A DNA stretch of 64,000 nucleotides from Paramacrobiotus metropolitanus (lineage: Eukaryota > Tardigrada > Eutardigrada > Parachela > Macrobiotidae). The notes beneath the pieces are model-generated. The model did not search any database. It was given only the letters and a program-made list of their open reading frames with translations, and was not told the DNA's origin. The translations under genes and the position numbers were made by a program. Shown here in pieces: positions 1 to 64,000 of the stretch (position 1 is the first letter of the stretch; the number at the start of each line of letters is the position of its first letter). The stretch is from positions 1,426,001 through 1,490,000 of the forward strand of contig NW_026570223.1 in the NCBI RefSeq assembly GCF_019649055.1. The letters are read 5' to 3'.

Positions 1-3
1 TGC

Positions 4-1560
4 ATGCAAGAAATGACACAAGATGACCTTTCGGAATGGCCGAAATGCAATGCAGCAATTGCACGTCATAATAGACAAGAAGAAAAAGAGGTCAAATCGA
101 TCATCAGAACACTTCCCATGCCGGAGCTGTCAAAAGCAACTTACCTTTGGCAATGTTATCGAGAATGGTTATCGGTAGTCAAGAACTACATCATCTCCAG
201 AGGAAAGTGGCTCCATCATTGGCAGCAAGAAGCGGATAACTTCATTCCCGAAAAGGCGGATAAAAGCGACCCGTGGTATACAAACCCGATTACAAAGCTC
301 GACAGAGAAAGGCGACGAGCAATGGAAGAGAACGAAATATGGGAGCAAGCGAGAGTTGACTTATTTTGGGAATTCAGAGTCAATTATCTATGGAAAGGTC
401 AAGGACGAGCAATCATTTTCCCAATCGGACTCGGCACAGTAGTGTACGAATTATTTGACCTTTACCAGGCCTGCCTCAAAAGGGAAATTTAAGAGAATGG
501 AACAAACAATGGGGCAAAATCCTCGAAGAAGTACCGATATATACAGGAGAAATCCCTGAATTAAAGGTCACGCGAAAAAGACGCGAACTCGGATTATTTG
601 GCTATCTGAGAAAAAAGGTGACCTTTGCACCAGATCCAGATGGAGTGGAGTATCCCGAAAGAGGCGGAGATACTTGGTGCATGTATGAGACGGTACCGAA
701 CAATGACTGGACTACAGAAGAACTGATGGCAAATTGCGTCTTTATCGGCGATAAGAGACCGAAAGGTCACAGCACAAGCGCTGAAAAAGAAAGCGGCACA
801 AGCGCCGAAGAAGAAAAGAACAAAGATAACGGCACAAGCGCCGAAGAAACCAAAGAAAGAGAACAAGAGGTCAGCACAAGTGCTGCTCAAGAAAACGGCA
901 CAGGCGCCGAAGAAGAGGAACCAACGCACACGGCGTATGAGTTGGCTCAGATGATCAAGGAACTGAACCAGGCGTTTCGGGATAAGGAAAACGGAATCCC
1001 GGTAACAGAGGCAAAAAGGCTCAAATGTCGCCGCAAGAGAAGAAAGCAGCGTCGTTAGTGGCTTCACTACAAAGGTCACTCGGTAACGGTGAGGAAGGGC
1101 CACCAACCGAGAAGAACGAAAGGTCACTAAACGCGATGCTGGAAGAGGAGCCAGAAAGGTCAGTTCCGAAAGTTGACGAAGGGTCACCTGAAACTGGCGA
1201 GGAAGGGCCGCCAGTTGGAAAAGCAAAAGGTCACAGAATACCGCTCAAGTAGATGATAGCTCGGAAGACGATGAAAGGGATAGGTCACGAGCAAGGATTC
1301 GTGCAACACGAACAAATCCGAGGATAGCAGCACGAAACGGACGAAAGTCCAAGGAAACGGACAAACCTCTGCCCGAAAAGCGAAAAGCGAAAAACTTAGC
1401 GCTTCCAAGGATGAAGGCGATGACCTTTCAACAGAAAGTGAAGACGAGGGCGTCGATGAACGACCAATCGGAAAAAGGAGTGAAGGTCAAGCGCTTGAGG
1501 TTAATAATAGCAGCGAATCCGACTCGGAATTCTCGAGCACAAGTGACAACTCGACCACTT
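4..1560 (+). other. retroelement region upstream of pol (broken)
   Basis: This stretch belongs to the retroelement, as shown by the same purine-rich composition and by at least 11 copies of the AAAGGTCA/TGACCTTT octamer. It holds open segments at 4-492, 618-1058 and 1025-1252 in more than one frame. The second contains about five repeats of a short Gly-Thr-Ser-Ala-Glu-Glu unit (770-920). I recognise no domain: the first segment is rich in Trp and charged residues and is probably helical. By position it could be the end of a gag-like or protease-linker part. It is treated as a fossil part and is not assigned a product. Confidence 0.5.
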
Positions 1561-1574
1561 CTGAAGATTCTGGA

Positions 1575-4500
1575 GTGAGTGACCTTTCGGATCAAGAAGA
1601 TCTGCTTGACCTCGACGAAGACGATGAAAAGAACGAACAACAAGAGAAAGAGATCATTGTTCGAAGAATTAAAGTGCAGAAAGCAAGAATCCCAGAAGGA
1701 GCGATCAAGGTTTACAGCGATCAACGAGTTAAGCTGAGACCAAACCTTGGCACTCGCGTGAAGGTCAAGATGGGCGTTCATGTGCCACGGAATCAGAAGC
1801 TGATGTATACAGCAACTCCTCAAAAGGATAATGAAGTCCAACCGAGAACGGGAGTCACGGACCATAACGGCACTCGATTCGAAATCATTATCGAAAACCG
1901 AAGCAAAAGCCGAAAGACCGTAAGGAAGGGCCAATTTCTCGGTTACGTAGAACATTACGAACACCTCGAGAATGTAAAGGTCAACTCGGCTACTGTCGTG
2001 AAAAACATCCTTGAAGATCCCGAAGTGGACGCAAAGACGAAAGAAGAACTGAACGACATAATTGAAAGATTAAAGTTAGGACCAGACCTAACTGAGGAAC
2101 AAAAGAATGACGTGCGAAACGCATTTTGGGAGTTTTGGAAAGTTCTCCCCACGTCAAAGAAACCGTATGGCGACGTCAAAGGGGTAACGCACACTATTGA
2201 CACAGCCGATGCCAAACCGGTTAAATGCAATCCAGCAAGAACAAGTTGGAAAGGTCGTGAATTCATCACAAAGCACATCGAAGAGATGCTACAGCAAGAT
2301 GTTATTGAACCATCCGATGCGGAATGGAGTTTTCCGGTCGTACTCGCCGCAAAGAAGAATGGCGACGGAACTATGGGAACAAGATTCTGCGTCAATTACA
2401 TTTTGCTGAACAAGCTGACGAAAAAGAACAACTATCCACTGCCGAACCCAGACGAACTGCTTGACGCATGCGCGGGAAACAAGTACTACGGCAAGATGGA
2501 CTTACAAAGTGGCTTCTGGCAGATCCCAATGGATCCAGCCTCGAAAGATAAGACAACTTTCGTCACGCAGGACGGAATGTTCCGTTTCAAAAGAATGCCT
2601 TTTGGAGTCTGCAATGGACCTGCGACCTTTCAACTTTGTATGGATAAAGTCTTGTCGAACGCAAAGAGAATGGGATGCGTTTTCGGCTATATCGATGACG
2701 TGATCTTCGCAGGGAAGACCTGGGAGATCTTCATGCAGAACTTAAGGAACGTCCTCCAAAGTTTAGTCGACGCAGGCTTCACAATTAAGCCGACGAAATG
2801 CGAATTTGGCATGCGCGAAATGGGATTCCTGGGGCATATCCTCAGCGAGAATGGTATTAAAATGGATCCCGAAAAGGTCATGGCAGTTAATGGCCAAAAG
2901 AAACCGACAACTGAACGGCAGTTAAGGTCATTCCTAGGATTAGCGAACTATTACCGAAAGTTCATCCTTGGATACGCGCAAAAGACGGCGCATCTCTACG
3001 AATTGCTAAGACACGATAAGAACATCAAAAGAGATTGGTCGGCAGTCCATGATCAAGAATTCAATGACCTTAAAGAAGCACTGTGCAAGGATCCAGTATT
3101 GAAGAAGTTCGATCCGACAAAGCCAACAGTGATCGAGTGTGACGCATCAAAGGAAGGGCTAGGTGCGATCTTGTCCCAAGATGGACATCCCATTGCATAC
3201 GCAAGCCGCGTTTTGCATGGAGCGGAAAAGAATTACGGAGTAACAGAATGGGAATGTCTGGCGGTAGTCTTCGCCGTCAGAAAGTTCAAGTCGTACATCG
3301 ACTACTCCGAATTCACAGTGAGAACGGATCACAAAGCTTTGACGAATCTCTTAAGATCGGAGTCGAACAAGTCATGCATGAATCCCCGATTGACAAGATG
3401 GGCATTGGCACTACAAGGTCACCGATTCAAGATAGAATACAAGCCGGGCAAATACTGCGACAATGCAGATGCCCTTTCAAGAGCGCCAATTGAAGGTCCC
3501 ACTTGCAACGAAGAAGAGTACGACGAAATCCCAAACTTCGAAGATTACAAGAACGAACTCAACAGAGAAGAACCTCCGATTGAAGTTTGGCAACTTTTCG
3601 TGCAACTAGCTGAAGAAAGGGAAGAAAGGCTGAAGGCCGACATGAGAAGGGTTGTGTCGGAAGAGAAAGAAAGCGGAGATATGCGCTCGAGCATAAACGA
3701 AGCAGAGCGTAGTCGTCGTCTTACTTTCGAACCCCGCTCTGCTACCAAGATAAAGGTCAACAGAGTGAGAAAAGAAACTTCCGAACGAAAAGATGGAAAG
3801 GTCACGAAAGATGGTCAGAAAATGGTAGACCAGAATGACCTTTGTGAAGCAGAAATCCTCTCGGAATACATCCCAGAAGAGTGTCCCATCAGACTGCTGA
3901 GATTCCCAAAGAAAATCGAGAAAGGTCACAAGCCTCTTCCGAGATGCAAGGTCATCAAAAATTGGAATGAACTCAGCACTGCAGTAGTCCGCATCGTCAA
4001 CCTCCAAGGAGACGAAGAAGAAGAAGATGATACGAATTTGCAGTTGCGGAATAAGCAGCTAAAAGATCCGCACTTGGCAATGATCATCGATGAATTGGAG
4101 CACCTGCAAGACGCAGACAAAAGGTCAAAGTTTGAGACGCATTACCAGTTATGGAACGGCATACTGTATCGCGTCAAAGACCAGAAAGGAAGACTGGAAA
4201 GGACATATGTGGTACCGCTGCAAATGAGAAGGGCAATCATCCATGCACTGCATGATGAAAAAGCAGCAGGTCACCTTGGTTTTGAAAAGACGCTGACCGC
4301 GATCCGGCTCAGGTATTACTGGGACCGTATGAGTACGGATGTCAAGAATTACATCCTCGCGTGTCAAGGATGTCAGTTCATAAAGACACCAAGGAAGTGT
4401 CCGCCTGGAAAGCTCCAAGAGATCAAAGTCGGACATCCATTCTTCAGAGTCTATGCGGATCTGAAAGGACCTTTACTCCCAACAAAGAAAAGGGGATATA

Positions 4501-6089
4501 AATACATCGCGGTCTTTATCGACCAGCTGACGAAGTACGTCATAGCGGAGCCAATGAAAACAGCCACCGCAAAAGAATTCGCAAAGGTTTTCGTGAAACA
4601 CGTAATCTTGGTGCACGGAGCGCCCCATATCCTCCACACGGATCGCGGAAGACACTTCACCGCAGAAGTACTGAAAAAGGTCACCAACGTGTTTAAAATC
4701 AAACACACGTTTGGAACAGCGTACCATCCTGAGGGCCAAGGACAGGTTGAAAGACAGATGCAGACCATCAGCGATGGACTGTCGCAATACCTGAAAGCGG
4801 GAAACGAAAGGAAGTTTAACAAATATCTTCCCTACGTCATATCGGCAATGAACCGTGCAGTACATGCAACGACGGGGTACTCAGCGTACTACATGCTTCA
4901 CGGGAGAGAAATGACCATGCCAGAAGACGTAGTGACGAAGACGAACGTTCCTGACGACTACGGTGCACCAGACGAATGGGTCGAAACCATGAAAAGGAAC
5001 TTGACCTTTTCAGAAGAAGTGGCGAAGTGCAACATCAAAGATGCTTACGAAAAGCACGCGGAAATCTACAACAAGAAGAAGTCAGAGCCGCAATTCAAAG
5101 TCGGAGATCGAGTCTTAATTAGACTCCCGAAAGATACAAAGCAAGGAAAGAAGGAAAATCAAACTGACTTCAAAAACAAATACGACAAAGTGTGGAAGAT
5201 TCTCAGCTTTCCGAGACCGAACGAAGTCGAGGTCATCGAGCAAGATGCGGTGAAAGAGCCGGACTTACGGGTCGTTTCGGTAGATCGTCTGAAATCGTGG
5301 CACCCGCCGTTACCGGTCCAGAAAGGTCAAGCTGAAAGGGCAGCTTCGGAATCACCTGAGAAAGGTCATGAAATTGCAGAGCATGGCTCTCATGCTTTCG
5401 AACCACGCTCGCGTAACGACATAGCAGAGCGTAGTTGTCAGCATACTTCCGAACCACGCTCTGTACCAGCTATGGCAGAAGAGCCGAAAGAGGCAGAAGA
5501 GCCGAAAGAGGCGGAAGAGCCAAAAGAGGCGGAAGAGCCAGGAACGAAAAAGAGAGGAAGAAAGAAGAAAGAGAATAAAGATTTCGAAACACCAGTGACA
5601 ATGAAGCTGAATCAAGAGGCAGGAGACCTCGAAGCAGAGCATGGATCTCAAGTGGCGCCTAAGTCAAAGCTTACTCTCGAACCACGCTCTCAAGTAGCAG
5701 AGCATGATTCCAAAGATGCTTTCGAACCACGCTCTGCCACCAACGGCAAGAATGACCATTCAAGAGCGGAACAGATAAAAGCCGTCAAAGAACAAGCCGA
5801 CCAACTTGGCCAACGGATCGCGAACGAAATTGAGAAGCGAAAGGTCAAGAAAATGAAGAAAACTCCGAAGCCGACTCCAGAACAGATTCTGAGAGGAGAA
5901 GTCCAAGACGAAGATGAAGCCGACAAAGCATTACTTGATCGGATAACTAAAGGACGAAAACAAATAAACCCGAAAATCAGGCTTATAGGAGTTTATGATA
6001 TTAAGACTGGAAGTTGGGACGGCGTAAAGGTCATCAGAAATAAACCTGCTAATCGGAGTCATTTTCGTTGTCGTAGTAGGTTTGTTTAA
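1575..6089 (+). CDS. retroelement pol: reverse transcriptase, RNase H, integrase
   Basis: One open frame of 1504 codons. In order: an acidic lead-in (residues 1-60); a beta-rich linker of the sort that precedes gypsy RTs (about 60-170); RT (about 190-430) with the YIDD active-site box; RNase H (about 515-610) beginning at the CDASKEGLGA box; a long charged linker; the integrase zinc-binding region (about 885-945); and the integrase catalytic core (about 960-1120), including the HTDRG box. After integrase comes a basic GDRVLIRLP-type segment, then a tail of roughly 300 residues with four AEEPKE-type repeats (5478-5543) and several AE-x-S...FEPRS repeats matching a DNA foldback cassette. I see no recognisable protease domain in this frame. 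The frame looks whole. Family assignment is secure; the function of the tail is unknown. Confidence 0.92.
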   Translation: MSDLSDQEDLLDLDEDDEKNEQQEKEIIVRRIKVQKARIPEGAIKVYSDQRVKLRPNLGTRVKVKMGVHVPRNQKLMYTATPQKDNEVQPRTGVTDHNGTRFEIIIENRSKSRKTVRKGQFLGYVEHYEHLENVKVNSATVVKNILEDPEVDAKTKEELNDIIERLKLGPDLTEEQKNDVRNAFWEFWKVLPTSKKPYGDVKGVTHTIDTADAKPVKCNPARTSWKGREFITKHIEEMLQQDVIEPSDAEWSFPVVLAAKKNGDGTMGTRFCVNYILLNKLTKKNNYPLPNPDELLDACAGNKYYGKMDLQSGFWQIPMDPASKDKTTFVTQDGMFRFKRMPFGVCNGPATFQLCMDKVLSNAKRMGCVFGYIDDVIFAGKTWEIFMQNLRNVLQSLVDAGFTIKPTKCEFGMREMGFLGHILSENGIKMDPEKVMAVNGQKKPTTERQLRSFLGLANYYRKFILGYAQKTAHLYELLRHDKNIKRDWSAVHDQEFNDLKEALCKDPVLKKFDPTKPTVIECDASKEGLGAILSQDGHPIAYASRVLHGAEKNYGVTEWECLAVVFAVRKFKSYIDYSEFTVRTDHKALTNLLRSESNKSCMNPRLTRWALALQGHRFKIEYKPGKYCDNADALSRAPIEGPTCNEEEYDEIPNFEDYKNELNREEPPIEVWQLFVQLAEEREERLKADMRRVVSEEKESGDMRSSINEAERSRRLTFEPRSATKIKVNRVRKETSERKDGKVTKDGQKMVDQNDLCEAEILSEYIPEECPIRLLRFPKKIEKGHKPLPRCKVIKNWNELSTAVVRIVNLQGDEEEEDDTNLQLRNKQLKDPHLAMIIDELEHLQDADKRSKFETHYQLWNGILYRVKDQKGRLERTYVVPLQMRRAIIHALHDEKAAGHLGFEKTLTAIRLRYYWDRMSTDVKNYILACQGCQFIKTPRKCPPGKLQEIKVGHPFFRVYADLKGPLLPTKKRGYKYIAVFIDQLTKYVIAEPMKTATAKEFAKVFVKHVILVHGAPHILHTDRGRHFTAEVLKKVTNVFKIKHTFGTAYHPEGQGQVERQMQTISDGLSQYLKAGNERKFNKYLPYVISAMNRAVHATTGYSAYYMLHGREMTMPEDVVTKTNVPDDYGAPDEWVETMKRNLTFSEEVAKCNIKDAYEKHAEIYNKKKSEPQFKVGDRVLIRLPKDTKQGKKENQTDFKNKYDKVWKILSFPRPNEVEVIEQDAVKEPDLRVVSVDRLKSWHPPLPVQKGQAERAASESPEKGHEIAEHGSHAFEPRSRNDIAERSCQHTSEPRSVPAMAEEPKEAEEPKEAEEPKEAEEPGTKKRGRKKKENKDFETPVTMKLNQEAGDLEAEHGSQVAPKSKLTLEPRSQVAEHDSKDAFEPRSATNGKNDHSRAEQIKAVKEQADQLGQRIANEIEKRKVKKMKKTPKPTPEQILRGEVQDEDEADKALLDRITKGRKQINPKIRLIGVYDIKTGSWDGVKVIRNKPANRSHFRCRSRFV

Positions 6090-6103
6090 CGATAAGCTGA
6101 AAA

Positions 6104-8182
6104 ATGGAAGGTCAAGGCGGCAGAAGTTATTGGAATCCGGGAACGCCGTCATCGACGAGCGGAACGATTCAGGACCCGGACTTATATGACGATTCAATGA
6201 ATACGGAGGGAACATACGAAGGGGGATACGACCTGTCTACTACGTATCAACAACCCGACGTGGGAATGAGCTCGAACACATGGGGGACTTACGGCACGCA
6301 GGTCGGGCCCCAAGGGCAAATGATGCCGAATCAGATGATGCCAAACCAGATGATGCCAAATCAAATGATGCCAAATCAGATGATGCCGAACCAAGGAATG
6401 ATGGGACAGAATTTCCCATTCCAGCAATTCCCACAGATGTACGGCCAAAATATGCCCATGATGAACCAGGGTCAACCGATGCAAGGTCAGTTCGGATATG
6501 GAGGAATGGCCCCATTTCCGAACCAGATGCAGGGATTCCCAAATCAGATGCAGGGATTCAACCCTCAGCAAAGTCAAGGGCAATTTCGAACACCGAAACC
6601 GTCAAGAGGTCAACGTTACCCGGGAGACAGACAAAACACACCGCGAAGGGGCGGTCAGTCGTCTATTCCGAGAGCGTCGACGAGTGGCCAGGGAACGAGA
6701 ATGGAGATCCCATCACTTACACCAGTCCGAATCCACTCGCCAAGATCGACTGGAAGTATCCCGTGGGCAGTGTTAAATGCACCCAGATTCAACGACCCGA
6801 TCACAGAAACGGATCCGCAGTACAACATTGTAATGGATCCAAAGGTCACCCTCACAGAGGAAGAAAAGAAGGCTGTGGCAGAGTTTAATGAAAAATGCCG
6901 CGAGTTCGTCCAGCTGCATAACGATATCAACGATAATCAAGATCAGTACAGGACAGCTCGAAGAACTCACAAGATAACCAGGGGAACCCACCTCCACATG
7001 AAACTGGATAAACATGAGGCGGAAGAGTTGAGAAAAGAAAGGGGTGTTGAAATCAGAACACTGAAGAACAGTAATCCAGTGTTGCGCAACAGGGAATGGC
7101 CAAGCGCAGTAAAGACGATACTGATCTTCATGAACCTCATTCCCCCGGAACCAAAAGAAGAAGAACAGGAGAGAGGAGTCAAAACTCCGGCCGAGGAAAG
7201 CCCCACTAAGGAAGAGCATACGGCCAAGCGAACGAGGAATGACCCGTTTCAGCCACCGAGTGACCCGTTGGTAACTCGAGAAAGAGAACTGTTGAGAGAA
7301 AGGGATAAACTCGACAGAGAAATTATGGAATTGAGGTCTCGTACGACATCGGCAGTACAATCAGGATCATCGCGTGACAGCCCGGCGAGAGAAACTAAAC
7401 CGAAACTGAAATATGAAAAAGATTTTCTCCCGGTGGAGGAAGGTCACACCAGTCAAGAAGAAAAACCGAAAGGTCATCCTGGCGCGAGCACGCGAAGGGG
7501 CGCAGCTCGAGAAACAAAATGTAGATCGCACACCAGAGTTTTCCGGCTTAAAGATAAAACGGAAGGAGTAGTCAGCGCATTCCTAGTCCATAGAGACACT
7601 GATCAACCAATTCCATCAATGGGGGAAGGAGCTGACCGAGCCGCATATCAGCTGATGTGCAAAGAAGCCAGCGATACAGCAGAGCAAGCGATTGTTGAAC
7701 TCATTAAGTCAGAACGCAATAACCCGACCATGATAGGAAGAATCCTGAGAGACCTGTTGAGAGAAACAGCATTCAAAGAGAAGGCGAATATCATGGTCAC
7801 AATTGACGCGAAGGGTAGAATGGAGAAACAACTCTATAACCCGCAAGGCGAAAAGATTGATATGCTCTCGCATGGAGCATATCCGGCGTCAGGTGCGAAG
7901 GGGCACGAGGCGGAAGAAGAAGGAGAATGGGAAGAAGATGTAGAAGATGAAGAAAACCCGCCATACAGAGAGACGGTGTGCAGAAGTCTAAAGGTCAACT
8001 ATCACATGGCGGACGGAGATGAGGGATACGTCCACGGCTTTATCATCGACCCGACGACCTATATGCCGATCCCGACAGCAGTTGGATACCCAAAAGATCC
8101 ACCGATCGACAACAGCACTGACATCGTTGAAGGCAGCACACGAAAAAGCGACGCAAGGTCATGCTGCGGAAGAAACAGCTAA
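6104..8182 (+). CDS. retroelement downstream frame 1, Met/Pro/Gln-rich, unknown
   Basis: A 692-codon frame starting 15 bases after the pol stop. Residues 1-180 are rich in Gly, Gln, Met, Pro and Asn, with five tandem QMMPN repeats (6325-6400), typical of a disordered, possibly condensate-forming segment. The middle (about 180-430) is charged and helical with a coiled-coil-like RERELLRERDKLDREIMEL stretch near residue 400. The C-terminal third is acidic. I recognise no catalytic or envelope domain: there is no signal peptide and no membrane segment. By composition it could act as a nucleoprotein or gag-like protein encoded after pol, but that is inference. Its 3' end overlaps the next frame by about 160 bases in a different frame. 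Confidence 0.65.
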   Translation: MEGQGGRSYWNPGTPSSTSGTIQDPDLYDDSMNTEGTYEGGYDLSTTYQQPDVGMSSNTWGTYGTQVGPQGQMMPNQMMPNQMMPNQMMPNQMMPNQGMMGQNFPFQQFPQMYGQNMPMMNQGQPMQGQFGYGGMAPFPNQMQGFPNQMQGFNPQQSQGQFRTPKPSRGQRYPGDRQNTPRRGGQSSIPRASTSGQGTRMEIPSLTPVRIHSPRSTGSIPWAVLNAPRFNDPITETDPQYNIVMDPKVTLTEEEKKAVAEFNEKCREFVQLHNDINDNQDQYRTARRTHKITRGTHLHMKLDKHEAEELRKERGVEIRTLKNSNPVLRNREWPSAVKTILIFMNLIPPEPKEEEQERGVKTPAEESPTKEEHTAKRTRNDPFQPPSDPLVTRERELLRERDKLDREIMELRSRTTSAVQSGSSRDSPARETKPKLKYEKDFLPVEEGHTSQEEKPKGHPGASTRRGAARETKCRSHTRVFRLKDKTEGVVSAFLVHRDTDQPIPSMGEGADRAAYQLMCKEASDTAEQAIVELIKSERNNPTMIGRILRDLLRETAFKEKANIMVTIDAKGRMEKQLYNPQGEKIDMLSHGAYPASGAKGHEAEEEGEWEEDVEDEENPPYRETVCRSLKVNYHMADGDEGYVHGFIIDPTTYMPIPTAVGYPKDPPIDNSTDIVEGSTRKSDARSCCGRNS

Positions 8183-8825
8183 AGGTCATCAGACTTCAGC
8201 GCAAAGTGGAGTCGAGGAGAAAGGTCATCCGAGCTCAAGTCATGGAAAGATGGGGCAGCCTACTGGATCGCAACTGCCGGTACAGGCTACACAGCAAGTG
8301 CAGTCTCCATCGCAGAAAGAGGAGACGGACGACGAGCTAAACGAGAGTAACGTCCAGTGGATGACAATTTACGCTGCGATCGGTGCAGCCCCGTCGAGAG
8401 AAATGGATAAGACGGATATTTCAAAAGCAGTCGGCGACGCCGGAGTCAGCAGGACACAAGTCAACAAGCTCATAAAAAGAGCGTATAAAGAAGGAAAAAT
8501 CGGTGTACGATACACGAACACGAATCAACCGAACTATTACATTCCTCCGGCGGAAGAACAACGAAAGCAGAGACCGAAACCAGGTCCCCAGGCTTGGAAG
8601 GACGCTTTGACTCAAGATGCCATGCAGAACATAGGCGGGACTAACGGGTTCACCGCAGAAGACCTCTCCAATTACATGGCAGTTCAGTATGATTCCGGCC
8701 AAGAAAATATGAACGGGGATCGATTCAAGATCCAGAACGCGTTGGACAGTTTGGTCAAAGACGGAACCATCAGAACATGGAAGAAGGATGGAGTCGACCA
8801 ATACGACTGGATCGCGAAAGCGTAA
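8019..8825 (+). CDS. retroelement downstream frame 2, probable tandem winged-helix protein
   Basis: A 268-codon frame. After a low-complexity N-terminal part (about 1-105) come two segments that each read like a small winged helix. One is at about residues 110-170: a helix, then DISKAVGDAGVSRTQVNKLI as a helix-turn-helix, then a basic KIGVRY wing ending in NYYI. The other is at about 190-265: TAEDLSNYMA, a recognition-type helix ending in LDSLVKDG, and a WKKDGVDQYDW wing. Winged helices normally bind DNA or RNA, so this may be a nucleic-acid-binding accessory protein. The assignment rests on sequence pattern only; a structure prediction of this frame as it stands would test it. A winged-helix protein is unusual cargo for a Ty3/gypsy element. 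Confidence 0.55.
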   Translation: MRDTSTALSSTRRPICRSRQQLDTQKIHRSTTALTSLKAAHEKATQGHAAEETAKGHQTSAQSGVEEKGHPSSSHGKMGQPTGSQLPVQATQQVQSPSQKEETDDELNESNVQWMTIYAAIGAAPSREMDKTDISKAVGDAGVSRTQVNKLIKRAYKEGKIGVRYTNTNQPNYYIPPAEEQRKQRPKPGPQAWKDALTQDAMQNIGGTNGFTAEDLSNYMAVQYDSGQENMNGDRFKIQNALDSLVKDGTIRTWKKDGVDQYDWIAKA

Positions 8826-9014
8826 AACGGAAGAACATGTGTGGGAGGAAGGTCCACCACACAAAAAGAAGAATCAGAATCAGGAAAGAGAAAGAAATGA
8901 GCAGACCGCAGTTCTCAAATTACTTTCGAACCACACTCTGCAAAAAGAGTTGATTTAGCGAAGGGGCTAAAGTACTTAGCGAATGGGCTAAGATGGGAAA
9001 GGTCACCTATACGG

Positions 9015-11312
9015 TTGAGAATGGTACAGGAAAAGCGCGAGGCAGAGCGAAAGCGGCTAGAAGAAAAGGAGAAAGCTGCGGCAGAGAAGGGTTTAGCCGA
9101 AGCAGCTAAAGGTCACGCACCTACCCCATTCGCGATATTGAAGAAACAAGATGAAGGAGAAGCAGCTGTAATCAGACAGTCGCTGATACAGCAGATTGAC
9201 ATCATCTTGCAAGATCCTCTCGCGGTATCGAAAGAGGAATACAAAATCTTCCTGGATGAAAAGGTCAACCTGACGAAAGGAAATAGACCGTCCCAGGTTA
9301 TCAAAATTGCGATTGAAGAACGAATCGACAGGATGAGAAATTTCCGAAAACGGGAGAAAGATGTGGTTGAGGCCCTTCGGAACTTCAAGAAAGAGGAGTT
9401 CAAACGCCCAAAATCGCCTCAAAGAGATGATCGCAACCGCGGCTATGAAAGGTCATCAGACCGCTCCCGAGAAAGGTCATGGGACAGACATCATAACGAC
9501 CGATACAGTGGATACGCGAGAGATACGCGCACGTCGGAGCAAAAGAGAAGGGATGAAGAACGTATCCGACGTGAAAAAGAACAAAGAGAAAAGCGCCGCC
9601 AAGAAGAAGCGGAAGAAAAGCGCTTGGCGGAGGAATACAGGAAAATCAACGAAACCTGTAATAGGCAGCAGGAGAAGGAACGGGCTGCTAAGGAAACGCA
9701 AAATCGCGATTTACAGAATCGAGAAGGAAGAAGTGAAGGCTCGAGTAAATCAACATCCTCAAAGGGGCCATATGATCAAGAGTGGGTCCAGGATAACCTG
9801 AACATGGCTGATTATGAGTTTGGAGACAAATCCTACAACAGCAAAAGGTCATCCAGCTCGGAAAGCCACCGCACGCCTAAGAGCCCGCGCAGAATGCAGT
9901 CAGTAGTCCATTCTGTTTGTTCAACGTTCAAGTCAGCCGAGAAGCAACCGGAAAAGCAATTAGACGAGGTCATGGAATGCAGCCCGTCATCCTCGAATGT
10001 CATTGAAGTTCACGGAGACGAGGATATGCGACCGTCAAGACGAAACATTATCTTCGATCTTGAACATCAGCTTACAAGCGCGGAGACGGCGAGTAATGTA
10101 CCGCCAGAATCAGATTCAGAGAAGGGCGACCAGAAAGGTCAATCAAAGGTCACCGCTCCGAGGAGACATTCTCTCCAAACCATCGAGCTGGTATATGAAA
10201 TGAACGACATCATGGAGCAAACGAACGAGATCTGCCGTTCGGTGGGCATCGCGCCAGATAATAAGGACGAATTCGACAAAGTTTATTGGCTTCTCATGAA
10301 CTTGCGCCAGGTCATCAACGACTCGGGATACGCGAAAGAGTACGAGTATGGCCAATGGGAAGACCTGATCATTACGCAAGAATCGGCGAATCTTCATTAT
10401 TTCCCAACGAGAGAATGTGGCCTCGTCAGTCTGATCGACCTGAGTCTCTTGGAAACACCGTTGGACACTCCTGATCCAACAGGAATGACGCAGTTCCAAT
10501 ACAGAGACATCAAGGAAAGACGACTCCACGTAGCACAATTTGTGTTGCGACATGTGAACCCGGCGTTGAGACTCCTCGCAGGAAGGGCTGCGTTAGGATT
10601 GTTGGTCAAACCAGATTCTCCGCCTGATCATCGCGCCACGATTCAGAAGATTTTTGCAGCAAGGCTCGGCCATTATGAATCGCATCACCAGCTGCGAAAG
10701 AGCGCTCAAAGAGGTATAGAGATACCGCCAGCACTGACCGCGCAAGTTATAAAGCTGGGAATGCCTGTTAAGAACTTTAACTCCTCGGAAACGGCCAAGA
10801 GGCAGCTGAAGGACGTCCAGAGAGCAATGAATTTCGACGAAAGTCTGAGACGTCAAGCGAAAATGCATGCCCACCGATGTGCGGAAAGAATCAGAATCAC
10901 GATGGGTACGAGATTCATCCAGCCATCCGACTTCGTCTATGATTTCATCCAAGAAATCAGCGTAAATAGAAGCAGCTACCGTCCAGAGCTTGCGAGACAG
11001 CCGCAGGAAAATGAAATGAAACGAAGAGGACGAAGAAACCAACAGCTGCATTTGGACTATGTCGAATTGTGCAAAAGGTCACGGGATAATCCATACGATG
11101 AAGGATTAAAAGCGCGAATGGTCGACGCTCGAGATCATCTGATCCGTATTCAGCGCAGACGTGACCGAAATCGGCACAGTGGTGCTAGCAGCCGGAGCGA
11201 AGGAGACGAGCTGCCTGAGAGGCAAAAGGAACCTCGGGATCGAACGTCTGATCAGAACGAAAAACAAAGACGTTTCGATCGGAACCGCGACAATGGTTCA
11301 AATGATCAGTGA
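9015..11312 (+). CDS. retroelement downstream frame 3, charged N-terminus with helical C-terminal domain
   Basis: A 765-codon frame. Residues about 1-240 are dominated by Arg, Lys and Glu and include an RS/RD-type basic region, likely disordered or coiled-coil and able to bind nucleic acid. Residues about 390-730 are a compositionally normal, mostly alpha-helical region starting near SLQTIELVYEMNDIM and ending in a basic Arg-rich tail. I do not recognise it. A helical region followed by a basic tail is the layout of capsid-nucleocapsid proteins, so a gag-like role is conceivable, but the position after pol would be unusual and no zinc knuckle is seen. There is no signal peptide or transmembrane segment, so it is not an obvious envelope. 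Confidence 0.6.
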   Translation: MRMVQEKREAERKRLEEKEKAAAEKGLAEAAKGHAPTPFAILKKQDEGEAAVIRQSLIQQIDIILQDPLAVSKEEYKIFLDEKVNLTKGNRPSQVIKIAIEERIDRMRNFRKREKDVVEALRNFKKEEFKRPKSPQRDDRNRGYERSSDRSRERSWDRHHNDRYSGYARDTRTSEQKRRDEERIRREKEQREKRRQEEAEEKRLAEEYRKINETCNRQQEKERAAKETQNRDLQNREGRSEGSSKSTSSKGPYDQEWVQDNLNMADYEFGDKSYNSKRSSSSESHRTPKSPRRMQSVVHSVCSTFKSAEKQPEKQLDEVMECSPSSSNVIEVHGDEDMRPSRRNIIFDLEHQLTSAETASNVPPESDSEKGDQKGQSKVTAPRRHSLQTIELVYEMNDIMEQTNEICRSVGIAPDNKDEFDKVYWLLMNLRQVINDSGYAKEYEYGQWEDLIITQESANLHYFPTRECGLVSLIDLSLLETPLDTPDPTGMTQFQYRDIKERRLHVAQFVLRHVNPALRLLAGRAALGLLVKPDSPPDHRATIQKIFAARLGHYESHHQLRKSAQRGIEIPPALTAQVIKLGMPVKNFNSSETAKRQLKDVQRAMNFDESLRRQAKMHAHRCAERIRITMGTRFIQPSDFVYDFIQEISVNRSSYRPELARQPQENEMKRRGRRNQQLHLDYVELCKRSRDNPYDEGLKARMVDARDHLIRIQRRRDRNRHSGASSRSEGDELPERQKEPRDRTSDQNEKQRRFDRNRDNGSNDQ

Positions 11313-12450
11313 TGACCTTTAGGGCATCGCTGATGTGCTAGTTACGGCCATCAGTCGGCAGCACGAGAATGGTAGTCAAGGTACAGTATTAGGGCGAAGG
11401 AGACGCAACTTTTTGAACTGTCATACCGTTCGTGTTTTGTTGTTTTCAGAATTTTGTTGCAGGGGATCAAGGCGATCTGCAGTATGGGGGAGTTACGGAG
11501 GTCATCCGGCCCTCGAAGCAGGAAGAGTAACGGCGTTAACCGGCCTTCCTCATTACATTTAAACGTCACTTCTAGAGTGTAGTTGCGGCCTACTTAGTCG
11601 GCACACTCTTAAGGAATGTCAGAAGCCACAAGGGTGAAAAAGAGAAAGAGTTCAAGAAAATAGGGGTAAAACTTTCAGATGTTGAGGTTACGGCGATAAC
11701 CGGCCTCAGAAGAAGAGGAGTTACGGCGTTAACCGGCCCTCGAACCTGGTAAGGAAAGAAGAAAGGTGCGCGTCATTGGCACTAAGAGAAAAGAAAGGGA
11801 AGTGCGACGAAAGAAAATGGTTGAAAACGAATGATGACCTTTGCTAGGGAGGCAAGCAGAATTGCTTGAAAGCCAAAAACCGGCTAAGTTCCTCCATGAC
11901 CTTTAATACGGAACTCATTATGGAAAAATGGATGACCTTTTGGGATCGTCACGGCCCAAACGAGTCGCACATCAGAAGAGAAAGGGATGACCTTTGAGAA
12001 CTTCACTGCTCAACGAGTCATCAATCAAAGTTCAAAAGAATGACCTTACCAGGGAGGAAGCATTACGCTTGTCTTTCAAGACGTCCCTCCATGTCCAAGA
12101 GGAAGAATCTCATTTTGCAGAAGTCGTACTTGATACGCAATTATTCCAAAGATGAAGCAGCAGTATTGAAAAGTCGTACTTGATACGCACCTATTCCTAA
12201 AGCGGATCTCATTTGTGATGGTAAAGATTGCTCAAAAGAGCGGAATGGACCAAAGCGGATTACGGTTGACAGGACCCAGTGACCTTTAGGAGTCGGAGGA
12301 TCCTAGTCGTTTTGATAATGAATTCTGTTGATATTTTTTTACTGTTTTTACTTTTGTTTCGAGATCTCTTTATTCACACATGTAATTGGAATTTGTGATG
12401 TTAAAAGGAGATTAAATCTCGATGTTTTATTAATCACACAGACGAGCCGT
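11313..12450 (+). other. retroelement 3' noncoding region with repeated RNA-like hairpin modules
   Basis: No long frame is open here. The region is made of short modules: six hairpins sharing a TTACGG...CCGGC-type core (11335-11741), two three-way-junction-like folds (11846-11896 and 12051-12091), two hairpins with 10-base loops followed by CGAGTC (11939-11960 and 11994-12013), a direct repeat AGTCGTACTTGATACGCA (12121-12138 and 12172-12189), and a terminal stem (about 12386-12440). Most modules after 11,800 are preceded by ATGACCTT(T). The hairpins keep pairing while their stem bases differ, so selection on RNA (or single-stranded DNA) structure is likely. This could be the untranslated end and LTR of the element. 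Confidence 0.6.
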
Positions 12451-12816
12451 CAAGGATCCCAAGGAATTGGATGTGGATTTGCTTCGACGGAGCTCAGCCT
12501 CCCTCCCAGAGGCATGTGAGCGCAGGCGTACATGCGTACACCCTCGCTTTGGCAGTCTGTTGTGTATTCATTGCGCGCCCGCCTTACGCGTGGCGAAAGC
12601 ATGGTGTTCTGCGCGCACCCGCACTGTGTGGCGGCTACGTGCGCATTTTCCTCGCTTGCTGCAGTCAGCAATGCGGAGTTGTCCACGAGGAAATTCTATC
12701 GAATTTAGTCTGGTTATAAATTTCTAGCAATCACGCCGTTTCTCGCTTTCTGTAGCGTAGGCGTATTTATAGCATTGCTAGTCTTTTTGGTAGGCAGAAT
12801 TCCGTCAATTCTGTTC
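12451..12816. other. gene-free stretch between retroelement and BTB gene
   Basis: The segment 12,450-12,700 is noticeably richer in GC and CpG than the host background (runs such as GCGCGCCCGCC near 12,570) and may still belong to the retroelement end or be an old regulatory segment. I see no supported gene. The 3' end of the minus-strand BTB gene follows at 12,817. Confidence 0.4.
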
Positions 12817-13655
12817 CTACGCGTGAACCTTCATCAGGTCCACGCTCATATTATGTTCCTCGGCCGACAGTGTATTACGCAATAGAATCATCTCGAGCAT
12901 CTCCTTTCCAACGGCCGCAAAATCTCCCAACGCGATGACATCGTCCGCGGATCGGTCGATGAACTGCAGACAACTCTCTGCAATCTTTTCAGCACGACGT
13001 TCAACGCCCTACAACCGATATACAACCGTATAAATATTAGGCTAGAATGATCGTACAGATATAACAGGGATAGGACTAATTTAAGCAATTACAGAAGTTT
13101 GACCAACATTTTTCAGGAAAATCAGACAGTTCTCCGTATTCAGCTGGGTGCTAACGAATTCACAGCACTTGTCCACTAGCAGCGGCACTTCGTACTTGTC
13201 CGCGCACAGCAGTGTCTGGATGACGACGTCCACACGCAGATCGACCGTGTCAGTGTACAGGAAACTGCAGTCGAGTAAATACAGTCAGGATGTACTTCTG
13301 CGTAATCATAATATGTTGATAACCAACGTTACGATAATCTCTAACCTGAGCATATTGGCAAACGCATCGGGAAGAACATCCGGAATGTCGATCACCTGGC
13401 GTTTCTCAGGCAGACTGCCATAGAACATGGTATAGAACACGGGGCTACGTTGACACAGTACGTGCCTGCAAAGCAACAGTGAATTCCCGTCAGTGCTTAC
13501 TTGTGCACATCGAAGGCCTTCACTGGCCCGAAACATCGTCCGACTGTGAACTGCACGTCACTGAACTCTCCACTGTCCAGAGTACGCTTCATGCTGCCGA
13601 CAAGCCCCAGTCCGGATCGCTGACGCCGTGTGGAACTTGAGGGATTTGCCGACAT
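12817..13655 (-). CDS. short BTB-BACK protein, BTBD2/3/6-like
   Basis: Four exons on the minus strand (13655-13501, 13465-13346, 13264-13108, 13008-12817) give 207 residues in phase. The start Met precedes a Ser/Arg-rich leader; then comes a BTB/POZ domain (about 20-130) with the hallmark DVQFTVG, FDVHKHVLCQRSPVFYTMF and LYTDTVDL segments, followed by the start of a BACK domain (CLQFIDRSADDVIALGDF). Such proteins dimerise through BTB and often act as Cullin-3 substrate adaptors. Compared with BTBD2/3/6 proteins of about 500 residues, it lacks the rest of BACK and the C-terminal PHR domain. It either ends early at 12,817 or continues through a possible AAG|GTTCAC donor into DNA now occupied by the retroelement. 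The exon 3 donor (GTTGGT) is weak. The BTB call is secure; the gene end is not. Confidence 0.75.
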
Positions 13656-14902
13656 GATTCTGATGCCAATCCAAATGCAAATTCTCGCGAGAAAGGATTG
13701 TATTCTGTCACACGACTGAGGCTCCGTGAAGGCACACAAAACTAGCAGATTTGAAATTTCATAAATTTTATCGCGATATGTCCAAACTTGCAAGTACGTA
13801 CTGCGCTTGGAAGTAAATGTCAAAGGAGAAACACTGCGATCTCAAAAGAGAATTTGAAAATTTGAGCATCGGATCGGAATATCCCATTTAGCCGGACTAA
13901 CTGAAATATGGGTGGGACCTTCGGCTAAAAATCCGAACAAGCGTTACTCCGATATTACTAAGACAGTAAGACTTGCAATTTTAAAAAAAACGGACGGCCG
14001 TGTGCAGTCGGTTATTTGTAAGATTTCCCAAGCATCCGCAAAGAGTTAAAATGGTGCAATGCGATTGGTTACAGTTTTGCAGTACGTACTAAATTTTTGA
14101 CTTGATGGACAAATACGACGAACGATCGGCTGCGTCTGTGTCCGAACTCCGAAGTGTTGTGTACCGAACTCCGAAGTGTTGTGTAACAATGCTGAAATAT
14201 TCGGATTTTTACAAATTTATTTAACTACCGTCGTACGCGTACGGTCACTAGAAGCTTTGCAGAATCTGCATGCAACACTAAAGTGCAACTGCGACGCTTT
14301 TTGTGCTTATATACGAGTTTACCAGCAGTCAGTAACATTTCGTCACTGTGTTCAAGGAAACAAAAAATGCAAAACATATTTCCGAACATGGGCAAATTAT
14401 TTTTAATGGTGTTCACGATTCAGCTGCACGTTTGGAACTAAAAAACGCACTGATATTATCTCGATCGATAAATATCAGTTTTGCCCATGTTATCGGTTGT
14501 CGTTAACGATCGGTTCCTTCTTTAGTTTGGTTCGCTGCTGCCCTTTCTCTGACTATCTGGTCTAGGAGGCGTTCCAGTTCCAATAGACTCTCCATCGTTA
14601 CCTCGCACCGCCGACCGGTCGAAATGATCGGCATGCCAAAAACAACAATAAACCACAAACGATTCTAATGGTACAAAATGAATCAACATTCCCTTCCTTC
14701 TTTTATTCCTAAATGATTGTTTATTCTGTGTGTACTGTTACAGAGTGAGGCACTGATGGACCCGACTGTACATGTACTAAGAGGTACCTTGTACCTCTGC
14801 TTTGCGCTTAATTGGTCACCGTGTCTCAATTACTGTACTCGTATTAAAAGCTACTAGTTTTTTATCATCCGTGAGTTCTGCTTCTGCCTTGTATTAAATA
14901 TA

Positions 14903-15048
14903 GGGGGGATTTAACTGCTAATTGTAAGGCCAGCACTCCCTGTATTTGATGCCGTCACCCGCCTGGATGCCGTCACCAACAACGTAAAACTCCAGCCGGG
15001 TGACGGCAGCAAGTCAGGGAGTGCTTGCCTCAGCAGTTGAATTCCCCC
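14903..15048. mobile_element. palindromic (foldback) MITE, about 146 bases
   Basis: The left arm starts GGGGGATTTAACTGCT and continues through GGCCAGCACTCCCTG to GCCGTCACCCG. The reverse complement of the right arm reads GGGGGAATTCAACTGCT, GGCAAGCACTCCCTG and GCCGTCACCCG. The two arms therefore pair over nearly their whole length, leaving a loop of a few dozen bases. It carries no coding capacity. TA-rich sequence flanks both ends, which would suit a Tc1/mariner-type target, but a target-site duplication is not clear. Confidence 0.7.
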
Positions 15049-15061
15049 TTTTTTACATTAT

Positions 15062-15582
15062 AGCTGCGTGCACGGATAAACACCTTATAGCTGGGTGCAC
15101 GGGTGACCTTTTTGGGGTCCGCACGGGTGTTGGCTGTGTGCACGGGATTCCTGCAAGGGCGCTGGCTGCGTGCACGGGTCATTTTCTATTTCGCGAATTT
15201 TTTGAATAATAAAGCGCTTCAAAGTTCAAATGTTTTTAAATTCCGTTTTATCGTCGATTTTTGGATACGCAAATATTGTGGAAACCTTAAGGTATTTTAA
15301 AAAAGGTTTTTTAAGATGCATGTTCCAGGGCTACCAATGACGTATGTATATTCCATGAAAAATACACGTGCACCATTCTCTCATGCGCATTCCGTCGGGA
15401 GGGTTAAAAGTCTGACTCAGAAACATTATTCTCAAGATCTGAGTTCTGATAACTCATCTACTCACACAAATTTAGAGCTATCAAAATTTAATGGCATGTA
15501 CGGGTTGTGGACATTGCAAACCGGCACAAGTAATAAGCCGTGTACCCAAAAAAATCTCATGCCGACTTCCCGTGCACGCAGC
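15062..15582. mobile_element. possible non-autonomous element bounded by GCTGCGTGCACGG
   Basis: GCTGCGTGCACGG occurs at the left (15063) and its reverse complement CCGTGCACGCAGC at the right (about 15568-15580). The left side also has three or four loosely repeated copies of GTGCACGGG between 15063 and 15180. The interior is AT-rich and noncoding. The inverted ends suggest a TIR element; no target duplication is evident, so this could also be a chance arrangement of a tandem repeat. Confidence 0.4.
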
Positions 15583-16578
15583 ATCGACCTAAACACTTAT
15601 TATTGCAAATGTGCCTACAAAGTAATTATTTCGGTATTATAGAGCAAGTAAGCAGCTACATTAATAATGCGGAATCGAAAATGTAACCAAAACTGTAACC
15701 AAAAAGTAAAATTTAATGCAGTCAATTTATGTAACCAACTGCAGGTTTGACGACCAGCCAACAGTGTCCAAAGTAGCTAGTGCGTTAGTTATCGAACATC
15801 TTAGACAGGTAGAAGTACAGTACACGTCGAGTTTTGAGATTTAATGTGAAAAACTGAAAATTTGAATACTTATTGCAGCTGTTGTACGTAACAATTTCTT
15901 ATGACTGTGCGCGTAATAATCTGCTTCCTTTACAGTTTTTAAAATCGTATACACCGAGAAAGTTAAACCGGCTGAAGTGCAACATACTTACATAATTACG
16001 CTGTACTTATATAATTATGCCGGTTTTCTGGAGTACGCTTTCTCACAACAAAATGAAGATAACGGTATAAATGGGTGTTTGTGAAATGCCTGTGTGTCAG
16101 AAGATTATCATCAATTAAGAAACGCCAAGCCACCTAATACAGCTCGATTATAGTAACTGTAGTCTGTAGCCAAACCTAAGGTCCAACTTATTTCTTGTCG
16201 GATCAGATGATGTGATATATGCAAAGAAATTATACTGCGGAACTGCAATCAATTTTTAAAGTTGTGTGCCTAAAATGGACCTGCAGGGCTAGACTACAGA
16301 GTATCTGTATGAGTAAGCAAGAGTTTACAAAGCCAATGTGATAAAATTAACTTCTCGTTGAGAACTCCAACTTGCTTGGACACGATCGGCGTTCCTCGGT
16401 GCACCAAGTTCTGCACCTTGTCTACGTCGATATCAACGGGTTAATGCCAGCATTACACATATATATTGATATAATTTGCAATACTGCAACGGAAGTCATT
16501 TTTTTCTTTAACAAGCGTGATCTGTGAATTTTAGGAACTTCATTTTATTTTCGCTGCTTTGAATTTTCGCCGTTCACC

Positions 16579-18539
16579 ATGCTGCTTGTCAGTTCCCTGA
16601 TTATAATCCTTGTTTCGTGTATTCAGCAGTGTTACGTGTGGGCGAACTTCATAAATAACACCTGCATCGAGTAAGAAAAATATTTTTTTGTATTTTGCAA
16701 AGGTCGTTATTTAAGTGCTCCGTTACAAAATTTATTTATGTACATAGAAGGACGCATCGATTGATCACAGTTACTCGTACCTGTCAGCGTTAGTTAAGCT
16801 TTATGTACAGTAATTGCAGGCCCAACCCGCCACTGCAACGTTACATTCGTCCGTTCTTCATTCGTAAGTACCAGTAAACGCTCTCGTTCAAGGGAACTGG
16901 AAGCGAAAATTTTCTAACCATTAAAGTTCGCGATGCGGCGCGCGGCGTTATCGTGCGACGTTCATTAGTATTTGATGTACAATTCGATGAGAATCTTCAG
17001 CTGTTACCACGCATACGGCGAGTACAACACACTACATACAACTACTTACATAACTATATAATAATTTATTGTAGTCCTATAAATCGCTGGATTATCTGTG
17101 TGTACCATACCATATACAGATACTTATTATGATATAGGTCCAGAGGAACCGTGCAGCGGCCCAACTCGCGGTGACTGCGTTGATGGGGAATGCATTTGCA
17201 AAAGTTGGACGGTGAGTTCTCAGGCCGCCATCCACATTTCATCAAAAATTGTTGACATTCGCATTTTTTTCCTGCGTGTACAGGGCGAATATGATGGTGC
17301 AGAGGACACCCACGTTCGGTTCTATGGGAAATACTGCGAATGTGACAACGTCAGTTGTCCCCGGCTTAACAGGGTCATTTGTAAGTGTCCATAGCAGAAA
17401 ATAACGATAATTGTATTAAGGGTGACACTATAGCCACCCCAAACACCCGCGTTTTTTATAGCCACCCTTCTTCCGCACCCTGTTTTTTATAGGCACCCCT
17501 TTGTGCGAAAATTCACATTTTCGCACAAAGTACAGTACTTATGTATACGACGATTCAAGCTTATACGAGTACTCTACACGTTAGATACAGTTACCTCTAA
17601 AAATCTCTATGCCTTTGAAAGCCATACAACGTCAAATGGCCACAAATATGTACTGGGAAGGCGATCACTGTTACTGACGTCGCAAACATTCGAAATAAAG
17701 CGGAAATTATCGAACATGGAAGGAGAATAGTTGCGAAAGTATTGTTGAATCACGTCCTAAACCAAATTCGCAAGAAAGATCCTATCATTGGATATAATTG
17801 CTTCCGACGCGGGAAAGGTCACGAATATCACGTTAATTGCAGCAGAAAGTCGATATAAGAGTGACGGCCGAGCAAGTTGTTGGTATACGGTCAGTGTCAT
17901 CTGATCAGTCGAACAGACCCATTATTTGGGTGGAAAGGATAAGTAAAATTCATCAAGTGGTGTAGAATCAAAATTCTAAAAATTTCACGCGTTGTCCTTA
18001 ATAATTTAAAAATTTCAAAAATAAAAAAAAAACGGGTGCCTATAAAAGCCAAAATAGGGTGTTTCTATTTAATTAACAGCAGAAAAAAGTGGTTATAAAG
18101 AACAGGATGCGAAAAGGGGTGGCCATAAAAAACGCGGGTGAAAGGGGGTGGTTATAGGGATTTCCTATTATTAAACTGTGATTAATTTGGCCGACTCAAG
18201 TTGTTGAAATTCGAATGTATGCACATACGCGTAAATGTGCATGCATACACGCCCACTTTGTACCTACAGTGGCAGAACTGCAGAATCCATTAGGCAGAAC
18301 TACAGAATAAATTATCCATTATGTTGTTAACGTCGATTCATCCGTATTCAGGTGGGGGACGCGGTATTTGTGACTGTGGCAAATGCGTTTGTAATCCCCC
18401 CTGGGTTGGCAGTTTCTGCGACATAACGATGGAAAGTCTTTCGACAATGGAACGCCTCATAGCGGACGTGGCCAGAGAAAGAGCAGCGGCTAACCGGACT
18501 GACGAGGAACCGGTTTCTGGACAAAAAGAACGTGCATAG
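16579..18539 (+). CDS. small secreted protein with integrin-beta-type EGF modules
   Basis: Five exons (16579-16670, 16820-16863, 17120-17211, 17284-17380, 18352-18539) join in phase to 170 residues. Residues 1 to about 23 form a signal peptide (MLLVSSLIIILVSCIQQ). The rest carries Cys patterns of the I-EGF modules of integrin beta stalks: GDCVDGECICKSW, then YGKYCECDNVSC, then GGRGICDCGKCVCNPPWVGSFCD. YGKYCECDN is close to a signature of integrin beta I-EGF repeats. The protein has no beta-I domain, no transmembrane helix and no cytoplasmic tail, and ends in a Glu/Arg/Ala helix. It is either a stand-alone secreted EGF-type protein derived from an integrin beta gene or the remnant of one. Intact frames and splice sites argue for a real gene. 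Confidence 0.72.
17428..18157. mobile_element. 730-base TIR element in the last intron of the integrin-EGF gene
   Basis: The left end reads CTATAGCCACCCC, then CACCCGCGTTTTTTATAGCC. The right end read on the other strand is CTATAACCACCCC, then CACCCGCGTTTTTTATGGCC. The terminal inverted repeats run about 70-130 bases and contain an internal subrepeat TATAG(C/A)CACCC, seen three times on the left and three or four times on the right. There is no transposase; the interior is AT-rich. Superfamily is uncertain and the exact ends and target duplication are not resolved. Confidence 0.65.
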
Positions 18540-20141
18540 GGATTGACTTCCTGTATTTGTAAGCACCAGCATACGCATACGTACATGGTGCACGTATCGG
18601 TCTTACCTTTAATTATCGACCAGGCCCTTTTAATTTCTCTTAACATTTGGTATGGTTAAATTACGTAGGGATAGGAAGGAAGGGAGCAGGAAGAGCATAT
18701 TTATAAAATCAAAATTTATTGATTACAGTAATATTAATAAGGATTTTTCCTTTTCCAAGTTCGCGTGCTGGATAAGCATCATTATGATTCATGAATATTT
18801 TGCGCATGTTTGCAAATATTTCTAGCATATTATACCTCGACACAATGATAGCGACCGTGATAGACTGCTGTTAAACCAATATGGCAAAAAAAACTCTGCG
18901 AATGAGTTAACTGTCAAGCGGTATGCTTACGGTATAATCTAACAAATCATTATGAAATAAATTTCCACAATGCTGCTGACTCGTCGCACTTTTGTGCGTT
19001 ACACGGCTAACACGTCTGACAGAATAAGCTAGTCAAAATTCAATAAAGAAAAGAATTTCATCACTGAACAACGGATTACGTCGGTAAGAAAAACTTAAAT
19101 GCGCTCTGCACCCAGCGTGTTGGTTCTGACAAACAGTGATCTGCTAATTATCACGATTTGATCACAGTAAAAAAGCACTCTGCGTCATCGATTCCTAATG
19201 CAAAAAATTATACTTTTTTACGTTGAATAAATCGTGATCATGAGATGCAGTGGTCGACTAATGAATACTATATAGTAACAATAATAAAACGGGTTGCAAA
19301 CGTGCTAGGGAAGACATGATTCCAGAGCGCATTCGTAATTGCATAACATTTTTTAGCCGCATTAGGAAAAGCTTAATAAAAATGTTGTTCTGTAAATAAC
19401 TTGATGCCTGACTGACTGGCCGTTATGCAGTCGCGACGCAGATATATATACAGTAAATATTACATAAAAGCAAGTAACTATTACACTGGCCGCAAAATTA
19501 AAAGGTCAGTGACACAAAATATCTCAGAGGGATAATTTTGTTAATTGCTCTGACAGCATTAAAATCGGCCTACGTACGTGTTCTCGTACATTTTGTATCT
19601 ACATCGTAACACAATGTAGCTGCTTAAAGTACGTAAGCCGGTACTATTCTATACAACAACAAGTGTGATATTTGTATGTTCATTTATGTGCAGTTGTGCA
19701 CCACTTGTCTTTGCGTTTCACGGTCAGTACAGACCAATTATCGTGTTACATAAAAGACACAACCGCCGATCTCTTGTTATCTTTACATCAGTTTACATCA
19801 CCGAGAGCAGCTTGAGCGAGACACACTTATTGTACTGGCACAACAACAGCGCACACCGGAAGATGACAACGCAACGCAAAGAGCATGATGTACGCTAATT
19901 ACGGCAATTTTTCGTCAGGAAAATCTTCAAAATAATCTAGGTTGACGGATGGTTAGGCGGCTGAGCATTTTTAACAAACCTGGGTCACGCGTTTCTGTTG
20001 ACAATGAAAAGTGTTAGCCAATACTACAAGAACTTAATCTGGACATGAACGTAAACTGTACACTGTTAATCATGCTGTAATTGTACTCCCTTATGCATGC
20101 GGTTAATAATTAATTTTATATTTGTTTTGTTTAATTGAATT
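18540..20141. other. AT-rich intergenic DNA
   Basis: I see no supported gene, repeat array or mobile element. The first ~100 bases are the likely 3' UTR of the integrin-EGF gene. The last ~100 bases before 20,142 are the AT-rich leader of paralog A. Confidence 0.4.
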
Positions 20142-23100
20142 ATGGATCTGATGCAAGTGTGGCGACATTCGGAGACAATTTATATAGCTTTATGTTTATA
20201 TGTTTCCCAGATTTCGGCTTATTACAAAAAGGTCAATTGTTATGGTAAGAATTACCGAACATTGGACATTTGCGTGCATGTTGCAATAAATGTAATTCCA
20301 AACGAATTGGCCCAACGTTTTGGCGGGGCCGGAATAAAAATCTTGAATTCCCACCCACAGGAACCGGAGACTGTATTATGATTCTCAATACCGGTGGCAT
20401 GTCGGATGACCAGTCCAGATGGGTAATGGAATGTCACGATGGTACGACTCACAATCTAAATAATAGCAAATTCATTAGAAGTTTAAAATTTATTCTATAT
20501 TTAACTTGATTTTTGCTATTGAGCCTTTCATAGCAAAGCAGTAACAGTAAATAAAGTATCACCAATAATTTAGCATAAAGCGCTACTAGAACAGAAATAA
20601 TCCATGTAACAAGGTTTCTAGTAACGGCGGCCCTCAGCCTTTGCACAATTTTTTCGCAGCAAAACCTTTAAAATTCAAACAAAATCTGTTATTTTTCATT
20701 TCGCCAGATCTTCTGACACTGCATTTGAAATAAATCGGTTGTAGGCTGTAGCATATACAGTAGGCCGCAACTAATAACGCATAACATTATGATTATAGCT
20801 TCGTACACGTAATGCAGCCAAATACCAACGGTGCAAAGAAAAGGCTTTGTGACAATATGTTTTCTCTATATCAGCGCGCATAAAATTGTAATTTTTAAAT
20901 TGTTTTTGGATACGTATCTTAATAATACTACTCATCTTTTAATGCATGTACAACATTTTAATTTTTTCCGCCATGACGTTCTGTTTAACAGGTGAGGCTG
21001 CCATTGGATTCTATGCCGCAGGCGACTACGTCGCGCCATCCTGTAAGATCTTTTCGTTTTCGGAAGTTCTTAAGACTTTTCGGCAAAAGTAATGTGTATG
21101 TGGTAGTCCAGTAAGTAGTGCTATTTTTGAAGAGGATATTAACGTTTTATACAAGGTACATCTTTTTGAGCTGCCTTTCTTGTCAAAGCAAACTGAGGCT
21201 TACTTGTGGGTAGTAATGAACCTGCAGTGTTTTAAGCAAGTTACATTTTCATTTAAGATATGTGGTGCAAATTCGTGTTTCCCATGAAAAAGCCATCTGG
21301 AGGACTTTATCCTTATTACGATTATTGTAATGTTCGGTGAGTGCCACTTAAGCACTACAAGGCCAATCCTCGTTGAAAAAATCGCTTTTATGGATACATC
21401 GTATCTGCCGTACTCTAATTTTAATTTTGGTGCACTTGTTGTTAGACCTGTTTTGCTTCACCAGGCAAACTACTTTTGCAAACGCATAAAGACCCACTAA
21501 TGTGCTTTGGCAAAGCTACATTATATTTTAAATTCCCGCGATCTTGATTAAAAACTCTAAGGCTGAAAAGTTTAAAAATTCTTATCTGTACTCGTATTCG
21601 TCCACATACCTTGCACGCTGTACGGAAGTGCTCCACCGGCAACCCTAATCCAAGCGTAATCGTAAGAGGATAATGTAAGTGTAACGTATTTATTGCAGAG
21701 ATCTCACTACAGGAGCACCTACGGCGGTCGGTGTATCAGGAGACGAATTCTACTGCTATGACAAATATTATCCAATTGACACATACGATACTTTTGTAAC
21801 AGGTGCGAAGCTAAAATTACATCATTTTAATTAACACGATCCATAGACACCTACAAAACATACCGGTATTTGTTGTCCACAAACCATACATAATGTTTGG
21901 TTGTCGTCGGCTGCTGTTTCCTTTAATTTGCTAGTACTACTATCCCTTGATGCAGCTAAAAATGTAGGAAGTAACATCTTTGCGGCTGTTAAATTTGTTT
22001 GATTTCAGCCTATCTTTATCCCAATGTCTACTACAGAACGGGAATACTCGGCCAGAGTCTGGTTGTAAGTCGGGAGTCCTATAAATGCTGTAAGTTACGG
22101 CTATCTGCAGCTTTAAATTTGTGCATACGATACAATCCGAAACGTTTACAAAGATCGCAACCTGGGAACCCGTTGCGTATAATTTCGGTATCAGCATTAT
22201 ATTAATTATATACTCGTACATATAAACATGAATCGTTTTGATACATACATGTATCGTGCTTTAGGCAAACTGCCCCTTGGGTACCACTTGGACTACTCTC
22301 GGTGTATGTATAAATACAGTCATGACAAGTAAGAACCGAATGAATGACTTTATTACGTGTACTGCCACATATTCCCTGATTGCAGCGGCTGTTAATTAAG
22401 GCAACAGCCTTTAAGTGTTTTTTAGCCACAGTTTATACAGACTTTCCTGAATGTTTTGCTCTTTGCCAGTAAACGTTTTTACTTGTACAGGTGGGGAGAG
22501 CATTATGACGAAAATCAAATGTTCCTAATGAAATGCGATAGAGATCATTTGATGACAGGTGAGCTGTGGAGTCACATGTACGTTGTACAGATACATTAAC
22601 CACAAGCATGCTTTTAACACCTGTGCACCATTTCTTTCAAATTACGATCGCTTAAAGATTCAGTTGCTTCAGCTATACCGAATAAACATACTGGGCATTA
22701 CGGACAGAGTTGCACTCTCCCACTAAGTCTCACAAAGTTAATAAGTTAGTGAACTTGTATTCTCCGTCATACAGCAGTACAAGAACGCAAATAAATATTT
22801 TGTACTAAGCTAGCTGGTTTAAAGCTCGTAGAATTAGCCTGCTTAAGTATTTGTTTTTTAATTTGATTAATACAGGGATCGGCAAAGCTGAAGGTCCAAA
22901 TGACAGCTCAGCGCATTACGTATGGATACAAGTAAGCCAACTGAAAACATGAACTGTTGCATACCTACATATGTATACGAGTATCTATATACTGTAATTA
23001 CATAAGAATAAAAATGTGCCGGTAATGAGAACATTGTATTTCACAGTGTTGTCCGTTTTTCTACAACATGGATTATGTTCCCCTGTATGCAACAGCAAAT

Positions 23101-23178
23101 GCCACTTTCCATCAACAAGCTGCTGCTGGTGCCGGACCACGTCCTTACAATACTAACTATTCTAAACCAAAATACTGA
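20142..23178 (+). CDS. secreted Cys-rich protein, unrecognised family, paralog A
   Basis: Ten exons (20142-20244, 20361-20441, 20992-21042, 21258-21336, 21699-21802, 22009-22089, 22265-22328, 22491-22558, 22876-22931, 23047-23178) join in phase to 272 residues with GT-AG introns. A signal peptide (about 1-26) precedes a mature part with about twelve Cys, including two CC pairs. Landmarks shared with the paralogs are GTGDCI, WVMECHDG, MWCKFVFPMKKPSGG, YPYYDYCNVR, YCYDKYYP, DTYDTFVT, YKYSHDK, GEHYDEN, MKCDRDHLMTGIG and QCCPFFY. The mature protein is rich in Tyr, Asp and aromatic residues and is likely a disulfide-bonded globular extracellular protein. I do not recognise a known domain and assign no function. 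It is the first of four copies on this strand. Confidence 0.85.
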
Positions 23179-25236
23179 GATCTCTAATTAAACACTCCAA
23201 AATTGTTACTGCGCTTGTTCCCGCTGGTGACGCTTATTAGAAAGCTGCAAATTGTTTGTTTTGTTTTATAATGGCGGCACAAGAACTGATTGTTATTCTG
23301 GTTTAGAAATAGATTTTTTCGTACTATGTGTTTGGTAAGTTTAAGCGAGTGGTGTTGTTCCAAAGTGGGTTTACCGGTACTACGTATACAACTAAAATTT
23401 TTTATGACTGCCTGCAGCTGTTTATGGTACGCATTGTATATTTCTACTTATATTTTAAAAATTAATGATATTATGATTTCTAAGAGCTTATCAATTATAA
23501 TTGTATTTCATTACTCACAGTAGTGATTAATGCACCCTGTGTATACAGATGTTTAGATAAGTTGTCTGGCTATAAGTGTTAATGTCGAGAAATTAAATCT
23601 GATTCTCTAAATATGTACATAGCGCCCTCAACGCGGAAAAGTAGTAAACTATCATTGAATCTAGACTGAGTGAAAATATATGCAATACATACGGCATACT
23701 CGTACTCATAGTGTTGCAAGGAACCAGGAAAAGGTCATATTTAAGTCGATAATATCAGTGATTCCACTGCAGCCATGATTTCAGATGGAAGTGTACCGTT
23801 GCCGTCCTTCGTGCACACGCTGTTCCGGTATACAATGTGACATGGGTGTCCTTTAGTTCTTCAGCATTACGGTTGCCAATGTCAACTTCAACAGCAGTTT
23901 TATGGAACGAATCTCTTCTTGTAATTTGGCAAACTACTAAAAGCAGTTCACGAACAAAAACTACTTACTAAATCAAAGCGGTGGGATGGAAAATTTTGGC
24001 TTACCAATCGTGTAAGGAATCTGGATACCGATACTACAGTACTTTAGAATATATTGGTGGAAATTTTATAAGGTCAGTAGGTAGAAGTGTACGAAATCAT
24101 TCGGTCACACTAACTATAAAAACAATTTCCGCTTACCATTTCAGTACTCGTAGTCACCAAATGATGTCCATATGTCGATACTGCCAAGCCGAAAAATATC
24201 ACGCAGAGTGTGACATACAGTAACTGCAGATAATCTGATCAATTAAATCCATGCAGGTGGTGTTTCGCACAAAACGCGATGTTCCATGATGATTTCCGTC
24301 ACATTGAATTGTTGTAACTCACATGGTTATTAATAATTATAACATTTATAGCGCAAACTATTTCCACTGTTAAAAAATCTGTACAATAATTTAAGCAGCG
24401 CGACCAGAATATTTACTCTAGAAGAAACATAAACTTGACACAAGAAGGCACGGATATCCAGAGCAGCTTCGTAGGTATACCTACAGAATTAAAGCCGCTC
24501 AAATCAATCCGCAAAACTATACGCAGTCAAGGTTTCATGCTGTTGCAAAAACATTGAAAGGTCAGTTACTGTACATATTAACCTAAAGGCATTTTAACGT
24601 TAATTAAACATGGCTGACAGTGGTTAACGTTGTTTTTTTACAGGCTTGCAGCGTAAGGTTAATATGTCACAAGAAAAGTCTCTTGTTTACGAATCTTCCT
24701 TTTACATACGCCATCATATACATTTTCATTATTAATATTATTGTCGATCAATTTTGCTCGATCGATCACCAAGTGAGACACACTAACCGTGCGAATATCG
24801 CGCCGGAAGGTGTCAAAAAGCTTAATATGACGCTAGAAACAAGAATTTTCTCGCTAATATTTGCCAAAAAAATTGAGGTTGCGAGATGTAAAGTTACAAA
24901 ACTGTCGATAATTTGGGTCACACTCCATAAGCTGCTAATAATTCTGCTGTTGAAAAACAATAGAAATAGTCAAATTTGTAAACAGCGAAGGCGTCCTCGG
25001 CAGTATTTGAAGCGTGCCTACAAATTAGGACAATATTAATAATGAGTTTCCGCCAGTCCAAAATAGACTGAACAGTTGTCGGTTTGACCCTTTTCCATTA
25101 CGACGGTCTGACGCAATCTTCTTCTTGTGCTACACCGTATTTTGCGTAAGCCTTTCTTGATCTGAACTGCATTGTACTTACGATTTTACTTACATAATAG
25201 TTATCTTGTCTGTAATACTTACTACAAAACGTTCTC
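23179..25236. other. AT-rich intergenic DNA between paralogs A and B
   Basis: I see no supported gene. Open stretches here (for example 24620-25039) lack signal peptide, family landmarks or consistent splice partners and are Ile/Asn/Lys-rich as expected of random AT-rich DNA. Confidence 0.4.
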
Positions 25237-27814
25237 ATGGATTTAATAGAATTATGGAAATTTTTTAAGCTAGCATACGCAACAATTGCTCTGTATTTCG
25301 GCCAAGCAGAGTCTTATTATAAAAAAGATACATGTTATGGTAAGATTGCAAATGCACGGCTTTAATTTCGTATGCGCAACAACCGTAGATAGTAGAATGC
25401 TGAAGATAGTAGCGCTTAACTTTATAAATGATACTTTACGTCTGGATTGCTTTTGTTGTTTAATTTTCAGGAACAGGAGACTGTATTCTCCTAGCGAACG
25501 CCGGTGGATTAGCAGATGACCAGTCGAGATGGTTGATGGAATGCCATGATGGTTTGTTTGACAGTATTACACATATATGCGTATATCGACAGTTTGACCG
25601 TATTATGTATCGGCATGTCTGGAAAAATTGGTTTTAGCATGAAAATAACAATGAATTTAGATCATGATGTGCTAGTCTAGTTTAACTGTGAATTTTGTGT
25701 ACTTTACTCTCGCAGTTAAAATTTTGCTCTGCGCCATGCGTTTGATAGCATAGCTATGTACCTGTATTTTCCCATGTTACTTGTAAGTATATGAACGCCG
25801 TTTTTTGCCATATTTACTGATGAGGTCACAAATTATAAAACTTAACAAAAACCAAAATTATCTTAATTTCTTGGTATAGACCACACATTGAATGGGTTGC
25901 AGGTGAAGCGGCCATCGGATTCTATGCGGTTGGAGATTATTTTAATCCTTCTTGTGAGTAGTCCTACCGCAAACTTGCCAAATTATCTAAAATATGGAAG
26001 CCGAGTAAGCGGACCTCTGTTTAACAGTACAGATCCTTGTTGTTTTTAAGATATGTGGTGCAAATTCATGTTTCCCATGAAGAAGCCAGCCGGAGGAATG
26101 TATCCTTATTATGATTACTGCAACGTTCGGTCAGTATTAACTGTTATAACGCGATATCATAATATACTGACGTGAATTGTTGTAAACACATATTTAATTT
26201 TATTTTGTACTTGCATTGCAGTCGCTTTTCGTTCAATAACGTGCGCCAAAATATATTTATAAGTTATATGTCATTCCTAGCTGATCTGTGATCTGTTTAA
26301 AACTGTTTAAAAATAAATCTGTTTAAAACTGTTTTACAGATTAAAACATTTGTATGTTACATATTTACAATAATATACGTTTAATTAGCTGCGCTAATTT
26401 CAGAGATTTAACAGCAGGAGCACCGGCACTTGTTGGTCAGAAATCCATGGAATTTTACTGCTACGACAAATACTATCCTTTGGACACGTATGACACGTTT
26501 GTAACTGGTAATACTAATTGGGTGCAAAGCGTATTATATTCCTTAAATGTTAATATTACAAAAGCCATGTAAGGTGATCCTTTTACCTATCTGTACGGTA
26601 TAGCGAACAAATTCAAATACAGCATAAAAAATTAAGATAAGCGTTATTTTCGCTTTGTCATAATACGTATTTGTTGAAGTTAGTTCTTTGAAAACAGCGT
26701 ATATGTTGCCCAGCGCATACTATCGAACCGGAATTGCAGCAACTGCAAACATTTTTGTCTCCACCACTAGGGAGTCTTACAAATGTTGTAAGTGACACTG
26801 TAATGTGTTGTACAGGGAAGCTGATTAAACATACCTCATGTTATGAATACGATACACCACCTATATATTATACTGTTTACTACGATTTTCAATAATTATT
26901 GTATTTTTTGTATTATTAAATTTATGTCTTTTTGTCTTACGTAACCGTCGTTTGACAATGGCAGCAACATTAAGTTACTGGCATGCAGAGCAATCAAACG
27001 CGTGATTATTTGAGTAAAATGCAAGGTTTATTTTGTTCTAAATGTCATGTAATTATAGTTTTTATCTCTGCAAATTTTCTGTTTGACAGGCCGGTTACCG
27101 CAAGGATACCACGTGGATTATTCTCGCTGCATGTACAAATACAGTCATGACAAGTAAGGTTACCGCCGTTTGTGACTTTAATTTACCATAATAATATAAG
27201 GAATTTACTGCATCAAATATATCTATCTTTCCCGAAGTCAATATAGAATGTTATTAACTGTGAATTTTATGATTGTAGCTGTAAAAAATGTATACGTTAG
27301 CATTTGGCATAAATTGATGCAAATTTGTTCAATTTAGATATGGAGAGCATTATGACGAAAATCAGATGTTTTTAATGAAATGCGAAAAAGACCACGTTAT
27401 GACAGGTACGGTATATAAATAGTTAGAACGCGCAACATCGCATGAGTAATTACTGTACTTATAATTAACGCATTTCCTGTAAGCTAACAAAAGACTTTCT
27501 TTACATATTTATGTAACGTATGTATGCTACATCTGGACAGGCATTGGAAAAGCGGAGGGCCCATGGGATTCGTACACGCATCTTGTTTGGATACAGGTAT
27601 ATTATATATGTAATCAATTCACAAACGTGTTAAAAAATCTTATTACGGACTATTAGGCTTTGTGCGCAGGATACGTTGACTTGGTCCTTAATTACAGTGT
27701 TGTCCATTGTTTTACAACACGGATTACGTTCCTTTGTACGCAACCGCCAACCTTACCCTGCACGAGGCTGCTGGACTGCATCCGTATAAGCCGTATTCGA
27801 AGCCGAAATACTGA
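25237..27814 (+). CDS. secreted Cys-rich protein, unrecognised family, paralog B
   Basis: Ten exons (25237-25339, 25471-25551, 25903-25953, 26051-26129, 26404-26507, 26698-26787, 27090-27153, 27338-27405, 27541-27596, 27698-27814) give 270 residues. Intron positions and phases match paralog A exactly, and most exon lengths are identical (103, 81, 51, 79, 104, then 64, 68, 56). The start MDLIELWKFFKLAYATIALY mirrors the A start (MDLMQVW) and gives a signal peptide. All family Cys landmarks are kept (GTGDCI, MECHDG, MWCKFMFPMKKPAGG, YYDYCNVR, YCYDKYYP, KCCR, CMYKYSHDK, KCEKDHVMTGIG, QCCPLFYN). A and B are the closest pair and form one subfamily, sharing the ~104-base exon 5 with its Ala/Gly-rich insert. 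Function unknown. Confidence 0.85.
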
Positions 27815-29081
27815 TTCAATTACAGGGCGCACTGCAGGAACCGTGGCGAAATTACATAACAGGAATCGATTTGCAAAAAATAGTTTCTACGTTGATCTGT
27901 CATTCTGTTGCTGAAGCGTTCTGTGATATTTTTGGTTGATTGTTTATTATTGGGGCACCTTTTTTTAAATTGTGCAAACGGCTTCAGCTAACATTTCTGC
28001 AGTATTCTGCTCAAAGAAATCCTTTTTGGTACATTCACTACGATCACGGTGGCCGCATGCAGCGGCTGGTAAACTCACTAATCTGTCAAATTAACCGATT
28101 CATCAGTCGCATTTTTTACTGATGTTAAAATAAAATCATTATAAATAGGTAATCGCATTTCGAGATTATAATACAGCTCAATCACTTACAATCTTTGTGG
28201 GGTATCGCAAGATGATTTGCCGGATGGAGCAGAGGTGGACCGGCTTCCGATTTGCTCGAGTGATACAGCTCGAGCAGCTGCTCGGACCACAAGCTGCGAT
28301 TAAAGAGAAAATTTCAAAAAGCGAATCTTTTTGTAAATGTCATATATGCAGTTGCATAAACAATTTAACATAGACTACCGGTATGTAACAGGTTAATGCA
28401 GATAAAGCAGTATAGATGCGATCTGGAAAAAATTCAGAAAGCAGCTCACATTTTACTGCACACTACATTACTCCTCCGTCTCCAGAATTTCTCCTCAAGA
28501 AATTTTATGGTTGTCTTCTCTTCTAAATTTAGGCTACGTAATCTTCGGTGGCAAAGATCTGTATACTGTATACAAATTTTGGTTGGTTCAGTTTTTGAAT
28601 CTGTTGCTCGGCGCTGGCGCTGGGCTTTGTGGTACGACTAGTTAATAACTATTTTCAATAAACGGACAAAACTATATCTTAACTGGTACAAGATATTCTC
28701 ATACTACTTTTCATCTATGAGCTGTTACTATAATAAAAGCGTGGCACCCCGTGATTGTATTGCGTTAAATTGTACTCATTATGCTAGTATAATCAAACAG
28801 ACAGCGATGCATTCAGAATCACGATACTGCTAATTATTGGATCGTATTGTATCAAAGCAGAAAGCATAACGAAGGTCATATCTGGGTAGCGATATCGATC
28901 TTAGCATGCGCATAAAAGAATATATGCCGCTCCTTCTGAATGTTAGTATCATTTTGCTTAAAGAGGATGCTGCACGATTAGAATACTGCATGAAGGTCAT
29001 CTGTTACAATATAATTTTACTAAATAGTCTAAAACAACACTTCTGCGTCTTGTATCTTTTAGCGGAGTATTTGGTTTTGTA
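27815..29081. other. intergenic, one orphan minus-strand exon candidate
   Basis: This is mostly AT-rich DNA. At 28293-28190 on the minus strand a 104-base segment, open in all three frames, is bounded by a strong acceptor (pyrimidine tract then CGCAG) and a perfect donor (GTAAGT). One frame reads LWSEQLLELYHSSKSEAG and onward. I found no convincing partner exon, so it is listed as a candidate exon or gene relic only. Confidence 0.35.
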
Positions 29082-32000
29082 ATGTATTTTGCCATGTGGA
29101 CAGTAAACTTTTGGATTATTTCCTTTTCTGGTAAGCCACTTTGATCTACTACGATTGACTTTAAAATTGGAAAATCTATGACATTGTTTGATGTTGTGAC
29201 AGGGATAATTTTTTATCTGCATGTATCGGCAAATCCTGGTGTGAATTCCGTTGACGATCTAACAACATCCCTTGATAATGCGTTGTACTCATTTTCCGAG
29301 GATTCTCCTTTTCTAAACAGCAGAAGCATTAACACCGAAGGGAAATACGCGCGATGGTTTAAACGCGATAGGATACCTTACTACCTCGATAAAACATACA
29401 GTAAGTTGTGCGTTGACGAAAATGATTTAATGCATACGGTAGTTAATTGTACGTTGCGTATGAAGGAAATTTAATTTGTTTTTCCACAGGCCCAACGGAA
29501 GCCGCTCTAATAACAACCGCCATTAAACAGGTTGTTTCCGAATTGAACTACTGGGTCAATTTTGTGGCAGTGCCGGCAACTTCCAATGAATACAAACTAA
29601 AGATTACACCCGTAAAAGCGGACGGGTAAGAAATCATTTTCATTATGGGTTATTTAATTTTGCTAAAACTATCACAAGGCTAACTTGATGTTCTAGATTT
29701 TTACTTTACCAAATTACCACTTACTCTATTCTGTTGATAGGAAGTACATCAATTACAAATACTCTAGGTTCACACCGGAACAGATCTGCTACTCGTTTCC
29801 GGGAATGTTAACGGTTGCGCAAAAACTCGTGGCGGTCGGCATTAAAGAACAGCGCCTGGTGTTAGCTCGGGGACGTACAGGCTGTTTAGATGGGACTATT
29901 CACTCTATCATGAAATACCTGGCTATCGCACTGGGTCTACGGAATGAACACCAACGCGGAGACCGCAACAACTGGATCCAGATATATAACGGCAATTTAA
30001 CAGCAAGTACGTCTTATGATCCCACGTGTAAATCTTAAGTCGCGTAAATTTTTGAATAACCACCGACTGGTATGAGCCGGCCACCCAGTATTACGCATTT
30101 CGTTTATGGGAAGTTGAATGATACAAAGTACATGCAAGTGAAATAATACCAACACAATACGAGTACTAGCATTTTTATTATAATGGATTTTTTTGCAGCC
30201 GGTATTGCAGCCTATAAACAGCACACAAACCGCGAAGCAAACTGGCAACTCTTCCCGTATGACTACTGCAGCGTTACACACAACCAACCGGAAGAATTTT
30301 CTAATCCAGGAACAGCGGCTTTTGCTGTCCTGAAACCACCGCACTTCATTCCAAAGCTAAATCGACTAAGCGAGAGTGATTGCAAAATTCTCCTGATGCT
30401 GTACAGTGGTGATCCATCAGCCTGTACTCCATGTGCGTTCTAATTTTTTATTCAACTAAATTCCCTAAACAGAATCAACTGTCAACTTCCACAACGCAAC
30501 AAGTGTTTGGCGTACAACGCAGCAGTAAACACATTTAAAAGACTGTCAGATTATTAGACATTTTAAAAAATGCTGCAAATATTTACTAAGATCCTAAGGT
30601 CTATACCGAAAACGCAAAACAAAATTTTTTAACTTGTGCACGTTTTAGTAAACTGTGCCGGGTTAATTAACCCGCAAATCACAACTGCCGCCCCGCCCAT
30701 CCTAAATCTGGTTCCCTTCACACCAGCTCCACCTCAAATTAAAGCCATCGCGGAACCGGCTGAGACATCCGTGACCTCCAGTCCCGATGGCACCACCACC
30801 ATCTGCCAGACCTTTCCCACCACTATGCTGACCGCGACAACGACGACGACAACGACAACGCCCACCACCACGACTACAACGTCGACAACAACGACAACGA
30901 CACCTGCCACCACGCCAACAACCACCACCACCTCTCCCAACAACACCACACTGCCGTCGACTACATCCGCCACATGCCCGCCGCCGGTATGTCCGGTGTG
31001 TACCTGTGTGTCGCGCTGTGACCCCATTACGACATCAACGACAACGTCACCGGATACAACAAAGAGTACCTTAGCGACGACGACAACCAACGCATCGACG
31101 GCAACGACAACGCTTAAGACAACCACCACCACGGAAACGCCATTAGCAGCTAAAAGTAAGAAAATATACAGTGCAGCATGCACAGTTAACAAGCAATTAA
31201 ATAATGTGCTGGCGTGCATTTGATAGGTATGTCGGTTGCCGATGACAGAGACGATATCCCGAAGCGATGTCCTGGCAGAATGTGTTCTGGACGCGTCGAT
31301 TATGCTGCGCTTTTTTTGGACGGTGAAAGTTCCATTCTTATTTCCGGTATGTTAATTTTTACCTATCCCTTCGCTAGCATTCTTTCAATAGTTGAGCAGA
31401 AACGACGTTAATAACACGGCAGTTTTGGATTAGACTGCTACATTGTGTGGGTTCAGCAGCAGTTTGTATTTGCAGGAGAATGCGCCCAAATGATCGACCC
31501 ATCCTTCCAGCTCGTCGGAGATATGATACCGTTAACAGATGTCATTCCTGGCGGCGCCGTCAGCGGTCCCATCCAGTCCATCTGGACAAATATGAACGAT
31601 GAAGGCCAGTTCCGCGTGCATATTGTTGACAACGTACGACATCTACCTCAGTATTAATTAAACTCTAAGACTACCAAGACCAGGACGTTGATTGACCTTT
31701 GGTTTTGCTAACCATGAAAGTTTCACTTTGTCATTCTTGCAGTTTGGCGTTCAGCGCAACTGCGCAATAACCCGCTGTGACGAAGAAGAAGCCAAGCCCC
31801 TGCGCCCCATGACCAGCGTTTTCTCTTTCCAAAATGGCGATTCTGAAGACTTCCGGACATTCGTGATCGATTGTACGGTACCGTAGTGTATAGCTGTTAT
31901 TATTGCCGTATTATGTGTGCGTACTTGGATTTCTTATGATCCTCATAGCTAACGGCCAAACTATTACGGACGAAACTGCCCCGGATGAGCCAATACATTT

Positions 32001-32321
32001 GTCGGATATCCGTGGAACCTCATTCAGCGCACAACCGCTCAAGACCATAACGACCGCCTGGATGATGTACACTCCAGCCAGAAGCCGGGTGCTGGCGCTT
32101 ATTGGCAAAGACAAGAGCGGTCGGCAGTATCTCGCCGAGGTCAATGTGGATTTGTCACAAAGACCGGCTGTGCTTTCGGTACGCTTAGCTTCCGATTCAA
32201 TCTGTTCCCTATCGGTCACTGCTTGAAATTTATGTAGTAACTTTGGGGTATTATTGTGTTGCAGTATATTCCGGATCGCCCCATCATGCCACTTTTTGCC
32301 AAACTTCGTCCTTGCCGTTAA
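29082..32321 (+). CDS. astacin-like pseudoprotease with mucin stretch and unassigned C-terminal region
   Basis: Eleven exons (29082-29130, 29203-29400, 29490-29625, 29741-30006, 30199-30432, 30649-31155, 31227-31346, 31476-31633, 31743-31872, 31949-32178, 32265-32321) give 694 residues in phase. A signal peptide is followed by a pro-segment and an astacin (M12A) catalytic fold. The match to astacins runs through GCLDGTI, EHQRGDRN, PYDYCSV and LSESDCKILLMLY. The zinc motif HExxHxxGxxHE is replaced: the first His by Lys186, the catalytic Glu by Tyr187, the second His by Ile190 and the third by Asn196; the Met-turn Met is Thr243. It therefore should not cleave peptides. Next come about 120 Thr-rich, mucin-like residues with a CPPPVCPVCTC cluster, then a Cys-containing region of about 300 residues, weakly reminiscent of hemopexin-type repeats but unassigned. 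A binding or structural extracellular role is likely. Confidence 0.82.
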
Positions 32322-32855
32322 TTATTACCAGTGACCTGTATCTGTGACTGTAATTATATAAACGGAACTTCTTACAATAATTTTTATTTTTTCACAAGTA
32401 AAACTCCAATACAATACAACGGTAATGTTGTGGCTCGCATAAATGCAGCGAAGGGCTATGGATCTGGTTACCGCATGCCAGAGGTCATTGTTGGCTGAAC
32501 AATACTAACTTTGTATGCTTACACGGCTTATTTGTTTGGCGCTGCAGTATCAATAAATCAACAGGCTGCCGCAACTACCAAATAGATTACTGTGTTTGTT
32601 ATGATGTTATCGTGCGCTGTATCGTATTACAAAGGTCAGGCATACGTACGTGTTTTCAGTCATCGATTATTTAATCATGCAATGTGTGTTTACATTCGAT
32701 TGATGCATGAGCATTATCTACCGATCACGGGAAGAACTTTCCGTAAACTGTCGTTCGCGCTTATAAGCCATACGCAATTGGGTATATGGAGAAAACGCTT
32801 CCCTTTCGGTCCGTTAAAATTTATTTATTAACTGAAGCGGCATAACCCTTCCAAA
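32322..32855. other. short intergenic stretch
   Basis: This holds the probable 3' UTR of the astacin-like gene (AATAAA-type signal within CAATAAATCAACAGG near 32,552) and the leader of the next gene. I see no other feature. Confidence 0.4.
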
Positions 32856-34378
32856 ATGCGTAATCTATATTTGGATTTAATATGTGTGCTAATATTCGGA
32901 ATCGCAACAACGGGGGAAACGGCCATTGTACCGACGCTTAAGGCTATATACCATGATTTGACGAAACATTTCCACGATTCCTCTTTTCTACACCACAAAG
33001 TACATGGAAAATATCGAGGTGCGAACGTTGGTTCTTAAATTACGTCATTAATATCCTTGAAAACGTACCTAGCTTGTGATTGTGTAGTAATACAATTTGT
33101 CATTGCCTTTTTTTGCAGATTGTAGTGAACTCAGGAGCGTAAATAATGGCATGCCTGGCCTTTACAACATTTCTTTCAATGGAACTTTCGTGGTGAATAT
33201 ACATATACATACATGAATGTGGTGAATGTACATACATGAATGTGGTGAACTTTCGTGGTGAATATACATATACATACACGAAATGAATATACATACATGT
33301 ATGACCATGGCCGCCTTACATGTTATAATATTTGTAATACGAATTAGTATAAGTTTATTAACTTTACAACAAAATTTTTTGCATTAAAGTTTACGAAGAG
33401 CTATTATTACCATTCGTACTTATAGCCCGTTAGGTGTTACTATAACGGCACAAACGCTTACACCATTATTCAACAACGCTTGTCCGGAAATGTGGACTTT
33501 AATCGGAAATTAGCGGAATATGCCGCCGGATTTGGGAGTGCTACCGGCGACTTCTGGTACAATCCCCGCTTACATCCAAATTAAAAACCGTGTTACGACT
33601 GAATTTTAGTGAGTAGGTTTGCCATCGATCTTCAGCTGATTCTCTTTATTTTTAGGCTTGGATTGAATATTATCCGGCGCTTGGTGGAATTGGGTAAGTC
33701 GAGGTCAATGTCTCGTTTACATATGGGAGAATCTGATTGCACAGGCGAGATTCCGATCGGAAAACAACTATTCAAAACTTCTCTCATTCAGTGCTAAAAG
33801 ATTATACAAGTGCATACTAAAACGCATATATACTTACTAAAATACAATGCATTATTTTACGTTTTCGTATCGATTAATGCTGCATGTCAAAAAGTTGTTA
33901 AAGCCAACAACGTTAAATCGCATGTAGTACACATTGTGTTATCGCTGATAACGACACTGTTGCAACAATCACCCTTTTGCTTTACTGATTAGGCAACACA
34001 AAGCTACAAATAGTTATGACATCCTGGCCGCCAAGCCAGCAGACCATCGTCGCCAATTACGGCTACTTCAGTATCGGGACACAGGCCCAGGGATGGGCGT
34101 TGTCGGTGGGAAACTATAATGGACCAGTGGCTGATGACCTTAGCTACAGTAATGGAAAGGTATTCTACACGTCCGACGTGCCCGATCCCAATTTGTGCGC
34201 GGTACACCAACGTGGAGGGTGGTGGTACAATTACTGCTCGTATGCCTTTCTGAATGGCTATTATTACCGCAACGGAAAATATGTTCCGCCGGGTCAGTTC
34301 TATGACGGGATTTACTGGAAGGATTGGCTTGGTTATGATTACTCGCTTATGCAAGTTACGATGGCCGTTAGTCCGTGA
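32856..34378 (+). CDS. secreted fibrinogen-related-domain (FReD) protein
   Basis: Five exons (32856-33018, 33119-33192, 33426-33556, 33656-33693, 33993-34378) sum to 263 residues in phase. A signal peptide (MRNLYLDLICVLIFGIATTG) is followed by a short helical spacer and a FReD of ficolin/tenascin type: DCSELRSVNNGMPGLYNI, TIIQQRLSGNVDFNR, EYAAGFGSATGDFW, GLNIIRRL, then YSNGKVFYTSD and GGWWYNYCSYAFLNGYY with the YWKDW close. FReDs bind acetylated sugars or matrix ligands; in invertebrates many act in innate recognition. The calcium loop (DVPDPNLC) is degenerate, so calcium dependence is doubtful. The exon 3 start was chosen at TATAG|CCC because it alone keeps phase. A 29-base-type minisatellite starts right at the exon 2 donor. 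Confidence 0.85.
33193..33301. repeat. minisatellite of GTGGTGAA...ATACATACATGAAT units
   Basis: Imperfect tandem copies of GTGGTGAA(T) followed by TATACATATACATACATGAA fill the start of FReD intron 2. One copy includes a duplicate of the exon end (GAACTTTCGTGGTGAA), so the exon-intron border itself has been copied into the repeat, producing extra potential donor sites. Confidence 0.8.
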
Positions 34379-34889
34379 AAAGCAGTTTTGCACAAAATTT
34401 GAAATGCGGGCGAGCAAAGCGAGCCCGCTTTGTGATAAACAACTGAGTAATTTGTCAGCAGAAAAAATAATCAATTATTCAGAAAATTAAATGCTTCTAC
34501 GACGGAGCATGGTTTGTTCAAGCGTTAAAATGTTGAGCACGACATCGCAAATTATTTATATTTCTTTAGCTTATATATATGACCTGTATTACTCATGGTT
34601 TGGGCTTTTAAATTCCCACGCTGTGCATGTAAAACACAACCGGTTGACGGGTCACCTGCTACCGTGATGAAACTATTGATTACTGTATAATACCCTGTAA
34701 AAGAATCGGTTTGTGCTGCTCGATCTGTGGATTTGAGCAGGCGCAAACTGCCGAAACACATAACGAAAACAATAAATTACATAAAAAGCTAAACATCGTT
34801 ACACGTTGAACAGTCGAACTTTTAGCGCTTCCCCTATTCTTTTTCTCCAAATTCAACGGGCATCACGACTTCATTCTGGAAGGTTGTTT
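34379..34889. other. intergenic with one GC-rich hairpin
   Basis: A compact hairpin lies at 34406-34428 (GCGGGC, loop containing GAGCAAAGCGA, GCCCGC) just after the FReD stop. No gene is supported between it and 34,890. Confidence 0.4.
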
Positions 34890-35572
34890 TGCTCAGCTTA
34901 CCATTAGTGTCGTTTACTTGAGACAGTCTTTCTACACTCCAGCAGCTGCAGCGGCGATAAGGCGTTGTTTTGCGCGGATCGCCACGCTGGAACCTGAAAA
35001 CAGTGGATCATTTGCGTGACAGGCATACTGTACACGAAAACAGAATCTCGAACGAATTCCTTACGTCTGGACGTTTTCTGTGGTATCCTAACATCCCGAT
35101 CAAACTGGTCAGATGTACACTGCTAATCCACACTCTGAACATCGGGCAAGTCGCTCTCGATCGACGTCCCAGAAAGCTAGCTTTTTCCAGGTTCTGAAGC
35201 CGAATCGATCGATAGCTAAATGACCGACACATGACGTCATAACGTTTAAGTCTTTTTAAGGGATTTCAGTAACCGGATGTTGCGCGCGAAAATGGATATC
35301 ACGCCTACGTATACAAATGATTTGGCTACAAAATATCATAAAGCAATGCAAAAAAGTATTTGGGAGTGCGCGACAGCGAAAGTTCCCGTGGATGCACACC
35401 GGGTCAAATCTCTTAAGCCTTGTGCCTTGAAACACCCACCGTAAGCGGCAAATTTGTCTGCCAAATCCATCCGTGGATCATTATTTTTGACGAGCCGGTC
35501 CTGAGCCGGCAGCCTCATAGTTAAAACTGTTGAATTCACAACCAACAGCAAATACAAACTTGTACAAACCAT
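34890..35572 (-). CDS. candidate small secreted protein, minus strand
   Basis: A possible three-exon gene. Exon 1 runs from Met at 35572 down to about 35405 and encodes a strong signal peptide (MVCTSLYLLLVVNSTVLT) followed by RLPAQDRLVKNNDPRMDLADKF-type sequence and one Cys. A GTGTGC donor follows; an acceptor near 35,135 and a GTAAGG donor near 35,060 would frame a second exon containing GMLGYHRKRPD, and a TTTTCAG acceptor near 34,988 a third with one further Cys. Dibasic sites and a single Cys pair could suit a peptide precursor, but I recognise no family. Splice choices are not unique, so only exon 1 has real support. Confidence 0.3.
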
Positions 35573-37296
35573 TTGTCTTATAAGTGACCTTTACAGCACT
35601 CGTTTCGGTGCTGGTTCAATTTGCCCCTTAACTCACTGTAGGCTTAATGCTACGCTTTCGGGATGATAAATTTCTTTCTGCGTGCTTGGAGCCAGGTCCG
35701 GGATATGCTAATCCGCAGTTTACTGTGACGCTGAGTCGCTGACAGTCAAATAGTCAATCACAATCCAGCGCAATAAAACGAGACCACCTAAGGAACACTC
35801 ACATCTCATTGCGGTTTATCCCATTTTATCCCAAAATCAGCAATATGTGGCTAGTCAACGGATGAGGTTCAAACTGACCAGTTGCTGGACATGTACAGTT
35901 GTAAAGTTGACATGTAAAGTTGTAAACTTTCTAGGGCAGTTGCTCTGCCAGACCGGTCTGAGGATTAATATTGTGAAGATTAACGCTCCAACTCATTTTC
36001 GACATAACCGGGCTTGGAGGCCTTTGACAACGTTGTATCGAGGTTATGTACTGCGTCAATTTCCGATCACTTGTACAGTTACATATTACGATAAGGCAGT
36101 ACGACAGTACTACAGAAACGTGTGGCTGTTCTATATTTTGTCTAAAGTAAAACTGGAAGATGAGCAGTAGCACGCCAGTTAACAGATTCGGGCAGGCCCT
36201 GCCACACCACCGTACTCATGAAGTTTGGACGAACCCGTGATGTGGTTTCATCTAAACATAATGTTACGTAAGTGAGGAGCAAGCTAATGTGAAAACAATG
36301 ACCGCAGTTTGCGGGTTTTGCTTATTGTGTAGAAAGTAGAAAATGGTTACGCTTAAGTGACCCGGCTCGCTTCGCTTTAAATTTCTTAACGGATTTTTTT
36401 CATTATGATAACGCCCTGCAATTGTAGATCTTTGAAATTTGAAAAGAATGTAGTAATTAATCAAATTAATTAGTTCAGTAATCAAACTTAAGCTTATGCT
36501 TGGCCTTGTATAACAATTCGGACTGCACCTTCCTCTTTCGTAGGCAACGGGCATAAAAATTATAAAAATTCAAGCGCGGTGACATTACTTCATAGTAAAA
36601 TTGCTTCATTAAATTAACCGTAAAAAAAGCAACCGAAATTTCTGTTCTATCGTGGAGTAATAGGCTTTTGAACAGTTTCCTTTAATCTGCACAGTATGCA
36701 GTATGTACTATGCACCTTAATTTCATCCGTCAACGCTAATTGCATTTGAAGTGCAACATCTGCACTGCACCACGCTCTTGCTAACTGATACCGGTTTTTT
36801 AATTGATAACTGATAGCAGTAATAACAATAATATAGGTATGTGCGCAGTTACATAGCTGCGCGTGACATGGGGTCAATGATCTCGTCGGCCACTACCGAA
36901 CCAATTTCTCATCGCTACGCGCTTCTTTTTCCGGCAATCAAATGAACAGAACGATTAACAACAAAAGCCGATTGTGAAAATATAGCGAAATGATGTGCCT
37001 GGTGGGCAGGCTGCGGCTAAAAACCGGCAGCCATTGTTTTCTATGTCGGCGTGAAAAGTTTTTGCAGTTGAACAATAATCTGTGATAATCCTTTTGTAAT
37101 ATACCGTGCATAAACTCTGCTGTTCAGACGGTGACTTTCCGAGGGGTAGAAAATAGTATAATAATGTAATATCAAATTTGTTTCCTTAATCTTTGTTGCC
37201 CTTTGTCATTCTTATATCTGGATTGACTTTATCCAGTTTAAATTAAAGCAAGCAGCATTTAAACGAAACACTCCTTTGTTTGAATTTATAAAAAAA
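35573..37296. other. intergenic; conserved upstream block of paralog C near its right end
   Basis: AT-rich DNA with no supported gene. The segment 36984-37092 is similar to the region upstream of paralog D (see the regulatory entry). Elsewhere I see no repeat or mobile element. Confidence 0.4.
36984..37092 (+). promoter_or_regulatory. conserved upstream block of paralog C (shared with D)
   Basis: AGCGAAATGATGTGCCT, a GC-rich core with GGCTAAAAACCG, and TGATAATCCT occur in this order about 205-315 bases before the paralog C start. The same order is seen at 42761-42874 before paralog D. The rest of the flanks has diverged more, so this may be the duplicated promoter or enhancer core. Confidence 0.45.
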
Positions 37297-40157
37297 ATGC
37301 GGATTATGCAAAGTTTTGGTTGGGTCACCGTCATTTTGAAATGTATTATATGGATTATCATCCCGGGATGGGCTAAAGCATATTACCGGAGGTACACTAG
37401 CTATGGTATGTAAAATTAATCAAGGTATTGAGTCTTTAGACTTTAAGGGCTGTGACCCTTTGTGGCTGATTCAGGGATGTTTTACTGCTTTGTTTGCACC
37501 ATGGTTTTGCTGACCTTCCGGAAAGCAAAATAAATGTAATTTATTATGTTAACAGCAATTCTAGTACTACATCGTCTTTACTAAATGTTTTACTGGCGGA
37601 AAAAAGGTAAAAAGGCACTAATGATAAAGATACAGTATCGATTGTGTTATTCAGGAACCGGCGACACACTGATCAACGTAATGACAGGCGGACACGCGGA
37701 TGATGCACATCGGTGGGCGACGGAATGCATGGATGGTAAGTACTGTACACCTCGTACTTGTACATCTCGTACATTTGTACAAACAAGCCTTACTACAACA
37801 AACCAGGCATTAATTAATTAATTTTTATAATAAATGAAACTTGAGCGATTCGTATCTGAATGATTTCGTGATTTCAGGAGAGGCAATGGTAGGAGTTCAC
37901 GACGGTGGAGATTATGGTGGCCTGGGCAGTAAGTGTACTATATTGTAAATTATGATAAGCACAGTCATTAACAGTAGCGAACTCATATACACATTTAGCA
38001 TAATATAAAGTATTAATTTTCCCTAATTCTTCAATACGATGCTTTAACCGATTCGTAGATATATGGTGCAAATTTATGTTTCCAAAGAAGAAGCCTTCGT
38101 TTGGGATTTATCCATATTTTGACTTCTGCAATGTTAGGTAAGAGACCTATCTACTAAAATATAGCAATTACGATATTATTACATAGCGTATTTTGTCAAA
38201 ATCTGAAATGTGGTTGACGCACTGTTGAAGCAACAAAATTGCATCAACCATCATTTCTCAAGTGTGACAAGAAAAGCCTATGCATGTCTATTTCCTGTAT
38301 GTACGTTTACTTTCGCTACGCCGACGAGTTTGAAGTTTTAACACTGGTTTTCTAAGATTTCAATGAATTATTTGGAAAACCGAAAAACGCACCACATAAA
38401 TAAAATAAAATGTCTTGCACTGATTACTTGATAGCACATGTAACTGATGCGAAGCTTAAATTAATAAAACTTATTGTCAAGAAAAACGATGCAATAAAGG
38501 GTATTTTGTAGAAATCTGGATGTGATGCATGAGTATTACTGCTACGACAAATATTATCCCATGGATACCTATGACACTTTTGTGACAGGTACACACTTAG
38601 CTAGAGTAACCCAAGTTTACGCAACGTGGACACACAATTTTACTATATATCTGATGCGCATGCCTCTAAAGCAGAATAATAAGCAGCAATGATAACTAAC
38701 AAAATAAAAATTAATTGTGGGCGTTTAAACGAACAAACATAGCGTGGTGCTGCCGGAACTGGAAGACATTTGGGCAACGGCCCGTCAGCCCCCCTTTATT
38801 GAACAACCAACAACAAGATGGATGCACCACAACAAATGCCACAGAAAAAACACTCATAAAAAAATAACGAAATTTTTCAGGTTTCAATCCAACAGTGGGC
38901 TACTTCTATGCGGGTACTCTGGGCACTCCGTTAAATCCCGCATTAACCGACTTGAACGCCGGCAATCTTAGAAATGACAACCTGTACAAATGCTGTGAGT
39001 CTCGTCGTGCATATGTTTGTCCAGCTCGCTTTTGGAGCTAACCAGACTTCAGTAAAAGACTGTTGTAACTTGTAGGGATAATAAATAATAATAATATTCG
39101 GTTCTTAGGCAAATTACCTCATGGATATCACCTCGACTATTCGCGATGCCAGTATCGATACACGCACGATAAGTAAGCAGGATGTTTTTTGGTAATTTAA
39201 AATTTAGCTAGTACACTAGATTCCATAACCGTTGCTAGGCCTAGCCCTGAGTAAATGGTATAATACTTTGTTCATTTATTTGCGGCCAGGTCGGTCGCGA
39301 GTGGGTGGGCCCAGCGCCCCTCCCCCTCTCGGAGGGAGAAAACGGGAAATGTAGCGCCGGGAGCTGGCGCGAGAAATGGACTTTGCGCTGTCTTACCGAA
39401 AATTACAATAAAAAAGTATAGAAAAGTGGCTTGTGTAGAAAAGTGGCTTTTTTGAGCCACTTGTCTACGATTTTTTCAATTTTTTTGGCCATTTTTGAAC
39501 TGGCGCGCGACCGACCTCGCGACGTCCCTGTTTGCGGCGCTTGTACTTTACTATAATTGCACATACTGATATACACAAGCACATAGACAACGAAGAACAG
39601 GGAAACCCCGCTATACGATACGATACCGATTTTTTCGTTAAGCGAGCACTGCCTATAGTATTGAAAATCCTGCTTGATTTTGCAATTAATTTGTTATTTA
39701 TGAGTAGGTTTGGCGAGCATTACGACGAAAACACAATGTTTATGGGGAAGTGTGACCGAGACGCAGTGATGACAGGTAAGACCATTTAATAACTGCAAAG
39801 TAGTTTATAGATTTTCTATACTCTGATTATGTACTTTGTAAGTGATCCTAGCTGCTGAAAATTATGACGCTTGTTTTACCGTGTAGGCATTGGTCGAGGC
39901 GAAAACCCGTGGACTGCCGGGTTGAATTTTGTCTGGGTGCAGGTAAATCTATGCTGCGTTGCGCCCAAGCAAAACGTTGTACTCCACTAAACAACTTTTC
40001 ATTGCAGTGCTGTCCATTGTTTTACGACCCAACGTTTATTCCCCTCTATGCATTCGCCAACGAAACATACCACTGGCAAGCCGGTGCCCCGCCCCTGCGG
40101 CAGATCCGCCGGCCGGCATACGGCTACGCTACAACCACCGCAACTCCAGCAATGTAA
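37297..40157 (+). CDS. secreted Cys-rich protein, unrecognised family, paralog C
   Basis: Ten exons (37297-37405, 37655-37735, 37878-37928, 38059-38137, 38512-38588, 38881-38994, 39109-39172, 39708-39775, 39887-39942, 40008-40157) give 282 residues. A signal peptide ending near PGWAKA precedes YYRRYTSYGTGD. Compared with A/B, the GDC Cys is replaced (GDTLINV), HDG becomes MDG, exon 4 begins NIWCKF rather than YMWCKF, exon 5 is shorter (77 bases) and exon 6 longer (114), with a GTLGTPLNPALTDLNAGNL segment. The CC pairs, YCYDKYYPMDTYDTF, GEHYDEN, KCDRDAVMTGIGRGENPWTAG and QCCPLFYDP are kept. The C-terminus is Arg/Pro/Thr-rich. Intron 7 carries a hAT-type MITE. C and D form the second subfamily. 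Function unknown. Confidence 0.85.
39279..39538. mobile_element. hAT-type MITE (244 bases) with 8-base target-site duplication
   Basis: The element spans 39287-39530. It is flanked on both sides by TTTGCGGC (39279-39286 and 39531-39538), an exact 8-base direct repeat. Its ends are CAGGTCGGTCGCGA and, on the other strand, CAGGGACGTCGCGA; a perfect GGTCGGTCGCG/CGCGACCGACC inverted pair lies at or near the ends. Starting with CAGG and making 8-base duplications are features of hAT elements. No transposase is encoded. The interior is GC-rich at the left and A/T-rich at the right. Confidence 0.8.
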
Positions 40158-40889
40158 ATAATAAAGACTATTAGTACGATGGAAGAATAATTAGTAATGA
40201 TGGTAACTATTATTTTGTTGTTTTCTGATCTCGGTATGCTTGGCAGTGACAAGCAGTGAATTTTGATCTCTGATATCAACTGGGCACTTCGAAAAATGAT
40301 TAGAAATCTTCCCGAAGTTTGGATGAGCAAGGCGGCAGTACTGAGTACTGCATGCTCTGCATAAATTTGACCATCACACCATATTGTACAATATACACTT
40401 TCTCCGTATGAATCTATTTAACACAACTTGTGAAAACGATGGCCCAACAAGTTTACAATGTATCTTTGATTTAATATGAGTACTGCTTAATATGATTGAA
40501 TGAATATACTGCAGGTATAGTATCCATCAAATCCAGCAAAGTGGGTTCCTGTACTGCGACCTTTGTAAATGTGCATAGCTCTCTAGCTTGTATCCTCTGC
40601 TCTATCCTTAGTGCTATCCTGTTGTAAAATACGACGTCTTTTTAAAATACGACGTAAAGTCTTCTCTATGGAAGTGTATGTAATAGAAGTGCATATATTA
40701 TAAAGACATAATAAAAATTAAATCAATATAAAGACGTACATGGTAATAACCTAGACTCATCCTTATATCTATATTACCAAAACACTGTGGCTTGTACAGC
40801 ATGCCACAGTTTTAGTGATTCTGTTTCATACGAAAAGATTTCGGCATCAACTAAAATTTCTCCTTTTGGAGGGAACAGTCAAAAGGAGG

Positions 40890-40926
40890 ATAACATACAT
40901 ATGCATTGTGATGCATATGTTATGTT
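40890..40926. repeat. hairpin ATATGCAT-TGTG-ATGCATAT
   Basis: AACATACATATGCAT is followed by a four-base loop and ATGCATATGTTATGTT, giving about 15 paired bases. Just upstream, CTCCTTTTG (40860s) and CAAAAGGAG (40880s) form a second nested-type inverted pair. Confidence 0.6.
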
Positions 40927-42106
40927 CCACGAATTTTAAATACAAAACGCTCGGCACTTAATTTAATTATGCACCAAAACTATCTAATATGCAGAATACA
41001 CTGAATGATCTGTGATCATACACAACGTGCTCTTATAATCTCCCAAATAAGAAAGAAATAAAAAAACCCAGTCGAATATTTGAGCTGCGCAGCTTTGTGC
41101 TGTTTATTTACAAAGAATTTTTTCACTTTAAAATCATTCCCCTTTTCGTCGTTTTAGGCTCACGCCACGAATCTTTTATGAGATAAATTCTGTATTTGTC
41201 ATAAGTTCATGGAAGCCGATGTACTTTTTATACAGTTCCAAGTTACCACAGGTTTATAACCGCGCTCCTTGGGGATACCCAAATTTAGGGCCGCAAAATA
41301 CGTTTATGCTATTAATTCGTCGTTCAGCAGACAGCATTTCGTTGGAATTATTTTTTACAATGCGTTCGGTACAAGGCAGAAGATTTATGAGCGGTAATTC
41401 ATACCGCATTCACAACCAGCATTAGCGAGTACTGTACAATTTACTTCTGACCACACAGACGTTAAAGCTGCGTAAAGGATGACCTTCGTAGCACTCGCCC
41501 TCATGTTCAACGCGCATCCTATCCGATCAGAGTAAATCGCTATGCTGCTAGCTAGTCATCGTTCACAATTCAACGCCAACAATTTTTTGAATAACAGCTC
41601 TCGCAAATAGGAATGACGATGAGCAAAGCAGCTACGTACAGAACTTGTACCCAAATCTGAAGTTCCATTCCTGATCTTCCTCCCTCTCGAAAGTATGAGC
41701 GGTTGTGCCCAGCGAACGGTCTCGTGTTTGACGGTAACAATCCTTCTGACGGTGATTTTCCAGCTGCATTAATGCGCAAAAAAAATTTCTGGCCGTAAGT
41801 GGGAGCAGGGACACCATGCGATCAGAGCAGCGACACATTTAGTTCTTACTTGTTTTAGAGTTTAAATACAACTGCAAAGCACAGCTTGGTATGCTCCTGA
41901 TGCACGAGTACTGTGAGTACCATCAAGTTGCTTACCATTGCTGTGCAATTACTATATATTGATATGAGTAAATATGTCCATTTTAAAAGTGTATTCATGG
42001 AATTACGAAATTTATTAAGAAGGTCATGTTCACGAGAATACGCGTTGCACGGGACTGCGAGTTTTGCTCCGATCCGTTGGTACCTGCAGGCTGCATGGGT
42101 ACTGCA

Positions 42107-42285
42107 TGATGGTCAGTATATCTTAAAATGTTGTAATAAAACAAGTATACTCGTATAACAATGACACCACTATGCTGACACCATAGTGTCCATAACTCTA
42201 ACTTTCTGTATAATTAAACGTAGAGGTGTACAAACTAGTGTTAACTAGTGGGATGCCAAGAAATCCCAGCTGGTAGCACTGCATA
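42107..42285 (+). pseudogene. relic copy of paralog exon 2 end plus intron 2 start
   Basis: From GATGGTCAGTATATCTTAAA onward this segment matches paralog D 43596-43774 with only scattered differences, including AAACGTAGAGGTGTACAAAC and CCAAGAAATCCCAGCT. The exon part is limited to the last few bases (TG-GATG-type end). It shows a local duplication, possibly the trace of a lost fifth paralog or of an unequal crossover between C and D. Confidence 0.7.
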
Positions 42286-42760
42286 CAAGTATTTCTATTT
42301 CTAATATACCCCGGTAACTTTATAAGCCCCTGCATGTTGTGAATCCGTAATGCATGCCGCGCCTTGGTTGTAAATAATACTACTGGATTTACGCATAAAT
42401 AATGATTTATTCTTAGTAACTGCAGCGTGGCACTGCTGGCCTGCGTTTCTTTTGAAACTACAACATTTGTATGTTTCTCTTACCGGTTTTTTAGTTGACC
42501 GGTTACTTTTGTTGCTGTTATAATTAAGGTACGACATTCCGTAAAAGTATGGAACTACTCCGCAAGTGGGCAAGACTTATGCCGACATACTCTGTACGTA
42601 TACAGGTTGTATCAGGGACATTGATCTCGTCCATACTTCCGAGCAAATTCTTAATCGGCATGTATTTTACTCTCCTGACGTCAGCTGAACAGGCCGATTT
42701 CAGCAATCAAAATCCATAAATAATGAAATTAATTTAAGGTGTCAGAAAAAAACATCAGAA

Positions 42761-42874
42761 AGCGAAATGATATGCCTCGGGGGCACTCCGCGCTAAAAAA
42801 ACCGACAAGCATCTTGTTTGGTATTGGCTATCAAATGTTTTTATTTGGAAAAAGTATTGATCTATGATAATCCT
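42761..42874 (+). promoter_or_regulatory. conserved upstream block of paralog D (shared with C)
   Basis: AGCGAAATGATATGCCT, GCGCTAAAAAAACCG and TGATAATCCT occur in the same order and at a similar distance (about 190-305 bases) from the start codon as in paralog C. Confidence 0.45.
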
Positions 42875-43065
42875 ATAGCTGCATGGTTGAAGAACACCGT
42901 GGATTCGGTTTGGCTTTTGTTTAACCTTGAAATCATAAATAATTTTTCTTATCCTTAATGGTCTTCTTGTCGTGTTTGAAACTTTGCTGATCTTTTTATC
43001 TCATATTTGTGCATCGGTCAAAGCAAAAAACGTCAAAAGATACAGTTTTTTGAGATACAGAAGCA

Positions 43066-45770
43066 ATGTTGTTAACACAGAATGTCAGTGGCACATCATT
43101 TGTTGTAAATTTTTTTATATGGATCATTCTTCCAGACTGTGCTAGAGCATATTACCGACGGTACACTACTTACGGTACGTAATAATTATCAATCATCTGT
43201 GCTTACTGAAATGCTTTCATGTCATTATCTACGGCTGCATGCCTTAATTCTAAGTATCGAGCCACCATAGCTTCATGCAAATGCATAAGATCGAGGTAAC
43301 GTTTCGAATAAATTAGAATTAAGTTTGTTGATTTAGTACTCAATTAACTGCAAGTCCTCACGTGCCACGGCTCCAGTGCAAAAACTAAATCATACAAATA
43401 CATATACAAATACAGAAACATACAGATATAAGTATTTTGCAATACATATACTTGCTGGTCATGTATAGCAGATTAAGCGTTTGAAAACAAAAAATTTGAT
43501 CGGAAGTCACCGTATTTTTAGGAACCGGCGATACATTGGTAGTCGTAATGACAGGCGGGCATGTGGACGATGCCCATCGATGGGCGACAGAGTGTATGGA
43601 TGGTCAGTATATCTTAAAATGTTGTAATAAAAACAAGTATACTCGTATAAAAATGACACCACTGTGCTGACACCATAGTGCAGTCCAAAACTCTAACTTT
43701 TGTAATTAAACGTAGAGGTGTACAAACGAGTGTTAACTAGTGGGGTGCCAAGAAATCCCAGCTAGTAGTATTACCTAAGTACGGTACAGTGACAAGAAAT
43801 TTAATAAATAAAAATATCCACAAGGGTTTCTGCGATAATTACGGATTTGATTACTTATTTTTAGGAGAAGCGCTTATTGGAGTTTTCGATGGTGGTGATT
43901 ACGGTGGCATCGGAAGTCAGTGAGACCAAGCAGTGTTTTGCTCAATAGTGGAATACATAGCGGAATTTATATTTTGTTGTGTTTGGTTTGCTTGCCTGCA
44001 AAACTGTTACAGTACATGAAATTATATACAGTATCACATTTTTTCCAGCTATATGGTGCAAGTTTATGTTTCCCAAAAAGAAACCTTCATTTGGAATTTA
44101 TCCGTATTACGACTTTTGTAATGTGAGGTAAGGTACACAAATAAATTTGAGTAATCTTGAGTACTGCTTTGACGCCTGTTGTTTCGTTGGATTAAAATTT
44201 CAAAGATAATAATGTAGCCACTTACATAAAGCTACATACTTATTTTGTTTTATTGAGTTTCACCACAGTACGTGTACATTCGAAGGCAAGCTATAACAAA
44301 TTGGGCATTACCTGTTAAGTTTGTATGGACCATTGCTCTTGGTATACCGCCCACGGACTGCAATAAAAATGTTGGTACAACAATGTACTTAGATAAAATG
44401 TTGGTACAACAAAACTCGAGACAACTCGTGAAAGATACCTTGGTTATGATTACGTTTAGCAGTAGCAATTATCATTATCTGCAAAGTTATACAAATTCTA
44501 ACATTGTAGAAATTTGGACAAAATGCACGAGTATTACTGCTACGACAAATATTATCCCATGGATACATATGACACATTTATGACAGGTAAGTTGAAGCTA
44601 CGAGCACATTCATAATTAAAGCACGCATATTAATATTCACCTGAAATTGTACAGTACGTCGTATGTAAACATTGGTTTTGTCGTTGTCCTGCTTAAATAA
44701 CAATGAACAAACTTTTGTAGGTTTCAGCCCGCCAGTGGGGTATGCCTATCGGGCAACTCAAGGTGTTCCGCTGCATCCCGCTCTAAATTCTTTGAACGCC
44801 GGAAATCTCAATAACGACCATTTGTACAAATGCTGTAAGTTTTCCATATACTTACATACTGAGGTTCTGGATCATAAATTTTAAATATCCTCCTGGTACA
44901 GTTTGCGTACTGCTGGTTTCAGGCAAATTGCCACATGGCTATCACCTAGACTATTCACGATGCCAGTATCGATACACTCATGACAAGTGAGTGAGTAGAG
45001 TATATACTGTATTACTATTTTTCTTGTTTTCTGTTTTCGCCTTGGACATTGTACTATATATCCGCTATTCTCCAGTTCCAAGGTGCGCAAGCAATAAATA
45101 TTTTATAATTATTTTTGGTTTTCTTTCTTCTTATACAGTACTCTGTACTTACCTCAGGCTAATTTTTCAAGCGCCAACAGTCCTCTTAATCAGTACATAT
45201 TGTATATCGTACGCCATAGTTTATCAGCTCATTGGTCTGCATGTGTTTAGATTCGGGGAGCACTACGACGAAAATACCATGTTTATGTCGAAATGTGATC
45301 GAGACTCCCTGATGACGGGTAAAAATATCAGGCATGAATTAATTTTTTATTACTGTACTTACTAGTGTATATCCATATAAGAATTTTTCAACTCCTGTTT
45401 CAATGTAATCCAGCTAGAGATGATCCATGATTAGTTTAGTACTCGTAGTACGAAGTAGTTATCTGGTTTACCCTGCAGGCATTGGCCGAGGTGAAAATCC
45501 CTGGACTGCCGGATTGAATTTTGTCTGGGTGCAGGTAAGTAAAAATGTCACTGCAGTTGCGGTTTGACCATCCAACATTACAGCTATATGCTGTAATATG
45601 CACAGTCATTTTTATTGCAGTGCTGCCCATTGTTTTATGACCCAATGTTTATTCCGCTCTATTCATTTGCCAATGAAACATACCACTGGCAAGCCGGCGT
45701 CCCGCCATTGCGGCAGATTCGTCGGCCGGCGTACGACTCCGCCACAACCACCGCAACCCCGGTCGTGTGA
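43066..45770 (+). CDS. secreted Cys-rich protein, unrecognised family, paralog D
   Basis: Ten exons (43066-43174, 43522-43602, 43865-43915, 44049-44127, 44510-44586, 44721-44834, 44923-44986, 45251-45318, 45479-45534, 45621-45770) give 282 residues. Every exon length equals that of paralog C (109, 81, 51, 79, 77, 114, 64, 68, 56, 150). A signal peptide (about 1-28, ending near PDCARA) precedes YYRRYTTYGTGDTL. Landmarks are TGGHVDDAHRWATECMDG, TIWCKFMFPKKKPSFG, YYDFCNVR, MHEYYCYDKYYPMDTYDTF, FSPPVGYAYRATQG, GEHYDENTMFMSKCDRDSLMTGIGRGENPWTAG and QCCPLFYDP. The C-terminus ends RRPAYDSATTTATPVV. The gene is in the same orientation as A-C. It is the most recent pair with C by exon similarity. Function unknown. 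Confidence 0.85.
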
Positions 45771-46182
45771 AAAATTACGGTGAAAATTCAGACTTTTCTG
45801 ATCTCGATGTATGTAGCGTTAGCAGTAACGATGTATTCTGATCTCTTTAAAACATTGATTTCGTGTTTAGTGACTTCATAGCACATTAAAAGGGCGAAAC
45901 TGAAAATGTTCCTACATTAATTCATTTCATCAAATTCTAGATTTTCTGATTGTTTAACTGGACACATGCTCCAAAACATTTATTGACTTTTTGTAATTAT
46001 TTGTCTTACCATCCCCTAAAAACTACAGAGTCTAGAGTATAATACAAACTGAAAGCTCAGTAATTCATAAAAGCGCAACTGCGAATCTTGTAGAAGCTAG
46101 TGAAGACCAGTACTCGTACTTGTTTATCTGTCAATCGAAATTATAAAAATATTAGTACGCACTACGCATCACTTTATATTTA
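45771..46182. other. convergent intergenic gap
   Basis: This is the 3' UTR space between paralog D (plus) and PIGG (minus). I see nothing else in it. Confidence 0.4.
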
Positions 46183-49100
46183 TCAAATTTTTAACAACAA
46201 AGCACCAATCATACAAAAGCAAAAAGCCACGCTATGCACACTTTCATACAGAATCTTGGGCGCAAACACCGTCCAGACAAATAAATGATACCGCTGTACA
46301 GTACAGCTGAGAAAGGCCATCAAACCGAAACAACTCCTTATTCCCAAGCCTAAATGAACCGTTTTCCAATCACAAATCCGTGGTTGTTTGTTCAATGAAA
46401 AAAAGCAACAAAAACTTAGTAGCCAGAATATTGGCCCGCAGTATGTGTGCAGCAAAATTAGAACCGCATGCAGGGGGGCAAAATAAAAGTTAATACCGAC
46501 AAAGCCGGCCGAGACGTCGATGGTGGATATGCTGTTGGAATTCCCCAATGCAAACCAACTACACCACGCTTCACTGTGGTAAATCAAACAAATCTGTAAC
46601 CGAATTGCAACATTTTATACTACCTGTACCGAAATAACTATTATACGAGCTGCATGTCAAAAAAGCAATTTAAATAATAATATAATACTCGTCTACGCTT
46701 TTACCAAGGTATTTCTGTTAACACGAAGTACTAATGGCTGCAGTGCTGCGACAATTAATCTGAGAGCCACAACGCTACGCTAGTCAGACACTTGTCAAAC
46801 CCCAGCAAACCGTATGCCTGATTATTCTCGAACGGGATTGAACCTACCAAACGATTCGGAATTTCCAAATCCTTCAAAACGATCCGGATAAACCGCTCCT
46901 TAACCATCAAGCCAGTCACAAGAACAACATTGTGCGGCCTCACCAGAATGGTGATTAGACACAGCAGTCCAAACTGGCATATGTCCGCCCTCCTCGGATT
47001 TGTGCGCTTTCCGAACAAAACAGTCACAAACAGGTTCCCGTAAACAATCCACGCAGCCCTTAAAAAGCAACCCAAATAACAGATGGTAGTAAGCTCACAT
47101 TAACTCCTACAAATCTGCAAACTTTGCAAAATACTTCAGAACAATTATAATACTTCAAATATTATTTATTATTTTAAATCATTATTTCGAATTATTATTT
47201 ATCCAGATTACTATTTCGAATTATTTTCAAAATATTTCAAAATTTATTTTTCAGAATACTCGTACCTTTTCTTGACTTTCATAATCGATAAAAATTATGA
47301 CTGTTTAAGAATCGATCTTCCAGTTCACTATTACGTTTAAATCAAAAATACTGTTACAGTTTGTATACTACAGAAACATACATTTATACGCGTCACATGC
47401 CTGCAAGAAAAATAGTTTAACATTTTAAATGTACCGTTATTGCTAATCTTATCAGCGAAAATGCGTCTTAGTACATCAAGACATCGCAGAAAAGTTTCCA
47501 CTGCGCTGACGCCACAACTCTACGCTATCCGCATAAATTTCAACATACCTAATCCCACCTGCTGAAACACGTTTGTCATTAATTATTGTATTAATCAAAA
47601 TGCTAATAGTGCTATCGACTTTCAAAACTTCATCTCTGCACTTACTGAACTAATGCTCTAATCGAATTTAACAGTGACCAACAGCGGTAACAAAGATCAT
47701 ATAATTTACCAGTTTAATCCGAATATCTGGTACAATCCAGCTGCTATAATTCCTGGCACACTGCGCCTGGCATTTCCGGTGATGTAGACAAGCACCAACT
47801 GTGACAGGATGGACAGTCCAACAACAGCGTTCAGGGAAAAATTATGATCAGGTCTGCAAACATAAACAGCACTCAACAGGTGGTTGGTAGTTTGCGATAC
47901 CGCCCATAAATATATAAATGCAACAACGTTACAAACTATTAAAATTTAAATAACCAATATGGCGTGTATGAGCGCCAGTAAATGCAATTACATCAGACGC
48001 TTCAAAAATAAAAAAATTCCCATTATTTGCAAAAGAGCAGCGATAAACGGACCAACTTGTACAATTTCGCTAATTTATAAATACAACCTTACTCTCTTAA
48101 CCAGTCGCCAACATCCGGCAATCCCGCCCATTTATCCCCGGTTCGATTCCATTCCCTGAGAACTCTTTGTATGACCATCAGCCCCAATACGTAGCACATT
48201 CCTTTGGTCTTTTTTTCCGTCAAACAACGCCACAACAACATCAGGTACACCGTTGACACCCAATAATACCACATCTGGTGCTCTTCTTCAATAAAACTAC
48301 TGGATAGAAAACTCGATGCATGAAAAACGAGCACCGCCATCATCCATCGCTGTCCTCGGTTTTCACCTTTCATTCTTGATCTTAACGCAGCTTTTAAATG
48401 GCAAGCTGTCACCAGCAGCAAAATTATCACCGCACAGCCCATCGAAATTACGTTGTAAGCCTTCGATTCTTCTCTGGTCTCAGTGGCAAGAATTTTGTCG
48501 AATGTGTCCACATCGATGTGCGAAACATTCCGCGTGCACAAGCCAAAAACATCACGGTGTTTTTCTTCATCGCGAATCATGCGTCTTACGGATAGCTGCG
48601 CATATAAGTCGCATAAAGCCGTCTGCAGTGCGTCCACCGGGAGAAATTGTTTCAGAACGGGTAAAATCGGACGACCGGTATTTTCCCGTGGAATTGCTGT
48701 TCCCATGAGAATCGATACGGTTGAAGCCAAATCGACTTGTGCGATGGATGCAACAGATGGTGGGTTCGCGTTGCGGAAAGCTGGACTAAGAAAAACCATT
48801 GCGGTTTCCGTTTCCGTCGCGGAACTTCCTCCGTGACTGCCAGTATCCTAAAATGCAAAGCAAATGCAAATGACAAACACTGTAAAATCACAGAACTAAT
48901 GAAAACCATATTGGAGAACTTTAAGACGCTCCCTTATTTGGGGCCAAATGCATAACTGCATGAATGCTAATATTGAAATATCGAAACAAATTACAGATCC
49001 GGGTTTTAATAAGGCATAACGGCTTATAAAGAATATACCAACAAAATCCTTAATATTTTATGCTTTTTCAAATAATTACCGTCATTCCGTGATCACCAAA

Positions 49101-51393
49101 AAGCACGACCAGACCATTTCCAGACTGGTTTTCAATAAATCGGTACATCTTCCTAACAACTCTGTCCATTTCCCTTAGTTTAGGGTCAACCAGCGAACTA
49201 TGCGGCCCAGCCAAATGACCGATATGATCCAGTCCAAGCAGGTGAACGATCGTAACATCCCAGTCGGATCGAAGGAGTTCCTTCTCAATGTTGCGCGTCA
49301 CATTGTTGTCCACCTTTAAAAACATACCAAAACTTCAAAAATGAATGCTGGAGCAAAGTTGTTAATTCTAACTAGCGATCCATATTTCATCGTGAATTAT
49401 AATTATGTTATACCATCTAGCACAACGGTAATAATATTTCGCGATGTGGTTAGTCAAAAGAAGAAAAGCGGGGAAAACATAATACTCCCATATGAACTTC
49501 AAAAGTGTTGGGCAGATTATTAAGACCAACGGAAAATAAACTGAAAATTTTCAAGCAGCTGTAGTTTATGAAGCGCTTTATTCATGCAGCCGTTTTGCTA
49601 AAAAATTTTGCCGTTTTTGTCTAAAAAATTTCATGACTTCTGCTGGTGGAAATCTTTACCAGCACTAACTGCTAACTTTATTCAGAATAAACAATGGAGT
49701 CCGAGACAAAACAACTGAAAGCTAAACAGTTGTGGTGTTACGCATAGCGGCAAATAAATGAAATTACCTACCGGTACCCAGAAGATATCACAAATTTCAA
49801 ATTTTCAACAACAATAAATCGGTTTCATGAATCACTCGTAAAACAACTGCTACCATTCCGTGTGATTTGTTATAAGGAAACAAGCATAACGAAACTCATA
49901 GTAACAAAATTCTATTCAAACAGCAAAATAATGGTGGCAAAGAAAACAATAACATTAAAAATACCAAAATGCAACAGCGGTAGAAATCTATGTACGTCTA
50001 CGTACCTCCGTGTAATCGTTGACAAAGAAGGATGAAACGCCCTCACTGCGGAGAAAAGTATCCGGGAACAATTTCATCCATGTATCATCCCCGTAGAACA
50101 CCATCCGCCGACCACCTAAGGCCCACTGCCGTACTACGCTGTCCGTTAGGAGTCGGCTGGCACCGAAATTCACAATCACATCTGAGAAATCAGGAACAAC
50201 ACCCGTTGTTAGCGCCTGATAAAAGGAAACCACCTGCTGTACAGTTGTACCAATACCCTATGATTTTCAATTTACAGACTAGCAGTAAGAAATAAAAACA
50301 TCACTGATTTCAGGTATCAGGCTTCAGCGATATCAAATTACCAACTGAAAAATTTAATACCAACTGTAGTAAAAAGCCTCACAAACAAATACTACCAGCG
50401 ACGTAATCGTCGTAATGCCACCGATAGTGACGCAGAAAATTGCATATGTTGCAAAAGCAGCACGGTGACAACTTGACAAGTATACTGTATACTGAGATAT
50501 TAGAATTTTCGTTTTTTGAATTTTCCTTTCTTGATAACTAGTATTTCACAAGTTCACAAGCAGCTTACATTGAAAACAAAGTAAAACAGTAAATCAGTTC
50601 TTTATAATCTACCAGATTTCAAACTTTTTTATGTAATGATTTACCAGCCTGAATCAACCGAAAAACCCTGGTGCAATACTTATGTAAAAATCTACGCGGT
50701 CTCATGATAACATTTATAAAATTTTAAAATCATTGCGTAGTCTCATAATCAGAAATCTGTACTTCTAGTTTTGATCGAAACAAGCGATGCGCATCAAAAA
50801 GCAGTTTTCTCAAATATATTCGTTACAGTACTTTGCGCTAATGAATTCTCTACCAATTAGCTGTACCTACAGTACCTTGATACGAGGTAGTGTAACCGTG
50901 GGCGTTCGCGCATTGGCAATGAATCCCAATGCCTTTCCATTTCGCATTTGTTCCGCGACAAACCCGAAACTCCCCTCATATTTCACGGTAAAAACAAAAT
51001 CTGCTCGCAATGCATCGATCAGGATAAGAACCAACTTGTCCACAAAGGGTTTGCTGATGTTCTAGCAACAAACACAAAACGGATACTTAAAGTCAGCGAG
51101 ACAGCGACGACCATGAATCCTGTTTGGGTTTCCGCTGTTGCCCGCAATCGCCTTACCTTTTCGGGACCCGACGATCCTGGTACGCCAGGCTGTTGCTGAA
51201 CATCTTCATAACAACCTGGGCAAAGCGTTGTTGAAATTTCGGATTGTTGTAAGCGTGACAGCGGCGGTGGCGGAGAGTGGGGAGTTTCTCGGTCATGCTG
51301 TATTGTGTCCAACAGAGACACGGAGAAAAATCCCGAAAGAAAGAGCAGAACAGATGCTATGTGCAGTCCAATAAGCGTAATAAGGGTACGCAT
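46183..51393 (-). CDS. PIGG: GPI ethanolamine phosphate transferase 2 (PIGG)
   Basis: PIGG (yeast GPI7) adds ethanolamine phosphate to the second mannose of GPI anchors in the ER membrane. Exons on the minus strand: 51393-51157, 51061-50876, 50215-50006, 49313-49080, 48847-48093, 47853-47710, about 47093-46848, 46593-46183. A signal-anchor helix starts the protein. The luminal alkaline-phosphatase-fold domain shows LVLILIDALRADFVF, TPTVTLPRIK, DVIVNFGASRLL, RMVFYGDDTWMKLFPDTF, VDNNVTRNIEKEL, LGLDHIGHLAGPHS and LFGDHGMTDTGSHGG with the metal-binding Asp and His positions present. The membrane half has SFIEEEHQMWYY, WNRTGDKWAGLPD, VRPHN, NSISTIDVSAGFVG and YHLFVWTVFAPKILYE. Exons 1-6 join in phase. 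The link between exons 6 and 7 does not keep phase, so a small exon in 47,100-47,700 is probably missed. The family call is secure. Confidence 0.92.
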
Positions 51394-52339
51394 GCTAAGT
51401 AAAACACCCTGCCGTTAAAATCTAAAAAATATATATCACTGCGGCAAGATTACGAAAACAAATTGAGCTTTCTGATTAATTTTGAATTGTTGAAATCTAT
51501 GAAAGTCAGAAAGTGCTTACAGTAGTGCTTACAGATGTGACATACAAAGTAAATCGTAGCTGCTTGTAGTGGACTCATATCTGTAAAACGCTCCCGGGGT
51601 GGTAGTCCGGTAAGATGGAAATTTTTCCAAAGGATAAAATTCCAGTGTACAATACAATACAGATTCCACTATGGTCTATGCACTATTGATTATCGAAAAT
51701 TAATTACTTGATTTAATAATAAATGAAGAAAAAAACCCACTACTCGTAGTGTTTTAATTAGCCTTAGTACGATCGCACTTACATAGGAATTTGCCAGATG
51801 ATCCAGATTCGTAAAAAATAACTTACGGTAAGACTGTTGTCTTTACTTGCCCGGAAAACTTTTGTCTTTACTCGTTCACCTTAAAAAATTTCAAACTGAT
51901 ACCTTAATTTTTCTTTTAAATTTGCTTAATAATACCATTTGTTTTGGAACACCACTTGCTTAGTAGTATTAACATTATGTTAATATACATAATTATGTTC
52001 TTACAATTAATACACTTTGTATGGATCTTGTCTCACACTGACTGTGGACGGTGGAACTAAAGTCAATTCTGTAATCCGAAGGAGGATAAAAAATTATCAC
52101 TCTTTATAGCGCATTCCATTTTCGACACAAACTCGTACATCAGTCTCCAGCTTTACACAGCTACAGATACTCGTAAATATCGACATCGTTACATTGTACA
52201 AAAAAAACTTTAAAACAGACCCCCATACACTGAAAATTTCGACATAGATTTCTATTGTACAAATGCTGGATATAAACGTGGTGAAGTACCATCTGCGGTT
52301 TTAAATTCCAGTTTCCATTGTGTGGTCAGCGGTCACTGC
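51394..52339. other. intergenic between PIGG and chitin-binding gene 1
   Basis: AT-rich DNA holding the PIGG promoter (right of 51,394) and the 3' UTR of the next minus-strand gene. I see no further gene or repeat. Confidence 0.4.
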
Positions 52340-53132
52340 CTATGCAACGGCAGCAGTGGTTTCCTCCGCCGCAGGAGCAGCTTCAGCAGCGGCAGCCGTT
52401 GTCTCTTCGGAGGCAGCGGGGGCTTCCGTGGCAGCAGCAGCCTTAGGAGCAGCAGCACCACCAGCATTGTCCACCCACACCCAGTTACCGTTGGGGCCAG
52501 ATGCGCTACCCTGGTTATTGTTGCCTGGGGTGTCGAAGAGGACTTCGGTGGTGTACAGGCGACGGTTGGCAAAGTTCTCATCCTTGATGAAACTGCGAAT
52601 CAAGCCGGTTAACCAAACGCCACAAAAAGTTCGGTTTACTGTACAGTACAGAGTACATACGCATCGCAGTCAACGTTGAACCAGTAGTCGCAGATGAGGG
52701 TGATCGGGTTGAAGAGGGTTCGGTTGACACAGATGTAGCTGGTCATGTTGCCGTTAGGGTCGCATCGATGGAAGGTCTGGCATTTGGTGGCGGGATCTGA
52801 TTAACAATTACAAATATTATCAAACATACGATATTCTGAATTGGGGTTAACGTTTTCCTTGTTGTATGGATAGATAGCTTACCGGCATAATAACCCGGAT
52901 ACTGTTTCTGGTCACAGGTGAAACTGGGCGCCGGGATATCGTATTCCGACCTTTCCGGCCACACAACGTCGCGTTGTGCCAAGAGAGCAAAGATCTCGGG
53001 ATTGGTCAGGACTTTGGTCCAGTCGAAGACATACTGATGCGAGAAGGTCGCTCCGCTGCTGGCCTTGGCCTTGACACTCTTTTGGGCCAATACAGCGCCC
53101 ACCAACGCAAAAGCAACCAACAGTTTAAACAT
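52340..53132 (-). CDS. secreted chitin-binding (CBM14/peritrophin-A) protein, copy 1
   Basis: Three exons on the minus strand (53132-52883, 52796-52661, 52592-52340) give 212 residues. A signal peptide (MFKLLVAFALVGAVLAQ) is followed by KASSGATFSHQYVFDWTKVL, then a single type-2 chitin-binding domain from about residue 73: FTCDQKQYPGYYADPATKC, FHRCDPNGNMTSYICV, RTLFNPITLICDYWFNVDC, with the six Cys and aromatic residues of CBM14. The domain is followed by LYTTEVLFDTPGNNNQG and an Ala/Thr/Glu-rich tail. Such proteins bind cuticle chitin. The copy is on the opposite strand to the two others. Its signal peptide differs from theirs (MFKLLVAFAL against MLKYVVILAL), while the region after it is nearly identical, and the protein has ERSEYDIP where the others have QRYEYDIP. 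Confidence 0.9.
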
Positions 53133-53252
53133 GGCGGTGTTCGTACACTGAACAGTACACCCTTGCGTTACAAGAAAAACTAGAACTATTTCTTGAAACT
53201 GCTTTTGGAGTGGACTGAATGCTCGACATTCTCAGCAGGTTGGGGATTTGCC

Positions 53253-53260
53253 ATTTTATA
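53253..53260 (-). promoter_or_regulatory. TATA box of chitin-binding gene 1
   Basis: TATAAAAT on the minus strand, about 120 bases before the start codon, a similar distance as in the two plus-strand copies. Confidence 0.55.
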
Positions 53261-54544
53261 CTAAAAAAGCGGGAGCAGCAGAATTAGTGTAAAATTATCG
53301 TAAATCAGCTTAGTATGTAATTCGCTCGATCGGTCGTTCGAGCGATCCTAATTGGCTCTGGGCATCACTGGCCTTGGCTAATAACGCGCTTCTAATTAGC
53401 AGCGAATTATGTAATCATAGCAGTCAGGTTCATTAAGAACTCAGTAATGGCAGGAGTCAACGATATAGTAATTGAATTACAATTAAGCGATCATTGCCAA
53501 TGTTGCAATTAATAAAAGTCAACTGAACGTACAAGTATCTGTACAAAGTACGTAACCCATTGATCAAGGTTCCGGTCTGACACAAAGTATCGACTTCCTT
53601 ATTAGCACGGAAATAATCATAATGTAGCGAAACTGTATCAAAAAAACTTCGAGCAATTTCTGACTCCACGGCATACTGCGGGTAATAACATTTTATTTTC
53701 AGCTAATGCATTATGCATGCACAATGTGTGCCCAATTGAACTTTTTAGCATAACTTTTTAGTCATTACTGAAGTTGCAGATAATTACTGTTGCAAGAAAA
53801 ATTTAAAGTACATAAAAACGACTGAAAATTAACAAGGGCTATTTCAGTAAAATATTGGAAAATGAGTTTCTTCCCTGTGAGACTGGGGACGTTAATCTTT
53901 TGACTTGGAAAGCTTATTACCGACATTCCATATAATTACATGTACTTAATGTAAATACGAGTAATTAACAATTCGCACTTTGAACGTGTCTACAGATCAG
54001 GAGGGTCCAAAAATTATGGTGTGCGACCAAAAATTATGGTCTGTACTAAAAATTATTGTCTGCGACTAAGAACAATAAACGTAACACTCCATTATAAGAC
54101 TGGCTAACATTAAACAAAAATTTAAAAATTTTTATGATGGCAGTAATTCGCCGTCTGATAGTCGCAAGGCTACAGATATGAGTACTAATAATAATAATTT
54201 TATGGAATAATGTATTAATAATTTTATGGACAAATCGAAATATCATGATCCACCAAGAGTCCAAGACCGTGATTGATGTCGAAAACTGCTCAAGGCTGGG
54301 AAAAATCTCGATATGATACTGGAATAATCCAGTGGAGTGTGCAGTAATTCGTTTAGCCATTATGCGGGTAGTAGTAATTTTACAAGTAAAAGTACAGTAT
54401 CGTATACGCATTAAAAGAACAAATGTAGCGGATTTCGCTTTGTCAGCTTTTGGAAACGCACCTGTTGTATTCCTAGCACACTCGGGGCAGGAAAATGTTA
54501 TGTAATGTGCTACCTTATTTGACTGTGACGAATGCATAAATAAA

Positions 54545-54577
54545 TTTGGACAGTCATCCGACATCCCGACTAATTAC
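54545..54577 (+). promoter_or_regulatory. conserved upstream block of chitin-binding gene 2
   Basis: TTTGGACAGTCATCC followed by CCCGACTAATTAC, found again before gene 3 at 58864-58889 without the seven-base CGACATC interruption. It includes a TAATTA homeodomain-type core and sits about 90-120 bases upstream of the TATA box. Confidence 0.6.
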
Positions 54578-54664
54578 GTGCTATGTGAAAGCCAAATATA
54601 CCAAAGGCTATCATATTTTTAAACCCAAGTCGAACCAGACGATATGTTTCAAGGTCTGTGGTCG

Positions 54665-54672
54665 TATAAATA
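54665..54672 (+). promoter_or_regulatory. TATA box of chitin-binding gene 2
   Basis: TATAAATA within CGTATAAATACCGATCCGG, about 94 bases before the start codon. The same phrase, with CGC inserted, precedes gene 3. Confidence 0.75.
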
Positions 54673-54765
54673 CCGATCCGGAGCCTAATTCTCCTCAACA
54701 TTCGTTCCAACTAGCCTAAGAAGTTATACACCAGCCGCTAACCTAACTTCTCCCGACCCGGTACT

Positions 54766-55578
54766 ATGCTGAAGTACGTTGTGATCCTCGCTTTGGTGGG
54801 CGTCGCCCTGGCCCAGAAGTCAAGCGTCAAGGCCAAGGCCAGCAGTGGAGCAACCTTCTCGCATCAGTATGTCTTCGACTGGACCAAGGTGCTGACCAAT
54901 CCCGAGATCTTTGCCCTCCTGGCTCAACGTGATGTCGTATGGCCGCAACGATACGAATACGATATCCCTGCCCCTAGCTTCACTTGCTCCGATAAGCAGT
55001 ACCCTGGTTACTATGCCGGTGAGTGTTTATATACAGGACATCCTAACGGTATATACTGTGCATAATTTGTAAGTGCTAATAATTAACATCATCGCAGATC
55101 CCGCCACCAAGTGCCAGACTTTCCATCGTTGCGACATCAACGGCAACATGACCAGCTACATCTGTGTCAACCGAACCCTCTTCAACCCGATCACCCTTAT
55201 ATGTGACTACTGGTTCAATGTTGACTGCGATGCGTATGTTCAGTAAACCGAACTTTTTGGTGGCGTTTGGTTAACCGAGGCTTGATTTGCAGTTTCATCA
55301 AGGATGAGAACTTTGCCAACCGTCGCCTGTACACCAGCGAAGTCCTCTTCGATACCCCAGGCAACAACAACCAGGGTAGCGCTTCTGGTCCTAACGGTAA
55401 CTGGGTGTGGGTGGATAACGCTGGTGGTGCTGCGTCTGCTGATAAAAGTACGGGTAATTTTAAGTGGGTGGAAAATAATTCGGCAGCCTCCACGGAGGCA
55501 CCTGCTGCCCAAGAAACAACGGCAGCCACTGCTGAAGCTGCCTCGGCTGAGGAGACCACAACTGCCGCCACTGCATAA
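54766..55578 (+). CDS. secreted chitin-binding (CBM14) protein, copy 2
   Basis: Three exons (54766-55018, 55098-55233, 55293-55578) give 224 residues. Signal peptide MLKYVVILALVGVALAQ, conserved YVFDWTKVLTNPEIFALLAQ segment, one CBM14 domain (about 74-135: FTCSDKQYPGYYADPATKC, FHRCDINGNM, LFNPITLICDYWFNVDC) and the FDTPGNNNQGSASGPNGN segment with WVWVDNAGG. This copy has an extra Ser codon after the signal peptide and a longer tail containing STGNFKWVENN before the Ala/Thr/Glu-rich end. Exon sequences are almost identical to copy 3, while introns differ, suggesting recent duplication or gene conversion. Likely a cuticle or surface-coat component under a TATA promoter. Confidence 0.92.
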
Positions 55579-57759
55579 TTTCTCCTGATCTATACTGGAC
55601 ATGTGCGTGTTTACGAATACCAAAGATTACATTCCGTTACTACAATATGAGTAGTGCCTTCTGACTACACAAGAAAAGCTACTCTGTGCTGTTTACTGTG
55701 TAGTGAAAAACTGCCATAATTATGTGGGTTGAGTTTTCAGTATTGATATGCAATGAGCACCAAGGGCATAATTACTTTTGCTGTCATGGAGCATGAACCT
55801 TGACCTCTCAGCTGGGAGAATGAAACGGTTTGCACCTTATGCAACTAGGTTCTTGTGATTCTAAGTCTTACACAGGGTATGATGATTATGATGCCGACAA
55901 TAAATTAACAACTTGCGATCCGTAGCATGAGTCCGCAGCACGACATTAGTCCGTTACATGCCGTGACGGTTGATCTGTTTGCCTTCCTAGCCGTCAAAAC
56001 CAAAGTCCATCCGAGATAAGCGCAAGAGCACGGATTGGCGATATGAAATATAGCACACCCACAACTTCGTAAACGTTATGCCGAAATGAAAACCTACTCC
56101 CGAGTAGCTTTTTATTGCGGCACTGCACTCACCATAGATGCCAGCTTGCTCCACTTAGATGTCTAGTACGTGTTTTTACTTCGCGTTCACAGCTGCCGTC
56201 ATAACAGTTCATGTGTTATCACGGTAGTGGTTGTTTTGCGTTATCTCAATGGACTTTGATTCGGACAGTTTTCTCAGCGCCTTTTAAAAAGTCAGCGCTA
56301 TGCAACGGACTATTGTTACTTTAAACGTGCCACAACTGATCGGGAATCTACTGATAACCACAAACTGCCAATATCATCCATCATATTAATACGGTATATT
56401 ATTGTCAACTCAGCGCACATAATCCACTCGCAAGTGACAACTGGACTTCCACTGAACAGCTTATCAGAACCCAATGTTGGAACAAAAATAGCAAAATGTG
56501 ATGAAACCCAATCTGTACCATATTGTAGCGATAGTATTTGTACGAACGATAAGACCGCCCAGTTATGATTCATTCCATCGCGTTATGAATTTGTGTCCAC
56601 TTTACCGGCTAGTTTCCTTTCTCATGAATTTCTAGAATTCAGTCTTGACACTCGCTTGCTACAGCTTGCATCTACTTGATTGTTTCTCTTGCTGAAACCC
56701 TTGCTTACAACCTTGCTCCGTTTCTTGAACGCCTTGTCATTAAACATGCCTTGAGTTACGTTGTCGTGTTTGACCGCTTGGGATGAACTAGCGTCATCCC
56801 AATCGGAGCCACCTGTGTAATTGTGTAACATCAGTAAGAGCGTCCTCGGCCAGCATCGTTGCCGGCCGTGCCACCTTTCACCACAACAGCCGCATAATCG
56901 TGGTAAAGGCTGATCGCCACCCCACTAGAACAGTAGCCAGATAGGCCACTGTTACAATATGTAGCTTTGAGCAGTTTGTGTTTCCGACTGCAGTTTATCA
57001 TACAAAGTATTTAAGTGCGTAGACAATCAGTTAGCTTGAATTTTTTGCACATTTGCGCATAATTAATAAGTTTAGGCTGGCAGTAACCTTTATCTGTGAG
57101 ATATTATTACACAATAAAAAAGGGTTTTCCATAATAAACTGAGTATAAACAACACGTTGACTCACGTCAGCCAAAAGCCTCCAAATTACGAGTACTTGTA
57201 CAACAGACTTGTTTGGTTGAGAATTCTGAGCGGGTACTCTACCGATTCAGTTTGTTCATGCAAATGTGCAAACTATATATTATATGCTACGTAATACATT
57301 TATTTATACGAATATTCATAGTAGTGCGACATATATACCGCGCTTTAAAAAAATCTTATAAAACTTTATCTTTAATTTGTTAGTATATACAAGTCCAAAT
57401 CTCAGCAGTATAAAGTCGGCAAAATGAAAAGTGCAAGAAAAATTATTGGATATAACTGTGAACTGACTGAATTAAGTTTGTAAATTTATAAAGCCTGTAC
57501 GAAACTTATTTGAAGAATAAGTGCCTATTTGCGTTATTCGGCAGTTCTAATGTTATGATTATTTTATGAAGACGCCAGAATATACAACGCCGCCATGATT
57601 GACAATTGCAGGTGCGCTGCACGATACTCAAGTATGCACGATACTCGTCTAAGAAAATATGAAATTAGAGAGAATAATCTAGGGAAGCGTCCATTAACCC
57701 GCTGTGGTAAGCATAAATGCATAATTGATTATTTGTTCGGTTACTTTTTTTCGTAGCAC

Positions 57760-57845
57760 CTGTAGCAGCTGTTGATCAAACTTTCGCAGCTTCTCGAACC
57801 GCACCTTGTCCAACCCGGGGCAACGAACATATTTGTAGATACAAA
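57760..57845 (-). pseudogene. orphan exon candidate
   Basis: An 86-base segment with coding-like composition (CIYKYVRCPGLDKVRFEKL and on to FDQQLLQ) bounded by splice-like sites. No partner exons were found on either side, so it is a relic or part of a gene I cannot assemble. Confidence 0.25.
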
Positions 57846-58863
57846 CTGTATCAAGATGCGGTTTAATTGTCCTAAATTGCTACGCTGTGGAAAGGAAAAA
57901 ACCAGCTAGGCATTAATTTAATTTACGCTAGAGTAGAGTATATTTTAGCAGTTAAGCCGTATATATCCAAAGAACGGACTGGCTGTGCTGTAGGGTAAAA
58001 TATATTGTCTTGCATGTGTTTTCCAAAGTCCAAATTAATTATGAGCTTAGTCATCTTAATTACTGTTAAAATCAAAGATCGTTTTGTTGCAATAAACTTG
58101 CACTAGTTTACCAGTGGACACTTACAAGTTTCGTTTTTGCACCGAGATATTCTTTAGCTTGCTTTTCGTAATTTTAAAATAGTTATAAGTTGTTTTTTTC
58201 TGTGCGTATTAATGCGGAATTTATGCCTCCCTAGTATTAAATTAAAGTCGTAGTTGCAGATGTGCGTTTAATACTACTACACAGGAAATGCTTGTCTGTG
58301 TAATGTAAGAATATTGCGGACACATGCAACATTAATCAGATGTCAATCGTTAGTTAGAAAAATCATAACGATAGGCATTCAAAAATATTCTTATTCTAGG
58401 ACAAATCGTTTTGTCGGAAAAATGTGGTAAAAGTCCATTATCATTTATAAAGTTGACTTTTGCTCATAGTTCCAACTACAGTATGAGAGGCATCCCTATT
58501 ATACTCTATGTACATTGTCTCGTCCCAACATTTGGGTTATTGTTGATCAAATTAAATCTTAACTATAAATTGTAGTCAGCATTTTTACCACACTTCAGAG
58601 TATAAGTCTTATTTGAAAATTCAGTTATACTCTGCAAACTACCAAGAATTTATCGTAATGCATAAAAAAAACTGGATCATGACCAACCATGTTGTTCGCA
58701 CATGCGGCAATACCGGTTACAAATCACTCATGCCCTAATTAAAAATTTTATGCACAGCCATTTAATTGCCAGATATAAATTATTAAGTTGAAACACCGGC
58801 CAGTATTTGAACTGGCATCGACCAGACATGCCGTTTGGATCGGCACCCAATACGGAGAATGCA

Positions 58864-58889
58864 TTTGGACAGTCATCCCGACTAATTAC
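58864..58889 (+). promoter_or_regulatory. conserved upstream block of chitin-binding gene 3
   Basis: TTTGGACAGTCATCC running into CCCGACTAATTAC, matching the block before gene 2 and placed about 80-105 bases before the TATA box. Confidence 0.6.
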
Positions 58890-58968
58890 CTAATCACTTG
58901 TCAAAGACGAATACGCCATCGGCAATTCTCAAGTCAAACAGGATGATTTGTTCTAAGGTTGCTGGCCG

Positions 58969-58976
58969 TATAAATA
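58969..58976 (+). promoter_or_regulatory. TATA box of chitin-binding gene 3
   Basis: TATAAATA within GGCCGTATAAATACCGCCG, about 100 bases before the start codon. Confidence 0.75.
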
Positions 58977-59075
58977 CCGCCGATCCGGAGCTTAATTCCT
59001 CATTCAGTTTTCGTCTGAACCTGCAATTAGGCTTTTAGGCTAAACTCCGGCAGTTAACTTTTAGGGACCGGCACT

Positions 59076-59850
59076 ATGCTGAAGTACGTTGTTATCCTCG
59101 CTTTGGTGGGCGTCGCCCTGGCCCAGAAGAGCGTCAAGGCCAAGGCCAGCAGTGGAGCAACCTTCTCGCATCAGTATGTCTTCGACTGGACCAAGGTGCT
59201 GACCAATCCCGAGATCTTTGCCCTCCTGGCTCAACGTGATGTCGTATGGCCGCAACGATACGAATACGATATCCCTGCCCCTAGCTTCACTTGCTCCGAT
59301 AAGCAGTACCCTGGTTACTATGCCGGTGAGTGTGTATATCCTTCATATACAAATGTAACGGTACAAAAGTCCATGGTATGCCAATAATTTAAATTACCGC
59401 AGATCCTGCCACCAAGTGCCAGACCTTCCATCGTTGCGACGTCAACGGCAACATGACCAGCTACATCTGTGTCAACCGAACCCTCTTCAACCCGATCACC
59501 CTTATCTGTGACTACTGGTTCAACGTTGACTGCGATGCGTAAGTTCATTAAGCGACACTGCTGTTGTCGAACTCTTTTAACCGGGCCACTGGTTTTGCAG
59601 TTTCATCAAGGATGAGAACTTCGGTAACCGTCGCCTGTACACCAGCGAAGTCCTCTTCGATACCCCAGGCAACACCAACCAAGGTAGCGCATCTGGCCCC
59701 AACGGTAACTGGGTGTGGGTGGACAATGCTGGTGGTGCTGCTGCTCCTAAGGCTGCTGCTGCCACGGAAGCCCCCGCTGCCTCCGAAGAGACCACGTCTG
59801 CCGCAGCTGAGGGCGCTGCTGCTGAGGAGACCACCGCCGCTGCCGCATAA
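59076..59850 (+). CDS. secreted chitin-binding (CBM14) protein, copy 3
   Basis: Three exons (59076-59325, 59403-59538, 59601-59850) give 211 residues. The signal peptide and first 80 residues are the same as copy 2 apart from one residue, and the CBM14 domain (DPATKCQTFHRCDVNGNM, NRTLFNPITLICDYWFNVDC) has one Ile-to-Val change. The third exon encodes FIKDENFGNRRLYTSEVLF, FDTPGNTNQG, WVWVDNAGGAAAPK and an Ala-rich tail (AATEAPAASEETTSAAAEG). Introns 1 and 2 fall at the same positions and phases as in copies 1 and 2. The tail resembles copy 1 more than copy 2. Likely secreted chitin-binding cuticle protein, in direct tandem with copy 2 at a 3.5 kb distance. Confidence 0.92.
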
Positions 59851-62291
59851 GCTGTCCAAATCCAGTTGGGCATACCTACCAAAGATTAGTTCCATCAGCT
59901 GACAGTACGAGCTATTTCTTCTGACTACGAGAAAATGTAAAAAAAGCTGGTTTGTGCTACCTACTAGTGAACGACTGCCTTTCGTGAGTTTTCAGTATTT
60001 AAGCGCACCTAAGGAAACTATTCTGCTTTTATTTTATGAAGAGCGTCAGTTTCTGAAATGGAAGAACGAAAGACAAATAAAAACAATGATACTACATTTT
60101 GTTCATCTGACTGCAAACTATTTTGTATTAAACAAAAATTCCAAACGCAAAGAGGTATGCAAAGGTCTTAAGAAAACATTTGCCGTTGAATGCGAACACT
60201 AAGTTTATACGTTGATCTGCAAACTACAGGCACAGCAAAAGTAGGCAAAGCGTAAAAGTGAAAGTAAACCAACTCAACGACCCGGCAAAAAAATTCCCGC
60301 AAGGTGACCCGCAGACAGGTCTTCTGATTGATAGTTTGGCAAAATACTGCCAAATTCCCATGGTTGATATATATGTCGGCCTTCCAGGCATCGGCTGAGA
60401 AGAACGTGTAGTGTAGAACGGAAGTGAATCACCGCTACTGTGCCAATCACGGATTCACGGTTAATAACGACTCGGCAGAAACTGGTTTCCTACGAGGAAC
60501 TTTGGTCTAATTGTAAGTTTGTATGGAAGGTGCAGTCAGTTAATAAAACAGCGGAATGCTGCTTGCGTAAGTTGTTTAACGATTTACTAAGAACGGACAT
60601 TAAGGACAGATAAACGGTAAAGACTTCCATTCAATTGGGCATATTTGTAACAATTATATCATGATCAGGTTTCGTTGTGGTAATTCAATAGTCGTCAAAT
60701 TAGTAATGCAGTCATGGGAGGTTAATCCAGGTTAATCTGATTTTGTAGAACCTGTTCAGCAAGCACCCATTCATTTCATGAGCGTAAAAAAATGCAATAA
60801 TATTATTGCCGATGATTGTGTAATTAGTAGTGGAAACTATATGCTATTTCGCTAGTTATGTTTTTTCCCCAACATTTGCAATTAATATCTTACGCAACAT
60901 GTTTAATTTACTAACGCGGAAAAGATTCGTTAACAGTTATTTTGTCCAAACTTCCGCGTGGATCTTTGGTGCATGCGTTTATGGTTTCGGGGAAAAAAGT
61001 AAATTTATGTAACTTTTTCCTTTTCTCTGAAAACCATTATAGAGCCCAATCGAATTTTTCTCCCAGAAAATCAATGCTACTTATTTATAAAAAAACAAAA
61101 ACTATCCCCTTAAAAAACGAAAACACAGCGAGATTTATATAAAGGAACGCTTCCTAAATTTATATAAACGTGTTTACGCGAAGTCGGTAAAGAGTACTGT
61201 GGTTCCTTACATTTTCACAATCACTTTATAATTGTTCTGCATACATTCAGATCTGGAACCTGAACTTTGATGGTAATTTTTAAATAACGGAAGTGGTGTT
61301 TTTTTCAGCTTTTCGTACTCTGGTTGTGTGCCAAGCTCTGGTTGTTCGGAAAATTAAGACGTAGTTTGTCAGGGCATTTCAGTGTTTATCCTGGCAGCTT
61401 ACCGGAAACCGGATTGCTGCGTCACATTATTTAGCAGTTTTTAGAGCAGATTATCAATGATACTACTAATATAGCGAATATTGCAGGTTACAAGTATTGT
61501 AAGTCAGTAATCCAATAACCCGATCTTCCTGTCACCTGCGGCAAGGTCACTCCCCGCTGTGATATGACATGACAGCCGTTCACTGTCATTCTCCATAAGA
61601 ATGCTATCCGCTGCACAACCATAAAACGATATTAAATTGTTTGTTCAAACAGTCTTTTAAATTGAAAAAGAAGTCGTGCAAGTAACTGCACGTACAAAAA
61701 GGCAAAAAATACAGCATATAAAATGTTACAGGAAAAGCTCTAACATATGTAATAAACTCTAAATGCTTTTCTTTTAATAAAATTCGGAAAACGCCTCTTT
61801 TCGGATAGCGCCTCTTTATGTACTCTGAAGTGTCTACGTATTAGTTTTGAATTCAAAACCTTTAGAAAAGCAAAACCAATAAAAATTAAAGATACATATG
61901 CGTCGCTTTAATTGCAGTAGATACTTTAATACGCATCATTTGCACAACCTGCGATATTAACATAGTCAATGCTGCATGTTACAGTATTATTGCTTTACCT
62001 GTTGAAAAGTGTAAAAATTGTAGTGTAGTGTTGTAAACAAGATTCAATTGAATTTTAGAGTGGGAACTCGCAGGGATGCCATATGTGCGTAACTTTTACA
62101 GGTACTTGTATATTATCTTATCTGTAGCTACGCAGCCGCGAAGCGCGGGCCGCTGCCGAGCAAGTCTTTCTTCATTGCATTCGGAAGTACAGATACTGAG
62201 ATATACAGACTGTACAACACTAGCACGATCTTTTTTTATATTTTGGGTCACTGGGACGTAAAACGATACATATATATAAATTTGGTGCAAT
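59851..62291. other. gene-poor AT-rich DNA
   Basis: No supported gene. The first part is the 3' UTR of chitin-binding gene 3 (its GCTNTTTCTTCTGACTAC-type 3' sequence also follows gene 2). A GC-rich hairpin lies at 62132-62156 (GCAGC, GCG-AAG-CGC, GCTGC). Confidence 0.4.
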
Positions 62292-62558
62292 GTGCAAAAA
62301 AATTTGAAGGAAATGGATAAACGCTTTTTTGAAGACCTGAGGGAATCCTTCCAATTTTTTCCTGATTATCCTAATTCAGATCTATATTCAGATCTATATT
62401 GCCACGAATGGGATACACCAGAGCCGGCAAACCAGAAAAGACTGATCAAAACCAATATTAATTATATTCCGAAAGCCCGTAGTCGAAAACCCGGCCAGAT
62501 AGTATTCATTTCTTTCAAAACCTCTCCCGATTCGAACGCCAAAGCGGAAGAGTTTTGA
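62292..62558 (+). CDS. short open frame, doubtful gene
   Basis: An 88-codon frame with charged, aromatic composition (ERF-type start MDKRFFEDLRESFQFFPDYP from the internal Met at 62313) and a ten-base tandem repeat CAGATCTATATT. It has no signal peptide, recognised domain or visible promoter. Composition is more gene-like than its surroundings, so it may be an exon or a small gene, but I cannot support more. Confidence 0.25.
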   Translation: MQKNLKEMDKRFFEDLRESFQFFPDYPNSDLYSDLYCHEWDTPEPANQKRLIKTNINYIPKARSRKPGQIVFISFKTSPDSNAKAEEF

Positions 62559-62814
62559 GTCTTTTGACTACCTTCACCAAATGCAAATGCAATTTACAAC
62601 TCTGTAAATTACTGTAATAATAATTATCATCGTGGTATTTTTAACCAGGCAATGTTGCCACGCAAACCAATTAAAATATAGCTAAAAATGAAAGTCATTT
62701 CTACTATTCAAATTATCAGAATGCATTTAATTAGCAGACCGTTATTACGACAAGAACGACTACATTTGTAACGTTGTCATCGAGGACAATTTCTGCACGA
62801 GTGCCGGTCGATCA

Positions 62815-63365
62815 AGTGACCAAGCTACCGGTACGGTCCAGTGTACGGGACCCGTTTGGTGAGCGGGTGACGGAGCTAACGGTACCGTCCAGTGCACAGA
62901 GCCGTTAGGCGAACGAGTGACCAAGCTACCCGTACCGTCCAATGTGCGGGACGCGTTAGGTGAGCAGGTGACTCAGCTCTCGGTACTATCCAGTTTACGG
63001 GACCGTTAGGCCAGCGAGTGCTGTCCAGTGCACAGAGCCCGTTAGGCGAATGAGTGACCAAGCTAGCGGTACTGTCCAATGTACGGGACCGTTAGGTCAG
63101 TGAGTGGCCAAACTACCGACACGGTCCATTCACTGTATGGGGCCCGTTAGATAAACGGGTGACCGAGCTCTCGGTACTGTCCAGTCACAGAGCCCGGTAG
63201 CCAAACGACCTAGCAGGTGACTGATCTACCGCAGATCCCGTAGGAGAAGGAGTGACCGAACTGCCGGTACTGTCCAGTTTACGGAGACCGTTAGGTGAAC
63301 GGGGGACCAAGCAGCAACTGCTGTCCAATGCACAGATCCCGTAAAATGAACGAGTGACCGAGTAT
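62815..63365. repeat. minisatellite, about ten or eleven copies of a ~51-base unit
   Basis: The unit is roughly GTGACCAAGCTACCGGTACT, GTCCAGTGTACGGGACCCG, TTAGGTGAACGA. Copies vary in length and sequence, with recurrent phrases GTCCAGTG(C/T)AC, CCGTTAGG and GAGTGACC. The array is GC-rich against the AT-rich flanks. Minus-strand open frames inside it are by-products of the repeat. Confidence 0.85.
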
Positions 63366-64000
63366 CCACTACCCACATTCATCAAGTTGGGGTCCACAGA
63401 ATCATGAATTCAGTTGTGAGAATTTATGGTGAGTTGAGAGAATCATGAACTAATTAAAGAAGTCATGTATAATTAAAATCCGTGTTTTTATATAAAATCC
63501 GTTTTTTTTTGCGTCAATACGATTGTGTTTCGACGAAATATGTTATTCTAATAAATATTTATTGAAAACTAAATACAGTGACCGTTGACCACAAGAAACG
63601 CGGAGGCGAAGCCGAGGCTGTTTCTTATATCTATATATTGCTACGCTTTAGTTAATTGGAAATAACGTGATCCCGCCGGAGAAACTCTTTGTTTAATTGG
63701 AAATACAGATTGATTGTTCTTTGAGCGGTTCTTATCTAAACGGATACAATAAATTACTATGATACGTGCATACCCGAATTGTTCAGAAAGGGTTGCAAAC
63801 AGGTGCAGTTGCCCATGCCCATATGTCTGTCTCACTCTAAAATTGTTGTTTTGCAAAGCAAAAGTAAGCCGCAGGATCAATGCTGTGCTATTCCCAACTA
63901 TCGATAGCGGGAAGATTCTCGTAACTTTGTCGACATATTTTTTTCCACAAATCGTTTTATAAAAGTGTACCTGAGCTGTTTGCAGTTAGGCATGCAAGCC
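63366..64000. other. AT-rich end of window
   Basis: No gene supported. A small GGC-GAA-GCC hairpin lies near 63,601-63,620 within GCGGAGGCGAAGCCGAGGC. Confidence 0.4.

Follow-up and report, generated by a model that had tools for sequence, protein, structure and literature searches.

The 64,000 nt window analysed here (C3:1,426,001-1,490,000 of the 169.8 Mb assembly of the tardigrade Paramacrobiotus metropolitanus) raises the question of why one octamer, AAAGGTCA or in reverse TGACCTTT, is repeated so densely in its first 12.3 kb, and what reads it. A preliminary description had put the number of exact copies at about 45, against less than one expected by chance. This total was correct, as positions 1-12290 contain 45 where 0.67 is expected. 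The strand split of 34 and 11 given there was not, as we counted 32 forward and 13 reverse copies:

394..11081, + strand, 32 exact forward octamers AAAGGTCA, starting at 394, 563, 762, 1071, 1119, 1155, 1226, 1976, 2873, 3752, 3797, 3921, 4120, 4676, 5322, 5361, 5840, 6026, 6841, 7469, 7990, 8181, 8220, 8998, 9108, 9260, 9448, 9472, 9844, 10134, 10145 and 11074
24..12287, - strand, 13 exact reverse octamers TGACCTTT, starting at 24, 456, 619, 1421, 1580, 3836, 5002, 11313, 11835, 11897, 11933, 11988 and 12280

The array is part of a Ty3/Gypsy element that starts ~9 kb 5' of the window, with window positions 1-12,851 forming its downstream part. The element is ~21.9 kb, with LTRs of ~335 bases each, and the order of its domains (protease, reverse transcriptase, RNase H, integrase) together with the paired LTRs identifies it as a Ty3/Gypsy LTR retrotransposon. 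Its features, in window coordinates except where L004 (the 10 kb upstream of the window) is named, are:

L004:950-1283, 5' LTR, followed by the leader
1..492, + strand, 3' end of the protease-bearing frame, which starts upstream of the window at L004:6731 (protease, PF13975, 1.6e-9)
1284..6089, + strand, pol open frame
2361..2843, + strand, reverse transcriptase domain RVT_1 (PF00078, 1.3e-26)
3111..3416, + strand, RNase H domain (PF17917, 1.9e-33)
4212..4730, + strand, integrase zinc-binding and core domains (PF17921, 7.4e-19; PF00665, 1.9e-11)
6101..8182, + strand, open frame downstream of pol, no Pfam match at E<=0.1
7992..8825, + strand, open frame with two winged-helix-like domains, at about 8328-8540 and 8586-8810
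8901..11312, + strand, long Arg/Glu-rich open frame, no Pfam match at E<=0.1
11313..12287, - strand, 3' untranslated trailer, in which 6/6 octamers are reverse
12516..12851, + strand, 3' LTR, sharing 98.8% identity with its 5' counterpart, no octamers

Two upstream frames in L004, at the place expected of gag, had no Pfam gag match, and the window had no match in Rfam. We judge the element to be a young giant retroelement; the two LTRs of the window copy are 98.8% identical over 336 columns. By eye, the LTR termini are TGAGCG...CGCTCA, and no short (4-6 bp) target-site duplication is visible at the window copy. A 207 bp flank segment is found on both sides of it (99.5% identical). The missing duplication makes a standard insertion at this locus less likely, and lowers that claim only.

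The preliminary description had the array run from 1 to 12290, with density dropping after 12.3 kb. The drop is real, as outside the element octamers are at background density (9 in 50,946 window bases and 5 in 10,000 bases upstream). The start is not, as both the element and its octamers extend upstream, where L004:2212-9968 holds 31 forward and 14 reverse copies. The whole window copy carries 90 octamers, with none in the LTRs. Under an order-2 Markov model of this copy, AAAGGTCA is the top 8-mer by likelihood ratio (63 found, 2.4 expected), and the reverse word is present 27 times where 0.2 is expected.

Such an array might arise as a mere by-product, from repeats in the proteins, biased codon use or local duplication, in which the word itself has no role. 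In 500 dinucleotide-preserving shuffles of positions 1-12290, the mean counts were 0.58 forward and 0.08 reverse, with maxima of 4 and 2. The octamers occupy all three reading frames, as had been claimed, and we shuffled synonymous codons in five ORFs, 1000 times each. The pol ORF (1575-6089) contains 11 forward octamers against a mean of 0.96 (maximum 4) and three reverse against 0.09 (maximum 2), and ORF 9015-11312 contains eight forward against 0.51 (maximum 4). The result was weaker in the three shorter ORFs, where the observed count equals the shuffle maximum: three forward in ORF 6104-8182 (mean 0.29), two forward in ORF 8019-8825 (mean 0.29), and one forward and two reverse in ORF 1-492 (means 0.15 and 0.18). 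Hence, the shuffled controls suggested in the preliminary description favour the array when dinucleotides or the codons of the two longest frames are shuffled, and are less decisive for the other three. The use of three frames and both strands, and the failure of codon shuffles to reproduce the counts in the two longest frames, argue against a by-product.

When the genome was scanned for three octamers separated by gaps of 10-40 bases, 776 forward and 774 reverse matches were returned, compared with 0 and 0 for a reversed control pattern. Among the cluster matches listed, most were by eye leader-like or coding-array sequence of the octamer-bearing family, and a few were not. By eye, three of those listed (C1:566902, C1:2087584 and C1:3373910) resemble Lys-Gly-His-type tandem repeats outside the element; these, and the tandem nature of some stretches of the element such as the leader of the copy C9, are what a by-product would have in its favour. 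The sister Gypsy family (P0002 type), whose polymerase protein is 41% identical to the window's, has the same domains and a similar A-over-T bias (skew 0.26-0.30). Its 10 loci (L047-L056) include 0 octamers in 52,686 bases, whereas 20 loci of the octamer-bearing family include 591 in 144,495 bases, both totals being for matched stretches with 1.5 kb flanks and not whole elements. The sister loci sampled have a similar purine bias, and their lack of octamers is a further argument against a by-product. CCGACC was considered as a motif of the sister family and set aside as weak: three loci of 5.3 kb have 17-20 copies each and L047 has five, and the expectation, computed for two of the loci, is 4.6 and 5.6.

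A protein search of the host's own genome returned at least 53 matches, among which, on our reading of the rows, are long matches in at least 31 places. The pol stretches of 20 fetched loci, which fall into subfamilies A (the window copy), B and C, were codon-aligned. Forward octamers are present at pol columns 401, 1298, 2195, 2240 and 3119 in 17-20 of the 20 copies. Reverse octamers are present at columns 5 and 3445 (window 1580 and 5002) in 17/20 and 18/20, the three absentees at column 5 being gaps. Other columns are specific to subfamilies (2364, 2563, 3801 and 3849 in A/B; 2075, 2641 and 4246 in C), which indicates that octamers are also gained and lost. In the same alignment, the stop-ridden copy L011 has lost too few octamers to be informative.

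Comparison of the window copy with 11 C-type copies, with which it shares only 71-73% pol DNA identity, revealed that 7-9 of 11-14 comparable octamers are intact, where 0.9-1.3 are expected from phase-matched 8-mers. For two B copies the figures are 11/14 and 11/12, with 3.9 and 3.3 expected. The preliminary description had asked whether synonymous sites inside octamers are conserved in related copies, and they are. Where two copies encode the same amino acid, the third codon position in four C copies matches that of the window copy at 21-24 of 25-28 sites inside octamers (84-88%) and at 452-488 of 980-1036 outside (45-47%; Fisher p<1e-4), and in one B copy at 32/33 inside and 792/1196 outside; the amino acid-identical subset is small, with 3-7 octamers per comparison.

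The clearest separation of the word from coding comes from five C-type copies (L001, L015, L017, L021 and L025) in which the 1.5-1.8 kb downstream of pol has longest open frames of 120-177 aa and includes 15-26 forward octamers. Substitutions in this stretch are rarer inside octamers, with p<0.01 in 16 of the 20 ordered pairs that can be drawn from these five copies, pairs that are not independent of each other. Between L017 and L001 there is 1 substitution in 160 positions inside octamers and 249 in 1243 outside, and 19/20 octamers are intact compared with 28% of other 8-mers. The four non-significant ordered pairs are L025 to L021, L001 to L021 and the pairing of L025 with L001 in either order, these two copies being 99.5% alike. 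Around octamers shared in the post-pol alignment, each flanking position has changed in 4-36% of cases, and no clear footprint extends beyond the word; as these flanks have diverged, gene conversion of the whole tract is no explanation. The octamer is therefore selected as nucleotides, independently of coding. With the codon shuffles and the excess at third positions, this bears out the earlier claim that protein selection cannot explain the copies. A by-product is contradicted both by the synonymous sites and by conservation without a long open frame, and we consider it most improbable. We conclude that the octamer array is a real, selected and dispersed nucleotide signal.

The form of the word bears on its reader. 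For this we pooled one copy per subfamily (A, the window copy; B, C169; C, C9), the B and C copies having been fetched in part and their pieces kept separate. The pool contains 267 exact octamers, ~40-fold more than the 6.7 expected, and 23 of the 24 one-mismatch variants are at 0.14-2.9x background. T at position 1 is the only clearly enriched variant (20 found, 2.0 expected; 9.9x). The near-copies pointed out earlier are thus no general feature, and the two that were named, GAAGGTCA and CAAGGTCA, are weak at 2.1x and 2.9x. The ninth base is G after just 3 of the 267 octamers and C or T after most.

This pattern can be set against a role for the octamer in RNA, which the preliminary description had offered as a packaging or structure signal. 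The leader and trailer words, UGACCUUU, might pair with the interior words, AAAGGUCA, or an RNA-binding protein might read the octamer, with compaction, export or packaging of the 21 kb transcript as the outcome. Orientation is the best argument for this. In the window copy the forward/reverse counts are 0/7 in the leader, 63/14 in the coding part, 0/6 in the trailer and 0/0 in the LTRs. In C9, where 500 bases between L026 and L017 were not fetched, they are 0/17, 63/14 in the interior, 0/6 and 0/0 in the LTR. Leader and trailer together are thus wholly reverse (0/13 and 0/23) and the interiors mostly forward, so that the two sets would be complementary in the transcript. The forward excess in the coding part is to be expected from the A-rich sense strand (2.35 expected, against 0.13 for the reverse), which does not explain the uniformly reverse octamers of both untranslated ends. 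However, 13 of the C9 leader sites belong to a tandem array (unit ~29-31 bp) and so do not count as independent cases of a shared orientation.

The element transcript does contain other probable hairpins, whose stems vary, and these could be taken to favour a role in RNA; the loop motif with a pairing excess around it is AAAGTAA and not the octamer. The remaining tests lend the idea no support. With strands pooled, variants that would preserve pairing through G-U wobble are low (A1>G 2.1x, A2>G 0.96x, A3>G 0.3x, C7>T 1.3x and A8>G 1.6x), whereas the non-pairing T at position 1 is the one at 9.9x. No covarying stem surrounds the octamer: over 16 stem offsets at 63 forward and 27 reverse sites there was no consistent excess, only a few single positions with z of 2.0-2.5. 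Nor are octamers more accessible: in 7/8 sets, anagram words are unpaired more often than they are. A GACC-NAAA-GGTC hairpin was also considered and rejected, with GACC within 12 bases upstream at just 10/63 sites. Given the orientation pattern, a role in RNA still carries a little weight, and we regard it as distinctly unlikely.

Near-misses at background, save for T at position 1, fit protein-DNA recognition better than RNA pairing. The exactness of the word, its presence on both strands and in all frames, and its survival where there is no long open frame indicate that a nucleotide word is recognised, and the low G-U variants, high T1, lack of stem context and lack of any gain in accessibility make a DNA-binding protein the likelier reader. 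The available text of PMC10419244 gives 5'-AAAGGTCA-3' as the NBRE, bound by a NURR1 monomer, and that of PMC6912296 assigns the word to the Nr4a family, in which DHR38 is the fly member and NHR-6 the worm member. The tardigrade octamer is identical to the NBRE (8/8 letters). Among 63 zf-C4 stretches in the host genome, of which 17 were fetched, L045, near 297,500 of C45, encodes an NR4A-type second zinc finger, the part on which the evidence for a host NR4A rests, and its best match among solved structures is NGFI-B (1cit, 3.1e-21). By eye, L032 and L035 are ERR-like and L030 is FTZ-F1-like.

We therefore favour, with a probability of roughly 0.42, the reading that selection maintains the octamer as a recognition site in double-stranded DNA, and that its likeliest reader, judged from sequence, is a host monomeric nuclear receptor, above all one of the NR4A/HR38 type. 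Octamers of both orientations are enriched and individually conserved, and the word is near all-or-none. A 5'-terminal A or T would suit the minor-groove contact of monomeric nuclear receptors beside AGGTCA. ERR and FTZ-F1, with their preference for N or C at position 1, are a poorer fit, as is ROR/Rev-erb, which favours T at position 2. The preliminary description had recognised a nuclear receptor half-site and assigned it to the FTZ-F1/ERR/HNF4 group; the match to a half-site stands, and the group does not, as the exact word is the NBRE of NR4A, and CAAGGTCA, which we take to be the ERR/FTZ-F1-like form, is enriched just 2.9-fold compared with ~40-fold.

Under the receptor reading, putative sites are spread through the entire interior of a giant Ty3/Gypsy element, and about 90-100 of them per copy would make the integrated element, beyond its LTR, a receptor platform. 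They might drive transcription or hold the 21 kb body open against silencing. We infer the DNA-binding reader, its NR4A/HR38 identity and the activating or anti-silencing effect from these patterns. Several observations count against the receptor reading. The LTRs, where a promoter is usually located, hold no octamers in the two copies examined. Orientation is uneven by region, with leader and trailer all reverse, and an orientation-free site needs no such pattern. The octamer spacings have no helical phasing. Seven pieces contained 13 pairs of oppositely oriented neighbours no more than 70 bases apart, of which none was a NurRE (the everted pair TGACCTTT-n6-AAAGGTCA), the closest being a single TGACCTTT-n7-AAAGGTCA. 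Nuclear receptors often accept more site variation than this octamer displays, and for the NR4A identity, other host receptors, including those that are ERR-like and FTZ-F1-like by eye, could bind related words.

The exactness of the word, perhaps greater than expected of a host factor, could instead point to a reader encoded by the element (the winged-helix protein, gag or another frame) that marks its own nucleic acid for packaging or synapsis, or steers new insertions off old ones. The frame at 7992-8825 matches Linker_histone at 24.2 bits, just over the Pfam cut-off of 22.4, and a low-confidence model (mean pLDDT 51.8) predicts two helix-helix-helix-strand-strand units. The winged-helix-like protein is 65% identical in the B copy, and the sampled sister family that is octamer-free is a separate lineage, both as such a reader would have it. 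However, C9, whose two LTRs are 100% identical and whose fetched DNA contains 100 octamers, has in that DNA no tblastn match to the winged-helix protein at 1e-4, and no frame of at least 150 aa between its 177-aa post-pol frame and the 3' LTR. Other C-type copies carry a 24-28% identical relative of frame 6101-8182, so C9 could be served in trans. A protein search found no homologue of the winged-helix protein at E<=0.001, and there were 0 solved-structure matches at E<=1, so it has no known specificity. An element-encoded reader thus seems unlikely to us, though less so than a role in RNA.

Returning to the host receptor, we tentatively propose that this family may have made its whole body, coding frames included, a dispersed DNA address for one such receptor, selected across subfamilies, in frame-decayed derivatives and in both orientations. 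A factor reading the interior would then recognise the integrated copy, and the proteins would accommodate the word in three frames. If so, an integrated copy might be activated, shielded from silencing or gathered with its kin in the nucleus. If a host NR4A reads the octamer, it should prefer A over T at position 1, reject the other variants and disfavour G at position 9, which can be examined with the words AAAGGTCAC and TAAGGTCAC. NR4A is a stress- and moult-linked receptor group, and with such a reader mobilisation in a stress-tolerant animal would be directly testable.

NBREs (of NGFI-B/Nur77, Nurr1, DHR38 and NHR-6) are known from promoters and enhancers. The tardigrade array has the same 8/8 letters, and the host an NR4A-type zinc finger, but here some 90-100 candidate sites are packed into a single retroelement, throughout its body and coding frames. 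The Drosophila gypsy insulator, with ~12 Su(Hw) sites arrayed in the 5' leader, is similar in that a short word is found serially in the leader of a Ty3/Gypsy element (seven putative sites in the window copy and 17 in C9). It differs in its word, and the tardigrade sites are also in coding frames and the trailer. Bacterial DNA-uptake sequences, Chi sites and nematode PATC are dispersed genome signals, and share with the octamer a short, near-exact word found on both strands and within coding stretches, but they mark cellular genomes, whereas the octamer marks one eukaryotic retroelement family.

The LTR or leader is where one usually looks for the control sequences of an LTR retroelement, and here a short word is selected across ~20 kb, protein-coding frames included. 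This selection is measurable at synonymous sites and in a stretch without a long open frame, with an octamer-free sister family as a control. The family thus provides a natural system for the use of a host receptor site by a mobile element, for dense intragenic sites and chromatin, and for proteins evolving around a DNA signal. Literature searches on AAAGGTCA with retrotransposons, tardigrade Gypsy elements, NBRE with retroelements and tardigrade NR4A, whose coverage excluded most subscription papers, returned no description of such an array among the matches listed, and a term search found no mention of Paramacrobiotus in the available text of PMC11071193. By eye, the octamers in the coding frames seem to be housed in low-complexity protein stretches, which are Lys-Gly-His, Lys-Val-Thr or Arg-Ser depending on the frame.

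Immediately upstream of the window, in the 10 kb segment L004, the word AAAGTAA occurs 10 times between L004:6915 and 7657 (C3:1422915-1423657), flanked on both sides by complementary arms that vary between copies, for example GTCACG/CGTGAC, CCGCAG/CTGCGG and GTCAAG/CTTGAC. Stem position 1 is an invariant G-C, while positions 2-6 are paired in 8, 10, 9, 7 and 6 of the 10 copies, respectively; when flanks were shuffled among copies, the expected numbers were 5.3, 3.2, 3.8, 4.7 and 2.8. As RNA, these copies are likely to fold into hairpins whose loop is 7 bases long. The subfamily B copy contains AAAGTAA seven times, with a stem of at least 4 bp in six, and C-type stretches among the places listed from a genome scan for octamer clusters carry the loop AATGGTA on a GCAG/CTGC stem.

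Further repeats were found within the element. One is dispersed, approximately 42 bases long with a CGAACCACGCTCTG-like end, and encodes FEPRSA-like peptides. It is located at:
window 3700, 5422, 5650, 5695 and 8899
L004:9684
Others lie in the trailer (window 11511-11741 and 12121-12200), namely GTTACGGCGTTAACCGGCC-like units and two occurrences of AAGTCGTACTTGATACGC.

The C-type loci L021 (5941-7161) and L017 (5866-6742) look like non-autonomous derivatives, with the frames following pol decayed yet forward octamers spaced on average 40-55 bases apart. Octamer arrays spaced mostly at 17-24 bases, at G000:C1:203504-203754 and C1:4082588-4082717, may come from a different region of the element or from one more of its subfamilies.

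Either side of the element, a 207 bp segment (L004:745-951 and window 12848-13054) is repeated with 99.5% identity, as if insertion had generated a very long target duplication. A second flank duplication, of 231 bp, pairs L004:1-231 with window 13204-13434.

Linker-histone/winged-helix-like domains were seen in a retroelement frame at:
window 7992-8825
L029:1840-3921
A protein search returned no relatives at E<=0.001.

In the sister Gypsy family, CCGACC is found 17-20 times per 5.3 kb locus in L048, L053 and L056, mostly on the sense strand and using all three frames; computed expectations for L048 and L053 are 4.6 and 5.6. In L047 it occurs only 5 times. These counts hint weakly that CCGACC might be a different word.
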